From contig NZ_HE978580.1 in assembly GCF_000311865.1 (NCBI RefSeq), forward strand, positions 194,413-258,412: a stretch of DNA of 64,000 nucleotides, in the 5' to 3' direction. Positions 1-64,000 of the stretch are shown one piece after another (the stretch's first letter is position 1; every line of letters begins with the position of its first letter). This DNA is from Peptoniphilus obesi ph1 (GTDB lineage Bacteria; Bacillota; Clostridia; Tissierellales; Peptoniphilaceae). The translations under genes were made by a program, and so were the position numbers. Below the pieces are notes generated by a model. That model ran no database searches. It was not told where the DNA came from and was given only the letters and a program-made list of their open reading frames with translations.

Positions 1-631
1 TTGCTTGAACAAATTGTGCTGTAATAGTTGCAAGTGCAGCCCCTTCTATTGCATATTTTCCCATTAATTTCATTAGAATGGGATCAAGAATTATGTTTAA
101 AAAAGCTCCTAGCCCCATAATGAGCATTGCTTTTTTCATTAATCCTTCTCCACGCATAACCATGTTTGCTGATTGAGTAAAGTTTACAAATAAAGAACCA
201 ATAAAAATTACTCGTAAATATCTGATACCATATTCTTTAATTTCTCCACTTGCTCCAACCATATCTAAAAAATGTGGTGCAAGTAAAATTCCGCCTATTG
301 TAATAATTGATGAGAATAGAATAACCCAAAAGATTAAATTCCCCATAATTTTATCAACTGTTTTTTTGTCGCCCTTTCCTATAGCTCTTGATAAAACCGA
401 TGCTGAACCTACACCAATAAGTGTAGATACACCACTATTGAAAAATGTAAGTGGCATAGCTACACCACAAGCTGTCATTGCTGTTTGTCCTATAATATTT
501 CCTGCAAAAATTCCATCCATTAGTGGATAAAGACCTATTACTATCATTCCTATTACAGCAGGGATAGATAATTGAAAAAGTAAATCTATAGGTCTTTTTG
601 TTAATAATTGTTCTTTCATATCTTGTTTCAT
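1..631 (-). CDS. MATE-family efflux transporter (C-terminus cut by window edge)
   Basis: This is the N-terminal 210 residues of a multidrug and toxic compound extrusion antiporter, an inner-membrane protein that exports drugs using an ion gradient. Visible family features are the opening LFQLSIPAVIGM, the following LYPLMDGIFAG helix and the GSASVLSRAIGKG loop. Several hydrophobic helices follow. The ATG is preceded by AAGGAG at good spacing. It starts 12 bases after the ECF ATPase gene stops, so it is probably the last gene of the same operon. The remaining half, about 240 residues, lies left of the window. The family is confident; the substrate is unknown. Confidence 0.85.
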   Translation of the reverse strand, partial: MKQDMKEQLLTKRPIDLLFQLSIPAVIGMIVIGLYPLMDGIFAGNIIGQTAMTACGVAMPLTFFNSGVSTLIGVGSASVLSRAIGKGDKKTVDKIMGNLIFWVILFSSIITIGGILLAPHFLDMVGASGEIKEYGIRYLRVIFIGSLFVNFTQSANMVMRGEGLMKKAMLIMGLGAFLNIILDPILMKLMGKYAIEGAALATITAQFVQA

Positions 632-643
632 AAAATCAACTCC

Positions 644-2092
644 TTACACAATCAGTCCATCTTTAATAAATTCCAAAATTTCTTTTTCATGTCCCTGGAT
701 ATTTACTTTCTTGTATCCATTTTTTCCAAGCATTAACACAGAGTTACAAACCTTAAAAATAAGTTCTATATCATGAGTTATTATTGCAAAGGGATAAGTT
801 TTTGAATATCTTTTTATTATTTGAGAAATGTCGTTCATCCTCTTATAATCTAAACCTGACGTAGGTTCATCAAGAATTATTAACTTTCTACCACTTAAAC
901 AAGCTGTCAATAGGGCAAGTCTTTGTTTTTGCCCACCAGATAGATTTTGAGGGTGATCATACCTATTTTCCCAAAGGTCAATATGTTTTAATTCTTTTCT
1001 AAGTCTATCTAAATATCCATTGTCATTAATTCTATCTTTTTGTAAAAGCTCGTTTTCTACTGTATCAAAGAAAATCTGATAATCCACGTCCTGCATCATA
1101 TAATAAGAGTTTTTTAACCTTTCTTTTTTATTTTTTCCATAACTTGTTTTCCCATTATTTTTAATTAAGCCTGATAAAGTCTTTCCCAAAGTTGTTTTAC
1201 CAATTCCATTTTGTCCAATAATTGCCATTATTTCTCCAGAATTGAGACTAAAGTAAAGATTTGTTATTAATTCATTATTACCTATTTTGATATTTAAGCC
1301 TGAGACCTCTAAGGCTTGTTCTTGAGGACAAACTAAATTTTCTGCTTTCAAAGATTTATAATTAATTGCTCTTAGTCCATATTCTTTGCAAGCATCTTCT
1401 GTAAGTTCTCCACGTGAAAATATTCTCTCTATTGTTCCGTTTTTCATATAGATTAGCCTGTCATACAAGTCATTTAAAAAGAATAATCGATGTTCAACTA
1501 TAATAACAGTTTTTCCCATTTTTCTTAAATTAGAAAGGATATCCTTAAACTGTAGAATCCCATGATAATCTAAATTAGACGAAGGCTCATCAAAGAAAAT
1601 AATTTTTGTATCATATAGTAACGTGGAAGCTATTGCTACTTTTTGTTTCTGACCTCCAGATAGTTCTGAAAGCTTCCTATCCATCAAGTCGCTAATTCCC
1701 ATTTTTTCAAAAGTTTCTTTTGTTTTTAACTTCAATTTATCTAAGGACATTCCTAAATTTTCACCAACAAAAGCAACTTCCTCATCGGCAATAGTTGCAA
1801 AAAACTGGTCTGATGGATTTTGAAAGACATTGCCTATATATTTTGCAAGTTCTCCTTTTCTATAATCCATCAGATTTTTATCTAATAGTTTCACTTCTCC
1901 ATTTAAAATTCCATTATAATGATTTGGGATAAGCCCATTTAGAATTCTTGTCAAAGTTGTTTTACCACAACCCGATAAGCCTGTAATTACAACTAATTCA
2001 CCCTCGTAAATTTCTAAATCAATATTTTCAAGAACGGAAGAATTGTCTTCATCATATCGGAAATTCAAAATTTTAGCTTTTAATAAGCTCAT
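644..2092 (-). CDS. ECF-type ABC transporter, duplicated ATPase (two ABC domains in one chain)
   Basis: This protein powers a group II energy-coupling factor importer. Two complete nucleotide-binding domains are fused: Walker A GLSGCGKTT with signature LSGGQKQK in the first half, and GQNGIGKTT with LSGGQKQR in the second. At 482 residues it matches fused EcfA1/EcfA2-type proteins. I chose the ATG whose first base overlaps the TGA of the upstream membrane gene; the longer reading adds five residues that include the ribosome binding site. It is translationally coupled behind the T and S components, so the three probably form one complex. The substrate cannot be read from sequence. Confidence 0.87.
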   Translation of the reverse strand: MSLLKAKILNFRYDEDNSSVLENIDLEIYEGELVVITGLSGCGKTTLTRILNGLIPNHYNGILNGEVKLLDKNLMDYRKGELAKYIGNVFQNPSDQFFATIADEEVAFVGENLGMSLDKLKLKTKETFEKMGISDLMDRKLSELSGGQKQKVAIASTLLYDTKIIFFDEPSSNLDYHGILQFKDILSNLRKMGKTVIIVEHRLFFLNDLYDRLIYMKNGTIERIFSRGELTEDACKEYGLRAINYKSLKAENLVCPQEQALEVSGLNIKIGNNELITNLYFSLNSGEIMAIIGQNGIGKTTLGKTLSGLIKNNGKTSYGKNKKERLKNSYYMMQDVDYQIFFDTVENELLQKDRINDNGYLDRLRKELKHIDLWENRYDHPQNLSGGQKQRLALLTACLSGRKLIILDEPTSGLDYKRMNDISQIIKRYSKTYPFAIITHDIELIFKVCNSVLMLGKNGYKKVNIQGHEKEILEFIKDGLIV

Positions 2093-2778
2093 CCTTCTAA
2101 CCTCCATAATGCAAATACCATCAAAAAGGAAAATATGACAATATAATCTAAAATACCAAAATATATTGGATTATAACTTGTTTTTTCACCCTCATACTCA
2201 ATACCTCTTGTTATTATAGAAGATGTTAATGTTTCGCTTACTTGAAGGCATTTATAGATAAGTGGAATAAGATAAAATTCAAATGAACGCACAGGATGTA
2301 AGGGGCTTATTTTTAAGCCCCTCACCCTCATTCCATTGCGTATTTCTTTAATTCTAGATTCTAATTCTCCAAGATATCTTAATGCAGTTACAAGAGCTAT
2401 ACTTACCATTTGTGGAAAATGAACCTTTCTTAAAGCTGCCATTATTTTGAGAGGGCTAGTGAGGATCAATACCCTACCAATATTAAAAATTGGATATAAT
2501 TTTAATACCAAGGCAATTAGACCTATTATTGCCCCAGTAGTTAATCCTAAGTCAATATAAGATAAGATTTTTATTAACACATATAATCCTAAATAGATGC
2601 TCACCCTTTTGATAGCTTCTAAGTATGAAAATAACAAGACAACCACAAAGCTCATTCCCAAAAGAACATAATAAGCTATTCCATTAACAAGAAAAACCAA
2701 GAAAGACGAAATCAATATTATCAAAAAAAGAGTGATTGGATTTATATCTTTTGTCTTACTTTTTCCAAAATTGTTCAC
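2089..2778 (-). CDS. ecfT: ECF transporter transmembrane component (EcfT)
   Basis: This is the 229-residue membrane scaffold that couples the ATPases to the substrate-binding S component. Hydrophobic helices fill the N-terminal half. Two cytoplasmic coupling motifs of the EcfT type are visible, RVRGLKI and ITRGIEY, which correspond to the paired RG motifs that dock on the ATPases. The start is a GTG sharing its G with the TAG of the preceding gene, and the stop overlaps the ATPase start. The S-T-A gene order is typical of a dedicated (group I) ECF module. Confidence 0.85.
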   Translation of the reverse strand: MNNFGKSKTKDINPITLFLIILISSFLVFLVNGIAYYVLLGMSFVVVLLFSYLEAIKRVSIYLGLYVLIKILSYIDLGLTTGAIIGLIALVLKLYPIFNIGRVLILTSPLKIMAALRKVHFPQMVSIALVTALRYLGELESRIKEIRNGMRVRGLKISPLHPVRSFEFYLIPLIYKCLQVSETLTSSIITRGIEYEGEKTSYNPIYFGILDYIVIFSFLMVFALWRLEG

Positions 2779-3356
2779 TACAAAATTCCTTTTTCTTTTC
2801 TCTTTTCAAAAAATTTATTGTTTATATATATGCCAAAGCATCCTGCAAGTAGTTCTAATATTACATTACATCCCATAGCTATTGCTATTACTTTATTCGT
2901 ATAAAAGCTCGCCATCCATTCAGCTTGCTCTCTGCCTATAGAAGACGCAAACTTAACTATTCCTTCCACTCCTAAAACTTTAACAAAGATAATAGGATGC
3001 ATAGCAACAATAAACATAGCCACTGAAAATGCTATTCCTACCTTCGTATTATTTTTATAATCACCTATTATAATTTCTGCCAATATTGCTGAAACTAGGC
3101 AGATAGGAATCATAATCCAATATCCCATCACTGAATATAGTAGACCATATATAATCCAAAATAGGGCTGCAGCTCCTCTCTTCTGAATTCTTTTTGCCAT
3201 TATTACAAAAACTGGTCCAACAACAAAAGCTGCAAATCCAGCTGAAGCATAAAGAGCGATAGCTCCAAGTGTTCCTGTAAACATTGAAACAGCCATTCCA
3301 ATAGCAAAACCAATTACTGTTAATACTGCAATTTGTACTATATCTTTTAATTTCAT
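2778..3356 (-). CDS. MptD-like ECF transporter S component
   Basis: This 192-residue, very hydrophobic protein has about six membrane helices and fits the MptD family of putative ECF substrate-binding components. It would capture the imported micronutrient and associate with the EcfT and ATPase subunits encoded next. The ATG used here follows GGAGG by six bases; an upstream reading that adds MEVY lies on the ribosome binding site itself. The substrate of MptD-type proteins is not well defined. It is first in the transport operon, just downstream of the TetR gene. Confidence 0.75.
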   Translation of the reverse strand: MKLKDIVQIAVLTVIGFAIGMAVSMFTGTLGAIALYASAGFAAFVVGPVFVIMAKRIQKRGAAALFWIIYGLLYSVMGYWIMIPICLVSAILAEIIIGDYKNNTKVGIAFSVAMFIVAMHPIIFVKVLGVEGIVKFASSIGREQAEWMASFYTNKVIAIAMGCNVILELLAGCFGIYINNKFFEKRKEKGIL

Positions 3357-3407
3357 ATAAACCTCCAATTTAAGATATATTTTTTCTTTCTGAGTAAACC
3401 CTAAGAT

Positions 3408-3980
3408 TTACTTAGCATTATTATCTAAGATAATTTCTATCATTTTTTTTAATGCAAGTTTGTTCTTCACAAAATTTTCTCTTGCATTTAGAACTTCACA
3501 ACCTAGAATAAATGTGTTAATAAAATCAGTTATTAATTCGATAACTTCACTTAATTCACCTCTTACATCTTCATCAAATAACATTAGAATACTATCAGAT
3601 GATGATTTTTTTAGTTTCTTATATAAGTCTTTTAACTTATCGTCATGATTTAATTCCTGCAAAAACATTGCATAAATTGAAACATAGTCACTCTGATATA
3701 GCATTTTTTCTAAAATAATCTCAGATAAAACTTCGCTAAAATCCTGACTTGTTTTATTCATCTCATCATAGATTATCTTCTCTCTGTATTTATTTCCTTC
3801 TAACATAATGTCGTATAAAATTTCATAGGTAGAACCATAATGATGATACAAACCACCTCTAGAAAGCCCAGTAGCTTCCATAATGTCATTCATAACTGTA
3901 TTTCTAAATCCCTTATCCAAAAAGACTTTCATAGCTGCTTGTCTAATCTGCTTTTTTCTTTCATCAGCTTCCATTTTCAT
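3408..3980 (-). CDS. TetR/AcrR-family transcriptional regulator
   Basis: This 190-residue repressor has an N-terminal helix-turn-helix with the TetR pattern (MNDIMEATGLSRGGLYHHYGS, approximately residues 30-50) and a variable ligand-binding C-terminal domain. An ATG start 11 bases after GGAGG is preferred; a TTG further upstream would overlap the ribosome binding site. A consensus promoter and a palindrome that fits a TetR operator lie just upstream. It probably controls itself and the ECF/MATE operon, to which it is co-directional with a 51-base gap. The ligand is unknown. Confidence 0.85.
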   Translation of the reverse strand: MKMEADERKKQIRQAAMKVFLDKGFRNTVMNDIMEATGLSRGGLYHHYGSTYEILYDIMLEGNKYREKIIYDEMNKTSQDFSEVLSEIILEKMLYQSDYVSIYAMFLQELNHDDKLKDLYKKLKKSSSDSILMLFDEDVRGELSEVIELITDFINTFILGCEVLNARENFVKNKLALKKMIEIILDNNAK

Positions 3981-3998
3981 TTCATAAATAACCTCCAA

Positions 3999-4016
3999 AC
4001 CGACACTATTGTCGGT
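3999..4016. promoter_or_regulatory. TetR-type operator palindrome
   Basis: ACCGACA and TGTCGGT form a perfect seven-base inverted repeat around CTAT. It lies between the -10 box and the start codon of the tetR gene, covering the expected transcription start. That is where a TetR autorepressor would bind. Confidence 0.7.
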
Positions 4017-4019
4017 ATT

Positions 4020-4048
4020 ATTATATCAACACTGATAATCATTGTCAA
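4020..4048 (-). promoter_or_regulatory. Consensus sigma-A promoter of tetR/ECF operon
   Basis: On the minus strand TTGACA and TATAAT are separated by exactly 17 bases, a perfect consensus. Its output must be held down by the adjacent operator. Confidence 0.8.
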
Positions 4049-4145
4049 TAGCTTCGCTTATACTTCTTTATTAATTTCTTTAAATGCGGTATAATCAATA
4101 AAATTGAATAAACGCTTAACGCTTATAACTTTAATAGCAAGCACA

Positions 4146-4239
4146 GTAAGTGTACGGACACTTACGAAAAAATTAATGGAGCAAACCTTTACGGAATGCT
4201 CCATTTTTTTAATTTTTACCTTGTTAGGGAGAACCCTAA
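4146..4239 (+). other. Candidate oriT region with paired inverted repeats and a hairpin terminator
   Basis: Three inverted repeats precede mobC. They are GTAAGTGT/ACACTTAC (4146-4165), a terminator-like ATGGAGCA/TGCTCCAT stem followed by seven T (4176-4210), and TTAGGG/CCCTAA (4224-4239). Inverted repeats just upstream of mobC are where nicking sites of mobilizable elements lie, so this is a candidate transfer origin. No nick site is proven by sequence alone. Confidence 0.4.
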
Positions 4240-4271
4240 GACCCCGAAATATATTTATAAAGGAGAATAAA

Positions 4272-4628
4272 ATGGCAAATAGATTTAGAAATGAAAGAAT
4301 AGAAATAAAATTAACTAAGGAAGAAAAGGAAGTTTTTGAAAAGAAAATGAAACTTGCTAATTGCAAAACTATGTCCCACTTTCTTAGGAAATGTGTGTTG
4401 GAAAAAGAAATTTATATTGTAGACTTAGAACCATTTAGAAACCTACAATGGCTACTTTCAAATGCAACAAACAATATAAACCAGATTGCAAAAGCTACTA
4501 ATACAACTGGTGTTATTTACAAAAATGAAATTGAATCTATGAATAAGCAGATAGAAAAATTATCAAGAGAAATATGGCAGATCCATTCCCTACTTCTTAA
4601 TAAATCAAAAGAAAGTTCTGGTGATTAG
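4272..4628 (+). CDS. MobC-like plasmid mobilization protein
   Basis: This 118-residue basic protein opens with RFRNERIEIKLTKEEKEVFEKK, a ribbon-helix-helix-like start. It continues with the MobC pattern: LRKCVLEKEIY, the NLQWLLSNATNNINQIAKATN stretch, and a C-terminal coiled region. MobC proteins bind oriT and help the relaxase nick. The ATG follows AAAGGAG at seven bases. Its stop overlaps the start region of the truncated relaxase gene, the normal order. With its relaxase destroyed it probably no longer supports transfer on its own. Confidence 0.8.
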   Translation: MANRFRNERIEIKLTKEEKEVFEKKMKLANCKTMSHFLRKCVLEKEIYIVDLEPFRNLQWLLSNATNNINQIAKATNTTGVIYKNEIESMNKQIEKLSREIWQIHSLLLNKSKESSGD

Positions 4629-4629
4629 T

Positions 4630-4806
4630 ATGGCAATTACAAAAATACATCCTATAAAATCAACTCTAAATTTGGCAATAGATTATATAACCAAGAGTGA
4701 AAAAACTGATGAAAAAGTCTTGGTTTCTTCATTTAAATGTCATCCATCTACTGCCCATATTCAGTTTATGAAAACACGAAAGATCATATTCTATAGCATT
4801 TTTTGA
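4630..4806 (+). pseudogene. Relaxase (MobA-like), N-terminal fragment
   Basis: Only about 50 residues of relaxase remain. The start MAITKIHPIKSTLNLAIDYITKS and the following SSFKCHPSTAHIQF segment are the usual N-terminus of relaxases paired with this kind of MobC. After QFMKTRK the sequence departs and stops. Another frame just downstream reads SYSIAFFETKTC and a stop. An internal deletion may therefore have joined the 5' end to the 3' end out of frame. That reading of the junction is inference. Confidence 0.7.
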
Positions 4807-5139
4807 AACAAAAACCTGCTAACAAAAGTCAAGCTTAAGCTGAAATTAATTTCAGCTTATTTTTTTGTGCAAATACTATATAATCTTTGCATATCCAGCT
4901 TCCATGCTATTATCAAAATTATACTTTAAGGATGTTTTCTTGGTGCTTGAAGCTAAAGCTAATTTCCTCCACATGAATTCTTTCGTTCGCTCAATTCACT
5001 AAAGTAAGCAATAAAAAAAGAATACCCTTTTGCAAGAGTATTCTTAATAAAAATACAATATCGTTAAACTTTATAAAATAAGAAAAAAATTATTTATTCA
5101 TGTAGACTAGGATGTAGATATATAGGTGATTTTATCTTA
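4807..5139 (+). terminator. Gene-free stretch with a strong terminator after the mob remnant
   Basis: AAGCTGAAAT and ATTTCAGCTT form a ten-base stem with a two-base loop at 4837-4858, followed by a T-rich run to 4866. This is a rho-independent terminator for the mob genes. The remaining bases to the defence gene hold no coding sequence that I can support. Confidence 0.75.
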
Positions 5140-6834
5140 CTATTTAATCAATTGGGCACTTAAAGCATTTTCTAAAACATATTTATATTTTGAGAAAGTT
5201 TCAGAATCAAGCAACTGATATTTGTCATTCTTTAGCTCTATAATATTTATTTCGCTTTCAAATTCAAAATTCCTTCTTTCAAACCCAATTGATGAAAAAA
5301 TCAATTGGGTATAATTTGATGAATTATCTAATATATATTCAATTAAGGATTGTGCCTTATCATAATCCATCTCCGCATTCTTAGGGCTATCTAATACCAT
5401 AGGTAAATTCAAGCATTTATTATTAAAAATTTTTTTAATATCATTAAGTATAAAATACCATATAACTGTTGAAATTGGTTTATTACTTCCACTTGCACAA
5501 AAAACTCGATTAATTGCTTTATATTGTGCTTCCTCTAACTCATTCAATCCAAACTTTAAGACTTCCCTATCAATCATATCATAATATTTTTTATTGATAT
5601 CCGATTTAATTTTAGATACTTCCTTCAAGTCTTCCTCAATATTTTCTAGTTTCTCTTTAAGTTCTCCTTGCAAATTAAACTCATTAAATAACTCTAAATT
5701 TAAACTATTATATAGTTCATTTAGCCCCATATAGCTGCTATAATTTTTTATTTCTGTCTTAGCTATACCAATGTTTTTCTTGTATGATTCCAACTTATCT
5801 AAAAACTCTTTATAACTACCCTCTATTTGTAAAATTGATTTTGAAATCTTTTCTATATCCTCATATATGCTGTCCTTTATATATAACGAATCCTCAATTG
5901 AATTGTATCTTTTACTTCTAAGATCAGTTGTATCTTTCAAAACTGAATGGCATTCAGGACATATATCTGTATTTAAAATATACTTTATTTCTTTTTCCTT
6001 TTTATTCTTAAACCTTTCAATTTGGTTCAATGCAATTTCAAGCTCATACTTTTCATTTCGTAAATTTGTAAGCTCATACCTAAATTTATTAATAGAATTC
6101 AGAATATAATCATATTCCTTTGTTCTAATAGAAAGCTCCCTTTCAAGCTCTTTTAAATTTTCAGGCACAACAATATTACCTAATAGTTTAGATACTTTTT
6201 CTTTCATTCTACTAGTTTCTCTGTATGCGTCTTCTGAATCATTTATACGTTCCAATAAATTTTGTTTACTTTCAACATGTTCAAAATAATTCTTATCATA
6301 TATTCCAAATTGTGCATATATTACATCAGGTTTAAAATTTTGATATTGTCCTAATCTCTTAAAGGAACTAAAGTATGTTCCATCATAATAATCTTGGTCA
6401 ATAAAATTCATTACATATGTATATGCTGGTGGAGCAATCTCCAGCTTCTCAGTCCTTCTATTCGGTAAAAATATTTCAAAATCCCAAATATTGCTTAAAA
6501 AATATGATAACTCAATTATAGTTGATGTTTGAAATAATATCTTAAAAACATCATTAAATACTTTGAATAACTTTTTATGGCGATATATAAAATATATATT
6601 ATCGTTAACCGAAAACTCTAAAATATATACTTTATCTTCATTTTTCCATTTTTTATCGAAGTGGGCATCAGCACCCAAAGTATGATATAAACTACGTAAC
6701 AAGACTGACTTCCCTCTATCTGTTCCATCAATGTTACTAGAAGTAACAATATTTAAACCTTTTTCAAAACATGTAACAAAAGCCTCTTTAGTTAAAATAT
6801 CAAAAATATATATTTTATTGAAAATAACATCCAT
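5140..6834 (-). CDS. SMC/RecN-like ATPase with central zinc motif (DUF2326-like), defence partner
   Basis: This 564-residue protein has a P-loop near residues 37-43 (GTDRGKS) and a long coiled-coil middle. A CPECHSVL motif, the first half of a zinc-hook-like element, lies near the middle. A Walker B-like MVLDSP lies in the C-terminal third. This is the layout of a short SMC or ABC-type ATPase. Its ATG overlaps the stop of the nuclease gene, so the two are translationally coupled. Such ATPase-nuclease pairs occur in Lamassu and ABC-three-component defence systems, where the ATPase senses invading DNA and releases the nuclease. The exact subtype is inference. Confidence 0.65.
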   Translation of the reverse strand: MDVIFNKIYIFDILTKEAFVTCFEKGLNIVTSSNIDGTDRGKSVLLRSLYHTLGADAHFDKKWKNEDKVYILEFSVNDNIYFIYRHKKLFKVFNDVFKILFQTSTIIELSYFLSNIWDFEIFLPNRRTEKLEIAPPAYTYVMNFIDQDYYDGTYFSSFKRLGQYQNFKPDVIYAQFGIYDKNYFEHVESKQNLLERINDSEDAYRETSRMKEKVSKLLGNIVVPENLKELERELSIRTKEYDYILNSINKFRYELTNLRNEKYELEIALNQIERFKNKKEKEIKYILNTDICPECHSVLKDTTDLRSKRYNSIEDSLYIKDSIYEDIEKISKSILQIEGSYKEFLDKLESYKKNIGIAKTEIKNYSSYMGLNELYNSLNLELFNEFNLQGELKEKLENIEEDLKEVSKIKSDINKKYYDMIDREVLKFGLNELEEAQYKAINRVFCASGSNKPISTVIWYFILNDIKKIFNNKCLNLPMVLDSPKNAEMDYDKAQSLIEYILDNSSNYTQLIFSSIGFERRNFEFESEINIIELKNDKYQLLDSETFSKYKYVLENALSAQLIK

Positions 6835-7868
6835 TAAATATCACCTCCCTCTGTGTATAAATAAAATACCATTAAATAAAATACTTTTTTCATGTATTTT
6901 GTGTATTCTATAGGGAATTCACTATCAAATACATTATTTAAAATATTAAAAAGGTCATTTTCGTTTTTTATCTTATCTATATTCCCTTCAATATACTCAA
7001 AAATTGATATCTTTAATACATTCAACTCATGGCTTTGATCAATTTCCAGTAAATTAGTTAAAGCTTGATTATATAATCTTCTTTCTGATGGGAATAAAGT
7101 TTTAATATAATCTTTAACCTGCTCAATGCCTGTTATAGATTTTTTCCTATGAGATTCAAGCATTTTATTAAACTCATTTTTAGAAATTCCTTTTAATTCT
7201 AGTACATCATTATAATTAGTGATTGCCATCTCATAAGAAGCTTTTTTCTGAGCTGTATCAGATACTAATCGAAATAAAGCATTAGGATTATTAGGTTCTT
7301 CATTTTTTATTTCTTGGAAAGCTTCAATTAACTTTCCAAGCAAAGCATAATGAGGATTTGTTAAGTCCATACTTTCACATACATAAAAAACATTATCAAG
7401 AATGACTTCTGATAACTTTAGTTCTTCTTGCAATTTATCTTCAATAAAATCTATTACTGTTTTGTCCAACTCACCTAAACAAACTTCTTGCCTTAAATCT
7501 TCTTTACTATCAATTTTCAAATGCTTATTACAAACTACAGCCAGCTTTATATTATGATTTGGGTTGTAAAGAGCATACAATGTTCCCAAAATAGATCTAC
7601 TATTTCCTTTTCTCTTAGTTAGTGTTTTAGAACTATGATTACCTCTATTTATTGTTTTCACCTGGTAAAAATCAAGACCATTATCACGATGCAATTCAAT
7701 ATCACATTTGAAATCAAACACAATTGTATAGTCATCGTACAGCTTATATGCATCAATTAATTTACCAACTCCCCACAACAATTCAACTCTAAATCTATTT
7801 TTCGTTCTACTACCTGCTAAATCTAATGGTAAATTCATATAATAGTTCGAATATTCCAATATAATCAC
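6834..7868 (-). CDS. DUF4297 (Cap4-type) dsDNA nuclease, defence effector
   Basis: This 344-residue protein starts with a PD-(D/E)XK nuclease fold of the DUF4297 type. E29 lies in FRVELLWGV, D56 in FKCDIELH, and Q69 and K71 in FYQVKT. The C-terminal two thirds are helical and unrecognised; they may carry the module that binds the SMC-like partner. A GTG start is listed; a TTG three codons later has slightly better ribosome binding spacing. In Lamassu-Cap4 and ABC-3C modules this enzyme cuts DNA indiscriminately when activated. The family call is fairly firm; the system assignment is inferred. Confidence 0.7.
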   Translation of the reverse strand: MIILEYSNYYMNLPLDLAGSRTKNRFRVELLWGVGKLIDAYKLYDDYTIVFDFKCDIELHRDNGLDFYQVKTINRGNHSSKTLTKRKGNSRSILGTLYALYNPNHNIKLAVVCNKHLKIDSKEDLRQEVCLGELDKTVIDFIEDKLQEELKLSEVILDNVFYVCESMDLTNPHYALLGKLIEAFQEIKNEEPNNPNALFRLVSDTAQKKASYEMAITNYNDVLELKGISKNEFNKMLESHRKKSITGIEQVKDYIKTLFPSERRLYNQALTNLLEIDQSHELNVLKISIFEYIEGNIDKIKNENDLFNILNNVFDSEFPIEYTKYMKKVFYLMVFYLYTEGGDI

Positions 7869-8285
7869 CTCACTTTTATGTCGTCATGCATTTATAATGT
7901 AACCTTTATAATATTTAATTAGTTTTTTCAAAAATCACTCTATAATCTTCTGTATGCCTTCTAATTCAAAAATATCAAAAACAGAACATCTGTAATTAAA
8001 TTTTGTCTGTCTTAATTTATAAAATGTAATTTTCCTAATTTTGCTTTTCCATAAATTCACTATTTATCATACCTAATTCTTTTATTTTTGTAATAACATT
8101 TTATAATTAAATGATATCACTACATCCTACTTAAATCTTTTATTTATTCTATTATACCATTAAATATACGTCAAAAATAAAACGTTCTCCTTGATATAAA
8201 ATTTATGCTTAAAAAAATAAAATCATTTCACTTCTCTAATACTTAATATTTTTTATCTATGATATGCCAGACAGTGTCTGTTAAA
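7869..8285. other. AT-rich spacer without a gene
   Basis: About 400 very AT-rich bases separate the defence pair from the AbiEii fragment. No open frame, hairpin terminator or promoter stands out, although the promoter of the nuclease gene must lie in its left part. Confidence 0.5.
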
Positions 8286-8732
8286 TTACATCTCATTAAT
8301 CCTATTTGATAAAGTTGTTACCACATCAACAACCTTATCAAAGCTCAGATCTCCAATATACTTATTTTCACTCAGATATACTTCCCACAAGGATCTTAGG
8401 TATGAATCTTCTTTTATGTCCTCGATTATTTCCTCATAGTCTTTCATTATCTCCTGACTTCCTCTTTTTTTTGAGGTTCTCTCTATTGCTTCTTTTAAAA
8501 TTTCATAATCTATCTCATCTTTTTTCAGCTTGTAGAGAGTGTATAGGTCATAAAAGTCTCTCATTCGTGTTGTTGTTATATTTCTTCTGATTATGGTTTC
8601 GTATTTTTCAGCTAAAATTGTTTCTAATAGGTATAACATTATTTTTATATTTTCTTTGCTAAAGATACAGGGATAGGTATATTCTATTTCCCTTGGTATT
8701 GTTACTTCTCCCGTTGTTAGGTCAAGTTTCAT
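8286..8732 (-). pseudogene. AbiEii-type nucleotidyltransferase toxin, C-terminal fragment
   Basis: The 148 residues match the C-terminal half of the AbiEii toxin: LDLTTGEVTIPREIEYTYP, then ILAEKYETIIRRNITTTRMRD and DFYDLYTLYK. The N-terminal nucleotidyltransferase lobe is missing, and the first ATG is an internal codon of a full-length gene. About 80 bases upstream ends an AraC-type gene, and beyond that lies the AbiEii start (9744-9815) behind an intact AbiEi gene. The toxin has therefore been split, with loss of its catalytic part. Confidence 0.8.
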
Positions 8733-8816
8733 AGGAATTTTTACTCATTCCTATTTTTACTAATAGCAATCAAAAAAGCACCTACCATTTGATAGATGCC
8801 GTTAAACAAATTTAAA

Positions 8817-9665
8817 TTACTCTTTTGCTATAGGAACCCATAATTCCATTTGATAATCTTCTGAATTAGGGTCTCCATCTCCATATACTTCAAAATCAGG
8901 ACTTTCATCATGTCTATATCCTTCTTTAGGGAAGAAATATGAAATAATATACTTCCATCCTTCGTGAATGCACTTTGGTATAGGACCTTCTAAGCTTACA
9001 ATAGCATACTCTTTTTCAGGAATGCTGAGTATGTCTAACCCTAACTCCTCAGCTTTTACTTCATCCGTTAAATCAAAACCAGCTAAGTATATAAATGAAT
9101 CTTCTTCATCCATTATATAGTCATATCCTACGCCAAAGATTTGACCATTACCAAACTCTTCAAATTTTTCTCTTGGTACTTTTTCAACTAGTCTATCCCA
9201 AACTTTTGGGAAATTTGAACTCTTAGTTACATCTGATTTAATACCAGCTACTTTAAACGCTCTCTTTTTCTCAATTTTAATATCCATTTGATTTCCTCCT
9301 TGAACTGAAATTGAAAAGTAGATTCTTGGGAAATATTGATACTTTTCTCCTTTTTTTACTTGACCTGGAGTTAGCTTATGAAAACTTTTAAAAGCTAAAG
9401 CAAAAGAATCCTGAGAATTATAACCATATTTTATTGCGATGTCTATAATTCTTTTATCTGAATTTTTTAAATCAATTGCAGCATTTGTCATCTTTCTTAA
9501 TCTTATATATTCAGATAATGAATATCCTGATATGATTGAAAATATTCTTGAAAACATTGGAAATGAATATCCTGTTATCCGTGTTATTTCTTTTTCATCA
9601 AGTTCATCAGTTAAGTTATCTTCAATATATTCTATTGCTAAGTTAAAAGATTTCATTATATCCAT
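8817..9665 (-). CDS. AraC-family regulator with GyrI-like effector domain
   Basis: This 282-residue protein has two helix-turn-helix units in the first 110 residues (ITGYSFPMFSRIFSIISG, then IIDIAIKYGYNSQDSFALAFKSFHKLTPGQVK). The C-terminal GyrI/AraC_E_bind-like domain senses small molecules. Length and order match regulators of the Rob/BltR-like group. The ATG reading MDIMKSF follows AAAGGTGG. A stem with a T run (GGCATCTATC...GGTAGGTGC, TTTTTT) just downstream looks like its terminator. The gene sits inside the AbiE operon and has split AbiEii, so it is a later arrival. Confidence 0.8.
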   Translation of the reverse strand: MDIMKSFNLAIEYIEDNLTDELDEKEITRITGYSFPMFSRIFSIISGYSLSEYIRLRKMTNAAIDLKNSDKRIIDIAIKYGYNSQDSFALAFKSFHKLTPGQVKKGEKYQYFPRIYFSISVQGGNQMDIKIEKKRAFKVAGIKSDVTKSSNFPKVWDRLVEKVPREKFEEFGNGQIFGVGYDYIMDEEDSFIYLAGFDLTDEVKAEELGLDILSIPEKEYAIVSLEGPIPKCIHEGWKYIISYFFPKEGYRHDESPDFEVYGDGDPNSEDYQMELWVPIAKE

Positions 9666-9743
9666 ATTTCTACCACCTTTCATTTAAATTGTACAAGGAT
9701 TTATTAAATTATACCCGATAATGCTAATACAAATATTATAGCA

Positions 9744-9815
9744 TCACATGTTTATACTATTTTTCTTCTCTGCCAGACTTCTTATCTTGCCCTTTATACT
9801 CTCGATATTAATCAC
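9744..9815 (-). pseudogene. AbiEii toxin, N-terminal stub
   Basis: A GTG overlapping the TGA of the AbiEi gene opens a 23-residue frame, VINIESIKGKIRSLAEKK followed by NSINM and a stop. That is the expected AbiEii position and type of N-terminus (KxKIRxLAEKK). The rest of the toxin is displaced to 8286-8732 by the AraC insertion. This short frame anchors the original operon structure. Confidence 0.6.
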
Positions 9816-10399
9816 AATAATACATCCACGTATTTTCTAACCTCATCTTCTATTTTAAATAGTCTACTGTATTTTATGAGTCGTCTTAGATTTTTATTTT
9901 GTGATTTAAAGTGTCTTTTTATGACTTCTGTAAAAATTTGTTTATCTATTTTTTCTCTGTCGATTATGATATCGCAAATTGTTCGATCTATATCGTAAAC
10001 TGGAATAAGGTTGCCTTGTGGTGATTTTATTTCTGTCTTTCCTAGTTCGTATAAATCTTTCTTTACATAGTGAACTTGTGAGTCTTTATATCTATTTTTA
10101 ATATGGCTTGCATTGTAGCCTTGGGGTAAAGATATATGAAATACATTTGGAGTTCTGTCGGATAGGTCGTGAAGGTAGAGGGCTGTTTGATGAGAAAATA
10201 TAATTCGATTACTATTTGATGATATTAGAACAAAATCGTCTATTACTTTTCCTTTTAATTGATATAGTCCCGGTCTTAATCTTTCTAATTGTCCGCTCTT
10301 TGTTAATTCTGATAGATTATGCCTAGTATATCCAAGTTCTTCTGCTTCTTTGTTGGTGATTACTAAATTTTCTTGTATATAATTTTTAAGTGTATCCAT
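9812..10399 (-). CDS. AbiEi-type antitoxin / transcriptional regulator
   Basis: This 195-residue protein fits the AbiEi antitoxin. An N-terminal winged helix (ITNKEAEELGYTRHNLSELTKSGQLERLRPGLY) is followed by the antitoxin domain (FSHQTALYLHDLSDRTP, IPVYDIDRTICDIIIDREKID). AbiEi represses the operon and blocks the AbiEii nucleotidyltransferase. Here the toxin is broken, so the antitoxin is orphaned, which is tolerable for the cell. The start ATG follows GGAGG. Type IV toxin-antitoxin systems of this kind give abortive phage resistance. Confidence 0.85.
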   Translation of the reverse strand: MDTLKNYIQENLVITNKEAEELGYTRHNLSELTKSGQLERLRPGLYQLKGKVIDDFVLISSNSNRIIFSHQTALYLHDLSDRTPNVFHISLPQGYNASHIKNRYKDSQVHYVKKDLYELGKTEIKSPQGNLIPVYDIDRTICDIIIDREKIDKQIFTEVIKRHFKSQNKNLRRLIKYSRLFKIEDEVRKYVDVLL

Positions 10400-10868
10400 A
10401 GTCCGCCTCCTCTCGTTTACGCTTTTGTTATATGTTATAAAAGCGAATATGTAAAGCTGGGCTATGAGTAATTTATATTTTGAGAAGGATGTAACGAATC
10501 CTTACTCCCTTCAATAAAAAGAGAGCAGCCTTTTAAGCTACTCTTATAGAAAGTACAAAATGAGTTTATCTTATTAATTTTTTCTTTGTGTCTCCTCATA
10601 CCAGTTGCAAAACTACTATTACGTCCATATAGTTTTTTTTAGTCTTTTTAACATATCCTTCTTTATCTTTTTCAAAGACAAAATGCTTATAAAACTGCTT
10701 AAAATGCAGGATTTCTATATTTACATCTTTTGTATCAGCGCTATAGTCTCCGCGTGGCTTGAGAGGATAGAATGAATGTCATTTGAGTGTGTCCGTTCTC
10801 GGGAACATATCCACTGCGTTTTTGGGGCTATCGGTAGACGGGAACATATCAATACACCTCATGGATTA
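10400..10868. other. Intergenic region with gene remnants
   Basis: Apart from the remnant at 10596-10778 I see no gene. At 10788-10850 the motif GGGAACATATC occurs twice at short spacing within a GC-richer stretch. That looks like debris from an earlier insertion. Confidence 0.4.
10596..10778 (-). pseudogene. Unrecognised C-terminal gene remnant
   Basis: A frame of about 60 codons without a proper start ends at a TGA. It reads HSFYPLKPRGDYSADTKD and then EILHFKQFYKHFVFEKDKEGY, ending in MDVIVVLQLV. The composition is protein-like (aromatic and charged residues alternate) rather than random AT-rich sequence. It is bounded upstream by a stop codon, so it is probably the tail of a deleted gene. 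I do not recognise the family. Confidence 0.35.
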
Positions 10869-11561
10869 TTATTTTAGAATGGATTTTAAGTAATCTAATA
10901 AATCTGATTTAGTTAGAGGCTCTGCATGACTTAAAATACAATACTTACAGTCGAAACTTTCTATCAAATTTGTTAATGACATTAATTTTTCTTTATCCAT
11001 ATACCCATCATCGTAGAAATCCTCGCTTGTTGAATCTCCCAAGAACAATATTTTTTCCTCAGGAATATAGATAAGCACCGTATCTTCCGAATGGGGTGAA
11101 ACCGTATGAAAAATCATTGCGGTTATTCCACCGAGTTTAAGGGTAAGCTCTTTTTCAAATTGGATATCCGATAGAACGGCAATAATTCTTTTATTATCTA
11201 CATATTCTCTAGCTAGGCACTCATCATCATTTATCAAAAATTTTATATATGCACTGTCAGATAGTTTGGCTCTTTCCTGTTTCAAAAACTCGTTGGTTTT
11301 ATGGTGTGCAATGGACAATCCGTGAATTTTATGCATTCCAAAGGTATGGTCCCAGTGCCAATGAGTGATGACAGTAAAATCTGGCTTCTTTAGGTCCTCG
11401 ATTTCTAGGGATTTATAAAATTCATCACCATGGTCTGCTGAATTTCCTGCATCAATGGCAAGTGCAATTTTATCTCCATTTAAGTATGCCAACATAGGCC
11501 TATCAGTTTCTGGTTGATGTGGATAATAAAAGACCCTGCTAGTTATCTTTTTCAGTTCCAT
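10869..11561 (-). CDS. Metallo-beta-lactamase-fold hydrolase
   Basis: The 230-residue protein carries the zinc-binding HxHxDH motif as THWHWDHTFG, with later zinc ligands in FHTVSPHSEDT, FLGDST and SHAEP. That is the complete active site of the superfamily. The substrate is unknown. Lack of an obvious signal peptide argues for a cytoplasmic hydrolase rather than a secreted beta-lactamase. Its ATG overlaps the stop of the deaminase gene, so it belongs to the same operon. It sits in the resistance cargo block, though its contribution to resistance is unproven. Confidence 0.8.
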   Translation of the reverse strand: MELKKITSRVFYYPHQPETDRPMLAYLNGDKIALAIDAGNSADHGDEFYKSLEIEDLKKPDFTVITHWHWDHTFGMHKIHGLSIAHHKTNEFLKQERAKLSDSAYIKFLINDDECLAREYVDNKRIIAVLSDIQFEKELTLKLGGITAMIFHTVSPHSEDTVLIYIPEEKILFLGDSTSEDFYDDGYMDKEKLMSLTNLIESFDCKYCILSHAEPLTKSDLLDYLKSILK

Positions 11562-11941
11562 TTGCCATCCCACCTTTCTGGTAATAAATCTTTCAGCAAC
11601 ACTTCTTCCATTTCAGGTAATACAATTTGGGTCTCTATATTTTGATTATCTATCTGTGCAATAAACTCTCTGCACCTTCCACATGGTGGAAGTATACTCC
11701 CATCTTCAAATACAGCGATAATCCTTTTGATTGCAGTTTCATTGTTCTTTACCATTTCAGCAATAGCTGACTGTTCAGCGCATAAGCCAATAGAACAGGG
11801 CAAGTCAATGCATATTCCTGTAAAGATGTTACCGCTATTTGTCTCCAACGCGCACGCAACATGCCCTGAAGTTCCAAAGTTCCGTAACTTTTTATGATTA
11901 ATTATACTGAAAGCAATTTGATATAATTCTTGTTTATTCAT
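11552..11941 (-). CDS. Cytidine deaminase-like protein (blasticidin deaminase-like)
   Basis: This 129-residue protein has the zinc-dependent deaminase motifs. CAEQSA supplies the CAE catalytic glutamate and first cysteine, and PPCGRCREF supplies the PCxxC pair. Size and motif spacing fit small tetrameric cytidine deaminases and blasticidin-S deaminases. The ATG follows GGAG by six bases. It lies between an N-truncated phosphotransferase and the hydrolase and overlaps the latter. As cargo beside erm(TR) it may detoxify a nucleoside compound, but simple pyrimidine salvage is equally possible. Confidence 0.78.
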   Translation of the reverse strand: MNKQELYQIAFSIINHKKLRNFGTSGHVACALETNSGNIFTGICIDLPCSIGLCAEQSAIAEMVKNNETAIKRIIAVFEDGSILPPCGRCREFIAQIDNQNIETQIVLPEMEEVLLKDLLPERWDGKWN

Positions 11942-11986
11942 TTTCTTCTCCAATATTATTTAGCTTAATAATACGTTATTCTTTTT

Positions 11987-12511
11987 TCAAAACACTAAGT
12001 TATTCAGTTCACCATCAAGAACTTTTATAGTTTCATTTCTTTCCTTATCCTCTTGATTGTCATATAAAAGTTGTTCAATAAACTCCCATATATCTTCTAG
12101 TTTACGTCTAATATGATAGAATAACAAAGCATCCGTATTGATTAAAAAATCTTTGTGTAATTTCAGGTATATGTTCATAAATACATCATAATATGGCTTA
12201 TCAACAAAAAACATGAGATCAGCTTTTACTGGAGCCAATTTCAAGCCTTCCCAGTCAATTAGAACTAACTGCTCATCCCGTTGCATCAAGTTCCAATTAT
12301 GAATATCTGTATGGCATAGGGCCATTTTAGGATTACTTCGTCTTAGAATCTCCGACAGTCCTTCAACTCTGTCAATAGATTGTTCAAGGGGTTTTATGTG
12401 TGCCCCAAGCAAGCATTTTAAGTCCATGGGAAGACTGGCGCATTCTTTACGCAATACTTGTTTTAGCTGTTTCAGAAATGGCAAGCTAAAATCTTCCCTA
12501 ATTAGTTGCAC
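11987..12511 (-). pseudogene. Aminoglycoside-phosphotransferase-family kinase lacking its N-lobe
   Basis: The 174 residues contain the catalytic loop HTDIHNWNLM and the metal-binding LIDWEG of the APH/choline kinase fold, followed by the helical C-lobe. The N-terminal ATP-binding lobe of about 130-150 residues is absent. Two in-frame TAG codons directly precede the first possible start. The closest fit I recall is spectinomycin-type APH(9)-like kinases, but this is from memory. Without the N-lobe the product should not bind ATP, so I call it a pseudogene or remnant. Confidence 0.65.
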
Positions 12512-12682
12512 ATATACCTACTATATCAATAAATTTTGAGTTATCATTGACTATATTAGTTGCTATTATCAGAATAGTCGTCGATAACTATATTTTCGTG
12601 CAAATATGCAAATAAGTAAAATGATAGTTATGTTATATCATAATAATTGAAAATAATAGAATGCATTTTTCAATGTAATAAG

Positions 12683-12717
12683 ATTAAGCGTTCTCTTAAA
12701 GTTAGAGAACGCTTAAT
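12683..12717 (-). terminator. erm(TR) terminator
   Basis: A perfect 14-base stem (ATTAAGCGTTCTCT with AGAGAACGCTTAAT) and a seven-base loop lie just downstream of the erm stop. AT-rich tracts flank the stem. Confidence 0.75.
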
Positions 12718-12727
12718 TATTTTTAAT

Positions 12728-13459
12728 TTATTGAAATAATTTGTAACTATTGAAAACAGACAAAAATTGTTCATTGGATAATTTATCAAGATCAGTAACA
12801 TTCGCATGCTTCAGCACCTGTCTTAATTGATTTTTAGTAAAAAGAACATGATATTCCCTGTTTACCCATTTATAAACGAAAAATCTATACTTTTTGTAGT
12901 CCTTCTTTAAAATAAATGGTTTATGCCTTTCAAGTACAATCAATACAGAATCTACATTAGGCTTAGGGTGAAAATATGCTCGTGGCACTTTTTTAAGAAT
13001 TTTTATATCCATTTCCACCATTAACAGCAAACCTAAAGCTCGTTGGGTATTTTGCAACCTTTTAGCAAATCCCCTCTCTACAATAAGGTAGCTATATTTC
13101 GCTTGACTATCAAAAGCAATCTTTTTTACAATATCAGTACTAATATTGTAGGGAATATTACCAAATATTTTATAGTCTGTATTTTTAGGAAAGCTAAACT
13201 TCAAAATATCCTCATGAATAACTTTTATATTCTGAAAAGGTTCAACTGCTTTTTTCGTGGCATGACATAAACCTTCATCAATCTCTATAGCATTCACCCG
13301 TTGACTCATTTCCACAAGTTCCTTGGTAAAATGTCCTTTTCCTGACCCAATTTCTATTATTTTATCTTGTTTATTGATATTCGTATATTTTAATATTTCC
13401 TTTACATGCTTTTTAGATGTAATGAAATTTTGCGTATTTTTCGGGTTTTTCTGTTTCAT
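12728..13459 (-). CDS. erm(TR): 23S rRNA (adenine-N6)-dimethyltransferase Erm(A), TR subtype
   Basis: This 243-residue enzyme methylates adenine 2058 (E. coli numbering) of 23S rRNA and gives macrolide-lincosamide-streptogramin B resistance. It shows the Erm motifs: the SAM loop [14 protein letters not shown], the catalytic [10 protein letters not shown] and the C-terminal [14 protein letters not shown]. From memory the sequence is of the Erm(A) group and matches the TR variant of streptococci and anaerobic cocci rather than staphylococcal Erm(A), from which it differs at many positions. The N-terminus [18 protein letters not shown] is complete. Two leader peptides and an inverted repeat upstream show inducible control by translational attenuation. 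Confidence 0.95.
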
Positions 13460-13477
13460 TATAAACTTCTCCTTGCC

Positions 13478-13514
13478 GGTTATAATGAACTAATCTTAAG
13501 AGCTCATTATAACC
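13478..13514 (-). promoter_or_regulatory. erm attenuator hairpin
   Basis: GGTTATAATGA and TCATTATAACC form a perfect 11-base inverted repeat between the second leader peptide and the erm start. This arm pair can hide or expose the erm ribosome binding site, depending on ribosome stalling in the leaders. Confidence 0.8.
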
Positions 13515-13516
13515 AA

Positions 13517-13576
13517 TTATTTTTGGTTTGGTTGATAATGAAATCTCTCAATAACAAATATAGAAAACATACCCAT
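13517..13576 (-). CDS. erm(TR) leader peptide 2
   Basis: This 19-codon frame, MGMFSIFVIERFHYQPNQK, starts just after an AGGAGG ribosome binding site. It contains the IFVI motif at which drug-bound ribosomes stall in Erm(A)/Erm(C)-type leaders. Its position and length match the second leader of inducible erm(A)-type genes. Stalling here frees the erm start. Confidence 0.85.
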   Translation of the reverse strand: MGMFSIFVIERFHYQPNQK

Positions 13577-13602
13577 ACCTTTACCTCCTTTAATTTTTTT
13601 CA

Positions 13603-13650
13603 TTATAAATGAGATAAAGTAATATCTACTACTGCAATACATGTACACAT
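13603..13650 (-). CDS. erm(TR) leader peptide 1
   Basis: A 15-codon frame, MCTCIAVVDITLSHL, follows AAGGAGGAG by six bases. IAVV is the stalling motif of the first Erm(A) leader. With leader 2 it makes a two-step attenuator. Confidence 0.85.
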   Translation of the reverse strand: MCTCIAVVDITLSHL

Positions 13651-13674
13651 ATTTAACTCCTCCTTATGCAACTG

Positions 13675-13703
13675 ATTATATCACTTTTAATTTCTCTATT
13701 CAA
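13675..13703 (-). promoter_or_regulatory. erm(TR) promoter
   Basis: TTGAAT and TATAAT are spaced 17 bases apart on the minus strand. They lie just upstream of the ribosome binding site of leader peptide 1. Confidence 0.7.
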
Positions 13704-14207
13704 TAAAGTTCTGTGCTAATCTACCTCACCCTATGGATTTTTAATCCCGAAACATCAAATGTCATCTGTCAAATGCCCTATTTAAAAGGGTCAAAAAACG
13801 GTATTTTTTAGCCTGTTTTTGACCCAATTTTCGTACTCAAACCACTACATGTTGTGGTTGACTCCTATTATTCCTTGTCCAAACCACAATACGTCATCAG
13901 AATTGCTGCTTCAACGTGCCTTGAGTGGGCAAAAAAGATGTCGCACCCCACTGGTATCCCCTTGGCGGAAGCCCATATTTCTGAAACAGTCGCCTGGATA
14001 GGCTATTTTTCATTGATTTGGTGCCTGCTTTTGCGTCACAATCCAAGTAATTGTAAGCAATAAAGCCTTCAAAAGCATGTTGTCCTCTTGAAGGCTTTAT
14101 TCGGTACAACTTTAAAATTGGTTTACTTATCTTTATCTTCCTCTCTAAGATACTTAACTAGCCCCGGATAATTGCTTATCCTTACAGTTCGGATCAATTA
14201 GAATTAG
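13704..14207. other. Element junction debris with two hairpins
   Basis: No intact gene is present. A ten-base inverted repeat GGGTCAAAAA/TTTTTGACCC (13788-13825) and a 12-base stem TAAAGCCTTCAA/TTGAAGGCTTTA (14061-14109) look like terminators. Between them the minus strand reads a protein-like tail, IFFAHSRHVEAAILM, then a stop. It might be the 3' end of a broken gene, possibly an RNA methyltransferase with its usual HVE motif. Base composition is richer in GC than the neighbours, so this is probably a splice point between mobile elements. Confidence 0.4.
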
Positions 14208-14312
14208 CCGAAAACGGCGGCGAAGAAACGAACCACCGAGAAGCACCGCCGCATTGCCGAGCTTGATACCCTCATTGAACGACTGTATGCGGACCGGAAA
14301 AGGCGCGGTTGA
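14208..14312 (+). pseudogene. Remnant of a large serine recombinase (TndX/TnpX-like)
   Basis: A 34-codon frame without a start reads KRTTEKHRRIAELDTLIERL followed by YADR, then breaks to a stop. That is the coiled-coil region typical of the C-terminal half of transposon-type large serine recombinases. It is distinctly GC-rich compared with flanking DNA. It lies at the border between the erm block and the next cargo block, marking a lost conjugative-transposon fragment. Confidence 0.5.
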
Positions 14313-14451
14313 CCGCCTTGCCCTCAAAGGCTTAGGGGCATATCAACTATATATTGGGGCCGAGTGCCGTTACTTTAACACCGCCGCTAGCCATGAGCTT
14401 ATGCTTCCTTTAGGACACTGTCCCAACAGACACTTTTTAAAGTATGCTGCA

Positions 14452-15111
14452 CTAATCCTTATTTTTCACAGCATAGCGCAATGACAGACAGCCATGTTCT
14501 GCATTCTCTGTTCCCTGCAATTCCAAATTAACTTTTTCAGATAACAGAAGGTTATCAAATAGTTGTTTTTCTTTATTACCTACAAAACATGGTGATATCA
14601 CAAGACTGATTTCATCAATAAGTCCGTTTTCTAATAATTTGTTGGTTAATCCACCGCCACTGTCTGTCCGCATGTATTTACACCCATATTGCTCATGCAG
14701 GATCTGAAAGGCTTTTTCATAGTCCACATGATCATTTCCTGACACAATATATGGGTAATGCCTTTCCTCCAAATAATTCAAATATTCCTTCGGAGTGGCA
14801 GTTGATACCAGAATGACAATTTCCTTCAGATATCCAAGATTTCTTAAGCAATGAAGACTTCTCAAGATACCTCTGCTGTCAGGTATGACTCCTATTGGTC
14901 TGGGGTCCTCCGGGCTTGTTATGATTTTCTCAAAATCAGCCTCTGTTTCAGCAGGATATTTTTCAAATGCAGTAAAAACAGTATTGGACCCAAACAGCAC
15001 CGCATCCGAATGAATTCCCCCGGCAACCTGGTAGTAAACTTCCGGATTATCAAAGCCTTTAATGCGGCCATCAAGGCTAATTTGTGTGTGCATAATTATC
15101 TTTGGTTTCAT
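14452..15111 (-). CDS. RibD C-terminal-type (dihydrofolate reductase-like) reductase
   Basis: This 219-residue protein fits the RibD_C pyrimidine reductase fold. Its N-terminus is KPKIIMHTQISLDGRIKG, DAVLFGSNTVFTAFEKYPAE follows, and a nucleotide-binding GGGLTNKLLENGLIDEISL and SPCFVG come later. Stand-alone members reduce uncharacterised substrates with NADPH. The ATG follows AAGGAGG by seven bases; the longer reading covers that site. It is downstream of the WYL regulator in the same direction, so it is probably the regulator's target. Confidence 0.75.
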   Translation of the reverse strand: MKPKIIMHTQISLDGRIKGFDNPEVYYQVAGGIHSDAVLFGSNTVFTAFEKYPAETEADFEKIITSPEDPRPIGVIPDSRGILRSLHCLRNLGYLKEIVILVSTATPKEYLNYLEERHYPYIVSGNDHVDYEKAFQILHEQYGCKYMRTDSGGGLTNKLLENGLIDEISLVISPCFVGNKEKQLFDNLLLSEKVNLELQGTENAEHGCLSLRYAVKNKD

Positions 15112-15221
15112 ATTTTTCAATCCTCCTTTTTGATAGTAGAATATCATAATACACTGACAGCTGTATGTCAGCAGGGGATATGAAACCTTACAAAAAATAC
15201 ATAACAGACCAATCGCTTTCT

Positions 15222-16174
15222 CTAAATCAAGTTTAGGCAGTGATTCGTAATTTGTGCCAGGTGTTTACGGGTTATGCATTTTAATTCATCAGGTTGGACT
15301 ATTTCAATGCCTGATCCATATTCAATCAGCTGCTTGCTCAATATCTCAAAGGAATCTGTCTGGAATTCGATTTCCATTTTACTTCCCAAATCGGTTTCTT
15401 CAAGGAAGCCGAGAGAATACCTGTTCTTGATAGAATTGTATGTCTCCCCTTTTTCAGCTCTAAGAATTACATTATATAGTTTTTTATATGAAAGCATTTG
15501 TTTTAATATTTGTTCCAAAGAGCCATCATGGCTTTGACAGAGCTCTTCTTCTATGCAAATGCTTTTAATCCGATCCACACGAAAATTCCTATATTCATTT
15601 CTTAGCCTGCAAAACCGATTAAGTACCAGTTCTGTTCATAAAACCCCAGTGATATAGGCTCTATCATTCTGCTTTCCGGTTCTTGCCCTCCTGATGCAGG
15701 ATATTGAATTGATATTACCCTTTTATTGCAGATTGCAGTCTGAATTGCTGCAATAACGTTATCCGCCAATGTATTTTTCTGTCCAGATGTGCTGTACACG
15801 TTAATACTGTTCTCCAACTCCTGTGCATAGTTTTTTTCACCATGCTTCAAAATAGATTTGATTTTATACATAGCTGAATCAAAATCCTTTATAAATGATT
15901 CATCTCCATGGCAATTTAAAAATTTCCCTGCTGTAATCAATGCACCCACTTCCGCCGCTGTAAACATTACCGGCGGAAGTAGGAAGCCCTCTACAAGAAA
16001 ATATCCTTTTCCGGCCTCAGATCCAATTGGTATTCCGGCTTCTTCAAGTGTCCGGATATCTCTGTAAACTGTCCTTAAGCTTATATTAAATCGCTGTGCA
16101 ATTTCTTTGGCAGGAATTATTTTTTTTGATTGCAGCTGAATAAGAATAGAGGTTACTCTGTTAATCCTGTTCAA
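15222..16174 (-). pseudogene. WYL-domain (DeoR-like HTH) transcriptional regulator, frameshifted
   Basis: The first 190 codons encode an HTH_11-type winged helix (QFNISLRTVYRDIRTLEEAG-like segment) and the WYL core ending NWYLIGFAG, then a TAA. Shifting frame at that point gives LRNEYRNFRVDRIKSICIEE, the natural continuation, which runs another 118 codons. A single-base change near 15602-15606 therefore splits a gene of about 315 residues. It may be a true pseudogene or a sequencing error. WYL regulators bind ligands or nucleic acid; the likely target is the adjacent reductase. Confidence 0.75.
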
Positions 16175-16449
16175 ATTTTATTCCTCCTCTGTGACTTCCA
16201 TAAAAAGTATATCCTATGCGTTCTTAAGCTAGCTGCTGTTAGTGCTTCTCATTGCACCCTGGTTATAAAAGCCATACTCACAAACCTCTTCACCAAAACT
16301 CTTTACATCTCTAATATAGAACTCTATCTAGCGAACTTTTAGAAAAGATATAAAACATCAGAGTATGGACAGTTGCGGATGTACTTCAGAAAAGATTAGA
16401 TGTCTAAAAAGCTTGTAGTTAAAGCTTTTTAGACATCTAAATCTAGGTA
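16175..16449. terminator. Spacer holding the aph(3') terminator
   Basis: At 16397-16441 TTAGATGTCTAAAAAGCTT and its exact complement form a 19-base stem around a seven-base loop, directly after the aph(3')-IIIa stop. The rest of the spacer shows no gene. Confidence 0.75.
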
Positions 16450-17244
16450 CTAAAACAATTCATCCAGTAAAATATAATATTTTATTTTCTCCCAATCAGG
16501 CTTGATCCCCAGTAAGTCAAAAAATAGCTCGACATACTGTTCTTCCCCGATATCCTCCCTGATCGATCGGACGCAGAAGGCAATGTCATACCACTTGTCC
16601 GCCCTGCCGCTTCTCCCAAGATCAATAAAGCCACTTACTTTGCCATCTTTCACAAAGATGTTGCTGTCTCCCAGGTCGCCGTGGGAAAAGACAAGTTCCT
16701 CTTCGGGCTTTTCCGTCTTTAAAAAATCATACAGCTCGCGCGGATCTTTAAATGGAGTGTCTTCTTCCCAGTTTTCGCAATCCACATCGGCCAGATCGTT
16801 ATTCAGTAAGTAATCCAATTCGGCTAAGCGGCTGTCTAAGCTATTCGTATAGGGACAATCCGATATGTCGATGGAGTGAAAGAGCCTGATGCACTCCGCA
16901 TACAGCTCGATAATCTTTTCAGGGCTTTGTTCATCTTCATACTCTTCCGAGCAAAGGACGCCATCGGCCTCACTCATGAGCAGATTGCTCCAGCCATCAT
17001 GCCGTTCAAAGTGCAGGACCTTTGGAACAGGCAGCTTTCCTTCCAGCCATAGCATCATGTCCTTTTCTCGTTCCACATCATAGGTGGTCCCTTTATACCG
17101 GCTGTCCGTCATTTTTAAATATAGGTTTTCATTTTCTCCCACCAGCTTATATACCTTAGCAGGAGACATTCCTTCCGTATCTTTTACGCAGCGGTATTTT
17201 TCGATCAGTTTTTTCAATTCCGGTGATATTCTCATTTTAGCCAT
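16450..17244 (-). CDS. aph(3')-IIIa: Aminoglycoside 3'-phosphotransferase APH(3')-IIIa
   Basis: This 264-residue kinase phosphorylates kanamycin, neomycin and related aminoglycosides. The sequence is the well-known type IIIa enzyme from MAKMRISPELKKL to KYYILLDELF. The catalytic loop is SHGDLGDSN and the metal-binding segment is SGFIDLGRSG. It is full length with no visible defect. Its GC content is higher than the surrounding DNA, as in other copies of this cassette. It is the last gene of the ant(6)-sat4-aph array and is followed by a strong hairpin terminator. Confidence 0.97.
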   Translation of the reverse strand: MAKMRISPELKKLIEKYRCVKDTEGMSPAKVYKLVGENENLYLKMTDSRYKGTTYDVEREKDMMLWLEGKLPVPKVLHFERHDGWSNLLMSEADGVLCSEEYEDEQSPEKIIELYAECIRLFHSIDISDCPYTNSLDSRLAELDYLLNNDLADVDCENWEEDTPFKDPRELYDFLKTEKPEEELVFSHGDLGDSNIFVKDGKVSGFIDLGRSGRADKWYDIAFCVRSIREDIGEEQYVELFFDLLGIKPDWEKIKYYILLDELF

Positions 17245-17336
17245 TTATTATTTCCTTCCTCTTTTCTACAGTATTTAAAGATACCCCAAGAAGCTAATTA
17301 TAACAAGACGAACTCCAATTCACTGTTCCTTGCATT

Positions 17337-17879
17337 CTAAAACCTTAAATACCAGAAAACAGCTTTTTCAAAGTTGTTTTCAAAGTTGGCGTATAACATA
17401 GTATCGACGGAGCCGATTTTGAAACCACAATTATGATAGAATTTACAAGCTATAAGGTTATTGTCCTGGGTTTCAAGCATTAGTCCATGCAAGTTTTTAT
17501 GCTTTGCCCATTCTATAGATATATTGATAAGCGCGCTGCCTATGCCTTGCCCCCTGAAATCCTTACATACGGCGATATCTTCTATATAAGCGTACCGGTT
17601 CCAATTTTTTCGCAGTTTAACTTTTCCGACGCATTTATCGTCTTGGTAGTAAAGATATATTATCTTATCAGTATTGTCAATATATTCAAGGCAATCTGCC
17701 TCCTCATCCTCTTCATCCTCTTCGTCTTGGTAGCTTTTTAAATATGGCGCTTCATAGAGTAATTCTGTAAAGGTCCAATTCTCGTTTTCATACCTCGGTA
17801 TAATCTTACCTATCACCTCAAATGGTTCGCTGGGTTTATCGATATCTTTCAGGTGCCCTGCTTTCATTTCTGTAATCAC
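17337..17879 (-). CDS. sat4: Streptothricin N-acetyltransferase Sat4
   Basis: This 180-residue GNAT acetyltransferase inactivates streptothricin (nourseothricin). The acetyl-CoA binding signature is DFRGQGIGSALI, preceded by the beta strand YAYIEDIAVCK. The acidic EDEEDEEADCLEY stretch and the sequence as a whole match Sat4 as I remember it. The start overlaps the stop of ant(6)-Ia by four bases, the standard arrangement of this cluster. No truncation is seen. Confidence 0.95.
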   Translation of the reverse strand: MITEMKAGHLKDIDKPSEPFEVIGKIIPRYENENWTFTELLYEAPYLKSYQDEEDEEDEEADCLEYIDNTDKIIYLYYQDDKCVGKVKLRKNWNRYAYIEDIAVCKDFRGQGIGSALINISIEWAKHKNLHGLMLETQDNNLIACKFYHNCGFKIGSVDTMLYANFENNFEKAVFWYLRF

Positions 17880-18784
17880 TGTTCCCGCCTCTCTTCTATA
17901 TCAGCGGCATATGTGCTATCCAGGCAGCCGGTTTTACCAGTGTATTTTTTATACATGTCCCTGGTATATTTTGTTATATTCCTATCATACTCCGGATAGG
18001 CATAATGAAGCCTTTCCGCCACCTCACCGGATACCGCCCTGAACAATTGATGGCATAGAAATAATGCTTCCCATATGTTTTCATAGGAATCCATCCGGTA
18101 GGTGGACAAAAGTTTCTCCCACAAATCCTCGGATATATACCTTTCAATAAACTTATAGTTCTTGCCTACACTTAATTTAAAGCCTGTTTCGATGCCGACC
18201 TTCCATGATATCATTCTCAGCAGCTCATGGCGAACAATCTGATTAAAATGATCAATAGCAAATAAAATTTCCTTACGGCACAATCCTTTAATAACATAAG
18301 GTGTTACATTCCAAAATTCATTGCAGCAATCATCATACTCCCTTGCGCTTGGCTTTCTTACATGATAATCTATATCAGTCGGAACTATGTCCCTTTTAAT
18401 TCTACAATCTTTATCAATTAGAACCTTTATTAATTTATCGCCCTTTAGGTAATTATCTAACTCTTCCAAGGGCAATAAGGTAAGATCAATTTTATTGTAA
18501 TCATCAAATAGCATAAGATAGGAAAATCCCTTTTCTTCAGGTGGGAATAATTCCATATCCTCCGGCTTTTGCATCATTATTATATTCCCAAATTGATTAA
18601 GCCAGTCATCATTAGATATAAACGGTTCTATATCACTTACAAAATATGTAATATCATAATCCTGAAATTCATCTTTAGGTATATTAATATTTGCGCGTGA
18701 CCCCTCAAGGGTCACAATTCGAATACGTTCATCCTGTTCTGCTAAAGAAAGTACTAAATCCATCATTTCTTTTTCTGATCTCAT
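17876..18784 (-). CDS. ant(6)-Ia: Aminoglycoside 6-adenylyltransferase ANT(6)-Ia (AadE)
   Basis: This 302-residue enzyme adenylylates streptomycin at the 6 position. The nucleotidyltransferase motif GSRANINIPKDEFQDYDITYF is present, with the later acidic residue in YNKIDLTLLPLEEL. The C-terminal helical domain (RKEILFAIDHFNQIVRHELLRM) matches AadE. The gene is full length and is first of the three-gene resistance array. Translation of sat4 is coupled to it. Confidence 0.96.
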   Translation of the reverse strand: MRSEKEMMDLVLSLAEQDERIRIVTLEGSRANINIPKDEFQDYDITYFVSDIEPFISNDDWLNQFGNIIMMQKPEDMELFPPEEKGFSYLMLFDDYNKIDLTLLPLEELDNYLKGDKLIKVLIDKDCRIKRDIVPTDIDYHVRKPSAREYDDCCNEFWNVTPYVIKGLCRKEILFAIDHFNQIVRHELLRMISWKVGIETGFKLSVGKNYKFIERYISEDLWEKLLSTYRMDSYENIWEALFLCHQLFRAVSGEVAERLHYAYPEYDRNITKYTRDMYKKYTGKTGCLDSTYAADIEERREQ

Positions 18785-18816
18785 TTACATACTCCTCGTT
18801 TATTTTTTCTATATTA

Positions 18817-19551
18817 TTACATCTTCTTTTTTGCCGATACAATCAGCATCATTGGGCGTCGCATTTCATCCGCCATCCCCGGAATATCCATCATGTTCTC
18901 TGGCGGCTGTGGCTCCACAATCTGATTTATTATAAAACTATTTGAAAGCAGTGTATTTAGATATGTGGTCAGTGTTCTATGATATTTTGTAACCTTTTCT
19001 TCCAAAAACATAGCTGTCCGTTTGCCCTCATAATAATAATTGTCCACCGGGAAATGCAGTATTTCTCCTTTTTCGTTATAATACCAGTCTTGTGTTCCAT
19101 GAGCAGTAAAAACAGGATGTTCAACTGTAAAAACTAAATTGCCACCAGCCTTCAGCATCCTATATATCTTTTTTATTAAATTCTCATAGTCTGCTACATA
19201 ATGAAACGCAAGCGAACTTAGTATTACATCAAAGCTCTCCTCTGGGAAATCCACATCTTCTATAGCACAACATCTATATTCAATCTGTGAGAAATGCGTT
19301 TTCTCTTTTGCTACTTTGAGCATTTTATGAGAAATATCAACACCTACAACAGAAGACGCTCCGTGTTCCATCGCATAAATACAATGCCATCCATAGCCGC
19401 ATCCTAAATCAAGCACAAGCTTATCTTTAAAATCCGGCAGCAGCTTTCTCAATGTTTCCCATTCTCCTGCACCGGCTAGTCCCTGCTGTGATCGACTCAT
19501 TTGACTGTATTTTTGAAAAAATATATTATCATCATATTTGTTTTCTTTCAT
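18817..19551 (-). CDS. Class I SAM-dependent methyltransferase of the aadE cluster
   Basis: The 244-residue protein has motif I LVLDLGCGYGWHCIYAMEHG and motif II VGVDISHKML. A post-motif segment EESFDVILSSLAFHYV is typical of small-molecule methyltransferases. It regularly accompanies aadE-sat4-aphA-3 arrays in Gram-positive cocci, but no resistance function is established to my knowledge. It overlaps the upstream nucleotidyltransferase gene by about 20 bases and lies 32 bases before ant(6)-Ia. Confidence 0.85.
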   Translation of the reverse strand: MKENKYDDNIFFQKYSQMSRSQQGLAGAGEWETLRKLLPDFKDKLVLDLGCGYGWHCIYAMEHGASSVVGVDISHKMLKVAKEKTHFSQIEYRCCAIEDVDFPEESFDVILSSLAFHYVADYENLIKKIYRMLKAGGNLVFTVEHPVFTAHGTQDWYYNEKGEILHFPVDNYYYEGKRTAMFLEEKVTKYHRTLTTYLNTLLSNSFIINQIVEPQPPENMMDIPGMADEMRRPMMLIVSAKKKM

Positions 19552-20401
19552 CTGAATTCCCCTCGTTTAAAAAGTTATTCATCTCCGTTGCAATTTTTTT
19601 CACTTCTTTATAAAGCTTCTCGGTCAGATCGTAGCATTCAAAAAGTGAAAGACCGAGTACTTCAAAAATATGATTAACCCTTTCAGCATATTTTTCAGGT
19701 TTATATTCAAAGGTTTCAATCAGTTTTATAGCTTTCTTTTCGTTAATGCAATAAGCATTATTACATGCAAATAGTACTTGATTTAAGCATGAAATAATAC
19801 GAAAAACATGGCCTGCAATATAATATTTATCCTCTGCTCCCGCATTTGCTTTTACAAACATTAAAGAGAACTCTGCTTCAAATATAAAGAAGTTTATCAA
19901 GTTCTTCTTTAGAGCACCAGGGTAAATTTCTGCCTGATTTTTTAATTCGCATAAGCTTTCATTCTTAGTATATAGTATCTTGCTGATCGCCAATTCTCCA
20001 CGATACATAGCACTTATATATCCATGGGGATGCCCCGTCTGATAATTAGTAGTAACAATTCCTTGCTCCGTATCTTTGATTATTTGTTCCACCCGTTTTA
20101 TATCACGTAAAATCAAGTCAACATGATACCCATTTATAACTAACCATCCGCCGCCATTAATCCAATCACCCCACGCTCCGGGAGGTACAACAAGGTTATT
20201 TCTATTCTCATCATCCAACTCTGTAGCAATTTGATTAATCGCTGTAATGTCAAATGATTCTGATTTGTAATAGATTCCGATATCTATATCAGAATCCTCT
20301 GTATGTGTGCCTCTTGCACGAGAACCCCCTAATACAATGCCTTCTATATAAGGCAAAGAGGATAATTTGTCTGTCACTGATTGAATAATATTATCTATCA
20401 T
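19532..20401 (-). CDS. Nucleotidyltransferase-domain protein of the aadE cluster
   Basis: This 289-residue protein has an N-terminal minimal nucleotidyltransferase domain: GGSRARGTHTEDSDIDIGIYY carries the GSxxxG and DxD residues, and HVDLILRD supplies a third aspartate. The rest is a helical domain like those in kanamycin-type nucleotidyltransferases. It resembles aminoglycoside nucleotidyltransferases but is not one I can name. It is first in the cluster operon, which continues with the methyltransferase. The start ATG follows GGAGAG. Confidence 0.8.
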   Translation of the reverse strand: MIDNIIQSVTDKLSSLPYIEGIVLGGSRARGTHTEDSDIDIGIYYKSESFDITAINQIATELDDENRNNLVVPPGAWGDWINGGGWLVINGYHVDLILRDIKRVEQIIKDTEQGIVTTNYQTGHPHGYISAMYRGELAISKILYTKNESLCELKNQAEIYPGALKKNLINFFIFEAEFSLMFVKANAGAEDKYYIAGHVFRIISCLNQVLFACNNAYCINEKKAIKLIETFEYKPEKYAERVNHIFEVLGLSLFECYDLTEKLYKEVKKIATEMNNFLNEGNSDERKQI

Positions 20402-21104
20402 ACTGAATCTCTCCTTTCAATATCAAAAGCTATATCTCATGTTGAGAAACACTTTTTTTGCCATATGTTCCTTATGCTTTACGTATATTTATATGGAAAG
20501 GAAAGGGGGCCTTCGGAATTCATCTTGAAGGCCTTATTTTCCCTGATTAGTGATCTAAACTACTTAGTGCTTAGATAAAATCCATAATCTTTTTCACTGC
20601 CCTACTTACCATCTGTCAAATAAGAAAAGTAAAATAATTATCAGACCATGAATATACAACAAAACAATCATAATATTTCTTTTATAACGTAATGATACAG
20701 ATTAATGTATTAATTTAAAAGAGCAGCCGTTAAATTGAAGTCAATATCTGTTCTATCCACTCCCTAATTGATTATTGCTACTGTTTACTCAATCTGGTTG
20801 TTTTTCTGACACTCTCGATCTGTTCTCACAAACAAAGAAACACACATTTCTCCGAGTTGATAAAATAGATGTTTCTTCTTAAAACATTGCTATATCATTA
20901 TTTTCTTGACATCAAACATACCGTCTCAGCAGGCGATTTCTGCCAATCGAAGCTCCCTATTCGGTCGCTTCTCTTGGGAAATCTTTGCATGAGACCTGCC
21001 TCTACTTTTCAGCGTCGCTTCGCTCCTTGACAAGTAGGGCTAGGGCTTCAACATGGTTCGCATTGTTAAGAGGCGTGTCGGGTGCTGTTAGTTATATTGT
21101 ATAT
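20402..21104. other. Long spacer between resistance cluster and recombinases
   Basis: No gene is supported here. A GGCCTTC/GAAGGCC hairpin (20518-20533) with a T-rich flank is a possible terminator. From about 20930 to 21070 the sequence is clearly richer in GC and includes a CTACTT/AAGTAG inverted repeat around a GTCGCTTCGCTCC core. It lies at the end of the recombinase genes, where an attachment site of a serine-integrase element would be expected. No direct repeat was identified. Confidence 0.4.
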
Positions 21105-22679
21105 TTACTTTTTATCCTTGTCAATTTCAACCTCAAGTCCAGATTTAAACACTACTTTTAAATTTTCTTCATAAATTACTATCTTATCTATAAGTTTCCT
21201 CACCAATTCTTCATCATAACTTTCTATTTCTAATTCTTGATTGTCTAAAAACTCTTCTAATTCCTTTAGCCTGCTTTGTTCATTCTTCTCTTCCGCCATT
21301 TCAAGGAGTATCTTTTCTTTTTCATTTCTTAACTCTTCCACCCTTTCTACAAGGTCTGTGTAATCTTTCTTGGCATTAGCTACTTTTAAAAGCTCTTCTT
21401 GCACTTTCAACATTTCTTTATCTATTTCTTCTATCTGGCTAGTTCCATCACCTGTGATGACTTTTTCTATATTCTCTTTTATTATTTCTTTTAATTCATT
21501 GCTTTCAGATATAAGTTTATTGATGGCTTCTACGACTGCTTCTTGTAGGTCTTCTTCCTTAATAGTTCTAGCATGGCAGGCATCTGGCCCATGGGTTACT
21601 CTTGTACAACATCTCCAAACTGTATATTTTTTCCCTCTGTTGTTCCATGCTATTCTCCTGTAAATATCTCCGCATTTAGAGCAATAGACAATACTTGAAA
21701 GGGCGTATTTGCTGGAATAAATTCTTCTTTTCCCTTTGCCACTTACCATATTAGCTCGTCTGTACATTTCTTCTCCAACTCGCATGAAGATTTCTTTAGG
21801 TATAATGGCTTCGTGGTTATTTTCTACATAATATTGAGGTGCTATTCCATCATTTTTTACTCTTTTCTTATTTAGAAAATCCACTGTATAAGTCTTTTGT
21901 AAGAGAGCATCCCCCATATATTTCTCATTAGTTAATATTTGATTGAGGTTTGACACATGCCATTTCTTATTTCCTGCTCCATTTACTATCTTATCTTTTT
22001 CAAGCCCTTCTTTTATATCTCTTAGGCTTGCTCCTTCTAAATATTCTCTGTAGATCCTTTTTATAATTTTTGCTTCTTCAGGAACAATGACAAGTTTTCC
22101 TTCTTCGTCTTTTGTATAGCCTAAAAACCTATTATGGTTTACTTGGACTTGACCTTGTTGAAACCTATATTGAACGCCTAACTTTACATTTTGAGATAAG
22201 GACTGACTTTCCTGTTGAGCAAGAGATGCCATAATGGTAAGGAGGACTTCTCCCTTGGCGTCCATGGTGTTGATGTTTTCTTTTTCAAAATAGACTGGGA
22301 TGTTGTTTTCTTTTAGTTTACGAATATACTTTAAACAGTCTAGTGTGTTTCTGGCAAATCTCGATATGGACTTTGTAATGATGTAGTCGATATTTCCTTC
22401 CATGGCTTCTTCAATCATTTTATTAAAGCCAGCTCTTTTCTTGGTATATGTTCCACTGATTCCTTCATCAGAAAAAACTCCCGCAAATTCCCAATCTGGA
22501 TTTTTCTTTATATAATTTGTGTAGTGGTCTACTTGAGTGTCATAAGAAGTTGCTTGTTCATCGCTATCTGTTGATACCCTCGCATAAGCTGCCACTCTCA
22601 GTTTCTTCTTTTCTGATTCCTTGATGGAATTTCCTTTTTTCTTCTTCGCTGGTATTACTATGACCTTGCTATTCATCAT
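21105..22679 (-). CDS. Large serine recombinase (third of three)
   Basis: This 524-residue site-specific recombinase has an N-terminal resolvase domain with the catalytic serine in [20 protein letters not shown] and the SRFARNTLD motif. A recombinase domain ([18 protein letters not shown]), a zinc ribbon ([10 protein letters not shown]...CARTI) and a coiled-coil C-terminus follow. All catalytic landmarks are present, so it should be active. Its start overlaps the preceding small gene by 11 bases. Paired large serine recombinases with a small middle gene are known from clostridial and streptococcal integrative elements. Confidence 0.9.
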
Positions 22680-23085
22680 CTATCACCTTGATTAACCTAT
22701 ACTTATAACTCGCTCGTTCAAAGGGATCTAGTGGTAGAACTTCTTCACTTTTGTATCTAAACTTGCATGGAACTCTAATGATCTCTTCTTCCTTTTCCCA
22801 AACTCGTCCCATGGCCACTGCCCTTTCTTTTAACATTTGACCTGCTTTTTCAAAGCTTTCTCTATCTATTATCTTGGGATAGATTTCATTTCCTAAATAC
22901 TTTTTATTGGTAAGGATTCTTTTTACACTGGAGCTGTTTTTCTTCACGCCTGCAAGGTCTGCTGACTTTATAAGGGCATTGCCAGCAAGGTAGTTTTTAA
23001 AGATTTTTCTTATATTCTCCGCTTCTTTTTCTTGAATTTCTAATCTTCCGTCTCTTATGGTATAGCCATAACATAACCTAGACAT
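22669..23085 (-). CDS. Small recombinase-domain protein without catalytic domain (second of three)
   Basis: The 138 residues align with the Recombinase (PF07508-like) domain only: [32 protein letters not shown], then [20 protein letters not shown]. There is no resolvase domain, no catalytic serine and no zinc ribbon. It overlaps both neighbours and so is translated with them. It probably acts as a DNA-binding accessory, for example a directionality or specificity factor. Its repeated presence between two full recombinases argues that it is functional rather than a fragment. Confidence 0.8.
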
Positions 23086-24640
23086 TATTTTTCACTTCCT
23101 CTCTAAGTACAAGTCCACACTTTAAATGAAAATCAAGGGTCTCTCTATTAACAACTTGAATGTGGTCAATGATTTCTTCAAATAAGTCACCTTCAAAGTG
23201 ATCTATCATTTCACTTTTTCCTAAGATTCCTATTAATTTTTCAAGTTCTCTTATTTCTTCATCATTTCCAAGGATGGCTTTTTTAATTCTTTCCTTTTCC
23301 CTGAGTAGATAACTTTCTTCACTAGAAATTTCACTGCTTTCTTTTGCGTAAACACTTGCATCTAAAACTCCCGAAGTTATTAGTTTGCTTAGAACCTCTT
23401 TTCTTTCCTTTAGTTTTTCTAGTCTTTCTTCAATTCCATTTATCTTCTCGACTTCTTCCTTGCTGTCCACTCTCTTTAAGGATTCTAAGAGTGGTGTAAG
23501 GATACTATCTTTTCCAAAGACTAGCTTGTTTACTAAAGTCGCAAATGCCAGTTTTATGTCCTTGTCTTTAATAAACTTCATATAACATTTATTAATATCT
23601 TTAAGGTGTTCACTGCAAGTCCAAGCTATATATTTTTCTTTGCCATTATAGTGATGTCTTCTTTTAAAGCTTGAACCACACTCGCCACACTTTATTTTCC
23701 CCGATAGGCTATATCTATTTTGGTATCTTTTAGTGTTTTCTCCATTTCCTTTTGCTATAGCCCTTATCCTTATTAGGTCTTGAACTTTCTCAAAGTCCTC
23801 TCTACTTACAATGGCTTCATGGTTGTCTATTATCTTATACTGGTCTTCTTCTCCCTTATTCTTGTGTCTATTATAATTTTCATCTGTATAGGTCTTTTGG
23901 TAGATGACATCGCCTATATATTTTTCATTTTTTAAGATTCCGTTTATAGTCGATCCATGCCATTTTGCTCCTTTTTGTCCTTTAATCTTTCTTTTATTTA
24001 AGTCTTCTGCAATTTTATGTGTTCCCTTACCTGAAAGATACTGTTCAAATATTTCTTTTATGATTTTTCCTTCTTCTTCATTCACTACCATCTTTCCGTC
24101 TATATTCTCATAGCCATAGGGTGGACTTGATATGATAAAGGTTCCATTTTGAAATCTTTTCTTTATGGACCATTTGTTATTTTCTGATATCGACCTGGAC
24201 TCACTTTCTGCAAGGGATGAAAGTATGGATAACATCAACTCGCTTTCCATGGTTCTTGTATCAATGTTTTCTTTTTCAAAATAGATACCAATGTTTAAAT
24301 CGAGAAGTCTCCTTACGATTTCCAAACAATCTGTCGTGTTTCTTGCAAGCCTTGAGATGGATTTAGTTAGGATAAAGTCTATTTTCCCGTCTTCACAGTC
24401 TTTTAGCATTTTTAGAAGTCCATCCCTACATTCTTTCTTTGTTCCAGTTATGCCTTCGTCAAAGTATAGACCTGCAAAAGTATATGACTTGTTCTCTGCT
24501 ATCATCTTTTCATAGTGTGCCTTTTGTGTTTTAAGACTCACAAGCTGAGCTTCCTCATCTGTCGATACTCTTGCATAGGCAGCAACTCTTAATATAGATT
24601 CTTCTTTTTGATTCGCTTCTATTTTTGTTATCTTTTTCAT
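23078..24640 (-). CDS. Large serine recombinase (first of three)
   Basis: This 520-residue recombinase opens with a resolvase domain ([30 protein letters not shown]). It continues through the recombinase domain (NEKYIGDVIYQKTYTDENYN) and the zinc ribbon (CGECGSSFKRRHHYNGKEKY, CSEH) to a long coiled coil. It is complete. The ATG follows GGAGG by six bases. It leads the three-gene recombinase operon and lies 59 bases after a small companion gene. Together these should catalyse integration and excision of the element. Confidence 0.9.
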   Translation of the reverse strand: MKKITKIEANQKEESILRVAAYARVSTDEEAQLVSLKTQKAHYEKMIAENKSYTFAGLYFDEGITGTKKECRDGLLKMLKDCEDGKIDFILTKSISRLARNTTDCLEIVRRLLDLNIGIYFEKENIDTRTMESELMLSILSSLAESESRSISENNKWSIKKRFQNGTFIISSPPYGYENIDGKMVVNEEEGKIIKEIFEQYLSGKGTHKIAEDLNKRKIKGQKGAKWHGSTINGILKNEKYIGDVIYQKTYTDENYNRHKNKGEEDQYKIIDNHEAIVSREDFEKVQDLIRIRAIAKGNGENTKRYQNRYSLSGKIKCGECGSSFKRRHHYNGKEKYIAWTCSEHLKDINKCYMKFIKDKDIKLAFATLVNKLVFGKDSILTPLLESLKRVDSKEEVEKINGIEERLEKLKERKEVLSKLITSGVLDASVYAKESSEISSEESYLLREKERIKKAILGNDEEIRELEKLIGILGKSEMIDHFEGDLFEEIIDHIQVVNRETLDFHLKCGLVLREEVKNNV

Positions 24641-24699
24641 CCATTCAACCTCCTTTCTGCTAGTGCTATATTCCCGTACAAGTGAGTATTTATCAAGTC

Positions 24700-24909
24700 T
24701 TATAGCAATAATTCTGAAAGAATAGGTCTTAATTTTTTAATGTTTTCTCTCCTAATTTTCCTATATTCTTCAAGGCTAATTTCATCTAAAAGAAAGAGAT
24801 CCTGGATGAACTTATCTGATAGATAGAAATTAAGCTCTGCTTTTAAATCTCTTTCAGTGTATTCAGATTTTAAAACTTCTTTTTCACCTTCGAACTTTTC
24901 TACTCTCAT
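24700..24909 (-). CDS. Small SHOCT-like protein upstream of the recombinases
   Basis: A 69-residue acidic and basic helical protein. The C-terminal LLDEISLEEYRKIRRENIKKL segment resembles the short oligomerisation module (SHOCT-like) seen in small proteins next to serine recombinases. GGAGG precedes the ATG. It is the first gene of the recombinase operon, so a role in recombination control is plausible. There is no direct evidence of function. Confidence 0.6.
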   Translation of the reverse strand: MRVEKFEGEKEVLKSEYTERDLKAELNFYLSDKFIQDLFLLDEISLEEYRKIRRENIKKLRPILSELLL

Positions 24910-25448
24910 ACTCCACCTCCTATATCACAGGCAAAGAAATCAGGCCTATTTTTAACCTTAGTTTTCTTTCCTCTATATTCCTTAGGACAAAGGGAGTAGT
25001 TTTGAGTAATGTATTTTCATGAATATCGAAATTCTTGAATAAACAAAAAAGACCTATTAGTATTTCAATTGAAATACTAATAGGTCTAAATAGCTAATTA
25101 CATTTTTATTTGTTAATTTGTCACTATCAAATAATAGGTTTATATCATTTTTTTAATGCCTTTTTTTAATATAGAGATGCTAGAACCCCTATGAAAAAGA
25201 AAATTATACTTATGTAACTGGAAGGTTTACATCGAAAAAAAATAAATAAAAAATATATTCCACGCTAATGGAAATAATAAAATATACTATCAATATAATT
25301 AAATTCCACTAAAAATCCATATAATTGAGATTTACCTACAAAAAAGATCGGACTACACGCTAGTATTATTATAAGTGAAATTGTAAATATTTTATTTTTC
25401 ATTTGAAATATTCACTTGAATGGAATCTCAGTTTTCTGAATGTTTTGG
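24910..25448. other. Spacer with palindromic terminator and one small possible gene
   Basis: A perfect 36-base palindrome (half-site GACCTATTAGTATTTCAA) at 25051-25086 is followed on the minus strand by a T run. It should terminate the RiPP operon. Apart from the small frame at 25265-25402 I see no gene. Confidence 0.65.
25265..25402 (-). CDS. Possible small hydrophobic peptide after the RiPP exporter
   Basis: A 45-codon frame starts MKNKIFTISLIIILACSPIFF, a hydrophobic N-terminus with a cysteine like a lipoprotein signal. It lies 46 bases after the exporter gene and before the operon terminator, a position where immunity peptides of bacteriocin loci are found. No clear ribosome binding site precedes it, so it may be chance. 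The call rests on position and hydrophobicity only. Confidence 0.3.
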   Translation of the reverse strand: MKNKIFTISLIIILACSPIFFVGKSQLYGFLVEFNYIDSIFYYFH

Positions 25449-27266
25449 TCAATTTTTTATGTCGTTTAAGATGTTATAATCCTGACTATTATAAAGTTTT
25501 TTATACAGTTCATTCTTTAAAAGCGTCTGATGAGAACCACTAGCAACCATCACACCATGATCAAGCAATATTATTTCATCAACTTTTACAAGATTTCTCA
25601 ACCTATGCGATATTATAATATTCATTATTTCACCATTATTTTTATTTATCAGATTAAAAATATTTTCTTCAGTTAATGAATCTATAGATGATGTTGGCTC
25701 ATCCAGAAGCAGAATTTCAGATCTGTTGTACAAGGCTCGTGCTATAGCCACTTTTTGCCATTCTCCTCCAGATAATTCAATCCCTCCAGCTACACTCTTA
25801 TCAAGTACATTATCATAGTCAAAGTTCAGTTTATCTTTTTCATTATTATAAATATTAATTTGCGAGAGGATCTCATATATACCATTATCAGAAATTAATT
25901 CATATTCTCCTGAATGCGAGCTTCCAATACTTATATTTTCTCTTAACGAAAATGGATACTTTATAAAATCTTGATGTACTGTATCAAAATATTTATAATA
26001 GTTATTTTTATTTACATTATTAATTAATACTCCATCGACTTTAATTTCTCCTTCCGTTGGGTCATACATACCTAAAATTAATTTTGTTAAAGTTGTTTTT
26101 CCTGATCCATTCAAACCAATTATTCCATAATTTTTCCCTATTTTAAAAGTATAATTAAAATTTTTCAAAGCAAATTTATTACTGTTTGGATATCGAAAAC
26201 TAACATTTTCAAAAGTGATTTGTTCTACTTTTCTATTCAAATTAACAGTTCCTTCATTACTTTCTTTTAAATTCATTAAATCAAAATACTTTTCAATATA
26301 TAAACAACTCTCATATGAACTCTCCACTGAACTAAATAAATTTGTAAGTGATTGCCTAACTAATTCCATGGTTTGAAAATACATTATTGCTGACCCAATA
26401 CTTATTTTAAGTTTAGAACATCTTAATATTATCAAAATTATATTCACAGTATTTGTTATCTCTTCTAATACTGAAATACATATTGATCGCTTAAAATATT
26501 TTGATTTTATAGATTTATTATTCTTTAAATTATTGTCATATATTATTGTCATTTTACCTATTAGTATTTTGACAGAACTGTAAACTTTTGTTTCGACAAT
26601 CCAATTATACTTTGTTAAAATAGACTTTAAAATTTCAATATATCTAATACTTTCTATTTGTTTATTATATTCATTATATAGTTTTTCTAGAGCATCAAAT
26701 TCATTTATAATATTAAGAATTGAACTAACTATACAAACAAAAAAACATAACATACTAAACTTAATTATTATATACGATACACTGACCATTGTAATAAGAT
26801 TTCGTATCATATCCATAACTATATCTAACATCATTTTATTTTTAGAAGTAGAGTCTTTGTATACCATTTGTATTAAATTATAAGTCTTCGAATTATCAAA
26901 ACTCTCCATCTTTAATCTGCTAATCTTTTTACTTATATTTATAGTAAAAAATTTATCTAGCTCATTAAAGTATTGAAAACTATAATAATCATTTATTTGC
27001 GTAATAACACGTATTAATAACTTTACCATTGAATATACACAAACTGCTCTTACAAATATGTACGTATCAATAGTAAAGTGTTTGATATAAAATGAAATCC
27101 CATCTATAAGATATTTATAAGCAATAACTATAGTAGAATTTAGTATTCCCAAAAATATACTACTCACTAGTATAATCAAAAATCTGATTTTACTCGCCTT
27201 ATACATAAGGCCAATACTTAAGTATACATACCTAATAATAAAAATGATTTTTTTATACATCTTCAT
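25449..27266 (-). CDS. ABC exporter (TMD-NBD fusion) of the sactipeptide locus
   Basis: This 605-residue half-transporter has an N-terminal six-helix membrane domain of about 330 residues and a C-terminal ATPase domain. The ATPase has Walker A GLNGSGKTT, signature LSGGEWQK, Walker B ILLLDEPTSSID and the switch histidine in IIISHRL. There is no N-terminal C39 peptidase, so leader removal must be done elsewhere, possibly by the M16-like proteins. It is the last large gene of the locus, 20 bases after the M16-like pair, and probably exports the mature peptide. Confidence 0.82.
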   Translation of the reverse strand: MKMYKKIIFIIRYVYLSIGLMYKASKIRFLIILVSSIFLGILNSTIVIAYKYLIDGISFYIKHFTIDTYIFVRAVCVYSMVKLLIRVITQINDYYSFQYFNELDKFFTINISKKISRLKMESFDNSKTYNLIQMVYKDSTSKNKMMLDIVMDMIRNLITMVSVSYIIIKFSMLCFFVCIVSSILNIINEFDALEKLYNEYNKQIESIRYIEILKSILTKYNWIVETKVYSSVKILIGKMTIIYDNNLKNNKSIKSKYFKRSICISVLEEITNTVNIILIILRCSKLKISIGSAIMYFQTMELVRQSLTNLFSSVESSYESCLYIEKYFDLMNLKESNEGTVNLNRKVEQITFENVSFRYPNSNKFALKNFNYTFKIGKNYGIIGLNGSGKTTLTKLILGMYDPTEGEIKVDGVLINNVNKNNYYKYFDTVHQDFIKYPFSLRENISIGSSHSGEYELISDNGIYEILSQINIYNNEKDKLNFDYDNVLDKSVAGGIELSGGEWQKVAIARALYNRSEILLLDEPTSSIDSLTEENIFNLINKNNGEIMNIIISHRLRNLVKVDEIILLDHGVMVASGSHQTLLKNELYKKLYNSQDYNILNDIKN

Positions 27267-27286
27267 AATATATCCCCCAAAGTCTA

Positions 27287-27841
27287 CTATGAAATAATAA
27301 TTATTTTTGCATTTTTTATGTATTGAGACTGAAATAAATTGTAGGACTCTATAGTGATATTTTCAAGACGCAAAACAAATTTTTCTTTATTTATGTGATT
27401 TATCGGAATTAATCCATACTTATAAAATAACGAATATGAGTTAAACAAATAGTAAGTATCAGATAAATCCATCTTAAGAAAATCCCTTATATTGTTTAAT
27501 CCTTTATCGAATTCCCGAATTCCTGCTTCATCATAGATGAGTGAATTTGCTTTTTCTAATATTATGGAGGACAAATCTATATCAGAACATATATTAATTT
27601 CAGTAAAAATATTTCCTATCATTATTGCCTTTATATTAAAATTTATAAAGCAATTTATAGTATTCAAATCTATATGTTTTAGCAATTTTTTTAATCGGTC
27701 CTTTAATATTTCTTCGTAAATTAAAAATAACAATTCTATCTCTTTATTACCTACTACAGAACCAATATCCAATAAGATTTTTAATTCAAAAAGTTCATCG
27801 TCTCTTATTTTATTAAAACTATAGACATCAATATTTTCCAC
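27287..27841 (-). CDS. M16-like protein, second subunit (no zinc motif)
   Basis: The 184-residue protein begins at a GTG seven bases after GAGG. Its first 14 bases overlap the end of the preceding gene. It lacks HxxEH but has the alpha-beta character of a non-catalytic M16 half, and it is encoded directly after a subunit that has the motif. In the subtilosin locus, AlbE and AlbF form such a pair. The family assignment leans on this context; sequence similarity alone is weak. Confidence 0.5.
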   Translation of the reverse strand: MENIDVYSFNKIRDDELFELKILLDIGSVVGNKEIELLFLIYEEILKDRLKKLLKHIDLNTINCFINFNIKAIMIGNIFTEINICSDIDLSSIILEKANSLIYDEAGIREFDKGLNNIRDFLKMDLSDTYYLFNSYSLFYKYGLIPINHINKEKFVLRLENITIESYNLFQSQYIKNAKIIIIS

Positions 27842-28457
27842 TGTACAACCTCGTAATTTTTTCTTGTATTTTCTTACTTTCCAACACATCCTTCACAATT
27901 CCTATATAAAATATATCCACAATATTCAGTTGAAAATATTTTTTAATCTTCTTTAAACTACATGATCTTATTGAATTAGAACTCCCTATGGGCAATTCAT
28001 CTAGTTTTTGACTTATTAAAACTTCATTAATTTTCAATTGTCTCTTATTAGAAAGAAACTTTTTTTCTATCTCCTTTAACACTTCCTTCTTAGATTCTAT
28101 AAAACACATATTAGTCCTTATTGCTACTTTTCTTTCATAAAGTTCACTATTATTTATGATTCCAAGTGTGAAAAAAAAGGATTGTATTATAAATAACAAA
28201 TCTTCAAATACATCAATCTTTCCTATAATTATCTCTATACTCATATAATCAGTCTTTCCTTCAATAAATAATGATTTATTGAAATACTCCTCACTTTCAA
28301 TCATATTTATAATAAAATGTTCCAACAAATGCGCCCAGCCATCATGAGGTTCTCTAATTTTCATAATAAAAGAAATCCTATAGTTCTTAGATTTAGAATC
28401 TACAATAATTGACCCTTGGTTATCTAATATAAGCATATGATTATTTATAATTTTCAT
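27828..28457 (-). CDS. M16-like zinc peptidase, short (HxxEH present)
   Basis: This 209-residue protein carries AHLLEHFIINMIE, an intact HxxEH inverted zinc motif. A glutamate-containing helix about 70 residues later (ELYERKVAIRTNMCFIESKKE) fits the third zinc ligand of M16 proteases. It is about half the usual length, so it probably needs the next gene product to complete the fold. In sactipeptide loci, M16-type proteases remove the leader or give immunity. It overlaps the permease gene upstream by 17 bases. Confidence 0.65.
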   Translation of the reverse strand: MKIINNHMLILDNQGSIIVDSKSKNYRISFIMKIREPHDGWAHLLEHFIINMIESEEYFNKSLFIEGKTDYMSIEIIIGKIDVFEDLLFIIQSFFFTLGIINNSELYERKVAIRTNMCFIESKKEVLKEIEKKFLSNKRQLKINEVLISQKLDELPIGSSNSIRSCSLKKIKKYFQLNIVDIFYIGIVKDVLESKKIQEKITRLYSGKY

Positions 28458-29679
28458 AATTTCTTATAGCAAGGATATTTAATATAATACTAAAAATAAT
28501 TATTATTACTATACATATCGGCACCATTGCATATGCTTGCAATATATAGATATTAAAAATCCTAAATATAGGCCTGTAATTTATCAATAAAGACTCCCCG
28601 TTGTATAAATTTATCATTGATACAGATAATATTTTCTTTAGAACTCTACCTGCCCCTTCATATAAGACTAAAGGGATAAAGTTAAGTGCTAGAACTATCG
28701 AAACTGAAATTAATGATTTTTTTGATATTATAGAAACAATCATATTTAATATAATTGATATAACTGTTATTAAAACTCCTAGCATCAAAATTAACAAATA
28801 AGCCTGTAGAAAAGTCAAATTATACACGCTATTCCAATACGCTTGATATAATTGTATTGGTGCATTAAATCCATCTATTCCAAATAATAATAGAATTACA
28901 AAAGCATAGAGTAAATGCGGTAATAAAAACATCAAAGCTCCTGTCCATATGCCTGACTTAATCTTATTTTTTATTATTCTTTTTTTACCCACTGTAGCAA
29001 ATAAAATTTCATTCATATTATTTGAATAGTCCATTGTAAAGGTATTGGAAACCACCACATTACTAAATATGGCAAACAATATTGAACTTATAAAGAAATC
29101 GCTCAATAAAATCTCCCATCCTTTATAATAAGTGTATTCTATTGGTGTTTTTAATTTGTCATTTTCTTTTAATAAAAAATTTTTTTCTCCATCGGTAAAT
29201 TTGTAATTTTTAAATTCTGTTTTATCTAAATAGGTATTAAGCTTAGCTTTTCTATTAGTATAAAATGTATCAAGGTCATCAAAAGAAAGGGTATCAGCTA
29301 TATTGAGATCAAAAGAATTAAAAGGAGCATAAGACTTTGCTATTAAAATCATAATATCATTATATTTTTGTTCATACTTAACATATCTTGATGTATCATC
29401 TAAATTATCATATTTCCCACTAATTACATCTTTGTGTATAGAAAGATATTTGCTTAAAAATTCTTCATCAATAAATTTGCCATATATCGAACTTCTATCT
29501 TTTTTTTCAGCTTTCGTCGCTGATAATCCTGTCAAATAACTTAAACCATCATTTCTATATACATAATAATTTCTCGCATTTATGTTTTTAAAAGAAATTA
29601 CAGCTATGTAAATTAAGATCAAAAAAATTGAAATTTTAAATAGCTTGTTTCTATATAGTTTTCTAAATTCAAAATTCAT
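28441..29679 (-). CDS. ABC-2-type permease of the RiPP locus
   Basis: This 412-residue membrane protein has one N-terminal helix (LFKISIFLILIYIAVISF), an extracytoplasmic domain of about 150 residues and about five C-terminal helices. That is the layout of ABC-2 permeases that work with a separate ATPase. The ATG lies inside the last codons of the ATPase gene, so the subunits are translationally coupled. In bacteriocin loci such pairs usually provide self-immunity by expelling the peptide, as proposed for AlbC/AlbD in the subtilosin locus. Confidence 0.75.
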   Translation of the reverse strand: MNFEFRKLYRNKLFKISIFLILIYIAVISFKNINARNYYVYRNDGLSYLTGLSATKAEKKDRSSIYGKFIDEEFLSKYLSIHKDVISGKYDNLDDTSRYVKYEQKYNDIMILIAKSYAPFNSFDLNIADTLSFDDLDTFYTNRKAKLNTYLDKTEFKNYKFTDGEKNFLLKENDKLKTPIEYTYYKGWEILLSDFFISSILFAIFSNVVVSNTFTMDYSNNMNEILFATVGKKRIIKNKIKSGIWTGALMFLLPHLLYAFVILLLFGIDGFNAPIQLYQAYWNSVYNLTFLQAYLLILMLGVLITVISIILNMIVSIISKKSLISVSIVLALNFIPLVLYEGAGRVLKKILSVSMINLYNGESLLINYRPIFRIFNIYILQAYAMVPICIVIIIIFSIILNILAIRNYENYK

Positions 29680-30559
29680 AACTATCATCCTTTTTTTCTG
29701 AGTAATACAAGTAAACATCTTCAAGATTTGCGTTGATTTTTATTGAATTATCTATCGGCTTTGATTCAGATAATAAAACTACTTCATAAAACCCACTTTC
29801 ATCTTCTTTAATTTTTCTTATCGGATATTTGTCTCTAAGAACCTGCAATGTTTTAGCATCTGTTTTAACCCTCCATATCTTTCCGTTCATGGAACTTACA
29901 ACCTTATTCACACATTCATTTAAAACAACTTTTCCGGAATCTATAATTACTACATTATTAGCAATATCTTCTATGTCTTGTATTATATGAGTTGAAACAA
30001 TGATTATTCTATTTTCAGCTATATCATTTAAATAATTCTTTAAATTAATACGTTCACTTGGATCTAGACCAGCCGTTGGCTCATCAAGAATTAGTATTTT
30101 TGGATTGTTTATTAAAGCTTGTAAAACTCCAACTCTTCTTAAAGTTCCCCCTGACAAATTTTTTAATTTATATTTTAGAAATTTATCAAGAGATAATGTA
30201 TCAACTAAATCTCCTATAACAGTATTATTTTTATTAGAGATATTTTTTGTCCTTTTTATATAATTTAAAAATTCGATTACGGTAAATTCACCAATCCCTC
30301 TAAAATCCTGTGGTAAATATCCTAAATTATCATAATACATCGTTTTATTATCGAATAAATCAGTATCATTTTCTAAATTGATTCTTATTTTTCCAGATGT
30401 TAATTTGTAATATTTTGTAATTAACCTAATTAGCGTAGTTTTTCCAGCACCATTTGCTCCTATTAAGCCATTAACCCCCTCTTTAAAACTGAAATTAACA
30501 GACTTTATTATAGGCTCATTTGATATTTTTTTTAATACTTTACTTCCTGTAATTTCCAA
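29669..30559 (-). CDS. ABC transporter ATPase of the RiPP locus
   Basis: This 296-residue ATPase has Walker A GANGAGKTT, Q-loop YLPQDFRG, signature LSGGTLRRVG, Walker B ILILDEPTAGLDP and switch histidine STHII. A TTG start six bases after AGGAGG is preferred; the longer frame begins on the ribosome binding site itself. It pairs with the next membrane gene. A small GCCT/AGGC hairpin lies between it and the precursor gene, perhaps reducing downstream expression relative to the precursor. Confidence 0.85.
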   Translation of the reverse strand: MEITGSKVLKKISNEPIIKSVNFSFKEGVNGLIGANGAGKTTLIRLITKYYKLTSGKIRINLENDTDLFDNKTMYYDNLGYLPQDFRGIGEFTVIEFLNYIKRTKNISNKNNTVIGDLVDTLSLDKFLKYKLKNLSGGTLRRVGVLQALINNPKILILDEPTAGLDPSERINLKNYLNDIAENRIIIVSTHIIQDIEDIANNVVIIDSGKVVLNECVNKVVSSMNGKIWRVKTDAKTLQVLRDKYPIRKIKEDESGFYEVVLLSESKPIDNSIKINANLEDVYLYYSEKKDDSYEF

Positions 30560-30652
30560 AACTAACCTCCTCAAAATATGTATGTATTAACCAAACAGAA
30601 TTGCCTTTTAGGCGTTAAACTACTAAACTTTCAACTTAAAACTAATTGTGTT

Positions 30653-30850
30653 TTATCCAACTACAGCACTATTTGAATTGTGATTACGTACATTTCCAGG
30701 TGCACAAGCACACCCACAATCTCCAGGCCACCAAGCACCAGATTTACCAGTAGAATGGTTTTGTGCCTGAACATTACAATAGCATCTGCATGAAAATGCT
30801 ACATCATCAGTAACTTCTTTTTTATACATAGGATCTACAACTTTTAACAT
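30653..30850 (-). CDS. Six-cysteine sactipeptide precursor, ruminococcin C-like
   Basis: A 65-residue peptide with a leader of about 19 residues (MLKVVDPMYKKEVTDDVAF) and a core with two CxCxC clusters, at C21/C23/C25 and C45/C47/C49. The core ends PGNVRNHNSNSAVVG. The spacing of an N-terminal CxC, an NHSTGKSG-type middle, a second Cys cluster and a GN-xRN-x-N-x-A tail is reminiscent of ruminococcin C, which has four cysteines joined to alpha carbons. It has a strong AAGGAGG site and lies 45 bases after the maturase gene. Bridge number and activity are inferred. Confidence 0.8.
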   Translation of the reverse strand: MLKVVDPMYKKEVTDDVAFSCRCYCNVQAQNHSTGKSGAWWPGDCGCACAPGNVRNHNSNSAVVG

Positions 30851-30895
30851 AAAAATCCTCCTTATCTAGGCAATATCTGTCTAGTTAATACCTTT

Positions 30896-32476
30896 TTAAT
30901 ACAAAAATTCATCTTTAAGAATAGAAAAATCCAATTCTTTTTCAAGAGCCTCATGATAAAAAGCCAATTGATTTTTTATTCTCAATCTATTTAAATCACA
31001 TTTCTTTTCATGGTAATCTTTATCTATTCCATTCTCCAACATATTTACAGCATAACATGTTCCACATAGTCTTATTGCCCAACAATTCTGACAATACTTT
31101 AGAGAACAGCTCTCATATTCATTTATATAATACTTTTCAATAGATTCATAATCTAAGCCATCATCTATATTGCCTATACTAGGGGACTTTCCAACCCTTT
31201 CACAGGGATAAAAAACACCCTTAGTATCTACATATAATCTACGCATACCTGGTAAACAGCATCCATTAAATGGATAGTTGGCCGATACATTGTCAGATAT
31301 GTATCTAGTATTAATTCTAATTAATTGACTCTTGATATAGTTAAAATATAAATTATTCTTATTATTTGAGTCAAGTCCTTTGTTTTTCATGGTTTTTTCC
31401 TCAGACCATTGTTGTAGTGGATCTGAGTATACTAAATCTGATTCATTCACAAAGTACTTTATGTATCTATCGTCGTCTTTTAATGTTTGTAAAAAGCCAC
31501 CATCATCTAAACTACCTTCATCTGGGTAAGTAATCATAATAGAGAAATCTTTAGGTAGAAAATTTAAACTTGAATAGAAATTATTGACGCGATCTAATTT
31601 TTCAAATGTATACGGTGGAGTAAAAACCATATTTGCTGATAAAGAAAATGAACTATCAGGTTCTTTATTTGCCTTGTCACAAATTAATTTAAATTTTTCA
31701 AATACTACTTCGAATGTATTCGTTCCATCAGCGAATTGTCTATATGAATTTTGACTTTCTCTATCACCATCTAAACTACAAACCAAATTAAAGTTTGGTA
31801 CACTTATAAAATAATCAATCATCTCTTCAGTTATAAGTGACAAATTAGATGTTAACGAAAAACTTAACATGTTTGATCTATCTCGAAACTTATAAATGGA
31901 GTAGTCAATTACTTCTTTTATTAAATCAAACTTTATTAAAGGTTCTCCTCCATAAAAAGTTATAGCTGTATATTTACTATTTGATGAATGATCATAATAG
32001 AAATCTACCGCTTTTTTGGCCATCTCTGAACTCATATCTTCATTTTCAAAATTACAATTATGCTGAAACTCTTCATTATATATACAATACTTACATCTAA
32101 AGTTGCATCTGCCTGTAACCTTTAATATCAACTGTTCCATTTCATTATTTAAAATTTTTTCTAATTTAAACTTCGAATGATTTTGATGTGAAAAACTAAG
32201 AGGCTCTATTGCTTGTAATAAATTCTCTTGTTCAATAAAATCTAAAAAATAATTCAAGTAATTTCTATCTGTGTCAATTTTTTCTATTGAATCATTTGTA
32301 GACTTAAGTATGGAACTAAGAATATGTTTAGACTCTTTATCAAGTGTGATAACTTTTCCTGTTCCAGTATCATAAAAGTAGCTACTATTTCCAGTATCGA
32401 ATATTGTACCTAATCTTTTTGCTGTATTATTATTCATTTCCTTATTAATAATTTGAATTAAATTATTTCTACACAT
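30896..32476 (-). CDS. Radical SAM/SPASM sactipeptide maturase
   Basis: This 526-residue enzyme has the radical SAM motif CNFRCKYC and the GGEP motif (AITFYGGEPLIK). A C-terminal SPASM region is rich in cysteines (GCCLPGMRRLY, FYPCERVG, YCQNCWAIRLCGTCYAVN) and would bind two further iron-sulfur clusters. The first 110 residues look like a peptide-recognition domain. It would install Cys-to-alpha-carbon thioethers in the adjacent precursor. I chose the ATG six bases after AGGAGG; a frame 33 bases longer covers that site. It is first in the operon. Confidence 0.88.
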   Translation of the reverse strand: MCRNNLIQIINKEMNNNTAKRLGTIFDTGNSSYFYDTGTGKVITLDKESKHILSSILKSTNDSIEKIDTDRNYLNYFLDFIEQENLLQAIEPLSFSHQNHSKFKLEKILNNEMEQLILKVTGRCNFRCKYCIYNEEFQHNCNFENEDMSSEMAKKAVDFYYDHSSNSKYTAITFYGGEPLIKFDLIKEVIDYSIYKFRDRSNMLSFSLTSNLSLITEEMIDYFISVPNFNLVCSLDGDRESQNSYRQFADGTNTFEVVFEKFKLICDKANKEPDSSFSLSANMVFTPPYTFEKLDRVNNFYSSLNFLPKDFSIMITYPDEGSLDDGGFLQTLKDDDRYIKYFVNESDLVYSDPLQQWSEEKTMKNKGLDSNNKNNLYFNYIKSQLIRINTRYISDNVSANYPFNGCCLPGMRRLYVDTKGVFYPCERVGKSPSIGNIDDGLDYESIEKYYINEYESCSLKYCQNCWAIRLCGTCYAVNMLENGIDKDYHEKKCDLNRLRIKNQLAFYHEALEKELDFSILKDEFLY

Positions 32477-32509
32477 GAAAAACCTCCTAAGACACATAAT
32501 GTTTGTCAT

Positions 32510-32908
32510 CTATTGTTGACATAATTATACACCAAACAATCTATTTTAATCAATAGTAGTTTTTAGTATTATCCAATTAATTTTTGAATAAACCAGATTA
32601 TAAAAATAAATAATAAAAATATGTGAACTTCATTAATTTCTAAATCAATATTATCTGATAGATTCAAAATTAAACGTAACACCATTAAAAAGTAAAAACT
32701 CATATTAATCTCTGTGAAATTTTCATAATTGTACGGAGATTAATATGAGTTTTTAATTTATTTCACTAAATACTCAAAATAATCTAGAGAATTTAATGGA
32801 TATATATATTTTTAATCGTGATTAATTTAAACTAAATAAGACATAACTGACCTATTTATACTAGATGTATATAACTTAACTCCAGGATAAATGTTATCTT
32901 ATATAATA
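32510..32908. promoter_or_regulatory. RiPP operon promoter, shared operator-like 10-mer and a large hairpin
   Basis: On the minus strand TTGATT and TATAAT are 18 bases apart (32524-32553). ATTGTTGACA (plus strand 32512-32521) overlaps the expected start of transcription. The same ten bases occur at the promoter of the adjacent XRE gene. At 32694-32754 a 19-base inverted repeat (AAAAACTCATATTAATCTC) ending in T runs on both strands should terminate the XRE transcript. No gene lies in the interval. Confidence 0.6.
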
Positions 32909-33103
32909 TTAGCCTAAATAATAAAATAATTCGTATATATTGGTTCCAAGTGCTTTTGAAATATCAAACGCAATCTTGACTGATGGTATTTTTTTTAGAT
33001 TCTCCACATCACTTATATATTGTCTAGTAACGCCTACCATTTCTGATAAATCACCTTGTGTCATGCCCTTTTGTTTTCTAATCCTCTTTATATTATTACC
33101 CAC
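32909..33103 (-). CDS. Small XRE-family (Cro/C1-type) regulator
   Basis: A 64-residue stand-alone helix-turn-helix protein: IKRIRKQKGMTQGDLSEMVGVTRQYISDVENLKKIPSVKIA. It has no effector domain. It lies between the RiPP locus and the phage lysis genes. Its promoter has a -35 box embedded in a palindrome, a standard autorepressor layout. The shared ten-base sequence in the RiPP promoter suggests it also controls the maturase operon. It is less likely to be the phage repressor, which would normally sit near the early genes. Confidence 0.8.
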   Translation of the reverse strand: MGNNIKRIRKQKGMTQGDLSEMVGVTRQYISDVENLKKIPSVKIAFDISKALGTNIYELFYYLG

Positions 33104-33146
33104 TTAGCTTAATTACCTCTTTCTAATTTTTAATGTATTCCTTAAT

Positions 33147-33184
33147 ATTTTAAGTTAGTAAAACGGCATTGTCAACAATTGTTG
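33147..33184 (-). promoter_or_regulatory. XRE promoter with palindromic operator
   Basis: TTGACA and TAAAAT are spaced 17 bases apart on the minus strand. The -35 box overlaps the perfect 12-base palindrome CAACAATTGTTG at 33173-33184. Binding there would block RNA polymerase. Confidence 0.6.
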
Positions 33185-33226
33185 CCTATAATAAAAAATA
33201 AGAATTGATTCCTCTAACTTTATATA

Positions 33227-34036
33227 TTAAATTAATTGATTCACTCTTCTCTGAATAGCATAATAGTCATATCCAGCATTAGTTAATCTCCTTTTTCTCT
33301 CTTCTCCATTTCCCCATTTCCCACTTATAACTTCTCTTGCTAATTGGTCGATTGTCTTTCCAACTGGATATACTATCTTGCCATTTGCATCAAATACCTT
33401 TAATCCAAATCTATCAGCACATCTTTTCGCATTTTCTAAATTCTTAAATGCACCCTTCTGACTTTTAGGATCAGACCAAGATTTTCTAACTCTATATAGT
33501 CCACCTGTTGGTTTACTAATAGTATTATTGCCTCTGAGTCTTTTATTGACTTCATTTGCTATATATGGAAACTTGCTCCCTAGATATGGTCCTGGACAAT
33601 TTGTGTTTTTATACCACTCGTGTTTTTGAAGAACACCATCCTTTCCTCCAGTATAGGTACAAGGATAGATTCCATTTCTTCTGCAGATGTCTGTCACCAA
33701 ATCAATTAGTCTATTTAAAACGTAATCAGAAACTAGCCACTGAGGTCCTCTCGTAGAGTTTCCTACTTCAATAGTTACTGCTCTATTATCACACCAGGAA
33801 GATGAGGTTGTCCAGGCTCTGTTAGATTCATCAACCCCTAAAACAATGACTCCATCGGATCCTAAGTTATAGTTAGCTGATGCACGTCTTGATTTTGGTA
33901 CAAATACCCCTGCAAGATTTCTACCATTTATAACTCCAGCTGCGTGGTGGATTGCTATTTTAGTAATCTTTTGATTCCTTCTACCACTATGGTTAGGTGA
34001 GAGAATTCTTGCTTGTACTAATGGACTATTACTCAT
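33227..34036 (-). CDS. Phage endolysin: N-acetylmuramoyl-L-alanine amidase with Cpl-7 binding domain
   Basis: This 269-residue lysin has an N-terminal Amidase_2 domain: zinc ligands are in KIAIHHAAG, the later HEWY and NTNCPGPYL, and the fold core is AVTIEVGNS. Next comes an SPOR-like segment (YRVRKSWSDPKSQKGAFKNLENAKRCADR). The C-terminal Cpl-7 type wall-binding repeat is TIDQLAREVISGKWGNGEERKRRL. It cuts peptidoglycan at the end of the lytic cycle. It directly follows the holin gene, and its stop marks the end of the phage late operon. Confidence 0.9.
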   Translation of the reverse strand: MSNSPLVQARILSPNHSGRRNQKITKIAIHHAAGVINGRNLAGVFVPKSRRASANYNLGSDGVIVLGVDESNRAWTTSSSWCDNRAVTIEVGNSTRGPQWLVSDYVLNRLIDLVTDICRRNGIYPCTYTGGKDGVLQKHEWYKNTNCPGPYLGSKFPYIANEVNKRLRGNNTISKPTGGLYRVRKSWSDPKSQKGAFKNLENAKRCADRFGLKVFDANGKIVYPVGKTIDQLAREVISGKWGNGEERKRRLTNAGYDYYAIQRRVNQLI

Positions 34037-34438
34037 TTATTTTTCCTCCTTGAATTGTTCTAATACTCTTTTTAATTTTTCTGGTACTGGCAATCCTAAA
34101 GCTACAGAGTTTTCTAAGATAGAAAGTCCCTCATTTGCTATATAAAAAAAGATGATGGCTGTTCTTATCATTGTTCCATCACCTTTAATTAAATTTACAT
34201 CGCATAGGTTTGCTATTCCCACAACTATAAAAATCATAATCTTTTTGGCTATCCCTTTAAATCCTATGGATGAGGATAGCTTTCTTTCGACCCCTGCTCT
34301 TAAAACTCCAGTTAGATAGTCAGCAATCACAAACGCTAATAGTGTGTAGATAAAAGCATCTACACTTCCAAGATAAAATCCTAACCATCCTCCGATAGCT
34401 GTAAAGCATACTTTTAGTATTTCTAAAAACTTATTCAT
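34037..34438 (-). CDS. Phage holin (toxin secretion/lysis holin family 4)
   Basis: This 133-residue membrane protein has two to three helices, with the family landmarks DAFIYTLLAFVIADYLTGVLRA, SSIGFKGIAKKIMIF and a charged C-terminus. It forms pores that release the endolysin. It ends one base before the endolysin gene begins. Confidence 0.88.
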   Translation of the reverse strand: MNKFLEILKVCFTAIGGWLGFYLGSVDAFIYTLLAFVIADYLTGVLRAGVERKLSSSIGFKGIAKKIMIFIVVGIANLCDVNLIKGDGTMIRTAIIFFYIANEGLSILENSVALGLPVPEKLKRVLEQFKEEK

Positions 34439-34439
34439 T

Positions 34440-35825
34440 TTATTCCTCCTCTGTTAGTGTGTAAGTTATTTTCATTGTCTTATCTGCCGTTTTTAATATT
34501 GGACTTGATAGGTTATTAATTGTTCCAAGATATGGAGTATGAAGAAATAGAAGTTTATAAAACGAATTTTCATAGCCTCCATAACCAAGCATTAATGGTC
34601 CTAATTGAAGCGGTGTAGACATTAAATACGGAATGCTCCTACCTTCGTACTCTGTTTTATCATCTCTACGAATAATTTCGTCGTTCTTATTTATTGAAAA
34701 TTTATGCCCTAGAATATAGTCTCCCCAATTAAATAAATACATATATTCACCAGAATAAGTAATTCTTTGAATATCATACTCTAGATCAAATTTGCTAATA
34801 TCAACAGGATTATTAATGTTAATCTTGTATAACAAGTTATCATCATTTCCAGCACCAATAGCATATAGATAGCCGTCTTTTATGCAGCTATATACTCTTC
34901 TCTCACAATAGCTGGAATCTTGGTCCTTATAATCTCCAAGTTTATATAAGCTAATGTCATTTAAAGACCATTCATCCACAGTAGTAGAATAATCTTTTTT
35001 GGAAATCTTCATCCTTATTAACTTATTGTACTTAGTCCCAAATCCATACCAATAATCATCTGAGCCGTTATAAAAACAAGTTTCTTTCCAGTAATATACT
35101 TTTTCAAAAAACTCCTTTGCATCTACAATCGTTCTTTCTTCTTGATAATTTCCCTTTGTAAATATGGGATCATTTAAACCGATATCTGTAATTGGTTCTC
35201 TAAGTTTTACAATATCTATAGATGTTTTGTTCTTAGGCCAAATTGATATAAGTGTACTGTTTTCAATATCATATTCTACACAACCCTGGTAAATATCCGT
35301 AACAGCTCTATCAGAATACATTCTTGTTTTATTTAAAAGTAGGAATGGATCTCTTCCGTGAGTATCTCCATAGAAATATTTTCCTCCTCTGTAATGAGTT
35401 AACGCCAGTGACGATATTCTTCCATTAGCTTGCGATGTAGAAAAATCCCATACAAATTTATATCCATTTTCTATAGGGGTAGATTCTGTTAAGTTAGCCG
35501 AACCTCTTTTTGATGCATCCGTTGAATTAACATCATTTGAAGCATATCCAATAATCTTATTATCTGATGGAGGAATAATTTTATTAGGATCTTCATCAAG
35601 AGTGTTTTCAAATAACAAGATTCCACCATAGCACTTATTGGCAATTGGAAAAATCTCCTCATGAAATTTTGTAATGAGTTCCTCTCCGACTGGATACATA
35701 AGTCCTGATGGATTCAGCCTTAATAAATCTGGAACTGCATTCGTTATTAAGTTTTCATCTTCATATATCTCCTTCCTATTTGTCCTCACATCAGTTAGTT
35801 CAATGACTGATTTACCCTTAAGCAT
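34440..35825 (-). CDS. Phage tail-tip or baseplate protein, unrecognised
   Basis: This 461-residue protein starts at an ATG within the stop region of the previous gene, after AAGGAGG. The N-terminus KSVIELTDVRTNRKEIYEDENLITNAVPDLLRLNPSG is of the type found in short tail-fibre or baseplate proteins. The middle is rich in Tyr, Asp and Gly with repeated short beta-like segments, which could form a propeller. The position after the tail-spike gene and before the holin suggests a receptor-binding role. No family is named with confidence. Confidence 0.6.
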   Translation of the reverse strand: MLKGKSVIELTDVRTNRKEIYEDENLITNAVPDLLRLNPSGLMYPVGEELITKFHEEIFPIANKCYGGILLFENTLDEDPNKIIPPSDNKIIGYASNDVNSTDASKRGSANLTESTPIENGYKFVWDFSTSQANGRISSLALTHYRGGKYFYGDTHGRDPFLLLNKTRMYSDRAVTDIYQGCVEYDIENSTLISIWPKNKTSIDIVKLREPITDIGLNDPIFTKGNYQEERTIVDAKEFFEKVYYWKETCFYNGSDDYWYGFGTKYNKLIRMKISKKDYSTTVDEWSLNDISLYKLGDYKDQDSSYCERRVYSCIKDGYLYAIGAGNDDNLLYKININNPVDISKFDLEYDIQRITYSGEYMYLFNWGDYILGHKFSINKNDEIIRRDDKTEYEGRSIPYLMSTPLQLGPLMLGYGGYENSFYKLLFLHTPYLGTINNLSSPILKTADKTMKITYTLTEEE

Positions 35826-37683
35826 TTCCTTCCTCCTTATCTTTAAATTCTGTAGTAATTTCTTCTTTATATTTTCCAAGCATCAATCCTTGATATTTGA
35901 ATCTTCCTACCTTTTCATTAAATACTAGTGGCCTTGGGACTTGTCTTTCTACTTTGTATTCAGCCTTTAATTTCCTAAGCACAAATGAATGACTAAGTTC
36001 TATTCTCTTCCAGGATTCATCAATCTTAATCTTTCCATCCCAAGCCTCCGTAGAACCAAGAGACTGACCAGAAATAGCTGCGATAGCATTATCTTTTCCA
36101 ATCATAGCTTGACCAGACTCAAGTCGTATTAAAACTGAAAAATTGTTCATCGTCTTTTCCTGAAGTTTAGTTAGTGGATAAAATAGATTTAGAATATGGT
36201 CACCACTTAAGTAGGTTTCTTTAGGAATGTGATGTTCTATTTTCGTATCATTGAAAACATAAGTAATAACTAGCCTTATTGGTATTTCTATATTTTCAAT
36301 GAAATCAAGTTCTTCTACTTCCTCTTTTTCTTCAAACTTTGGAGGATCATAGGATTTTCCATCATTATTTAAAACCTCTACTTGTTTCTTGACCTTTCTA
36401 GATATCTTTCTAGTCTTTTCTTCAGTATCGCAAATTATATTTAACAAGATTGAGGCATTAAAAATTGCCTCCGTTTCTTTATTGGAGGCAAATTCTATAC
36501 GAATTATTGGCGTATCTGTTGTTGAAAGATTAAAGGCTGAATAATTTGAATAGGCATGAACCACTAACTTTTCTGATTCAATCTGATTTAAAAGTCCTAC
36601 TATATTCTTATCATTCTTACTTTTAGCTTTAGATAAATATGGATTCTTTCCAACTCCTAAAATTCTGTGCTTACCATTTATCTTATATTCTATGTCAGTG
36701 ATAAGGCCTTCAATCTTTTCTTCTTCGTAAGAAATAGCTATTCTGTCTCCTACATCAAGACTTGGGTCTCCTATTGTTACCATATCAAAAGGTGTGTGGT
36801 GAATCTTACAAATTTCAGTAAGAAGAGCCTCACACATTCTTTTTCTTTTTTCTGGAAGTCCTAATTGCATTAAAGGATTTATTCCAAGATTCATAGTTAA
36901 CCCATCATCATTTTCTAAAGAGTAGTATTCAGCTATTTTAGTCTTTGCATTTGTTGAGTTGATGGCTGTATATCTTGTCTTAAAATCTGATATTGATGAA
37001 GAAAATCTTTCTCTCGTTTTAATTTCAGTTGATATACTTTCTGCATACTTTTTTAAAACTAATTTACCATCACGAGAAACCCCAGCAAAAGCACCAAGAG
37101 TTGATGCTATATAGTGAATAAAGTCCCTGTAAGTTTCTATATCATGGTCTTGATAAATTGCCAAGACTTCTTCACCATTAACAAAAGCTTTCACCTCATC
37201 TTCTGTCATACCTAGTTCTACCTTGCACTTCTCACATGATAATGTAAGTAATTCAAAAGCTGTACCAAAGGTATCTGTTACTGGGAAATTCTTATCAAAT
37301 CTAAGCATATAGTCATAGCCTTTTAGTTCTAAAATTTTCTTAGACCTATTTGCTTCAGTGACATCAAAAATTCCCATTGGTATGGTTTCTATCTTTTTAT
37401 TCTCTAATTCTTGATGATAAAAAAGTTCTAGCTTTGAATCTTCTAGAGAATACCTATCTATATCTGAAAAAAGACTAATGCCAAACTCTCCAGCATAAAC
37501 TGTACCTATTTCAAGTTCAGAAGATCCAGAGCATGAACGATGAATGTATCCAGACCCTTTTAAAATATCCTTATTCGTAAAAGGTATGGTGCTTTCATCT
37601 TTTAAGATGATATTTCCCGTCCAGTAAAATTTACGAGAATTCTTTTTTATAACTGTTTTATATTCATTGCTTGTTGGATACAT
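35818..37683 (-). CDS. Phage minor structural / tail-tip protein
   Basis: This 621-residue protein starts MYPTSNEYKTVIKKNSRKFYWTGNIILKD, a signature of siphophage tail-tip proteins that follow the Dit-like gene. The first 370 residues resemble the hub-forming part of Tal-like proteins (CGFFx-type folds with GMFDVTE and GYDYMLRFD segments). The C-terminal part carries carbohydrate-binding-like beta strands. The start ATG overlaps the TAA of the preceding gene. No peptidase motif was seen. It probably forms the tail tip that contacts the host. Confidence 0.7.
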   Translation of the reverse strand: MYPTSNEYKTVIKKNSRKFYWTGNIILKDESTIPFTNKDILKGSGYIHRSCSGSSELEIGTVYAGEFGISLFSDIDRYSLEDSKLELFYHQELENKKIETIPMGIFDVTEANRSKKILELKGYDYMLRFDKNFPVTDTFGTAFELLTLSCEKCKVELGMTEDEVKAFVNGEEVLAIYQDHDIETYRDFIHYIASTLGAFAGVSRDGKLVLKKYAESISTEIKTRERFSSSISDFKTRYTAINSTNAKTKIAEYYSLENDDGLTMNLGINPLMQLGLPEKRKRMCEALLTEICKIHHTPFDMVTIGDPSLDVGDRIAISYEEEKIEGLITDIEYKINGKHRILGVGKNPYLSKAKSKNDKNIVGLLNQIESEKLVVHAYSNYSAFNLSTTDTPIIRIEFASNKETEAIFNASILLNIICDTEEKTRKISRKVKKQVEVLNNDGKSYDPPKFEEKEEVEELDFIENIEIPIRLVITYVFNDTKIEHHIPKETYLSGDHILNLFYPLTKLQEKTMNNFSVLIRLESGQAMIGKDNAIAAISGQSLGSTEAWDGKIKIDESWKRIELSHSFVLRKLKAEYKVERQVPRPLVFNEKVGRFKYQGLMLGKYKEEITTEFKDKEEGNA

Positions 37684-38045
37684 TAGTACTCCTCCAATGA
37701 AAAAGATACTTCCCACAATCCTTTATAAGAAGTATCTTTTATTAATTTGACCTGCAACTTGTCTATATACATTTGTGTCTCTTTGAGTTCCAAGCTTTCT
37801 GTATCTAAGTATTTAACTTTAAGATTAGACTTATTAGCAAAACTACTCAATGTCTTTACAAGTTTAGGACTGCAAGAAAAACTTACAGAAATACTTGCTA
37901 CTTTGTTTCTAACAATATCTCTCTGAATAGTTCCTGCCTCTGTCTCTCCTCCAGTATCTGCTTCTATATCTCTAAACTCCAAATCATAAGAATTTGGTAG
38001 TGGTAGGTCTACTCCTTCAATAATTAAATATGATTGATATTTCAT
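37683..38045 (-). CDS. Small phage tail protein (DUF6711-like)
   Basis: This 120-residue protein starts MKYQSYLIIEGVDLPLPNSYDLEFRDIEADTGG and continues with a beta-rich body. It sits between the tape measure and the tail-tip gene and overlaps both by one or more bases. In related siphophages this slot is held by small DUF6711-type proteins, probably linking the tail tube to the tip. The family name is from memory and moderate in confidence. Confidence 0.6.
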   Translation of the reverse strand: MKYQSYLIIEGVDLPLPNSYDLEFRDIEADTGGETEAGTIQRDIVRNKVASISVSFSCSPKLVKTLSSFANKSNLKVKYLDTESLELKETQMYIDKLQVKLIKDTSYKGLWEVSFSLEEY

Positions 38046-41000
38046 TACCTACCTCCACTTCTTAAATTCTTACGCATAGATGCATTGACAATAACTTCAT
38101 CAAGGAGTGTTCCTCCAAGATAAACTGGTATGACTATATCTCCAGAATTTTCAGATTTTAAATTGATGTTTGCAAGTGCATCGGATATTTGTCTTCCTAT
38201 ATCAATTCCATTTATAGCTGATTCTTTATCATGTCCACCTATGCCAACAGCTGATATGCTTGGGCTTAAAACCAAATCACTTGCGACATTTTTCATTGAA
38301 GATTGTACTAGTCTTCTGCTCTTTTCTATTCCATTAGATAAGCCTTCCATAAAGTCTGGCATCCATGATTCATAGTCGGTAAGTGGGCCAACATCTGGAA
38401 CTGAAAAGTGCAAGTAAGACCTAATAGTTGATGCTACATTCGATACAGCAGATGTCACATTGCTAATCGCACTTCTAATCCCTCTTGCAATTCCGTTAAT
38501 CATATCGGCTCCCCATGTATAAGCTTGAGATGCCAAATTCTTAATATGATTAACCGCATTATTAAATCCATTTCTAATAGTGGACTGAATATTTGACATG
38601 GTCGATGAAATACTTGATCTCATAGAATTAAATGCAGACGATACTGCTGACTTCGCGGTATTTACTGCAGATGAAATAGTCGACTTTATGGAATTCCAAC
38701 CAGATGAAACAAAGGATTTAATATTATTCATCGTTGATGATATAAAGGTCTTTATCCCATTCCAGATTGATTCAAGGACTGTCTTAATAGAAGTCAAGAT
38801 CGTCTCAATAGTCGTTTTTATGTTTGTCCAGGATGTGGATATAAATGTTCCAATGGCAGTAATGACTGTTGTTAAAAACTCTTTTAGTCCATTCCAAATA
38901 GTCTCTACTTTTACTTTAATTGCATCCAGAACTGTTGAAATTAAAGTCCTAATACCTTCCCAAGTAGTCCTGATAAACTCTCCAACTGCTGTAAATACTT
39001 CTGTGGTTTTAGTTGAGATAGCTGTCCATATATTGGTAAAAGTAGTTTGAATTCCAGTCCAAAGGCTTGTAAAGAATTCTCCTAAACTTTGCCATAAACT
39101 CTTGGCTCCCTCAATAAAGGTATTCCAAGATTCAGTTAGAAAAGTTGTTATAGATGTCCATATACTGTTCCACCCTTCAGAAAGTCCATTCCATAGATTG
39201 GCAAAGAAGTCCTTGATGCCTTTCCAAGTTGTCTTAACTCCTTCAATAAATCCAGACCAGAATTCTGATAAGAAAGTAGTAATCTCAGTCCACGATTTTG
39301 TCCATGAATCTGATATCCCTTGCCAAAGGTTTACGAAGAATTCATTTATTCCATTCCAAATAGAAACTGTTGATTCCTTGATAGTTTCCCAAATAGAAAT
39401 AAGTCCTTCTCTAAACCAGTCGCACTTCTTCCATAAAAGAACAAGTCCAGCTATTACTGCACCAATAGCAATAGGGACAATACCTATAGCTGATACTACT
39501 GCAGTGATTGCTGGTATAAGTGTACCTGTAAAGATTCCAACTATCTTAGTTATTCCTCCTACTATTAGAGGCCCTTTGGTCATAATAGTTCCTATTGACC
39601 AGATAAGTTTTCCTACAATCATAAGTACAGGTCCAAGAGCAGCTATAAAAAGACCGATACCTGCAATAATACCTTTTACTGGACCTGGAAGGGCATTAAG
39701 TCCATTTACCAGTTTTGTTAATATATCTACTGCTTTTCTAACAGCAGGCATTAAAAGTTCTCCAAAGGATATGGCTAATTCTTCTAAAGCAGATTGTAAA
39801 ATCTTTAATTGACCAGCTAGGTTATCCTGCATAGTAGCAGCCATTTTTTCTGCTGTTCCATCTGCGTTATATATGGCATCACTTAAACTGTTGTAGTCTT
39901 TTTCACTGGCATTTATAATTGCCAACATTCCGGACATGGCATTTTTACCAAATATCATGGATGCCGCTTGTGCTTTTTGAGTTCCATCTAAATTAGCAAA
40001 GGCTACTCTAAAGGTACTTAAAGTCTCATCAAGGGAAAGACCCTGCACATCTTCAATAGATAAGCCCAACATGGACATTCCATTAATAACTTCTTTAGTT
40101 GGTGATGCGAGTCTTGTTAGTCCAGACCTTAAAGCTGTCCCTGCTTGTGAACCTTTTATTCCTGCGTTAGCCATTAAACCTATAGCTACTGCTGTATCTT
40201 CAACTGAATAGCCAAGTGTCCCAGCAATAGGTGCAGCATATTTAAAGGTTTCACCCATTAATGAAACATTGGTATTGGCATTAGATGATGCAGCAGCAAG
40301 GACATCAGCAAAGTGAGAAGAGTCTTCAGCTTTTAAACCAAAGGCTGTAAGGGCATCTGTAACAATATCTGAAGTAGTCGCTAAGTCCTCACCACTAGCT
40401 GCAGCAAGGTTCATGACTCCTTCAATACCACCAATCATGTCTTTACTTTTCCAACCAGCCATTGCCATGTAGTTCATAGCCTCTGCCGCTTCAGATGCTG
40501 AGAACTTTGTCTTGGCTCCCATTTCACGAGCCTTTTCCCTCAGAGCATCAAAGTCAGACCCTGTTGCACCAGATACTGCTTTTACCTTTGACATGCCTGA
40601 GTCAAAATCTGATGCAGTCTTTACAGCCGCTACCCCAAGACCTGCTACTGCAAGAGATACTGGCATCATTTTTCTTCCTACGTTTTCTATATTTTGCCCT
40701 GTGTTTTGCCATTTTTCTCCAGTAATAGCTATGTTTTGCAGGGTTTGATTAGTGGTTGCACCTTGCCTTTCTAAAGATTTAAGGGCTTGTTCTGTTTCAA
40801 TAATCTCTCGTTTAAGCGCATCATATTGCTCTTGGGAAATCTTTCCTTCTGCAAGAGCCTGTTCAGCTTGTTTTTGTGCCTCTTTCAAAGAAGTTAATTT
40901 GTTCTTTGTTTCTTCTAAGGTCTGTCCTAATAGCTTATGCTTTTGGGAGATAAGTTCTGTATTTCCAGGATCAAGTTTTAGAAGTTTATTGACATCACGA

Positions 41001-41110
41001 AGTTCTGATTGGGTATGTTTTATCTCCGTATTAACTTGTTTTAGTGCGGTCTGTAATTTGGTAGTATCTCCACCAATCTCAACAGTTATCCCTTTTATTC
41101 TATTTGCCAA
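38045..41110 (-). CDS. Phage tape measure protein (TP901 core)
   Basis: This 1021-residue protein fixes tail length. The first 150 residues are a coiled coil. Next is a TP901-type core (LREKAREMGAKTKFSASEAAEAMNYMA, DALTAFGLKAEDSS) and a hydrophobic segment around residues 480-560. A long repeat region follows, in which W-x-x-I motifs recur about every 30-40 residues (SIWNGI, LWQGI, EFWSGF, TWEGI). The tryptophan-rich repeats are typical of tape measures. Two long plus-strand frames inside it are shadows of this repeat bias. Confidence 0.93.
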   Translation of the reverse strand: MANRIKGITVEIGGDTTKLQTALKQVNTEIKHTQSELRDVNKLLKLDPGNTELISQKHKLLGQTLEETKNKLTSLKEAQKQAEQALAEGKISQEQYDALKREIIETEQALKSLERQGATTNQTLQNIAITGEKWQNTGQNIENVGRKMMPVSLAVAGLGVAAVKTASDFDSGMSKVKAVSGATGSDFDALREKAREMGAKTKFSASEAAEAMNYMAMAGWKSKDMIGGIEGVMNLAAASGEDLATTSDIVTDALTAFGLKAEDSSHFADVLAAASSNANTNVSLMGETFKYAAPIAGTLGYSVEDTAVAIGLMANAGIKGSQAGTALRSGLTRLASPTKEVINGMSMLGLSIEDVQGLSLDETLSTFRVAFANLDGTQKAQAASMIFGKNAMSGMLAIINASEKDYNSLSDAIYNADGTAEKMAATMQDNLAGQLKILQSALEELAISFGELLMPAVRKAVDILTKLVNGLNALPGPVKGIIAGIGLFIAALGPVLMIVGKLIWSIGTIMTKGPLIVGGITKIVGIFTGTLIPAITAVVSAIGIVPIAIGAVIAGLVLLWKKCDWFREGLISIWETIKESTVSIWNGINEFFVNLWQGISDSWTKSWTEITTFLSEFWSGFIEGVKTTWKGIKDFFANLWNGLSEGWNSIWTSITTFLTESWNTFIEGAKSLWQSLGEFFTSLWTGIQTTFTNIWTAISTKTTEVFTAVGEFIRTTWEGIRTLISTVLDAIKVKVETIWNGLKEFLTTVITAIGTFISTSWTNIKTTIETILTSIKTVLESIWNGIKTFISSTMNNIKSFVSSGWNSIKSTISSAVNTAKSAVSSAFNSMRSSISSTMSNIQSTIRNGFNNAVNHIKNLASQAYTWGADMINGIARGIRSAISNVTSAVSNVASTIRSYLHFSVPDVGPLTDYESWMPDFMEGLSNGIEKSRRLVQSSMKNVASDLVLSPSISAVGIGGHDKESAINGIDIGRQISDALANINLKSENSGDIVIPVYLGGTLLDEVIVNASMRKNLRSGGR

Positions 41111-41152
41111 TATCTCACCTCCTCTTTAGAGATATATTTATCAGTGTTTTTG

Positions 41153-41199
41153 TTGATGTTTTTATCAATTTTTGCTATACTTATCTTGAGGTGATAAGT
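41153..41199 (+). promoter_or_regulatory. Promoter and operator of the plus-strand RelE-type module
   Basis: TTGATG and TATACT are 17 bases apart (41153-41181). A seven-base inverted repeat ACTTATC/GATAAGT (41179-41199) spans the ribosome binding site up to the start codon. That is where an autoregulating antitoxin would bind. Confidence 0.65.
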
Positions 41200-41523
41200 A
41201 TGAATTTTGTAAAAGAATTATCCAATAAGACTGTATCCATTTCTGAATTCAATCGAGGTCTAGCTGGACGTATTTTCGATGATGTTAAAGTAAATGGTTC
41301 TAAAGTTGTATTAAAAAATAACGCCCCTGAGTGCATTCTTCTTTCCCCAGATGAATATATGAAACTTATTGATGAACTCGAAGATGCAAGAGATCTTATG
41401 CTTGCCAATACAAGGATGTCATCAATGGATAAATCCGATTTAATTTCTCAAGATGAATTTGAAGAAGCCTTTCATATCAATTTAAATGAAGTCTCTCCTC
41501 TTGATGAGGACGAAATTGAATGA
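41200..41523 (+). CDS. RelB/Phd-type antitoxin
   Basis: This 107-residue protein has a Phd/YefM-type N-terminus (VKELSNKTVSISEFNRGLAGRIFDDVKVNGSKVVLKNNAPECILLSPDEYMKL, which binds DNA) and an acidic C-terminus for toxin binding. The start ATG follows TTGAGGTG. It runs opposite to the phage late genes, between tape measure and tail chaperone, so it is a cargo gene. Its stop overlaps the start of the toxin frame. Confidence 0.8.
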   Translation: MNFVKELSNKTVSISEFNRGLAGRIFDDVKVNGSKVVLKNNAPECILLSPDEYMKLIDELEDARDLMLANTRMSSMDKSDLISQDEFEEAFHINLNEVSPLDEDEIE

Positions 41524-41848
41524 ACTATAAACTATCCTTTATAAAAGAAGCCATCCAAGACTATAAAGCCTTAGATGGATCTCAAAGAAAATTGTCGATA
41601 AAGCACTTAAGAGGATCTTGATAAATCCTCTTCCTAATACTGAAGGTGGGTATGGCAAGCCTCTTTCTAACCTTTCTGATTCTAAGCTTGCTGGTCTTAT
41701 GAAAATTAAACTTAAGAGTTCAGGTCTTAGGATCGTTTATAAATTGGAAAAATCAGATGACGAAGTTCTTGTCATTATTATCGGTGCAAGAGCGGAATCC
41801 AAAGTCTATAAAGACGCTGAAAAAAGAGTAGCTAAGCTTGAAGATTAA
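41520..41848 (+). pseudogene. RelE/ParE-type toxin, single-base frameshift
   Basis: The first 24 codons read MNYKLSFIKEAIQDYKALDG and SQRK. The frame then hits a stop, while the next frame continues VDKALKRILINPLPNTEGGYGKPL through KIKLKSSGLRIVYKLEKSDDEVLVIIIGARAESKVY. This is a complete RelE-like fold. A run of four A at 41588-41591 would need a fifth A to restore it. The toxin is therefore inactive here, unless the base is a sequencing artefact. Its last bases run convergently into the end of the tail chaperone frame. Confidence 0.8.
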
Positions 41849-42383
41849 AATTTATCAAAGTCTTCTTGCGTAGCTACTTCTTTATATTTATAGTCGTCAT
41901 TATTCTTTTCTGTAAACATATCATTTACAAGTCCAATTGTTAGTAGAGATAAATCAGAAACAGAAAGACCAAGTTCCACTGCCCTTAATAGAAACAAGGG
42001 TGTAGTCATTGGTCTTTCTGTTGGCCTTACTTTTTTTTAGGAACTTCTTCCGATTTTATATTAAGTCCCCATAATTCAATTAGCTGAGGTAGAATTTGAT
42101 AAATTGAAAAGGTTGAGAAATTATCCAACCATTCTTCTGGACTATCTGGTACAGATTTATCTCCATGCTTTGCCATTACATAGGCTATATTTTCAAATAG
42201 TTCTAATGAGCCTATATCTAGATTGGATTTATCTTCATCATTTTTCTTCATGGATTTTTCAAGTTCCATTAAGTCTTTGAAGATATCTCTTCCAAATTTA
42301 AGTCTATAGATTCTTGGGATTGCTGCTGATGCACGGAAAACAACTTCTTTCCCATCGATTTGAATTTTCTTGGTTAGTGCCAT
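41845..42383 (-). CDS. Tail assembly chaperone, frameshifted long form (G-T type)
   Basis: A -1 slip just before the stop of the short form joins it to an overlapping open frame of 61 codons. That frame reads VRPTERPMTTPLFLLRAVEL and later LSVSDLSLLTIGLVNDMFTE, ending QEDFDKF. The resulting protein is about 179 residues. This is the lambda gpG/gpGT strategy, used by most long-tailed phages to make the two chaperone forms in fixed ratio. The extension is clearly of the known T-domain type. Confidence 0.85.
42027..42383 (-). CDS. Tail assembly chaperone, short form (G type)
   Basis: This 118-residue protein sits between the major tail protein and the tape measure, the fixed location of the chaperone. 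Its body is MALTKKIQIDGKEVVFRASA, then IPRIYRLKFGRDIFKDL and a helical remainder that ends in PKKK just before a stop. The stop codon lies right after a slippery sequence. It is needed for tail tube assembly around the tape measure. Confidence 0.88.
   Translation of the reverse strand: MALTKKIQIDGKEVVFRASAAIPRIYRLKFGRDIFKDLMELEKSMKKNDEDKSNLDIGSLELFENIAYVMAKHGDKSVPDSPEEWLDNFSTFSIYQILPQLIELWGLNIKSEEVPKKK
42030..42036 (-). other. Slippery site for programmed -1 frameshift
   Basis: On the minus strand the in-frame heptamer A AAA AAG ends a run of eight A and a G, directly before the TAA of the short chaperone. AAAAAAG is the most shift-prone heptamer in bacteria. The downstream -1 frame encodes the expected T domain. 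Confidence 0.85.
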
Positions 42384-42385
42384 AT

Positions 42386-42982
42386 TTATTTACCTCCAAC
42401 ACTTGCTCTTGAAGGTGTTACTGTATTTTCTGTTGGCATATAGACTGACTTGTACCAACCATCATAAGTTTCCTTTGTAGTCTCTTCGCCTGTTCTAGCC
42501 TTTACATTTCCATTTGGAAGTGGTCTTGCTTGAATAGACAAGGTTTCTGGTTGGACTTCTCTTGATTCCTCGTTGGTTTCTCCTTCAAGAGTAGGTCTTG
42601 CTGCTGAGCAGTTATACATGACGTGACGGATTTTCTTTTGGTCACCATCAAACTCAAATAACAGTGCAAAGTTTGCAGTTTCGGAATTTGAAGACTCAAT
42701 AAGAACTTTATTTGAATCTGATCTTTCCATCAAAACATCCGTCCTAAAGGATTCTGGAATAAGGGCGATTTCTAAATCTCCATCATATCCCATATTGTTT
42801 GAAATAGTGTAGTATTCAATTCCATCTGCATAAAAGCTTTCAGGCTCTCCATTAGGATCCAATGAAATTGAAACAGCACCAGGCATTGGCACTGGTGTTT
42901 TATATTTAATAACGCCCTCTTCAGCTTTATCGAATAATGCATAATGCACATTGCAAATATTAAACTTTACCTTATTTGCCAT
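42386..42982 (-). CDS. Major tail protein
   Basis: This 198-residue protein starts MANKVKFNICNVHYALFDKAEEGVIKYKTPVPMPGAVSISLDPNGE and fits the phi13-type/Siphovirus major tail tube family. The FYADGIEYYTISNNMGYDGDLEIALIPESFR segment is strongly conserved in that family. The ATG follows GGGAGG at seven bases. It is preceded by a partial copy of its own start (42972-43151). The order head-tail joining genes, tail tube, chaperone is standard. Confidence 0.88.
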   Translation of the reverse strand: MANKVKFNICNVHYALFDKAEEGVIKYKTPVPMPGAVSISLDPNGEPESFYADGIEYYTISNNMGYDGDLEIALIPESFRTDVLMERSDSNKVLIESSNSETANFALLFEFDGDQKKIRHVMYNCSAARPTLEGETNEESREVQPETLSIQARPLPNGNVKARTGEETTKETYDGWYKSVYMPTENTVTPSRASVGGK

Positions 42983-43151
42983 AATTGTTACCTCCCATAA
43001 ATTGTAGTGAGTCAGCTCCATCACAATTCTCTTCGCTCCTTATCAGTCGCAGAGAATTGGATTGCGTGACATCTGACCTACCTTCCACTCGCAAGGCTCG
43101 TGGGGTTAGGTCATTAACATTACAAATATTAAATTTAACTTTATTAGCCAT
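42972..43151 (-). CDS. Duplicated start of major tail protein gene fused to a foreign insert
   Basis: A 59-codon frame behind its own GGAGG site starts MANKVKFNICNV, identical at protein level to the major tail protein start. Six of these twelve codons differ at the third base. It then runs into unrelated sequence (NDLTPRALRVEGRSDVTQSN) and stops 11 bases into the real gene. The insert, roughly 43,000-43,113, is GC-richer and holds two inverted repeats (CAATTCTCT/AGAGAATTG and TGACCTA/TAGGTCA). It may be expressed as a short peptide, but more likely it is a scar of insertion or recombination. Confidence 0.6.
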   Translation of the reverse strand: MANKVKFNICNVNDLTPRALRVEGRSDVTQSNSLRLIRSEENCDGADSLQFMGGNNYGK

Positions 43152-43470
43152 TTTTTACCTCCATAGTAAATTCATAGAGAACTTCATAGAGTCTTTCTGA
43201 TTCAATCCAAACTTCAGACTTTTCATAATAGATCTTTTCTCTATCAAGTATCTCTTCTATTTTTTCTTCTAATTTTAAATCTTTCTTATCGGTATAAAGT
43301 TCTAAGTCTATCTGGGTGTTTTTATAGAAAACTACTCCATCTGCACCAAAGTGTTTATTCTTTGGAAATAGATAGACTATAAATGGTGGAGAAGGGCTTT
43401 CTCCTTCAGCAAAGTGCGAGTATGCAAATGGGAGTCCTATCTTTTCAATTATTTTTAATAGCCTATCCAT
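43144..43470 (-). CDS. Phage tail terminator-like protein
   Basis: This 108-residue protein occupies the tail-terminator slot, after the HK97 gp10-like gene and before the tail tube gene. It reads FAYSHFAEGESPSPPFIVYLFPKNKHFGADGVVFYKNTQIDLELYT. That is the pattern of small proteins that cap the tail tube in siphophages, with a short amphipathic C-terminus (LYEVLYEFTMEVK). It overlaps its upstream neighbour by eight bases. Confidence 0.7.
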   Translation of the reverse strand: MDRLLKIIEKIGLPFAYSHFAEGESPSPPFIVYLFPKNKHFGADGVVFYKNTQIDLELYTDKKDLKLEEKIEEILDREKIYYEKSEVWIESERLYEVLYEFTMEVKNG

Positions 43471-43843
43471 CTTGTAATTTCCTCATTATATTTTCTTCCA
43501 ATTCTCTTACTCCTTTCTCTTCAGCTGGTCCAATGTGTGGCTTAGCAGATACTCTTCCTCCCTGCCTAAGAACATGACCTTTTTCAAGTAGATGAGCCAG
43601 CTGGTATCTATTTCTTGAGTGAACCACAAGTTCTATTGAATTTGAAGTTTCTTTCATAGTTTTTACAGACCAGGACTTAGAATATTTCCTTGTTTCTCCT
43701 ACAGGTGCATTTTCTTGTATGTCTTTTCTAATATTACTACCAGTCTTTTTAACTTCCTTTTTGACTTCGTCTGTTGCCATATCAGAATATTCTTCTAAGC
43801 CTTTCATTATTTCACTGGCGAGGTTTTCAATTTTTACATTCAT
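43463..43843 (-). CDS. HK97 gp10-like head-tail protein
   Basis: This 126-residue protein carries the family signature AHLLEKGHVLRQGGRVSAKPHIGPAEE together with the N-terminal NAPVGETRKYSKSW motif. HK97 gp10-like proteins complete the neck of long-tailed phages. The start overlaps the end of the preceding gene by four bases. Confidence 0.85.
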   Translation of the reverse strand: MNVKIENLASEIMKGLEEYSDMATDEVKKEVKKTGSNIRKDIQENAPVGETRKYSKSWSVKTMKETSNSIELVVHSRNRYQLAHLLEKGHVLRQGGRVSAKPHIGPAEEKGVRELEENIMRKLQDG

Positions 43844-44172
43844 CTACTCACCTTCCTACTTCTAAACTTTATAAGTCTATTTTTATAGTTCATAAAGTCA
43901 ATTGATATGATATTGTACATTTCATCATCAAATAGAATTCTGTATTCTGAAGTGTTAATATTCTTTAACCTATTTTGAAATCTTACAGTAAAAGAAATGT
44001 CTGACCTGTCTACTTCCATTCCTAAAAAAACCTCTTCACCTTTTCCTTGAAAGGAAATATAGGCTGATGTTGTTAGATAGTCCATCCATACTGATTTATG
44101 GTTACCAATTCCATCCACCTCAACATTTTTATTTTGAAAGATTATTTTTCTATTTAAATCCGATATCTTCAT
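43840..44172 (-). CDS. Head closure (head-tail adaptor) protein
   Basis: The 110-residue protein fits the SPP1 gp16-like head closure family. It starts MKISDLNRKIIFQNKNVEVDGIGN, has WMDYLTTSAYISFQGKGEEVF, a central strand SFTVRFQ and a YNIISIDFMNYKNRLIKFRSRK tail. It plugs the portal vertex after DNA packaging. It overlaps both flanking genes. Confidence 0.82.
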   Translation of the reverse strand: MKISDLNRKIIFQNKNVEVDGIGNHKSVWMDYLTTSAYISFQGKGEEVFLGMEVDRSDISFTVRFQNRLKNINTSEYRILFDDEMYNIISIDFMNYKNRLIKFRSRKVSR

Positions 44173-44444
44173 TAGAACTCAGCCTTTCTCATTCCAAATA
44201 ATAAAGCCCTTAGAGTTAAGTTTAGTTCAGAATAATCTGCCTCTTCTCTGTGTTCATAAAGATAAGCAGTCATATAGAGGACAGCTATCTTTCCATTTGG
44301 ATTTTTAGAAAGTTCTTCTTCACTATCAACCCTGGCTACATCCATGGAGTGCTTTATTGATGATTGGATGAAAGAATTAATCATCTCATCCTCATCATCA
44401 AAATCCACCCTTAAATAGGACTTTGCCTCCTCAAGAGTAATCAT
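44172..44444 (-). CDS. Head-tail connector (gp6-like)
   Basis: This 90-residue helical protein starts MITLEEAKSYLRVDFDDEDEMINSFIQSSIKHSMDVA, the signature of HK97 gp6/SPP1 gp15-type connectors. These form the ring below the portal. It lies right after the capsid gene, as expected. Confidence 0.87.
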   Translation of the reverse strand: MITLEEAKSYLRVDFDDEDEMINSFIQSSIKHSMDVARVDSEEELSKNPNGKIAVLYMTAYLYEHREEADYSELNLTLRALLFGMRKAEF

Positions 44445-44454
44445 AATTTACTCC

Positions 44455-45645
44455 TTAGGCAGTAGCACCGATTTTTAATAGTTTAACTGCTTCTCTTAAA
44501 ACTAAGATTCCATCAACTCTTTCCTTACCTAAGAAACCAACCATACCATTTCCAGCAAATAGTTCCTTTAAGTCTTGAAAAGACCTATTTCCTCTATCTC
44601 CAATCTTGTAGTATGAAAAATCGCCAAAGGCTACTGCAAGCTTTCCTTTTTCAGCTTTTGGAGCAAAGGCTGATGTGTAGGCAGGATATCCTAAAAGTCT
44701 ATCTGGTTCTCCATCTTTAAGTGATGGTTGCCAAATATATGCACCATTAACATCTTTAAGCTTTCTAATTTGAGCAACTGTTGCATCATTTAAAATGAAG
44801 GCGGCTTTCTTCCTATAAGGCCTATCTAAGGAGTAAACTAAATCAATTAGTTCATCTGCAGTAATTGTTTGAGCCTTTGTTGTACCTCCAAGTTCTCCAC
44901 CCTTTTTAGAATCAAAAATTCCCGTAGGTTTGTTTACTCCATCGCCATTTAAGAAAGCATCTTCTTCAGCATTTGCTAGCGCTCTAGTAAATTCTTCAGT
45001 GATATATTTTTCTAAATTAAAGGCTGCATCATAGAGAAGTTCTTCAGTAACTTTAATACCGACGTGGAGTTTATGTGCATCAAGAGATACTTGATCGAAT
45101 GTGCCATCTCCAAAGGTAAGTTTACCACCTTCTTCAACCCATAGGGCTGCTGGTTTAGTAGCTGCAATATTGATTTTATGAAGTCCAGAAGTTTGAACTT
45201 TTGTAGCGAGTTTTCTTACAATATTTTCTTCTTCAAGACCGTTTACAATATCTGTTTCCATCTCTTCTGGAACTAAATATCCACCACTTTCATCTGTGCC
45301 TACTTTTAATTCATTAGAAATATCTCTGAAGTTAGTTCTTAATGCCTTCATCATAGATTTCTTATATACATTTCTAGCTCTCATTGGTTTATCTTCCTCA
45401 TTAAAAGTAGCAGGCTCATTTGTTAGTGCTTGAGTAGTAGGTTTTTCCAAGGATTTATCCATTTCTTCTTCCCTCTTCTTTCTTTCAATTTCACGAGTAT
45501 AATTCTCGATAGTTCTCTCCATCTCTTCATATGTCTTAAAGTCTTCATCAGACATTAGACCCTTTTCATCTTTCTTAGATTCAGCAAATGCCTTTGCCTC
45601 GTCCCAAGCTTTAGTTCTCTTTTCCATTAGTTCTTTTAAATTCAT
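44455..45645 (-). CDS. HK97-fold major capsid protein with N-terminal delta domain
   Basis: This 396-residue protein has a charged coiled-coil N-terminus of about 105 residues that acts as scaffold and is removed by the prohead protease. The HK97 core follows (GTDESGGYLVPEEMETDIV, VRKLATKVQTSGLHKI, FLNGDGVNKPTGIFD, AVAFGDFSYYKIGDRG). This is the building block of the icosahedral head. It is four bases from the protease gene, as in HK97 itself. Confidence 0.93.
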   Translation of the reverse strand: MNLKELMEKRTKAWDEAKAFAESKKDEKGLMSDEDFKTYEEMERTIENYTREIERKKREEEMDKSLEKPTTQALTNEPATFNEEDKPMRARNVYKKSMMKALRTNFRDISNELKVGTDESGGYLVPEEMETDIVNGLEEENIVRKLATKVQTSGLHKINIAATKPAALWVEEGGKLTFGDGTFDQVSLDAHKLHVGIKVTEELLYDAAFNLEKYITEEFTRALANAEEDAFLNGDGVNKPTGIFDSKKGGELGGTTKAQTITADELIDLVYSLDRPYRKKAAFILNDATVAQIRKLKDVNGAYIWQPSLKDGEPDRLLGYPAYTSAFAPKAEKGKLAVAFGDFSYYKIGDRGNRSFQDLKELFAGNGMVGFLGKERVDGILVLREAVKLLKIGATA

Positions 45646-45649
45646 ATCT

Positions 45650-46336
45650 TTACCTCCAAGTATTTTTAATATTGTTTAATCTTTCTTCTACCTCACTCAT
45701 TGAGTGAGTCCTTACCTCTTTATTTATCTTTGTTAAGAGCGAATTTGTAACTGTTCGTCTTGAAAAGACCATGTTCGTAACTTTCTCATCTTTTCTTTTA
45801 TCAGTGAGAGTTCCGTCACAAAATCCCATCTCAATGGCCTTATTCTTATCAAACCAAGTCTCCCCATCCATTAGATTTGAAATCTCTTCTCTGGATAAAC
45901 CTGTCTTAATCTCATAGGCATTGATGATTGATTCCTTGACTTCCTTTAACATATCTATGGCTTTTTGCATTTCTTTTGAGTCACCAATAGCCACAGTTAA
46001 AGGGTTGTGAATCATCATTAATGATGTTGGACTCATCAATACTTCAGTTCCTGCCATAGCAATGACCGATGCTGCTGATGCTGCAAGTCCGTCAATCTTA
46101 ATGGTTACATTTCCCTTGTGTTCTAAAAGCATGGTGTAAATTCTTGATGCTGCAATACAATCTCCACCAGGGGAGTTGATCCATACAGTTATGTCTCCAC
46201 TTTTGTTTTTTAATTCTTCAAAAAAGAGCCTTGGCGTGATTTCATCATCAAACCAAGACTCTTCTGCAATAACTCCATCTATATAGAGTTCATTTGAATC
46301 CTTTTTCCAGTTCCAAAATATTTTATTGTTCTTCAT
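45650..46336 (-). CDS. ClpP-like prohead protease
   Basis: This 228-residue serine protease has the ClpP fold. It shows the oxyanion motif SPGGDCIAASRIY, the nucleophilic serine in LAASAASVIAMAG, the catalytic histidine in LMMIHNPL and the acid residue in the following helix (GLSREEISNLMDGETWF). It cleaves the capsid delta domain during maturation. Its start overlaps the end of the portal gene. Confidence 0.92.
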   Translation of the reverse strand: MKNNKIFWNWKKDSNELYIDGVIAEESWFDDEITPRLFFEELKNKSGDITVWINSPGGDCIAASRIYTMLLEHKGNVTIKIDGLAASAASVIAMAGTEVLMSPTSLMMIHNPLTVAIGDSKEMQKAIDMLKEVKESIINAYEIKTGLSREEISNLMDGETWFDKNKAIEMGFCDGTLTDKRKDEKVTNMVFSRRTVTNSLLTKINKEVRTHSMSEVEERLNNIKNTWR

Positions 46337-47564
46337 TAGGATTTATTTTTTCTCCTTTCTGCTGATAAAAACTACCAGCCTTATCAAGTGGTAGCATATT
46401 TCCATTTACAAGATATAGGTCTCCACCTTCTTCAGCCGATATCCTATCTAGGTTTTCTAATTCTCTTATGTCATTTGCACTCATCCAGCCATTTTGTCTT
46501 CCTACAGCATATCCATTCATCCTTGATTCATAGTCTCCCCTCAGAAGTCCATCAAGATTAAATTTAATAAAGTAGGATTCTTTTTCTTTCTTTGTTAATA
46601 GTGCTCTTTCCAAAGATTGCTCCCAACGAACGATCCAAGGGTCAAGAGTGTATTTAACAAATTCAAGCGACTGCTGTTCTATATTTGAAAAAGACGACCT
46701 CTCTAGGTCGCCGATCATATGAGGTGGTATTCTGAATATTCTTGCTATCTCATTTAATTGAAACTTTCTAGTTTCCAAAAATTGGGCCTCACTTGGTGCG
46801 ATGGCTATGGGTTGGTATTTCATCCCTTCTTCAAGTACAGCCACTTTGTTGGCGTTCTTAGGCCCCTGAAAGGCTGCGTTCCATGACTCTCTTACTCTTT
46901 CTGGGTCTTTGATAATTCCTGGATGTTCTAAAACTCCACCTGGTTGTGCTCCATTTAGGAAGAATGACGCTCCATAATCTTCACAAGCCATAGCCATACC
47001 AATGGCATTTTTTGCCATGGTGATTGGTGAGTAGCCCATAAGACCATCAAACCCAAGTCCTGGTATGTGAAGGACATCTTCTTTTAAAAGATAAACTTCT
47101 TCTGATTTGTGATTGTATTTATAGAAGATTTCTCCATCCTCACTTCGCATAACAGTCATCTTATTTGGCATTAATGGATAAAGTCCAATAACCTCATTTC
47201 TACCATTACGAATTATTTGAGCATAGGCATTACCCCACAATAAAAGGTGAGTCATTAGTGTTTCTCTAAAAACAAATGAAGTCATCTCTGTATTTGGTTC
47301 ATCGTGCAAAAGAAAATATATGGCATGGCCTTTTGCTTTTTCTTTTGAGTTTGAATTTTCTTTCTTGTATAGATGTAAGGGAAGTCCAGCTAAGGTTTCA
47401 GCAAGAACTCTCACACATGAATAAACTGCTGTCATTTGCATGGCAGTAAATTCGTTGACATTCCTTCCTGCTGTTGTCCTCCCAAATAAAAAAGACGATG
47501 AAGATATCCTCTCCCCGTCTTTAGGTTTGTCTCTCGACTTGAATATTAAGTTTAAAATGTTTAT
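46323..47564 (-). CDS. Portal protein (HK97 type), apparently starting at ATA
   Basis: The 413-residue portal has the family segments VYSCVRVLAETLAGLPLHLYK, FVFRETLMTHLLLWGNAYAQIIR, LHIPGLGFDGLMGYSP and LERSSFSNIEQQSLEFVKYTL. It forms the dodecameric channel for DNA packaging. A strong AGGAGG ends seven bases before ATA-AAC-ATT-TTA-AAC, giving the N-terminus (M)NILNLIF that homologues have. An in-frame ATG lies 27 bases upstream but has no ribosome binding site. I therefore chose ATA; the choice is inference. Confidence 0.85.
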   Translation of the reverse strand: MNILNLIFKSRDKPKDGERISSSSFLFGRTTAGRNVNEFTAMQMTAVYSCVRVLAETLAGLPLHLYKKENSNSKEKAKGHAIYFLLHDEPNTEMTSFVFRETLMTHLLLWGNAYAQIIRNGRNEVIGLYPLMPNKMTVMRSEDGEIFYKYNHKSEEVYLLKEDVLHIPGLGFDGLMGYSPITMAKNAIGMAMACEDYGASFFLNGAQPGGVLEHPGIIKDPERVRESWNAAFQGPKNANKVAVLEEGMKYQPIAIAPSEAQFLETRKFQLNEIARIFRIPPHMIGDLERSSFSNIEQQSLEFVKYTLDPWIVRWEQSLERALLTKKEKESYFIKFNLDGLLRGDYESRMNGYAVGRQNGWMSANDIRELENLDRISAEEGGDLYLVNGNMLPLDKAGSFYQQKGEKINPNEEQ

Positions 47565-47597
47565 ATTACCACCTCCTAAAATTTTAATCATTTGTGA

Positions 47598-47603
47598 TAT
47601 AAT
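47598..47603 (+). promoter_or_regulatory. Extended -10 promoter of the DUF3800 gene
   Basis: TGATATAAT contains TGN directly before TATAAT, an extended -10 element, about 29 bases before the start codon. No good -35 is present. It lies within the 5' part of the oppositely oriented portal gene region. Confidence 0.5.
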
Positions 47604-47631
47604 GTTAATATATTTACTGGAAGGACAAACC

Positions 47632-48303
47632 ATGAACATATATATCGACGAATCAGGAACAATTAATAATCAACTTAAAAATGAATACTTCATTATCACG
47701 TTAATTATTCCAGATAATTCTAATGCTTTAAAAAGATCCTATAAACGTTTTGTAGCATCTAATCTTGAAGAGCTTAAAAGAATAGACAATAGGCAAAAAA
47801 TGTTTTTAAATGGAGCATTTCATGAGTTAAAAGGTTCTGCTTTTGATAGACCCATGAAACAAAAATTTATAAACTTCTTTGCCAGAAAAAACAACTTCAG
47901 TCTTTTCTATATAAAAGTTGACAATTCAAGACTCAAAGATACTTTTTGTTCAAATACATCTAGAGTTTTCAATTACCTATTAAAAATATCACTGGACTAC
48001 TTCATAAGAAATAATTACATACCAAGTGAGAATCATCTTTTACAACTTGATGAAAGAAATGAAAGAACCGAATCGAGATTCTTTCTTGAGGACTATTTAA
48101 ACACTGAACTTTGCATAACTGGGATTAATCAAGGAAATTTTGCGGTTTCATATTTTGACTCTGCCAATAACTCAAATATTCAAATCGCTGATGTTTTCTC
48201 AAATATCTTGTATTCTCATCTTAAAACAGGTAATTACGCAGATGAGTTTAAAACTTTAAGAGACAATGGCATCTTAAAATATATTTTTGAATTTCCCCTA
48301 TAA
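47632..48303 (+). CDS. DUF3800 protein, plus-strand prophage cargo
   Basis: This 223-residue protein starts MNIYIDESGTINNQ, the N-terminal acidic signature of DUF3800. The conserved central asparagine/glutamate-rich part and a C-terminal QIADVFSNILYSH with the second aspartate complete a nuclease-like metal site. DUF3800 proteins are linked to mobile elements and phage defence, but the reaction is undefined. The gene faces the late operon, between portal and large terminase. A candidate structured RNA with its own promoter follows directly. Confidence 0.82.
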   Translation: MNIYIDESGTINNQLKNEYFIITLIIPDNSNALKRSYKRFVASNLEELKRIDNRQKMFLNGAFHELKGSAFDRPMKQKFINFFARKNNFSLFYIKVDNSRLKDTFCSNTSRVFNYLLKISLDYFIRNNYIPSENHLLQLDERNERTESRFFLEDYLNTELCITGINQGNFAVSYFDSANNSNIQIADVFSNILYSHLKTGNYADEFKTLRDNGILKYIFEFPL

Positions 48304-48306
48304 AAC

Positions 48307-48335
48307 TTGACTTTTTTCTATTTTTAAAGTATCAT
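48307..48335 (+). promoter_or_regulatory. Promoter of the candidate RNA after DUF3800
   Basis: TTGACT and TATCAT are separated by 17 bases, beginning four bases after the DUF3800 stop. There is no frame with a ribosome binding site downstream before the terminator, which points to a non-coding transcript. Confidence 0.7.
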
Positions 48336-48341
48336 GATTAT

Positions 48342-48451
48342 ACCAACAGTAAGTCTTATTCAAGTGCCATTATCTAGGTAAGCGATATGTGTTATCGTCA
48401 CTCATAAGCAATTGGTATACATATTCTAGCCACCTATATGGTGGCTTTTTT
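48342..48451 (+). ncRNA. Candidate DUF3800-associated structured RNA
   Basis: About 100 bases between a near-consensus promoter and a strong terminator (AGCCACC/GGTGGCT stem, T run). ACCAA at the 5' end pairs with TTGGT at 48412-48416, enclosing internal hairpins such as CGATA/TATCG with a TGTGT loop. Several DUF3800 genes are known from RNA-motif surveys to have nearby conserved RNAs; I recall this in general terms and cannot assign a motif number. The function may be as antitoxin, guide or regulator. Confidence 0.55.
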
Positions 48452-48523
48452 CGTGCATTTTTACTTAACTCTAAATCTCGCCACTTTTCTAAATTTGGCT
48501 ATGATAAATCAAAAATAGCGAGA

Positions 48524-50113
48524 TTAAAAAACAATCAATCCCCTATCATCATAAACTGACTCACTTGTATCATTTCCACACCTTATAGCCCTATCAAGAG
48601 CCATTATTGTAGCAATTACACCATCTATCTTTTCTGTAGATTTTTCCTTGTCTGCTTTTATATTTCCAGCAGGATCAGTTCTTATAAAAATATTGTCCAT
48701 CATCCATCTTAGAACTGGATGACCTCCATGGGCTATTTTTCTTTCAAGGGTTAGTTTCATGAGTTCTTTAGTTGGTGGAGACATATCTTTAAATCCTTGA
48801 CCAAAAGGAACTACTGTAAAACCCATGCCTTCTAAGTTTTGAACCATCTGAACTGCTCCCCATCTATCAAAGGCTATTTCTCTGATGTTATATTTTTCTC
48901 CCAAGTCCTCTATGAATTTCTCAATAAAACCATAGTGGACAACATTGCCTTCTGTAGTTTGAATATAGCCTTGCTTATGCCATAGGTCATAGTTTACGTG
49001 GTCTCTTTTTACTCTTAGGTCGAGATTGTCTTCTGGCAACCAAAAGTAGGGTAATATTTGATATTTATCATCTTCGTCTATTGGAGGAAAGACTAAAACA
49101 AAGGCGGTAATATCTGTTGTAGATGAAAGATCAAGACCACCATAGCAAACTCTACCTTTTAGTTCTTTTTCATTAACAGCAAAGTTACATAAGTCCCATT
49201 TTTCCATAGGCATCCACCTAATTGCTTGTTTGACCCATTGATTAAGTCTTAGTTGTCTAAAAGCATTCTCTTCAGTTGGATTTTGCTTAGCCGATTCACA
49301 GGCTTGTCTTACTTTTTCTATAGGAACTGTAATTCCAAGAGACGGATTTGCTTTATGCCATACTTTTTCATCTGTCCAGTCATCTTCTCTGTCTGCTCCA
49401 TAAATCACAGGATAAAAAGTTGGATCAGTTTTTCTTCCTTCAAGTATGTCGACTGCCTTTTGGTGAGTCTCATAGCAGATTGATTTTGTATCTGTTCCAG
49501 CAGTTGTTATTAGAAAATATAAGGGCTGGGTCCTTGCATCTCCAGAGCCCTTTGTCATTACATCAAATAATTTTCTATTTGGCTGAGTATGAAGTTCGTC
49601 AAAGACCACACCATGAATATTAAATCCGTGTTTAGAATAAGCCTCTGCAGATAAAACTTGGTAAAAAGAATTAGTCGGCTTATATATCATCCTCTTTTGA
49701 GATGCTAGAATCTTTACTCTTTTAGATAGGGCTGGACTCATCCTTACCATATCAGCTGCAACATCAAAGACAATAGTTGCTTGTTGTCTGTCTGCAGCAC
49801 ATCCATAAACTTCTGCTCTTTCTTCTCCATCACCACAAGTAAGAAGAAGTGCCACAGCAGCTGCAAGTTCAGATTTGCCCATCTTCTTTGGTATTTCAAT
49901 ATAGGCTGTATTAAATTGACGGTATCCTGTATCTTTTACAATGCCAAATAAGTCTCTTATGATTTCTTCTTGCCAGTCAATAAGCTTGAAGTCTTTGCCT
50001 GCCCATCTACCCTTTGTATGCTTCAGACATTCTATAAAAGTGACAGCATAGTCTGCTTTGTTTTTATCATAGTGAGATGTAGACAGCATAAATTTTGTTG
50101 GTTTATATTTCAT
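48524..50113 (-). CDS. terL: Phage terminase large subunit
   Basis: This 529-residue packaging motor has an ATPase half, with Walker A-like IEIPKKMGKSELAAA, Walker B GVVFDELH and the coupling motif LITTAGTD. Its nuclease half carries acidic residues in CYGGLDLSSTTDITAF, FDRWGA and the C-terminal TEKIDGVIATIMALDRA. It cuts and packages concatemeric DNA. It is separated from the small subunit by the modification genes. The ATG follows GGAGG. Confidence 0.93.
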   Translation of the reverse strand: MKYKPTKFMLSTSHYDKNKADYAVTFIECLKHTKGRWAGKDFKLIDWQEEIIRDLFGIVKDTGYRQFNTAYIEIPKKMGKSELAAAVALLLTCGDGEERAEVYGCAADRQQATIVFDVAADMVRMSPALSKRVKILASQKRMIYKPTNSFYQVLSAEAYSKHGFNIHGVVFDELHTQPNRKLFDVMTKGSGDARTQPLYFLITTAGTDTKSICYETHQKAVDILEGRKTDPTFYPVIYGADREDDWTDEKVWHKANPSLGITVPIEKVRQACESAKQNPTEENAFRQLRLNQWVKQAIRWMPMEKWDLCNFAVNEKELKGRVCYGGLDLSSTTDITAFVLVFPPIDEDDKYQILPYFWLPEDNLDLRVKRDHVNYDLWHKQGYIQTTEGNVVHYGFIEKFIEDLGEKYNIREIAFDRWGAVQMVQNLEGMGFTVVPFGQGFKDMSPPTKELMKLTLERKIAHGGHPVLRWMMDNIFIRTDPAGNIKADKEKSTEKIDGVIATIMALDRAIRCGNDTSESVYDDRGLIVF

Positions 50114-50149
50114 TTGACCTCCTTCCTCTAAAAATAGGCATAAAAAATA

Positions 50150-50164
50150 CTAGCCGTTAGCTAG
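50150..50164 (-). terminator. Small hairpin terminator upstream of terL
   Basis: CTAGC and GCTAG pair around a five-base loop, followed by TATTTTTT on the minus strand. It may limit read-through from the methylation genes into terL. Confidence 0.5.
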
Positions 50165-50205
50165 TTCACTACGAGAAAAAGAGCCTTCGCTCAATTTCTT
50201 GATTT

Positions 50206-50436
50206 CTAATTATTTTGTTTTCCTAGTTCATAGGCCTCTTTTAACATTTCTTTTAATGACCATACTGAAACTTCTAAAAAGTCTTCTGAATCATTGTTTC
50301 TTTTTTCTAAGTCTCCTCTTTCTTCTATTGCACAAGAATGTTTCTTGGCAATTTCTAAAAGTGCTTTATCTCTTTTTTCATTAATTCTTTTGGTGGCCTC
50401 TAAAAAGCATTGCCTTTTCAATTCTTGGTTTGTCAT
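50206..50436 (-). CDS. Hypothetical small phage protein
   Basis: A 76-residue charged protein, predicted mainly helical (QCFLEATKRINEKRDKALLEIAKKHS, WSLKEMLKEAYELGKQNN). It follows the preceding gene with no spacing. The family is unknown; in position it is among genes for packaging and modification. No catalytic motif was noticed. Confidence 0.6.
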   Translation of the reverse strand: MTNQELKRQCFLEATKRINEKRDKALLEIAKKHSCAIEERGDLEKRNNDSEDFLEVSVWSLKEMLKEAYELGKQNN

Positions 50437-50769
50437 TTATCTCACTCCTCTTTTCTTATTCTTTTGGAGATTATCTATAAAGTCATCAAACCATTTCGCT
50501 CCAATCTCAAGTCTTATAATTGGAAGTCTTCCTAACTTGTTGTACTTTAAACTTACTATCCTTAAGTCTTCAGGAAGGTCGCTTTCGTAAAATTCGTTAA
50601 TTGTTTTTCCCATTGTGATATAAATTGTGTCATCTTCAAGGTAGTCTTTTAAATAATCTTGGAAAGCTAAGTCTCCATTTTCTCCTTCGTAAAGTCCAAG
50701 CATTGTAATTGCTGAAGAGTCGATTAACTCATTTAAATCTTCCTGTGTTTTCATGTATTTGTATGCCAT
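50437..50769 (-). CDS. Hypothetical small phage protein
   Basis: This 110-residue acidic protein opens MAYKYMKTQEDLNELIDSSAITMLG and ends with KWFDDFIDNLQKNKKRG. The chosen ATG lies behind AAGGAG at five bases; the longer frame has no such site. No family is recognised. It lies between the DUF4314 and the 76-residue genes, all co-directional. Confidence 0.6.
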   Translation of the reverse strand: MAYKYMKTQEDLNELIDSSAITMLGLYEGENGDLAFQDYLKDYLEDDTIYITMGKTINEFYESDLPEDLRIVSLKYNKLGRLPIIRLEIGAKWFDDFIDNLQKNKKRGVR

Positions 50770-50868
50770 ATTTTTCTCCTTATCTTTTTTTGTATGTACA
50801 TATAACCGTACTGTCAAAAATAAAGCAAGTTAATTAAAGGATATAATGGCTATATTTCAACCTTTGCT

Positions 50869-51081
50869 CTATATTTTTTCTATTCTATCCACTCTGAAAA
50901 TTACATTTAACATCGAACCATTATCCCATTTTACTAGGATTGATCCAATGGCATCCACCCCATAAACTGTGCCTAAAGTTCCAACTGGTGGTGCCTGTTC
51001 ATCTTCCATTTGGATTAGTTTTACTCTTGTACCTACAGGATAAGTTTCTTTTAATTTTTGTATAATTTCTCTTGAAATCAT
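50869..51081 (-). CDS. DUF4314 protein
   Basis: The 70 residues match the small DUF4314 beta-barrel: YPVGTRVKLIQMEDEQAPPVGTLGTVYGVDAIGSILVKWDNGSMLNVI. Members occur in phages and conjugative elements, beside modification or replication genes. Function unknown. A GTGAGGTGATTAGATG start context is clear. Confidence 0.8.
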   Translation of the reverse strand: MISREIIQKLKETYPVGTRVKLIQMEDEQAPPVGTLGTVYGVDAIGSILVKWDNGSMLNVIFRVDRIEKI

Positions 51082-51124
51082 CTAATCACCTCACATACAT
51101 ATATCACTCAAATACTGATTTATA

Positions 51125-52360
51125 TCAAGTTAGATTAATAGCATCTTCATACTTATATTTTTTTCCATCTCTTAAAAGGCTTACATCTTTATCACTACCA
51201 ACTAGTTCAATAAATCTATTTACAATGACATCTACAAATTTTTCATCAAGTTCAATCATCCTACAAATTCTATCAGTCTGTTCACAAGCTATTAGTGTAC
51301 TTCCACTTCCACCAAATGGATCAAGTACAATGGAGTTTGTCATTGATGAATTTTTAATAGGATAAGATAAAAGAGGAATAGGTTTCATAGTAGGGTGGTC
51401 GCCATTTTTTCTTGGTTTATCAAATTCCCAAATGGTAGACTCCTTCCTTCCTGTATACCAGTTGTGTTTTCCTTTTTTCTTCCAACCATAAAGAATTGGT
51501 TCATGTTGCCATTGATATGGACTTCTTCCAAGTACAAGGGACTGCTTTTTCCAAATACAAGTACCAGATAAATAAAAGCCAGCATCTTGAAATGCCTTTC
51601 TGAAATTAAGTCCCTCTGTATCTGCATGGAAAACATAAATCGAACCATCATCTGCGAGGAATTTCTCCATATTTAAAAAGGAGCTTAGTAAAAATTCATA
51701 GAATTTATCTTGCTCCATATTGTCATTTTTAATTTTTCCAGCTGATCCTTCATAGTTTACGTTGTATGGAGGGTCTGTGATGATAAGATTTGCTTTTGAT
51801 TCTCCCATTAATTTCTCGTAAGTGGTTTCATCTGTAGAATCTCCACAAATAAGTTTGTGCTTACCTAAGGTCCAAATATCTCCAACTTTAGAAAAAGTAG
51901 GTTTTTCTAATTCCTTGTCTACATCAAAACCGTCATCTTCTGTATCATTTCCAAGGTCAAAAATATTAGATAGCTCATCTGGTGAAAACCCAGTAAGTTC
52001 TACATTAAAACCATAATCTTCCAGGGACTCAATTTCTACTCTTAATAGTTCTTCATCCCAACCAGCATCAAGAGCCATTCTGTTATCAGCTAAGATATAG
52101 GCTTTCTTCTGTGCCTCGTTTAGATGGTCTGCAAAGACACAAGGTACTTCTTTTATCCCTTCTTCCTTTGCCGCCATAATTCTTCCATGACCAGCAATCA
52201 CTCCGTAGTCTTTATCAATAATTACAGGATTGATGAAACCAAACTCTCGAATTGATGATCGTAGTTTGTTAATCTGGTCTGCTGAATGAGTCCTTGCATT
52301 ATTTACATAGGGTACAAGTTTTTCAATATCAACTAATTTCATTTCTTTTGTTGTAATCAT
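51125..52360 (-). CDS. DNA methyltransferase with N-terminal ParB-like domain
   Basis: This 411-residue protein has a ParB/Srx-type nuclease-like domain first (LVPYVNNARTHSADQINKLRSSIREFGFINPVIIDKDYGVIAGHGR). Then comes an adenine or cytosine-N4 methyltransferase, with catalytic DPPYNV and SAM-binding LDPFGGSGST. The order (DPPY first) marks the beta class. Phages use it to mark their DNA against restriction. Its ATG overlaps the stop of the SAM synthetase gene, which would supply its methyl donor. Confidence 0.9.
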   Translation of the reverse strand: MITTKEMKLVDIEKLVPYVNNARTHSADQINKLRSSIREFGFINPVIIDKDYGVIAGHGRIMAAKEEGIKEVPCVFADHLNEAQKKAYILADNRMALDAGWDEELLRVEIESLEDYGFNVELTGFSPDELSNIFDLGNDTEDDGFDVDKELEKPTFSKVGDIWTLGKHKLICGDSTDETTYEKLMGESKANLIITDPPYNVNYEGSAGKIKNDNMEQDKFYEFLLSSFLNMEKFLADDGSIYVFHADTEGLNFRKAFQDAGFYLSGTCIWKKQSLVLGRSPYQWQHEPILYGWKKKGKHNWYTGRKESTIWEFDKPRKNGDHPTMKPIPLLSYPIKNSSMTNSIVLDPFGGSGSTLIACEQTDRICRMIELDEKFVDVIVNRFIELVGSDKDVSLLRDGKKYKYEDAINLT

Positions 52361-53139
52361 ATGAGCCCCCACTTAGCAAATTCCTCAAAACCACCAATAG
52401 AGTTAATGTAGTTTCTAGCAATTTCTACAATTTCTGAATATGGTCTACCATCAACAGTTTCATCCCCGATTGCACAGGATAATTCAATCTCTCTATTTTC
52501 TTCTTGTGCCTTTAGGTGGGCATAAATATTAACCGATACATCAGCCTTGGATAGGTCTTTACCATAAAGACCCCCACCAGTTACTGCTCGTCCCATATCA
52601 GAACCGAGTTTTCTATTAGTTGCTCCAGTATCAACATTATATCCTCCAGTCCAATCTCCTAATGGATTTACAATTCCTCTTGGATAAATTGATTTTAAAA
52701 TTTCTGTAGATACATTTGACTGACAAATAATAAGTTTATCCCCATCAAGAATGTATTTCCCATCGTAAGGATAATTAGAATAAATTTCACGAGCAATTAA
52801 AGATAGTTCCTTTTCTTCGTCTGATGTAGGCACTCCCTTAAAGATTCCATTATCTCCACATTTTAACTTATCTTTCTGATTATTTGATAGGTGGATATCC
52901 TGCTCAACTATTTTAATATCTGCTATGACCTCTCCAGCTATCCTCTTAATCGCTGTTTCAATTTCTTTTTTATTTAGATTACAATCTGTTTCAATAATTA
53001 CATGACAATTTCCATGCCCCAGCAAAACTTCAACTGCTATTTTAGGATTATCTTTTTCTTTATATGCTAAATCTACAATTGCACCAGCAATACAATCTGC
53101 TATTTTATCTGGATGCTTTGGATTTACTTTTTCAAACAA
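52357..53139 (-). CDS. metK: Compact phage S-adenosylmethionine synthetase
   Basis: This 260-residue enzyme makes SAM from methionine and ATP. HPDKIADCIAGAIVD near the N-terminus and NPLGDWTGGYNVDTGATNRKLGSDMGRAVTGGGLYGKD later match the methionine- and ATP-binding motifs of MetK. It is about 130 residues shorter than cellular enzymes, with reductions in the loops and central domain, a form found in phages. It is coupled to the methyltransferase gene, so it probably keeps SAM available for DNA modification. Confidence 0.88.
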   Translation of the reverse strand: MFEKVNPKHPDKIADCIAGAIVDLAYKEKDNPKIAVEVLLGHGNCHVIIETDCNLNKKEIETAIKRIAGEVIADIKIVEQDIHLSNNQKDKLKCGDNGIFKGVPTSDEEKELSLIAREIYSNYPYDGKYILDGDKLIICQSNVSTEILKSIYPRGIVNPLGDWTGGYNVDTGATNRKLGSDMGRAVTGGGLYGKDLSKADVSVNIYAHLKAQEENREIELSCAIGDETVDGRPYSEIVEIARNYINSIGGFEEFAKWGLI

Positions 53140-53144
53140 TACAA

Positions 53145-53717
53145 TTACCTCCTCTGCCTTAGTAATTTTTCCATCATATCTTCTCCATAGTCTTCATATA
53201 CTTCCGTGCAGTTTTCTTTAACTATGTCATAAATCTCGTACCATAGAAGATTGGCCGTCTTTTGAAACTGGCTAGACATCTGTACAAATGGAGATGCAAT
53301 AACTCCACCAGTAGTAGGGTGCTTTCCTAAAAGTCCAAATTGACTTATTGCCTCTTCACATTGAATATATCTTGCAAAAGCCTGGGAGTAGGATTCTAAT
53401 AATCTTGGATTTACTAAGTTTTCACAGTTTCTCTGTTTTAACCATCCCCAAGTCTCTTTATATATTTCATCAGCACCAAGTGGTATACCATTTTTTTGTT
53501 TTGCAGATAGATAATCACTAGGTGTTGGCATATCTGTTCCATCAAGAACTGCACCATCTGGTAAGTCAACTGCATCTATTTCTTCTGGACTAAATGTAGG
53601 AATATCATTCATTAGTATTTCTACTTTTTTACCTTTTTCTATTTTTTCAGCAGCAGGCTGTGGTTTCCCTCCTGCTTTTACTCTTCTTCCTCCTCTGTAT
53701 GTTCCGTCTTTAGCGAT
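53145..53717 (-). CDS. terS: P27-family terminase small subunit, apparently starting at ATC
   Basis: This 190-residue protein recognises the packaging site. AKDGTYRGGRRVKAGGKPQP at the N-terminus and KETWGWLKQRNCENLVNPRLLESYSQAFARYIQCEEAI fit the P27 family. A full-strength AGGAGGTGAT ends just before ACT-ATC-GCT-AAA. Homologues start at the equivalent of (M)AKDGTYRGG, so ATC is the likely initiation codon. An in-frame ATG 36 bases upstream lacks a ribosome binding site. The alternative start is possible but less likely. Confidence 0.8.
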   Translation of the reverse strand: MAKDGTYRGGRRVKAGGKPQPAAEKIEKGKKVEILMNDIPTFSPEEIDAVDLPDGAVLDGTDMPTPSDYLSAKQKNGIPLGADEIYKETWGWLKQRNCENLVNPRLLESYSQAFARYIQCEEAISQFGLLGKHPTTGGVIASPFVQMSSQFQKTANLLWYEIYDIVKENCTEVYEDYGEDMMEKLLRQRR

Positions 53718-53761
53718 AGTATCACCTCCTAGTTGTTTTATTTCTTTTCTCATGTATGTTA

Positions 53762-53789
53762 TTGACTTTGACTAGTTCTATGTTATAAT
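53762..53789 (+). promoter_or_regulatory. Promoter of the AbiF RNA/gene unit
   Basis: TTGACT and TATAAT are 16 bases apart. Transcription should begin around 53,796, at the start of the hairpin RNA. Confidence 0.75.
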
Positions 53790-53796
53790 TAATTTA

Positions 53797-53862
53797 ACAG
53801 AACCTCTCCACGCTTAATGTAGATTTTCTACATGCGGACCACGGAGAGGGCTTTTTTATATT
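53797..53862 (+). ncRNA. Candidate AbiF-associated RNA with terminator-like fold
   Basis: About 65 bases fold as CCTCTCC (53803-53809) with GGAGAGG (53843-53849), enclosing ATGTAG/CTACAT around an ATTTT loop, then six T. It can end transcription before the gene or act as an RNA partner. Abi_2/AbiF HEPN proteins with upstream RNAs that neutralise them have been described as relatives of the Cas13 lineage; I recall this and cannot compare sequences here. The gene begins 13 bases after. Confidence 0.6.
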
Positions 53863-53875
53863 AAGGAGAACTTAT

Positions 53876-54757
53876 ATGACATTAAAACCTGCTTTAAACT
53901 ACGAAGATCAAATTACCAAATTAAAAATTGACCATAACTTAAAAATCAAAGATGAAGTTTATGCAACAGAAATTTTGAAAAAAGTAAATTATTACAGACT
54001 TTCAGGTTATGGTATTGGTCTTAAAAAATATAATAATAAAGAGCATTATAAGGATCATATTACTATCGAGCATCTCTTTAACCTTTATTGCTTTGATAGC
54101 CAATTTAAAAACAACCTCATTAGAACTATTGAGCAAATTGAAATAGAGCTTAGAACACAAATTGCTTATCATCTAGCTATGACGTATGGTTCCGATGTAC
54201 TTATGCACGAAGATAATTTTATTCATAAAACAAATAAAAAAGGCCAAACCATATATTCCATCATAAATGAGAATCTGAGCAACGAAGTTGACAGGCAAAA
54301 GAATAAACCATTTATTAAACACCACCTAAAAAAATATGATGGAAAGTTTCCAATCTGGGTATCCGTTGAACTCATGTCTTTTGGAAATTTATCTTCTTTG
54401 TTTAGTATTCTTAAGGATGAAGATCAAAAAGAAATTTCTAATTATTACAACACAGATCCTAAATATTTAAAAAATTGGATTCTATGTCTCGTTGAAGTAA
54501 GAAATATTTGTGCCCATTACACTCGACTTTATAATATGCCTTTAAAAGAAACTCCCCGCCTTTATTCTGAAAACGAACAATATAAGGGCAAGCAAAATAA
54601 AATATTCCCCATTCTTTTAATCATAAAGAGAATTTTAAACTCAAACGACCAATGGGAATCCCTTTTAAAAGATTTAGAAAATACCTTTAATAAATACCAA
54701 GGATACTTCAACTATAAATTTATGGGTTTTCCTCCTAATTGGAAAGATGTTCTTTAA
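53876..54757 (+). CDS. AbiF/AbiD-type (Abi_2) HEPN abortive infection protein
   Basis: The 293-residue protein has the Abi_2 start (LNYEDQITKLKIDHNLKIKDEVYATEILKKVNYYRLSGYG). A HEPN ribonuclease motif RxxxxH appears as RNICAH in VEVRNICAHYTRLYN. HEPN proteins of this type cut RNA, causing growth arrest upon phage infection. The ATG follows AAGGAG by seven bases. It is a plus-strand cargo gene placed between the small terminase gene and the HNH/cos region. The upstream RNA could be its antitoxin. Confidence 0.85.
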   Translation: MTLKPALNYEDQITKLKIDHNLKIKDEVYATEILKKVNYYRLSGYGIGLKKYNNKEHYKDHITIEHLFNLYCFDSQFKNNLIRTIEQIEIELRTQIAYHLAMTYGSDVLMHEDNFIHKTNKKGQTIYSIINENLSNEVDRQKNKPFIKHHLKKYDGKFPIWVSVELMSFGNLSSLFSILKDEDQKEISNYYNTDPKYLKNWILCLVEVRNICAHYTRLYNMPLKETPRLYSENEQYKGKQNKIFPILLIIKRILNSNDQWESLLKDLENTFNKYQGYFNYKFMGFPPNWKDVL

Positions 54758-54767
54758 TACCCCCTTT

Positions 54768-54830
54768 GAACCCGTTTTTTTGTGCGTGAGAGGGCGGCAC
54801 CGTTGGTAGGGAAATCAGCTTTTAAGATAA
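54768..54830. other. Candidate cos region
   Basis: A GC-richer stretch (GAGAGGGCGGCACCGTTGGT on the plus strand) lies between the HNH gene and the rest of the packaging genes. That is where cohesive-end sites of HK97-like Firmicute phages lie. The sequence resembles cos-like motifs I recall, but the cut positions cannot be read. Confidence 0.35.
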
Positions 54831-54850
54831 CTACTCCCCCTCCCTCAAAA

Positions 54851-55210
54851 CTATTCTCGTCCGAATCTATCTCCACGCTCAGCGTGAATCTTTGAGTGAC
54901 AAGATTTACAAAGACTCATAAGATTATCTTCGTCATTAGTTCCACCATGAGAAAGAGGAAGTATGTGATGTACTTCCTCTACCTTTGTCATTCTATTTTC
55001 TTTTAAACACATCTCACAAAGTGGATGCTCTGCTACATATCTTTTTCTAATAAGTCTCCATGCTTTTCCATAACGCTTATGAGTGTTAGGATCTCTTTTA
55101 TATTTTTCATAGTTTTTGTTGTATTCTTTCTCATGTTTCTTGCAGAATCGTCCATCAACTAATTCTGGACAACCTGGATGTGAACATGGTCTCTTAGGTT
55201 TTCTCGGCAC
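54851..55210 (-). CDS. HNH endonuclease of the packaging module
   Basis: This 119-residue nuclease has the full HNH motif VEEVHHILPLSHGGTNDEDNLMSLCKSCHSKIH. Two zinc CxxC pairs flank it (CEMC, CKSC), and an additional N-terminal Cys/His cluster (CSHPGC, CKKH) is present. The GTG start follows GGAG by seven bases. HNH proteins next to cos and terS are needed for cos cleavage in phages of this type. An upstream in-frame reading adds 14 residues but lacks a ribosome binding site. Confidence 0.87.
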   Translation of the reverse strand: MPRKPKRPCSHPGCPELVDGRFCKKHEKEYNKNYEKYKRDPNTHKRYGKAWRLIRKRYVAEHPLCEMCLKENRMTKVEEVHHILPLSHGGTNDEDNLMSLCKSCHSKIHAERGDRFGRE

Positions 55211-55329
55211 TTTATCACTCCATAAAGAAAGCCCTGAAGATTTTATCTCCAAGGCTCGTTTTATTATTCTTTTGCTATTCTAACTATACTACAACTACTT
55301 ACTCTCATTCTATCAACTTTACTCTCCAC

Positions 55330-55387
55330 TTGACTTTTTTCTCAGAAGAAAATATAATTTAGTTAGAAAGTATGAATTTCTAACTAA
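55330..55387 (+). promoter_or_regulatory. Promoter and operator of the AbrB/RelE-type module
   Basis: TTGACT and TATAAT are 17 bases apart (55330-55358). Directly after is a perfect 11-base inverted repeat TTAGTTAGAAA/TTTCTAACTAA (55359-55387), covering the transcription start and ending just before the ribosome binding site. It should be the operator for the AbrB-type antitoxin. Confidence 0.8.
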
Positions 55388-55398
55388 GGAGGTTTTTT

Positions 55399-55656
55399 AT
55401 GTTAGTTGAATTAAAAGCTAAATCACAAGTTACCATCCCAAAAGACATAGTAAACTCTATGGAATTAAACCAAGGTGATCAATTTGAAGTCATAGAAGAT
55501 AACGGAAAAATTGTACTTGTTCCAGTAGCAATCTATCCAGAACACGTCATAAAAAATTTAAAAGCTGAAGTAAAAGAAATTAAAGAATCTATAAAAAATG
55601 GGACTCAACCTGTTTTTGATTCTATCGACTCTCTATTCGAGGAGTTAGACAAGTAA
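55399..55656 (+). CDS. AbrB/MazE-type antitoxin
   Basis: This 85-residue protein has a swapped-hairpin AbrB DNA-binding domain (VELKAKSQVTIPKDIVNSMELNQGDQFEVIEDNGKIVLVP). An acidic, helical C-terminus follows to bind the toxin (EVKEIKESIKNG...DSLFEELDK). The ATG follows AAGGAGG. It shares the last base of its stop with the first base of the toxin start, so translation is coupled. Like the other plus-strand units it is prophage cargo. Confidence 0.85.
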   Translation: MLVELKAKSQVTIPKDIVNSMELNQGDQFEVIEDNGKIVLVPVAIYPEHVIKNLKAEVKEIKESIKNGTQPVFDSIDSLFEELDK

Positions 55657-55922
55657 TGTCCTATAAAATTACTTATTCGAAAGCCTTTAAAAAACATTAC
55701 AAAAAACTATCTGATACTGAAAAGAAACAAACGAAAAAGAAACTTAAATTTTTCGTAGAAAATCCTACCCATCCATCTTTAAGAACTAAGAAAATACAAG
55801 GTACAGATGGAATATGGGAGTCTTCTGTTAACATGGATATTCGCATTATTTGGTTCTATGAAAATAATGAGCTGATATTTCTTTTAGATATTGGACACCA
55901 TGATATCCTGGATAAGTTTTAA
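55656..55922 (+). CDS. RelE/YafQ-type mRNA interferase toxin
   Basis: The 88 residues fit the ParE/RelE fold: MSYKITYSKAFKKHYKKLSD at the N-terminus, then PSLRTKKIQGTDGIWESSVNMDIRIIWFYENNELIFLLDIGHHD. The histidine-rich C-terminus with D/H residues is like YafQ-type toxins. It is intact, unlike the toxin at 41520. A strong terminator follows. Confidence 0.85.
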   Translation: MSYKITYSKAFKKHYKKLSDTEKKQTKKKLKFFVENPTHPSLRTKKIQGTDGIWESSVNMDIRIIWFYENNELIFLLDIGHHDILDKF

Positions 55923-55966
55923 AACTAGTACTATAATAAAAACACGAATTGAAAACGAAAGTTTTG

Positions 55967-56000
55967 CGGGTGATGCATTTATGCGTCACCCGATTTTTTT
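55967..56000 (+). terminator. Terminator after the AbrB/RelE-type module
   Basis: CGGGTGATGCAT and ATGCGTCACCCG form a 12-base stem with one mismatch and a two-base loop, followed by seven T. It stops transcription from the plus-strand cargo before the phage regulator gene on the other strand. Confidence 0.85.
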
Positions 56001-56400
56001 ATACCTCTATGTTTTTTAAAGCCTTACTATGAAGTCTAAAGATATGCTGAATTGAGTAATTCATTTCAACTGCTATCTTCTCCCAAGATTCAAAACAAAG
56101 ATATCTTTTTTCTAAAACTACTTGAAGTTCTTTATCTTCAATCTTTTTTATTGTTCTTACGATTTCTTTCTTTAAATCCACCAACTTATCTATGTCCCTA
56201 TTGATTTCTTCTTGGAGATCTACAATCTTAACAATAGTATCCTCAAGTTTAGATGTTCCTCTATTAGGATCCTTTGGCATATCTGATAAGGTCGATGTAG
56301 CTTTTGTTGCTAGAGCGTTGAGTGATTCAACTTGCTCCAGCTTTGAGTTTATTCTCTTGTCTAAATAAAAAGCTTGTTTTAAATATTCTTTTGCATTCAT
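55999..56400 (-). CDS. DUF1492/ArpU-like late transcription regulator
   Basis: The 133-residue protein is a coiled coil (KLEDTIVKIVDLQEEINRDIDKLVDLKKEIVRTIKKI) followed by a sigma-70 region 4-like helix-turn-helix (LQVVLEKRYLCFESWEKIAVEMNYSIQHIFRLHSKALKNI). Such proteins activate late genes in Gram-positive phages. It sits at the border between replication and packaging modules, as expected. Confidence 0.75.
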   Translation of the reverse strand: MNAKEYLKQAFYLDKRINSKLEQVESLNALATKATSTLSDMPKDPNRGTSKLEDTIVKIVDLQEEINRDIDKLVDLKKEIVRTIKKIEDKELQVVLEKRYLCFESWEKIAVEMNYSIQHIFRLHSKALKNIEV

Positions 56401-56493
56401 TTCTTACCTCCATACGTTTTTGAGGTAAGTTATCCATATAACTTCTACTCTTGCATTAATCTTAGCAAATTTTGATAGTGACATTCTATGACA

Positions 56494-57840
<1,347 letters not shown>

Positions 57841-58122
57841 TTAATCACCTCCAATCCTCTTTATTATCTCATCAATGTTTTCTTTGGTATCAAGAACATA
57901 AACTTTGAAACCTAAGTTTTTAAATTGTCTTATTCTTTTTTTCTGGATTGGTCTTACTCCTCCTCCAGGTCTTTTTGTTTCCACAAATCCAATCTTTCCT
58001 TTAGGTAGAAGTATTATCCTGTCTGGTATTCCCGTCATTGATGGAGATGTAAACTTAAGACATAGACCCTTATTCTCTTTTACTCTTTTAACAAGGGCAG
58101 ATTCAATATCTTTCTCTCGCAA
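57841..58122 (-). CDS. VRR-NUC domain nuclease
   Basis: This 93-residue nuclease matches the stand-alone phage VRR-NUC family: EKDIESALVKRVKENKGLCLKFTSPSMTGIPDRIILLPKGKIGFVETKRPGGGVRPIQKKRIRQFK. Catalytic residues are the D in IPDRI and the E and K in VETK. The start is TTG behind AAGGAG. It directly precedes the SNF2 helicase gene. Confidence 0.9.
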   Translation of the reverse strand: MREKDIESALVKRVKENKGLCLKFTSPSMTGIPDRIILLPKGKIGFVETKRPGGGVRPIQKKRIRQFKNLGFKVYVLDTKENIDEIIKRIGGD

Positions 58123-58337
58123 TTTTCATACTCCTTCCATGCTTTTTCAAAAGCCATCATACAATCATAACAAGCACCCTGGCTTTTTAAATAATTTTTA
58201 ATCAGTCTTTTCCAGCCCTTAAATTTCCCTGTTTTATTTTTAGGAAAGTCTCTATCTTCCTTCATATCTCTTGCTAAATCTCCTCTTGGAGACTTTTCAT
58301 TTAAGTGATTTTTCATCATGTAGTTATAGAAATTCAT
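58080..58337 (-). CDS. YozE-SAM-like small phage protein
   Basis: The 85-residue protein starts FYNYMMKNHLNEKSPRGDLARDMKEDRDFPK, typical of the YozE/SAM-like fold. A CYDC pair lies near its middle. It overlaps the VRR-NUC gene by about 40 bases. Function unknown; the same trio occurs in many phage replication modules. Confidence 0.7.
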   Translation of the reverse strand: MNFYNYMMKNHLNEKSPRGDLARDMKEDRDFPKNKTGKFKGWKRLIKNYLKSQGACYDCMMAFEKAWKEYENCERKILNLPLLKE

Positions 58338-58430
58338 AAATCCTCCATTTTTCTAAAGTGTTGTATAGTGTAGCTATATATAAACCTTTTACACGAGAGA
58401 ATAAAAATAATATATAAAAGAAAGTAGGCT

Positions 58431-58500
58431 ATGACTATTCACACCATACAAAATGCGTATATTAAGCCATTTCAGTGTTAAGTCAAGTGTAAATAGTCAT
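58431..58500. repeat. Large imperfect inverted repeat in the replication module
   Basis: ATGACTATTCACAC and GTGTAAATAGTCAT match in 13 of 14 positions and enclose about 42 bases. It is in the only sizeable gene-free spacer of the replication module (58338-58601). It might be a replication origin or a regulator site. No iterons are visible. Confidence 0.45.
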
Positions 58501-58601
58501 GTCTTTTTGTAGTTTAGTGTATGCACTTTTCATTAATTAAGAAAAACTTTTTTCTATGCAATCATCTTTATTTAGCCTATAAATGCTACACTAAGATGCA
58601 T

Positions 58602-60803
58602 TTATAAAAAGTCGTCTTCCGACTCCATTAAATCATTGATGGTTATACCACCCCATTCAATTCCCCTATTTGTCCTTTTCTTTTCATAACCTTCTGCTAT
58701 AAGGGCTCGTGAAAAATCTCTATTGTTTCTAATATATTCTCCATTTGAACCAGCCCACTCACGATAAACTTGATATAACCTTGCACTCATTTCTTTATAA
58801 TTTGTTCCTTTTATGCATTTATCTGAAATAAAATGGTTTATCCAGTCATTTTCTTCTTTATATGAGCTTTTAGCATCATCTACAACATTACACTTTGGAT
58901 ATTTAAAGCCTGCATCTATATATTCTTTTGCTCCTTCAATCATCCACTGTAGAATTGCTCCTCCTGCTTTTTCTATAAGCTTATCTATATAGTCTGTCTT
59001 AGGATTTTTAATGGCGACAGAAAATGGAGCCACCACAATTCTTCTCCAGGTTCCTCGATCATTAGAGCCCACCTTTGGTAGATGATTTGTATAGAGAATA
59101 GTAGAATGCGTTGGCGTAAATGAAAAGGGTGCATAGTATTTTCTTTCTGCTGAAATATCATCAACACTTGCTATCTGCTTTAGCATAGAACTTGACAGTC
59201 TTTGACCCTCTTCTGTTTCAGAGGCTAGAATAAATCTTTTGCCACATAACTCTGCAAGATCAACCTTCACATTCTTTGCTCTTGTTGTTAAAGACTCAGC
59301 TGGGATTTTACCTGCATAGTCTCCAAGAACGTGAGCCTCTGAATTAAAGACTGTAGACTTCCCATTTCCTCCATCTCCGTAGGCTATAAGGAGTGCTTCT
59401 TCATAAACATGACCTATTAATGTCGACCCTGCATGGAACTTTAAGAAATTAATAAACTCATCATCTCCACCAGTTACATCCCTTAAAGTAGCTATCCACA
59501 TATCCATATTATCCTTACTTGGAGCTAGGGCAGTAATCTTCGCGCAATAGTAAGACGGGTCATGCTCTTTTATTTCACTTGTTTTCAAATCAATAACTCC
59601 AACAGGTGTATTTAGAATAAAAGCATCTGCATCAAGTTTTTCATTTTTAACTTCTAACAAAGACTTAGCTAGTTTTAATATTCCAGATACTTTTCCGTGG
59701 TCGTTCATTTTTTTAGCAAAATTAAGGTAGGCTTTTGCAGTATTTACTTTTAACTTTGCTTGTGCTTTTTCTTCCTTATTTCCCATCATTTCAGCATCTG
59801 CTAATTCTTGATAGGTCTCTTTAAATTCAATGCTTGCATTTTCTAGAACTTTTTTAGCAGTATCCATATAAAGACTCATTACTTTTAGCTCAGAATCTTC
59901 CCACTTCTTGCCCGTCCAATAAAGCCAGCCTTGAGATATGGTGTAGATAGCTTTATCTTTGTTGTGCTTAGTAAAGATTTCAGCCATTGCTATATCTGTA
60001 AGTTTCTCTGGCTTATATTCCTCATATCTTTCATTGTATTCTTCAGGTGGAACATAATCTTCACTTGCTGATACTTTTTTATAGAACTTACAAGCTGACC
60101 TCCAAATTTGTTCTAACTCCTCATCTGCTAATGGTGGAGAACAAAGACTAGCTTTTTTATTAAATAGTTCTCTCGCCTCATCTGTATTTCCATATCGAAT
60201 TAGAACCCTACCTGCAAAATGATTCATGGTTGAATTTCTAGAACCTTGCTGAATCAAGTCTTGAGAGTTATCAAAATCCTCAAAGTCATCTTTTAGGATT
60301 TCTGTTACATATTTTCTTCCCCTAACTATTTCAACAGCAGGATTCTTAACTCCAAAGAAAAATCTCGCTCCATCTAGTGCATTACCATCAAAGAAAGTAT
60401 AAGTCTCTGCCAACCTTTCTTTGATGCCTACATATTCAGCTAAATTTGTGATCTTAGGAATTGGAAAATATATGTGCATTCTTGGTCTTGCAGCTTTTCC
60501 ATTTTTTTCTTTTCTATGGTTTCTGCTGTAAACTATGGCAAATTTAACTCCATCAAATATTCTCTTTAAATCATTCATTGAAATCCAATCATCTGGATTT
60601 TCTGAATGGTCGTTGTCTATATCCATTGGAATGCATTCTGACTCTATAAAATTATCATTGGACCTGTAGGAATTTTTATACTTAGCCATTACATGGTCAA
60701 AACTCGCAGCTTTCTCAAATGACCTAACATCTACTGCATTGACCTCATTAGGATAAACACAGTTTGACTCCACTCCTATTAAATTTGAGGTGTATATTTT
60801 CAA
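58602..60803 (-). CDS. Phage/plasmid primase-helicase (D5/P4 type)
   Basis: This 733-residue protein has an N-terminal primase-like region (ECIPMDIDNDHSENPDDW, then YSRNHRKEKNGKAARPRMHIYF with the conserved RPRxH). A D5_N domain follows, then a superfamily 3 helicase with Walker A AYGDGGNGKSTVF, Walker B LAELCGKRFILASE and sensor TPTHSTILYTNHLP. It starts and unwinds phage replication forks and is encoded next to the polymerase. Length is normal. It ends directly against the next gene. Confidence 0.9.
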   Translation of the reverse strand: MKIYTSNLIGVESNCVYPNEVNAVDVRSFEKAASFDHVMAKYKNSYRSNDNFIESECIPMDIDNDHSENPDDWISMNDLKRIFDGVKFAIVYSRNHRKEKNGKAARPRMHIYFPIPKITNLAEYVGIKERLAETYTFFDGNALDGARFFFGVKNPAVEIVRGRKYVTEILKDDFEDFDNSQDLIQQGSRNSTMNHFAGRVLIRYGNTDEARELFNKKASLCSPPLADEELEQIWRSACKFYKKVSASEDYVPPEEYNERYEEYKPEKLTDIAMAEIFTKHNKDKAIYTISQGWLYWTGKKWEDSELKVMSLYMDTAKKVLENASIEFKETYQELADAEMMGNKEEKAQAKLKVNTAKAYLNFAKKMNDHGKVSGILKLAKSLLEVKNEKLDADAFILNTPVGVIDLKTSEIKEHDPSYYCAKITALAPSKDNMDMWIATLRDVTGGDDEFINFLKFHAGSTLIGHVYEEALLIAYGDGGNGKSTVFNSEAHVLGDYAGKIPAESLTTRAKNVKVDLAELCGKRFILASETEEGQRLSSSMLKQIASVDDISAERKYYAPFSFTPTHSTILYTNHLPKVGSNDRGTWRRIVVAPFSVAIKNPKTDYIDKLIEKAGGAILQWMIEGAKEYIDAGFKYPKCNVVDDAKSSYKEENDWINHFISDKCIKGTNYKEMSARLYQVYREWAGSNGEYIRNNRDFSRALIAEGYEKKRTNRGIEWGGITINDLMESEDDFL

Positions 60804-61127
60804 TTAGGCTACCCCCTTTATATGGCGAATCTTCATTTTTCTCTTCTCAGCAACTCTTATTTCTTCTGCCATTCCAGGACTTATGTTGTCACCAAAGACC
60901 CATACTTCTTCACATTTACCAAGAAGGACATAATTAAAATGCATGGCAAGTCTTCTCTCACTTTCATCACTCATAAACTGAGGAAATAAAAGATGTGGTG
61001 CTATTGGTATATTTCCTTTATCCAAGGCATAGCGAGAATACTTCTGTGCCTTGATGACATTATTTTCAACATCTCCAGAAAATGGACTGCAGATATATAC
61101 CAAGGGATAGTATTTAGTTTTTTTCAT
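60804..61127 (-). CDS. DUF4406/DUF7768-like nucleoside deoxyribosyltransferase-fold protein
   Basis: The 107-residue protein has YPLVYICSPFSGDVENNVIKAQKYSRYALDKGNIPIAPHLLFPQFM and KCEEVWVFGDNISPGMAEEI, the landmarks of the nucleoside 2-deoxyribosyltransferase-like fold. The ATG lies seven bases after GGAGG, between polymerase stop and primase. Function in phage is unproven, perhaps nucleotide metabolism. Confidence 0.75.
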   Translation of the reverse strand: MKKTKYYPLVYICSPFSGDVENNVIKAQKYSRYALDKGNIPIAPHLLFPQFMSDESERRLAMHFNYVLLGKCEEVWVFGDNISPGMAEEIRVAEKRKMKIRHIKGVA

Positions 61128-61140
61128 TAAGCTACCTCCA

Positions 61141-63999
61141 TTAATCTTTTTTATAAAATTCACTTTCAAATCCATCTGCATCAAGAATAAGTCCAGGTGC
61201 CCAGCTAGGAAGTAAGGACATTATTTGATTTATTTCCTCGATGCTAGATGAATCACTTTCTATTACAACTTCATCATGAATATGCATGACGATATTAAAT
61301 CCTTTTTCCTCAAGTCTCATCATAGTCTCAGCTAAAATATCTCTGGCTATGGCTTGAACTATGTTTTCTACAAATTTTCCACCATAGGATTCAATTTTGT
61401 CCCACTTGTTTCCTAATACAACTCCTTCATAGACTACTGATTCTCCACCAAATCGATTCATCCCGATTTTTGCTTTTGGATAAGCTAGTCTTCTTTTTGA
61501 GGGTAGTTGTATAAAAAGAATGCCTTTTTCATAGCTAATAACTAGGCTCTTATATTTTTCTTTAGTTCTAGTCTTTACAACTCTTTTTACGACTGAATCT
61601 ATGTCCCACCAAAGACTCACTATATTTGGATTAGCCTCTCGCCAGGAATCAACGATTGATTGAAGTTCATCTTCAGATAAACCCATCTCAATACCACCCA
61701 TTGCTTTAAGAGCACCTAAGGCTCCTTGGTAGCCACAGTTGTGAACTAATTTCCCTGATACGGTAAAACGGTTATTCTTTCCGGCATTTCGTATATCATA
61801 AAGTCTAGTCTTGCTTCTATACCTTTCCAATTTTTTCTTTTCTCGAATACAGCTAATTCTGCATCTTCTATAATTTCGTCTCGGCTTAATCCTTTTGAAA
61901 GTTTCCTTATAACAACACTTCGTGCATAAGGCCAGTATTTTTGATGAAATTCTGTTAATACAGTATTTCTCTTGTTCGAAGCATTCTCTATACGAGTCGC
62001 AAATCTTAAGTTGCCTCTTTCGTAATGCCCATTGTTGTCTATTCTGTCTATTTCTAGTTCTCTTTTTGGCAGTCCAAATTTTTCGATTAAATAAAGACCT
62101 GCCTCTAGAATTGATGGAAACTTGAACTTTATTCCTCTTTCTCCATAGTTTTTGAACTCTGGATCTTTTGGGTTGGTACACCTTTGCTTTGCTGCTGTTA
62201 GCCTTCTGTCCAACCATCGTGGAATTTGTCTTGGCTGGGAGCAAGCTTGACATCCTTTTGACCTTCCTGTCGTTAAATTTCCCCTGTCTTGCCATTGAAT
62301 GCTTCCACATCCTTGACATCTTGTGAGGACATAACAAGAATTCCAGTTTTTCGCCCATCTTTTTTCTGGACTTATAATCTTCACCCACCCATATTGCTCT
62401 CCTACCATCTCCTGATTGTAGGAGATGTGCTCCGCTGGTGGCAGCTTCTCCAAATTGTATTGGCTTTTCTTGCCCCTCGATCCATACGATATGGTCTTTT
62501 GTTGCTCTAAGCCCATCATATTCAATCACTTCTCCTATCCCTTTATATATAACTCCATCATGTGAAACCCAGTTTTCTCCATCCCATAATTTATGAGCTT
62601 TTGTAAGTTTTTCTATAGGAACTAACCCCTTATCTGTAAGAACCAATTCGCCTTCAGCAATACAGGCTAAAGTTGCTATCTTTCCTTTTTGCCTTAGATG
62701 ACCATTTACTCCATGCTTTTCAACTGGCACACCAAACATCCTTGATGCTGTTCTGCAATAGATATCTTCTCCATTTTCAAAGGCATCCAGTACCCATTGT
62801 TCTCCTGCAATCCATGCAAGGACACGGGCCTCTATTGCTGAAAAGTCAGAAATAATAAACCTGGTGCCTTCTTTTGCTATAAAGGCTGTCCTTATTAATT
62901 GGGATAAAATATCAGACGGGGATTCATATAGAATCTCCATCGTTTCATAATCTCTATTTTTTACAAGACTCCTAGCTAGTTCTAAATCTTTTAGATTGTT
63001 TCTTCTTAAGTTTTGAACTTGAATAAGCCTGCCTGAATACCTTCCAGTTCTATTTGCTCCATAGAATTGGATCAGACCTCTTGCTCGATTATCTGTTCCT
63101 CTTACATTTTTCATAGCGTCATATTTTCTAACTGAGGACTTAGATAATTCTTGTCTAAGTTCCAGCACTTCTTTAATATCTCCTTCAACATTTTTAAGAG
63201 CAGACTCTACATCTTTTTTAGCTAAGGAATCGATCTCTAAGCCTTTCTTATTTAGCCATTCTTTTAGCTGTAAGAGAGAATTTGGATTTTCAAGACCAGT
63301 TAATTCTATGGCTCTGTCCATATTTTCTTCTCGTAAGATTTCATCAAATTTAATAGCTGAATCAACTAAAACTTCATCAATTAATATTCCTCTGTCATTG
63401 ATGTTCTGGTCTACCCAGTAGTTTTCCCATTCTGATTGAGGCATAGGAAATGCTGATAATTTTTTCTTTATTGCCATTTCTGTTTCCACATCTCTTTGGT
63501 TATATTCCTTAAAGGTAGACCACTTTCCCAAATCATGATGTGGTAGATTTCTTGTCCTCATACCATTGGTTTTAGTAGGTTTACATGGAATAGAAAAATA
63601 TCTTATAAGAGCTTTCCCTTCATTCATCTTTTGCTTATCTAGTTTTAAAACCTCTCCGACTTTTTCAAGCGATAGAGGTAACCCCAGATAGGCTGACCAA
63701 ATCATAGTGCAGTACCAACCTTTTGGATTTAGCCTTTTACCAAGAAATCTTGAGAGGCACACCCTTTCAAAGTTTGCGTTAAAGGCCCACTTTTCTATAT
63801 TTTCATCACTAAGTGCTGATAATATTTCTTCAGGAATAATCTCTCCACTTGCCAAATCTATGACCTTAACTTCTCCATCATCAATAGAATAGGCAAAGAG
63901 GAGGATTTCAAAATCCTCGCTCTCGGCATATTTGTATACACCACTTTTGCCTAAATCAATTGAAGAGAATGTTTCAAGATCTATGGACAATCTCTTCAT
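61141..63999 (-). CDS. Phage family A DNA polymerase interrupted by an intein
   Basis: The 952-codon frame encodes a PolA-type replicase of 643 residues plus an intein of 309. Residues 1-190 hold the 3'-5' exonuclease (SIDLETF, then NANFERVC and YNQRDVETE). The polymerase part has FISDFSAIEARVLAWIAG (motif A), the O-helix RQKGKIATLA/CGYQGALGAL (motif B, split by the intein) and MHIHDEVVIE (motif C). Joining the pieces restores LACGYQG, the expected active-site sequence. MKRLSIDLETF is the natural N-terminus, so the gene is complete within one base of the window edge. Confidence 0.93.
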   Translation of the reverse strand: MKRLSIDLETFSSIDLGKSGVYKYAESEDFEILLFAYSIDDGEVKVIDLASGEIIPEEILSALSDENIEKWAFNANFERVCLSRFLGKRLNPKGWYCTMIWSAYLGLPLSLEKVGEVLKLDKQKMNEGKALIRYFSIPCKPTKTNGMRTRNLPHHDLGKWSTFKEYNQRDVETEMAIKKKLSAFPMPQSEWENYWVDQNINDRGILIDEVLVDSAIKFDEILREENMDRAIELTGLENPNSLLQLKEWLNKKGLEIDSLAKKDVESALKNVEGDIKEVLELRQELSKSSVRKYDAMKNVRGTDNRARGLIQFYGANRTGRYSGRLIQVQNLRRNNLKDLELARSLVKNRDYETMEILYESPSDILSQLIRTAFIAKEGTRFIISDFSAIEARVLAWIAGEQWVLDAFENGEDIYCRTASRMFGVPVEKHGVNGHLRQKGKIATLACIAEGELVLTDKGLVPIEKLTKAHKLWDGENWVSHDGVIYKGIGEVIEYDGLRATKDHIVWIEGQEKPIQFGEAATSGAHLLQSGDGRRAIWVGEDYKSRKKMGEKLEFLLCPHKMSRMWKHSMARQGKFNDRKVKRMSSLLPAKTNSTMVGQKANSSKAKVYQPKRSRVQKLWRKRNKVQVSINSRGRSLFNRKIWTAKKRTRNRQNRQQWALRKRQLKICDSYRECFEQEKYCINRISSKILALCTKCCYKETFKRIKPRRNYRRCRISCIREKKKLERYRSKTRLYDIRNAGKNNRFTVSGKLVHNCGYQGALGALKAMGGIEMGLSEDELQSIVDSWREANPNIVSLWWDIDSVVKRVVKTRTKEKYKSLVISYEKGILFIQLPSKRRLAYPKAKIGMNRFGGESVVYEGVVLGNKWDKIESYGGKFVENIVQAIARDILAETMMRLEEKGFNIVMHIHDEVVIESDSSSIEEINQIMSLLPSWAPGLILDADGFESEFYKKD
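61738..62664 (-). other. Intein in DNA polymerase (309 residues), with most of its length also coding in another frame
   Basis: The intein runs from Cys446 to Asn754 of the polymerase frame. Block A is CIAEGELVLTDKGLVPIEKL and block B is GLRATKDHIVWIEG with the TxxH. Block F is TRLYDIRNAGKNNRF and block G is SGKLVHN, followed by extein Cys755. All residues for cis-splicing are present (Cys1, TxxH, penultimate His, terminal Asn, Cys+1). The centre has no LAGLIDADG or HNH motif in this frame; instead it is unusually rich in Lys and Arg, as if its sequence were set by the other frame. Confidence 0.92.
61746..62525 (-). CDS. HNH homing endonuclease gene nested out of frame inside the intein
   Basis: This 259-residue protein is read in the +1 frame relative to the polymerase. 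It has a zinc ribbon with CQGC (70-73) and CQAC (92-95), and a linker KQRCTNPKDPEFKNYGERGI. The HNH catalytic segment LEIDRIDNNGHYERGNLRFA (157-176) is of the type in free-standing phage homing endonucleases. A TTG start has AGGAG six bases upstream; that site codes GIGEV in the intein frame. The stop TAG lies within the intein's GKLVHN block. A later ATG (codon 40) has GGAG touching it, so it is a poor start. Confidence 0.87.
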   Translation of the reverse strand: MNMMGLEQQKTISYGSRGKKSQYNLEKLPPAEHISYNQEMVGEQYGWVKIISPEKRWAKNWNSCYVLTRCQGCGSIQWQDRGNLTTGRSKGCQACSQPRQIPRWLDRRLTAAKQRCTNPKDPEFKNYGERGIKFKFPSILEAGLYLIEKFGLPKRELEIDRIDNNGHYERGNLRFATRIENASNKRNTVLTEFHQKYWPYARSVVIRKLSKGLSRDEIIEDAELAVFEKRKNWKGIEARLDFMIYEMPERITVLPYQGN

Positions 64000-64000
64000 A

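Follow-up and report, generated by a model that had tools for sequence, protein, structure and literature searches.

The window analysed here is a stretch of 64,000 nucleotides from Peptoniphilus obesi ph1 (contig NZ_HE978580.1 of assembly GCF_000311865.1, positions 194,413 to 258,412 of the forward strand). Prophage genes for terminase, portal, head and tape measure proteins, a helicase and a primase are located at its end, and among them lies the gene of a family-A DNA polymerase. The polymerase frame contains a predicted intein, and a gene for a likely HNH-type homing endonuclease (HEN) is nested within the intein in the +1 frame (Table 1).

Table 1. Features of the polymerase locus, with positions in the window
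Feature	Position	Strand	Remarks
Family-A DNA polymerase ORF with in-frame intein, 952 aa	61141..63999	-	DNA_pol_A 8.6e-19; phrog_17 5.3e-138
Polymerase exteins	62665-63999 and 61141-61737	-	
Predicted intein, 309 aa, 927 nt, polymerase residues 446-754	61738..62664	-	C1, TxxH, HN, +1 Cys
Intein N-terminal splicing part, residues 1-86, blocks A and B	62407..62664	-	
Intein-frame linker, residues 87-280, overprinted on the HEN	61825..62406	-	predicted disordered, pLDDT <50
Intein C-terminal splicing part, residues 281-309, blocks F and G	61738..61824	-	pLDDT 81-91
Nested HNH-type HEN gene from the conserved ATG, 257 aa plus stop	61746..62519	-	
HEN-frame ORF from TTG, 259 aa/codons, +1 versus polymerase	61746..62525	-	TTG two codons before the ATG
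AGGAG, Shine-Dalgarno-like, within the intein coding sequence	62532..62536	-	6 nt before TTG, 12 nt before ATG
HEN zinc ribbon, C68, C71, C90, C93 (numbered from ATG)	62241..62318	-	four Cys invariant, 35 and 33 aligned members
HEN HNH-like region, NYGERGI ... DRIDNNG..Y..GNLRF ... N..N	61974..62213	-	

The intein is placed in polymerase motif B, directly before the conserved C-G-Y, and its borders in the window polymerase read ...KIATLA^CIAEG...KLVHN^CGYQG. Exteins and intein form one continuous frame, as in class 1 inteins, and an intein-free allele exists, with empty sites in two relatives (KIAELALGYGG in L146, KVAELACGYGG in L147). The class 1 residues C1, T55, H58, H308 and N309 are invariant in 49 members; within the C-terminal part Y289, D290, H308 and N309 do not vary across members. 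A Cys occupies the +1 position in 102 of 107 loci, the remaining five being cases of a mis-set intein end. A Hint fold was found for the intein in the predicted structure. Blocks A, B, F and G, which the preliminary description had read from the sequence, can be made out by visual inspection and in the fold, but hardly register in profile libraries: TIGR01445 was matched by only one of 48 members (E 0.0088), and the best match of the intein in the PDB had an E value of 0.096. The element is predicted to be a cis-splicing class 1 intein; the polymerase left after splicing would have 643 residues (952-309), the size also given previously.

The HEN of the window matches phage HNH endonucleases (phrog_374, E 4.7e-23; phrog_2081, E 2.3e-10), and this kinship together with the zinc ribbon argues for placing it among the HNH homing endonucleases. 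Pfam yielded no match for the window HEN, HNH_3 being found in just one of 35 members. There were next to no matches to PDB sequences, and the predicted HEN model gave weak fold matches to solved HNH enzymes. Where the canonical HNH motif has its first His, this HEN appears to have an Asp. We assume its activity from that of its family, and the +1-frame product is likely a separately made HNH-type endonuclease.

Relatives were collected from ten stretches of phage records, the window's own genome and three collection scans, yielding 117 loci; the phage loci are a sample that covers few of 435 matching records. Among the 118 entries (L001-L117 plus the window) both intein ends were located in 115, the exceptions being L011, L027 and L028. 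Eight were dropped: L010 (the same as L005), L069 (a run of N), L071 and L076 (contig ends), L092 (N-part replaced) and L019, L039 and L077 (intein frame closed by a frameshift). The 107 kept loci, which include the window and copies of the same phage from different collections, form 63 clusters (<90% intein-frame identity) that share ancestry, and cluster counts are not independent. Five loci have a mis-set intein end, and in L112, L020, L021, L024 and L026, among others, the automatic anchor mis-set the first residue; the frame is unaffected in either case.

All 107 kept loci have zero stops in the intein frame. Stops in this frame of close homologues had been named beforehand as an observation that would speak against a nested gene; a closed frame was found only in the three frameshifted loci L019, L039 and L077 (3/115) and in two split forms, L143 and L144, described below. 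The polymerase frame is open through the HEN in 99/99 usable full-length loci. Of these, 95, the window included, have both frames open with no break in the HEN core; the core is interrupted in L002 and L051, and L113/L114 were scored as truncated, with an internal deletion that shifts their listed positions in this count. A HEN is carried by 56/63 clusters, in phase +1 in 44 and in phase +2 in 12. Phase +1 is found mainly in phages and prophages of Bacillota, and in Gardnerella too, phase +2 in Jerseyvirus, Sodalis phage SO-1, EBPR siphovirus 2 and metagenome phages. One branch of the HEN tree with 100% bootstrap separates 42 phase-1 rows from 12 phase-2 rows. In the other 7/63 clusters most of the HEN is deleted; the deletions keep the intein frame, and these HEN-less copies retain the splicing blocks. 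No relative with an in-frame HEN, the other observation named beforehand, was present among the usable loci: phase-0 HEN matches are only L019, L039 and L077, all broken by frameshifts, and L088 is a near-identical, intact copy of L039. Within the phylum, 3 of 398 genomes have the HEN, the window's own among them.

That so long an open frame would not arise by chance had been argued before, and codon shuffling bears this out. With the HEN protein of the window fixed and its synonymous codons shuffled, a mean of 15.7 intein-frame stops appeared and none of 2000 shuffles left the frame open, which rules out a chance open frame. By the same shuffle, the intein frame should hold 510 stops over the 44 phase-1 clusters and 54 over the 12 phase-2 clusters, with 0 observed in both groups; extein codon usage in place of shuffling raised the expectation to 758 over the 56 clusters. 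The unused third forward frame contained 730 stops versus 698 expected in phase 1 and 244 versus 232 in phase 2. Reverse frames were not stop-free in any cluster; observed and expected stops were 441 versus 396 and 410 versus 512 in phase 1, and 102 versus 95 and 125 versus 113 in phase 2, the third reverse frame being invariant under the HEN synonymous shuffle.

Substitutions were compared in 19 independent phase-1 pairs, counting isolated changes only. Among HEN-silent changes 484 altered an intein residue and 43 were silent in both frames; they created 0 intein-frame stops versus ~61 expected, while 16.5 third-frame stops were observed versus 15.8 expected. Four phase-2 pairs, too few to tell, had 0 stops versus 2.8 expected and 5 versus 4.8 in the control. 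That stops are selected against and that substitutions follow this pattern indicates that the intein frame is translated through the HEN gene. The HEN is under purifying selection according to the substitution comparison of relatives. Constraint differs along the element: upstream of the HEN start it is seen in the intein frame only, in the centre in the HEN only, and near block B in both. Linker hydropathy was -0.98 versus -0.95 in codon shuffles for phase 1 and -0.21 versus -0.24 for phase 2; strong selection on linker composition was rejected, as hydropathy and charge are near the values dictated by the HEN sequence. Both frames had been proposed to be maintained by selection. Selection in the central overlap is on the HEN sequence and on the absence of intein-frame stops, but not on the intein residues there. 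The central intein polypeptide thus has the look of a by-product, with freedom from stops as its only requirement.

The conserved HEN start is the ATG at 62519, with ATG in 38/44 phase-1 clusters and ACG in 6/44. The phase-1 intein codons for R/K-E-V-I-x-Y spell a GGAGGT-like sequence followed by this ATG. At least 5 nt of contiguous anti-Shine-Dalgarno (SD) match precede the start in 36/44 phase-1 clusters, compared with 11.5% of 1712 background ATGs. The Glu codon is GAG in 34/41 (17.9 expected), the Tyr codon is TAT in 38/44 (22.5 expected), and both occur together in 33/41 clusters versus 9.2 expected, all these codon-choice and SD tests ignoring kinship among clusters. GAG enrichment is absent at nine other counted Glu positions of the intein N-part. 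From this codon-level evidence we infer internal initiation of the HEN at the SD/ATG. Initiation is less clear in the six ACG clusters and in the phase-2 copies, in which ATG is found in 12/12 clusters and an SD match of at least 5 nt in only 2/12. Concerning the AGGAG-TTG start assigned in the preliminary description, a TTG two codons before the ATG is present in 9/44 phase-1 clusters, and AGGAG 6 nt before TTG is found only in the window's cluster; the HEN would have a start of its own, with the conserved ATG in this role.

Ribosomal frameshifting from the polymerase/N-intein frame could produce the HEN instead of internal initiation, and its location in the +1 or +2 frame of the host as well as the 6/44 phase-1 clusters without ATG would fit such a route. 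Nevertheless, we consider it improbable. The SD sequence and ATG codon choice favour initiation, and in 25/44 phase-1 clusters a HEN-frame stop lies only 1-2 codons upstream of the start position, so that there is little room for frameshifting: the shift would need to fall in or after this gap. It is also very doubtful that the element is a decayed canonical intein with a formerly in-frame HEN shifted by indels at both ends, even if the HENs of inteins are described as domains nested at a single conserved site of insertion (PMC6801210). The two phases (+1 in 44, +2 in 12 clusters) separate in the HEN tree, the intact HEN core in 95/99 full-length loci is under purifying selection, and no in-frame ancestor was seen among the collected loci; as a description of a distant origin the idea may hold. 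A canonical large intein with its HEN in frame between blocks B and F is contradicted by phase +1 or +2 in all 56 clusters, and sequencing indels at both ends were rejected with the phase being fixed across these clusters.

Two further explanations dispense with protein splicing. A self-splicing RNA intron (group I or II) with an HNH gene, the open polymerase frame being incidental, is suggested by the annotation of Sodalis phage SO-1 gp38/gp39 as a polymerase with a 'type I self-splicing intron' and an HNH endonuclease, and by HNH families such as phrog_2081, which reside in phage polymerase genes within group I introns. An intron would be indifferent to stops, which are absent from and selected against in the intein frame while the third frame is full of them; moreover, the N-part residues evolve as protein and the Hint fold and catalytic residues are present. 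Scans for Rfam introns, run without a positive control, found none at E 1 in L001, L004, L006, L007 and L008 and none at E 5 in the window region. No Rfam match to the annotated intron turned up in SO-1 itself, and we regard an intron as extremely unlikely. The other explanation draws on ShiLan, a phage methylase insertion with an HNH gene out of frame, and on the Pacc40 gp60 insertion (Arsenault, Gosselin, Gogarten 2025, PMC11855218). An intein or intron status of ShiLan could not be supported by these authors, who did not see a ribosome binding site and reported the insertion mainly in mycobacteriophage methylases, with similar elements elsewhere. A hidden insertion of this kind would stay in the polymerase, unspliced, as a tolerated loop; the out-of-frame HNH logic is the same, and in both cases the HNH stop is at the very end of the insert. 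However, the window insert has splicing residues and an intein fold and sits in motif B directly before CGY, and HEN-less copies retain the splicing blocks, which makes an unspliced loop highly improbable.

We are left with high confidence in a predicted intein of a prophage polymerase that is overprinted with a likely separately translated HNH gene, whose product would home the whole element into intein-less polymerase genes. The intein halves are predicted to fold into one splicing domain across the 194-residue linker, and excision would release the 643-residue polymerase. Ribosomes would start the HEN at the internal SD/ATG written into intein codons. The HEN would cut intein-free polA near motif B, and repair would copy the element in. 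After decay or loss of the HEN, the copies to survive would be those whose deletions preserve the intein frame, giving mini-inteins, and a split intein with the HEN between its halves would be an alternative outcome; derivatives seen among the loci point to both.

The architecture extends beyond this site. A protein search with the polymerase gave 2291 matching proteins across the region that bears the intein, and among 120 listed of these matches four of seven proteins inspected contained further inteins. A search seeded with one further intein revealed this architecture at another polA site, located before CVQAIARD (e.g. L119-L124), as well as in SF2/SNF2 helicases (L125, L126, L128; L132, L142; L134, L136-L138; Pfam on representatives). 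In this second search 21/26 loci, with near copies among them (L134/L136/L137; L130/L133), were shuffle-tested and had 0 intein-frame stops versus 196 expected; omitted were L129 (the same as L128), L135 (on the L089 contig), L141, L143 and L144. L141 is a form with most of the HEN deleted. In L143 and L144, N-intein, HEN and C-intein are in three frames, the intein frame is closed and the host gene is in two; these loci look like the split-intein counterpart. When ten overprinted HENs served as the query, 29 loci among the best 80 of at least 594 relatives were overprinted in a long host ORF, all out of frame; three of their contigs had already been counted and two are apparent copies of another. 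An intein C-block match was found in 29/29, short in L211; the C-block pattern is the firmer one, the N-block pattern being loose and sometimes misplaced. The other 51 of the best 80 are free-standing or other, one of them, at a contig end, with a C-block, and none has a HEN ORF of more than 353 codons.

Overprinted inteins probably constitute a third class of mobile inteins, common in phages, beside the in-frame and the split ones. Such a class would have originated from the out-of-frame entry of an HNH gene, complete with its start, into a mini-intein, after which the intein frame had to remain open and became a free-floating disordered linker. The design would have arisen or spread at several polA and SF2 helicase sites and in both alternative frames, and it would feed mini-inteins, when the HEN is lost, and split inteins, when the frame is closed and the C-half obtains its own start.

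In fractured genes, reportedly described by Dassa et al. 2009, a free-standing endonuclease lies between the two parts of a split intein. They resemble the window element in this separate endonuclease, but the host gene is broken there; here the polymerase is a single ORF with no break, and a split intein or fractured gene was rejected for the window copy. The HNH-bearing group I introns in phage DNA polymerase genes of SPO1 and Bastille (PMC11878797) share a related HNH family (phrog_2081) and the host gene family phrog_17 with the window element, but splice at the RNA level, and the host frame need not stay open. Large mobile inteins such as PI-SceI (PMC6801210) likewise have HEN coding DNA between blocks B and F of the Hint domain. 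Their splicing and HEN activities reside in one polypeptide, whereas in the window two polypeptides would arise from overlapping frames and the precursor holds a predicted-disordered linker in place of a HEN domain. ShiLan/Pacc40 gp60 is similar as an open insertion in a phage gene with an HNH-type endonuclease in an alternative frame and likely homing. The window family shares the out-of-frame HNH in an open insertion with it but not the lack of a splicing domain: a Hint domain flanks the overprinted HNH, the SD/ATG is conserved in phase-1 copies, and the overprinted inteins reside in polA and helicases. The earlier statement that no nested, frame-shifted intein endonuclease had been described was too strong, with the arrangement recurring in phages and ShiLan, which has no splicing domain, as a 2025 precedent for the out-of-frame HNH insertion. 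The nested frame-shifted HEN itself, first noticed in the window, was confirmed. No description of an overprinted intein was found in the CC-licensed PMC papers searched, and an earlier description may exist elsewhere.

If true, this arrangement would change the usual picture of intein mobility, with splicing and endonuclease in one polypeptide, since an intein can carry an endonuclease gene without being fused to the HEN. It hints at how full, mini and split inteins may be converted into one another, and the long disordered linker tolerated between splicing halves would be of interest to intein engineers. The locus is also a measurable natural experiment on overlapping genes: over most of the overlap, selection tunes the sequence in one frame, and in the other it merely keeps stops out. 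The overprinted class would have escaped notice because gene calling yields the host ORF alone, and endonuclease surveys on called genes would miss these elements. Among the examined phage records with a full-length nested gene, SO-1 is the only one in which it is annotated separately, and there it belongs to a type I self-splicing intron.

In two collected relatives (L143 and L144) the polymerase is broken into an N-polymerase piece carrying the N-intein, an HNH ORF that overlaps both neighbours, and a C-intein piece continuing into the C-polymerase with a start of its own. This arrangement looks like the counterpart of the overprinted intein in split-intein form. At L028, an HNH ORF overlaps both flanking pieces of a polymerase-like gene, and no intein was seen in this stretch. 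The intein-like stretch of L077 has a broken frame, and its C-half matches the window's site.

Coordinates of the related loci
Locus	Positions	Feature
L143	1539-4396	broken polymerase, three parts
L144	2972-5820	broken polymerase, three parts
L077	1579-2384	intein-like stretch, GIY-YIG-like endonuclease in other frame
L028	2282-4815	HNH ORF between two polymerase-like gene pieces

The record of Sodalis phage SO-1 (gp38/gp39; L007) places a nested HNH within a type I self-splicing intron; judged by our sequence analysis, this copy looks like an overprinted intein. Four polymerases of 1205-1579 aa (P0060, P0061, P0063 and P0091) each carry two or three inteins at differing sites, the final site being likewise overprinted or mini (endonuclease lost). 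In L092 and protein P0211, a sigma-70-region-4-like stretch with the endonuclease fused behind it replaces N-intein and N-polymerase, a fusion reflecting either rearrangement or a chimera. The endonuclease homologue P0123 contains internal duplications.
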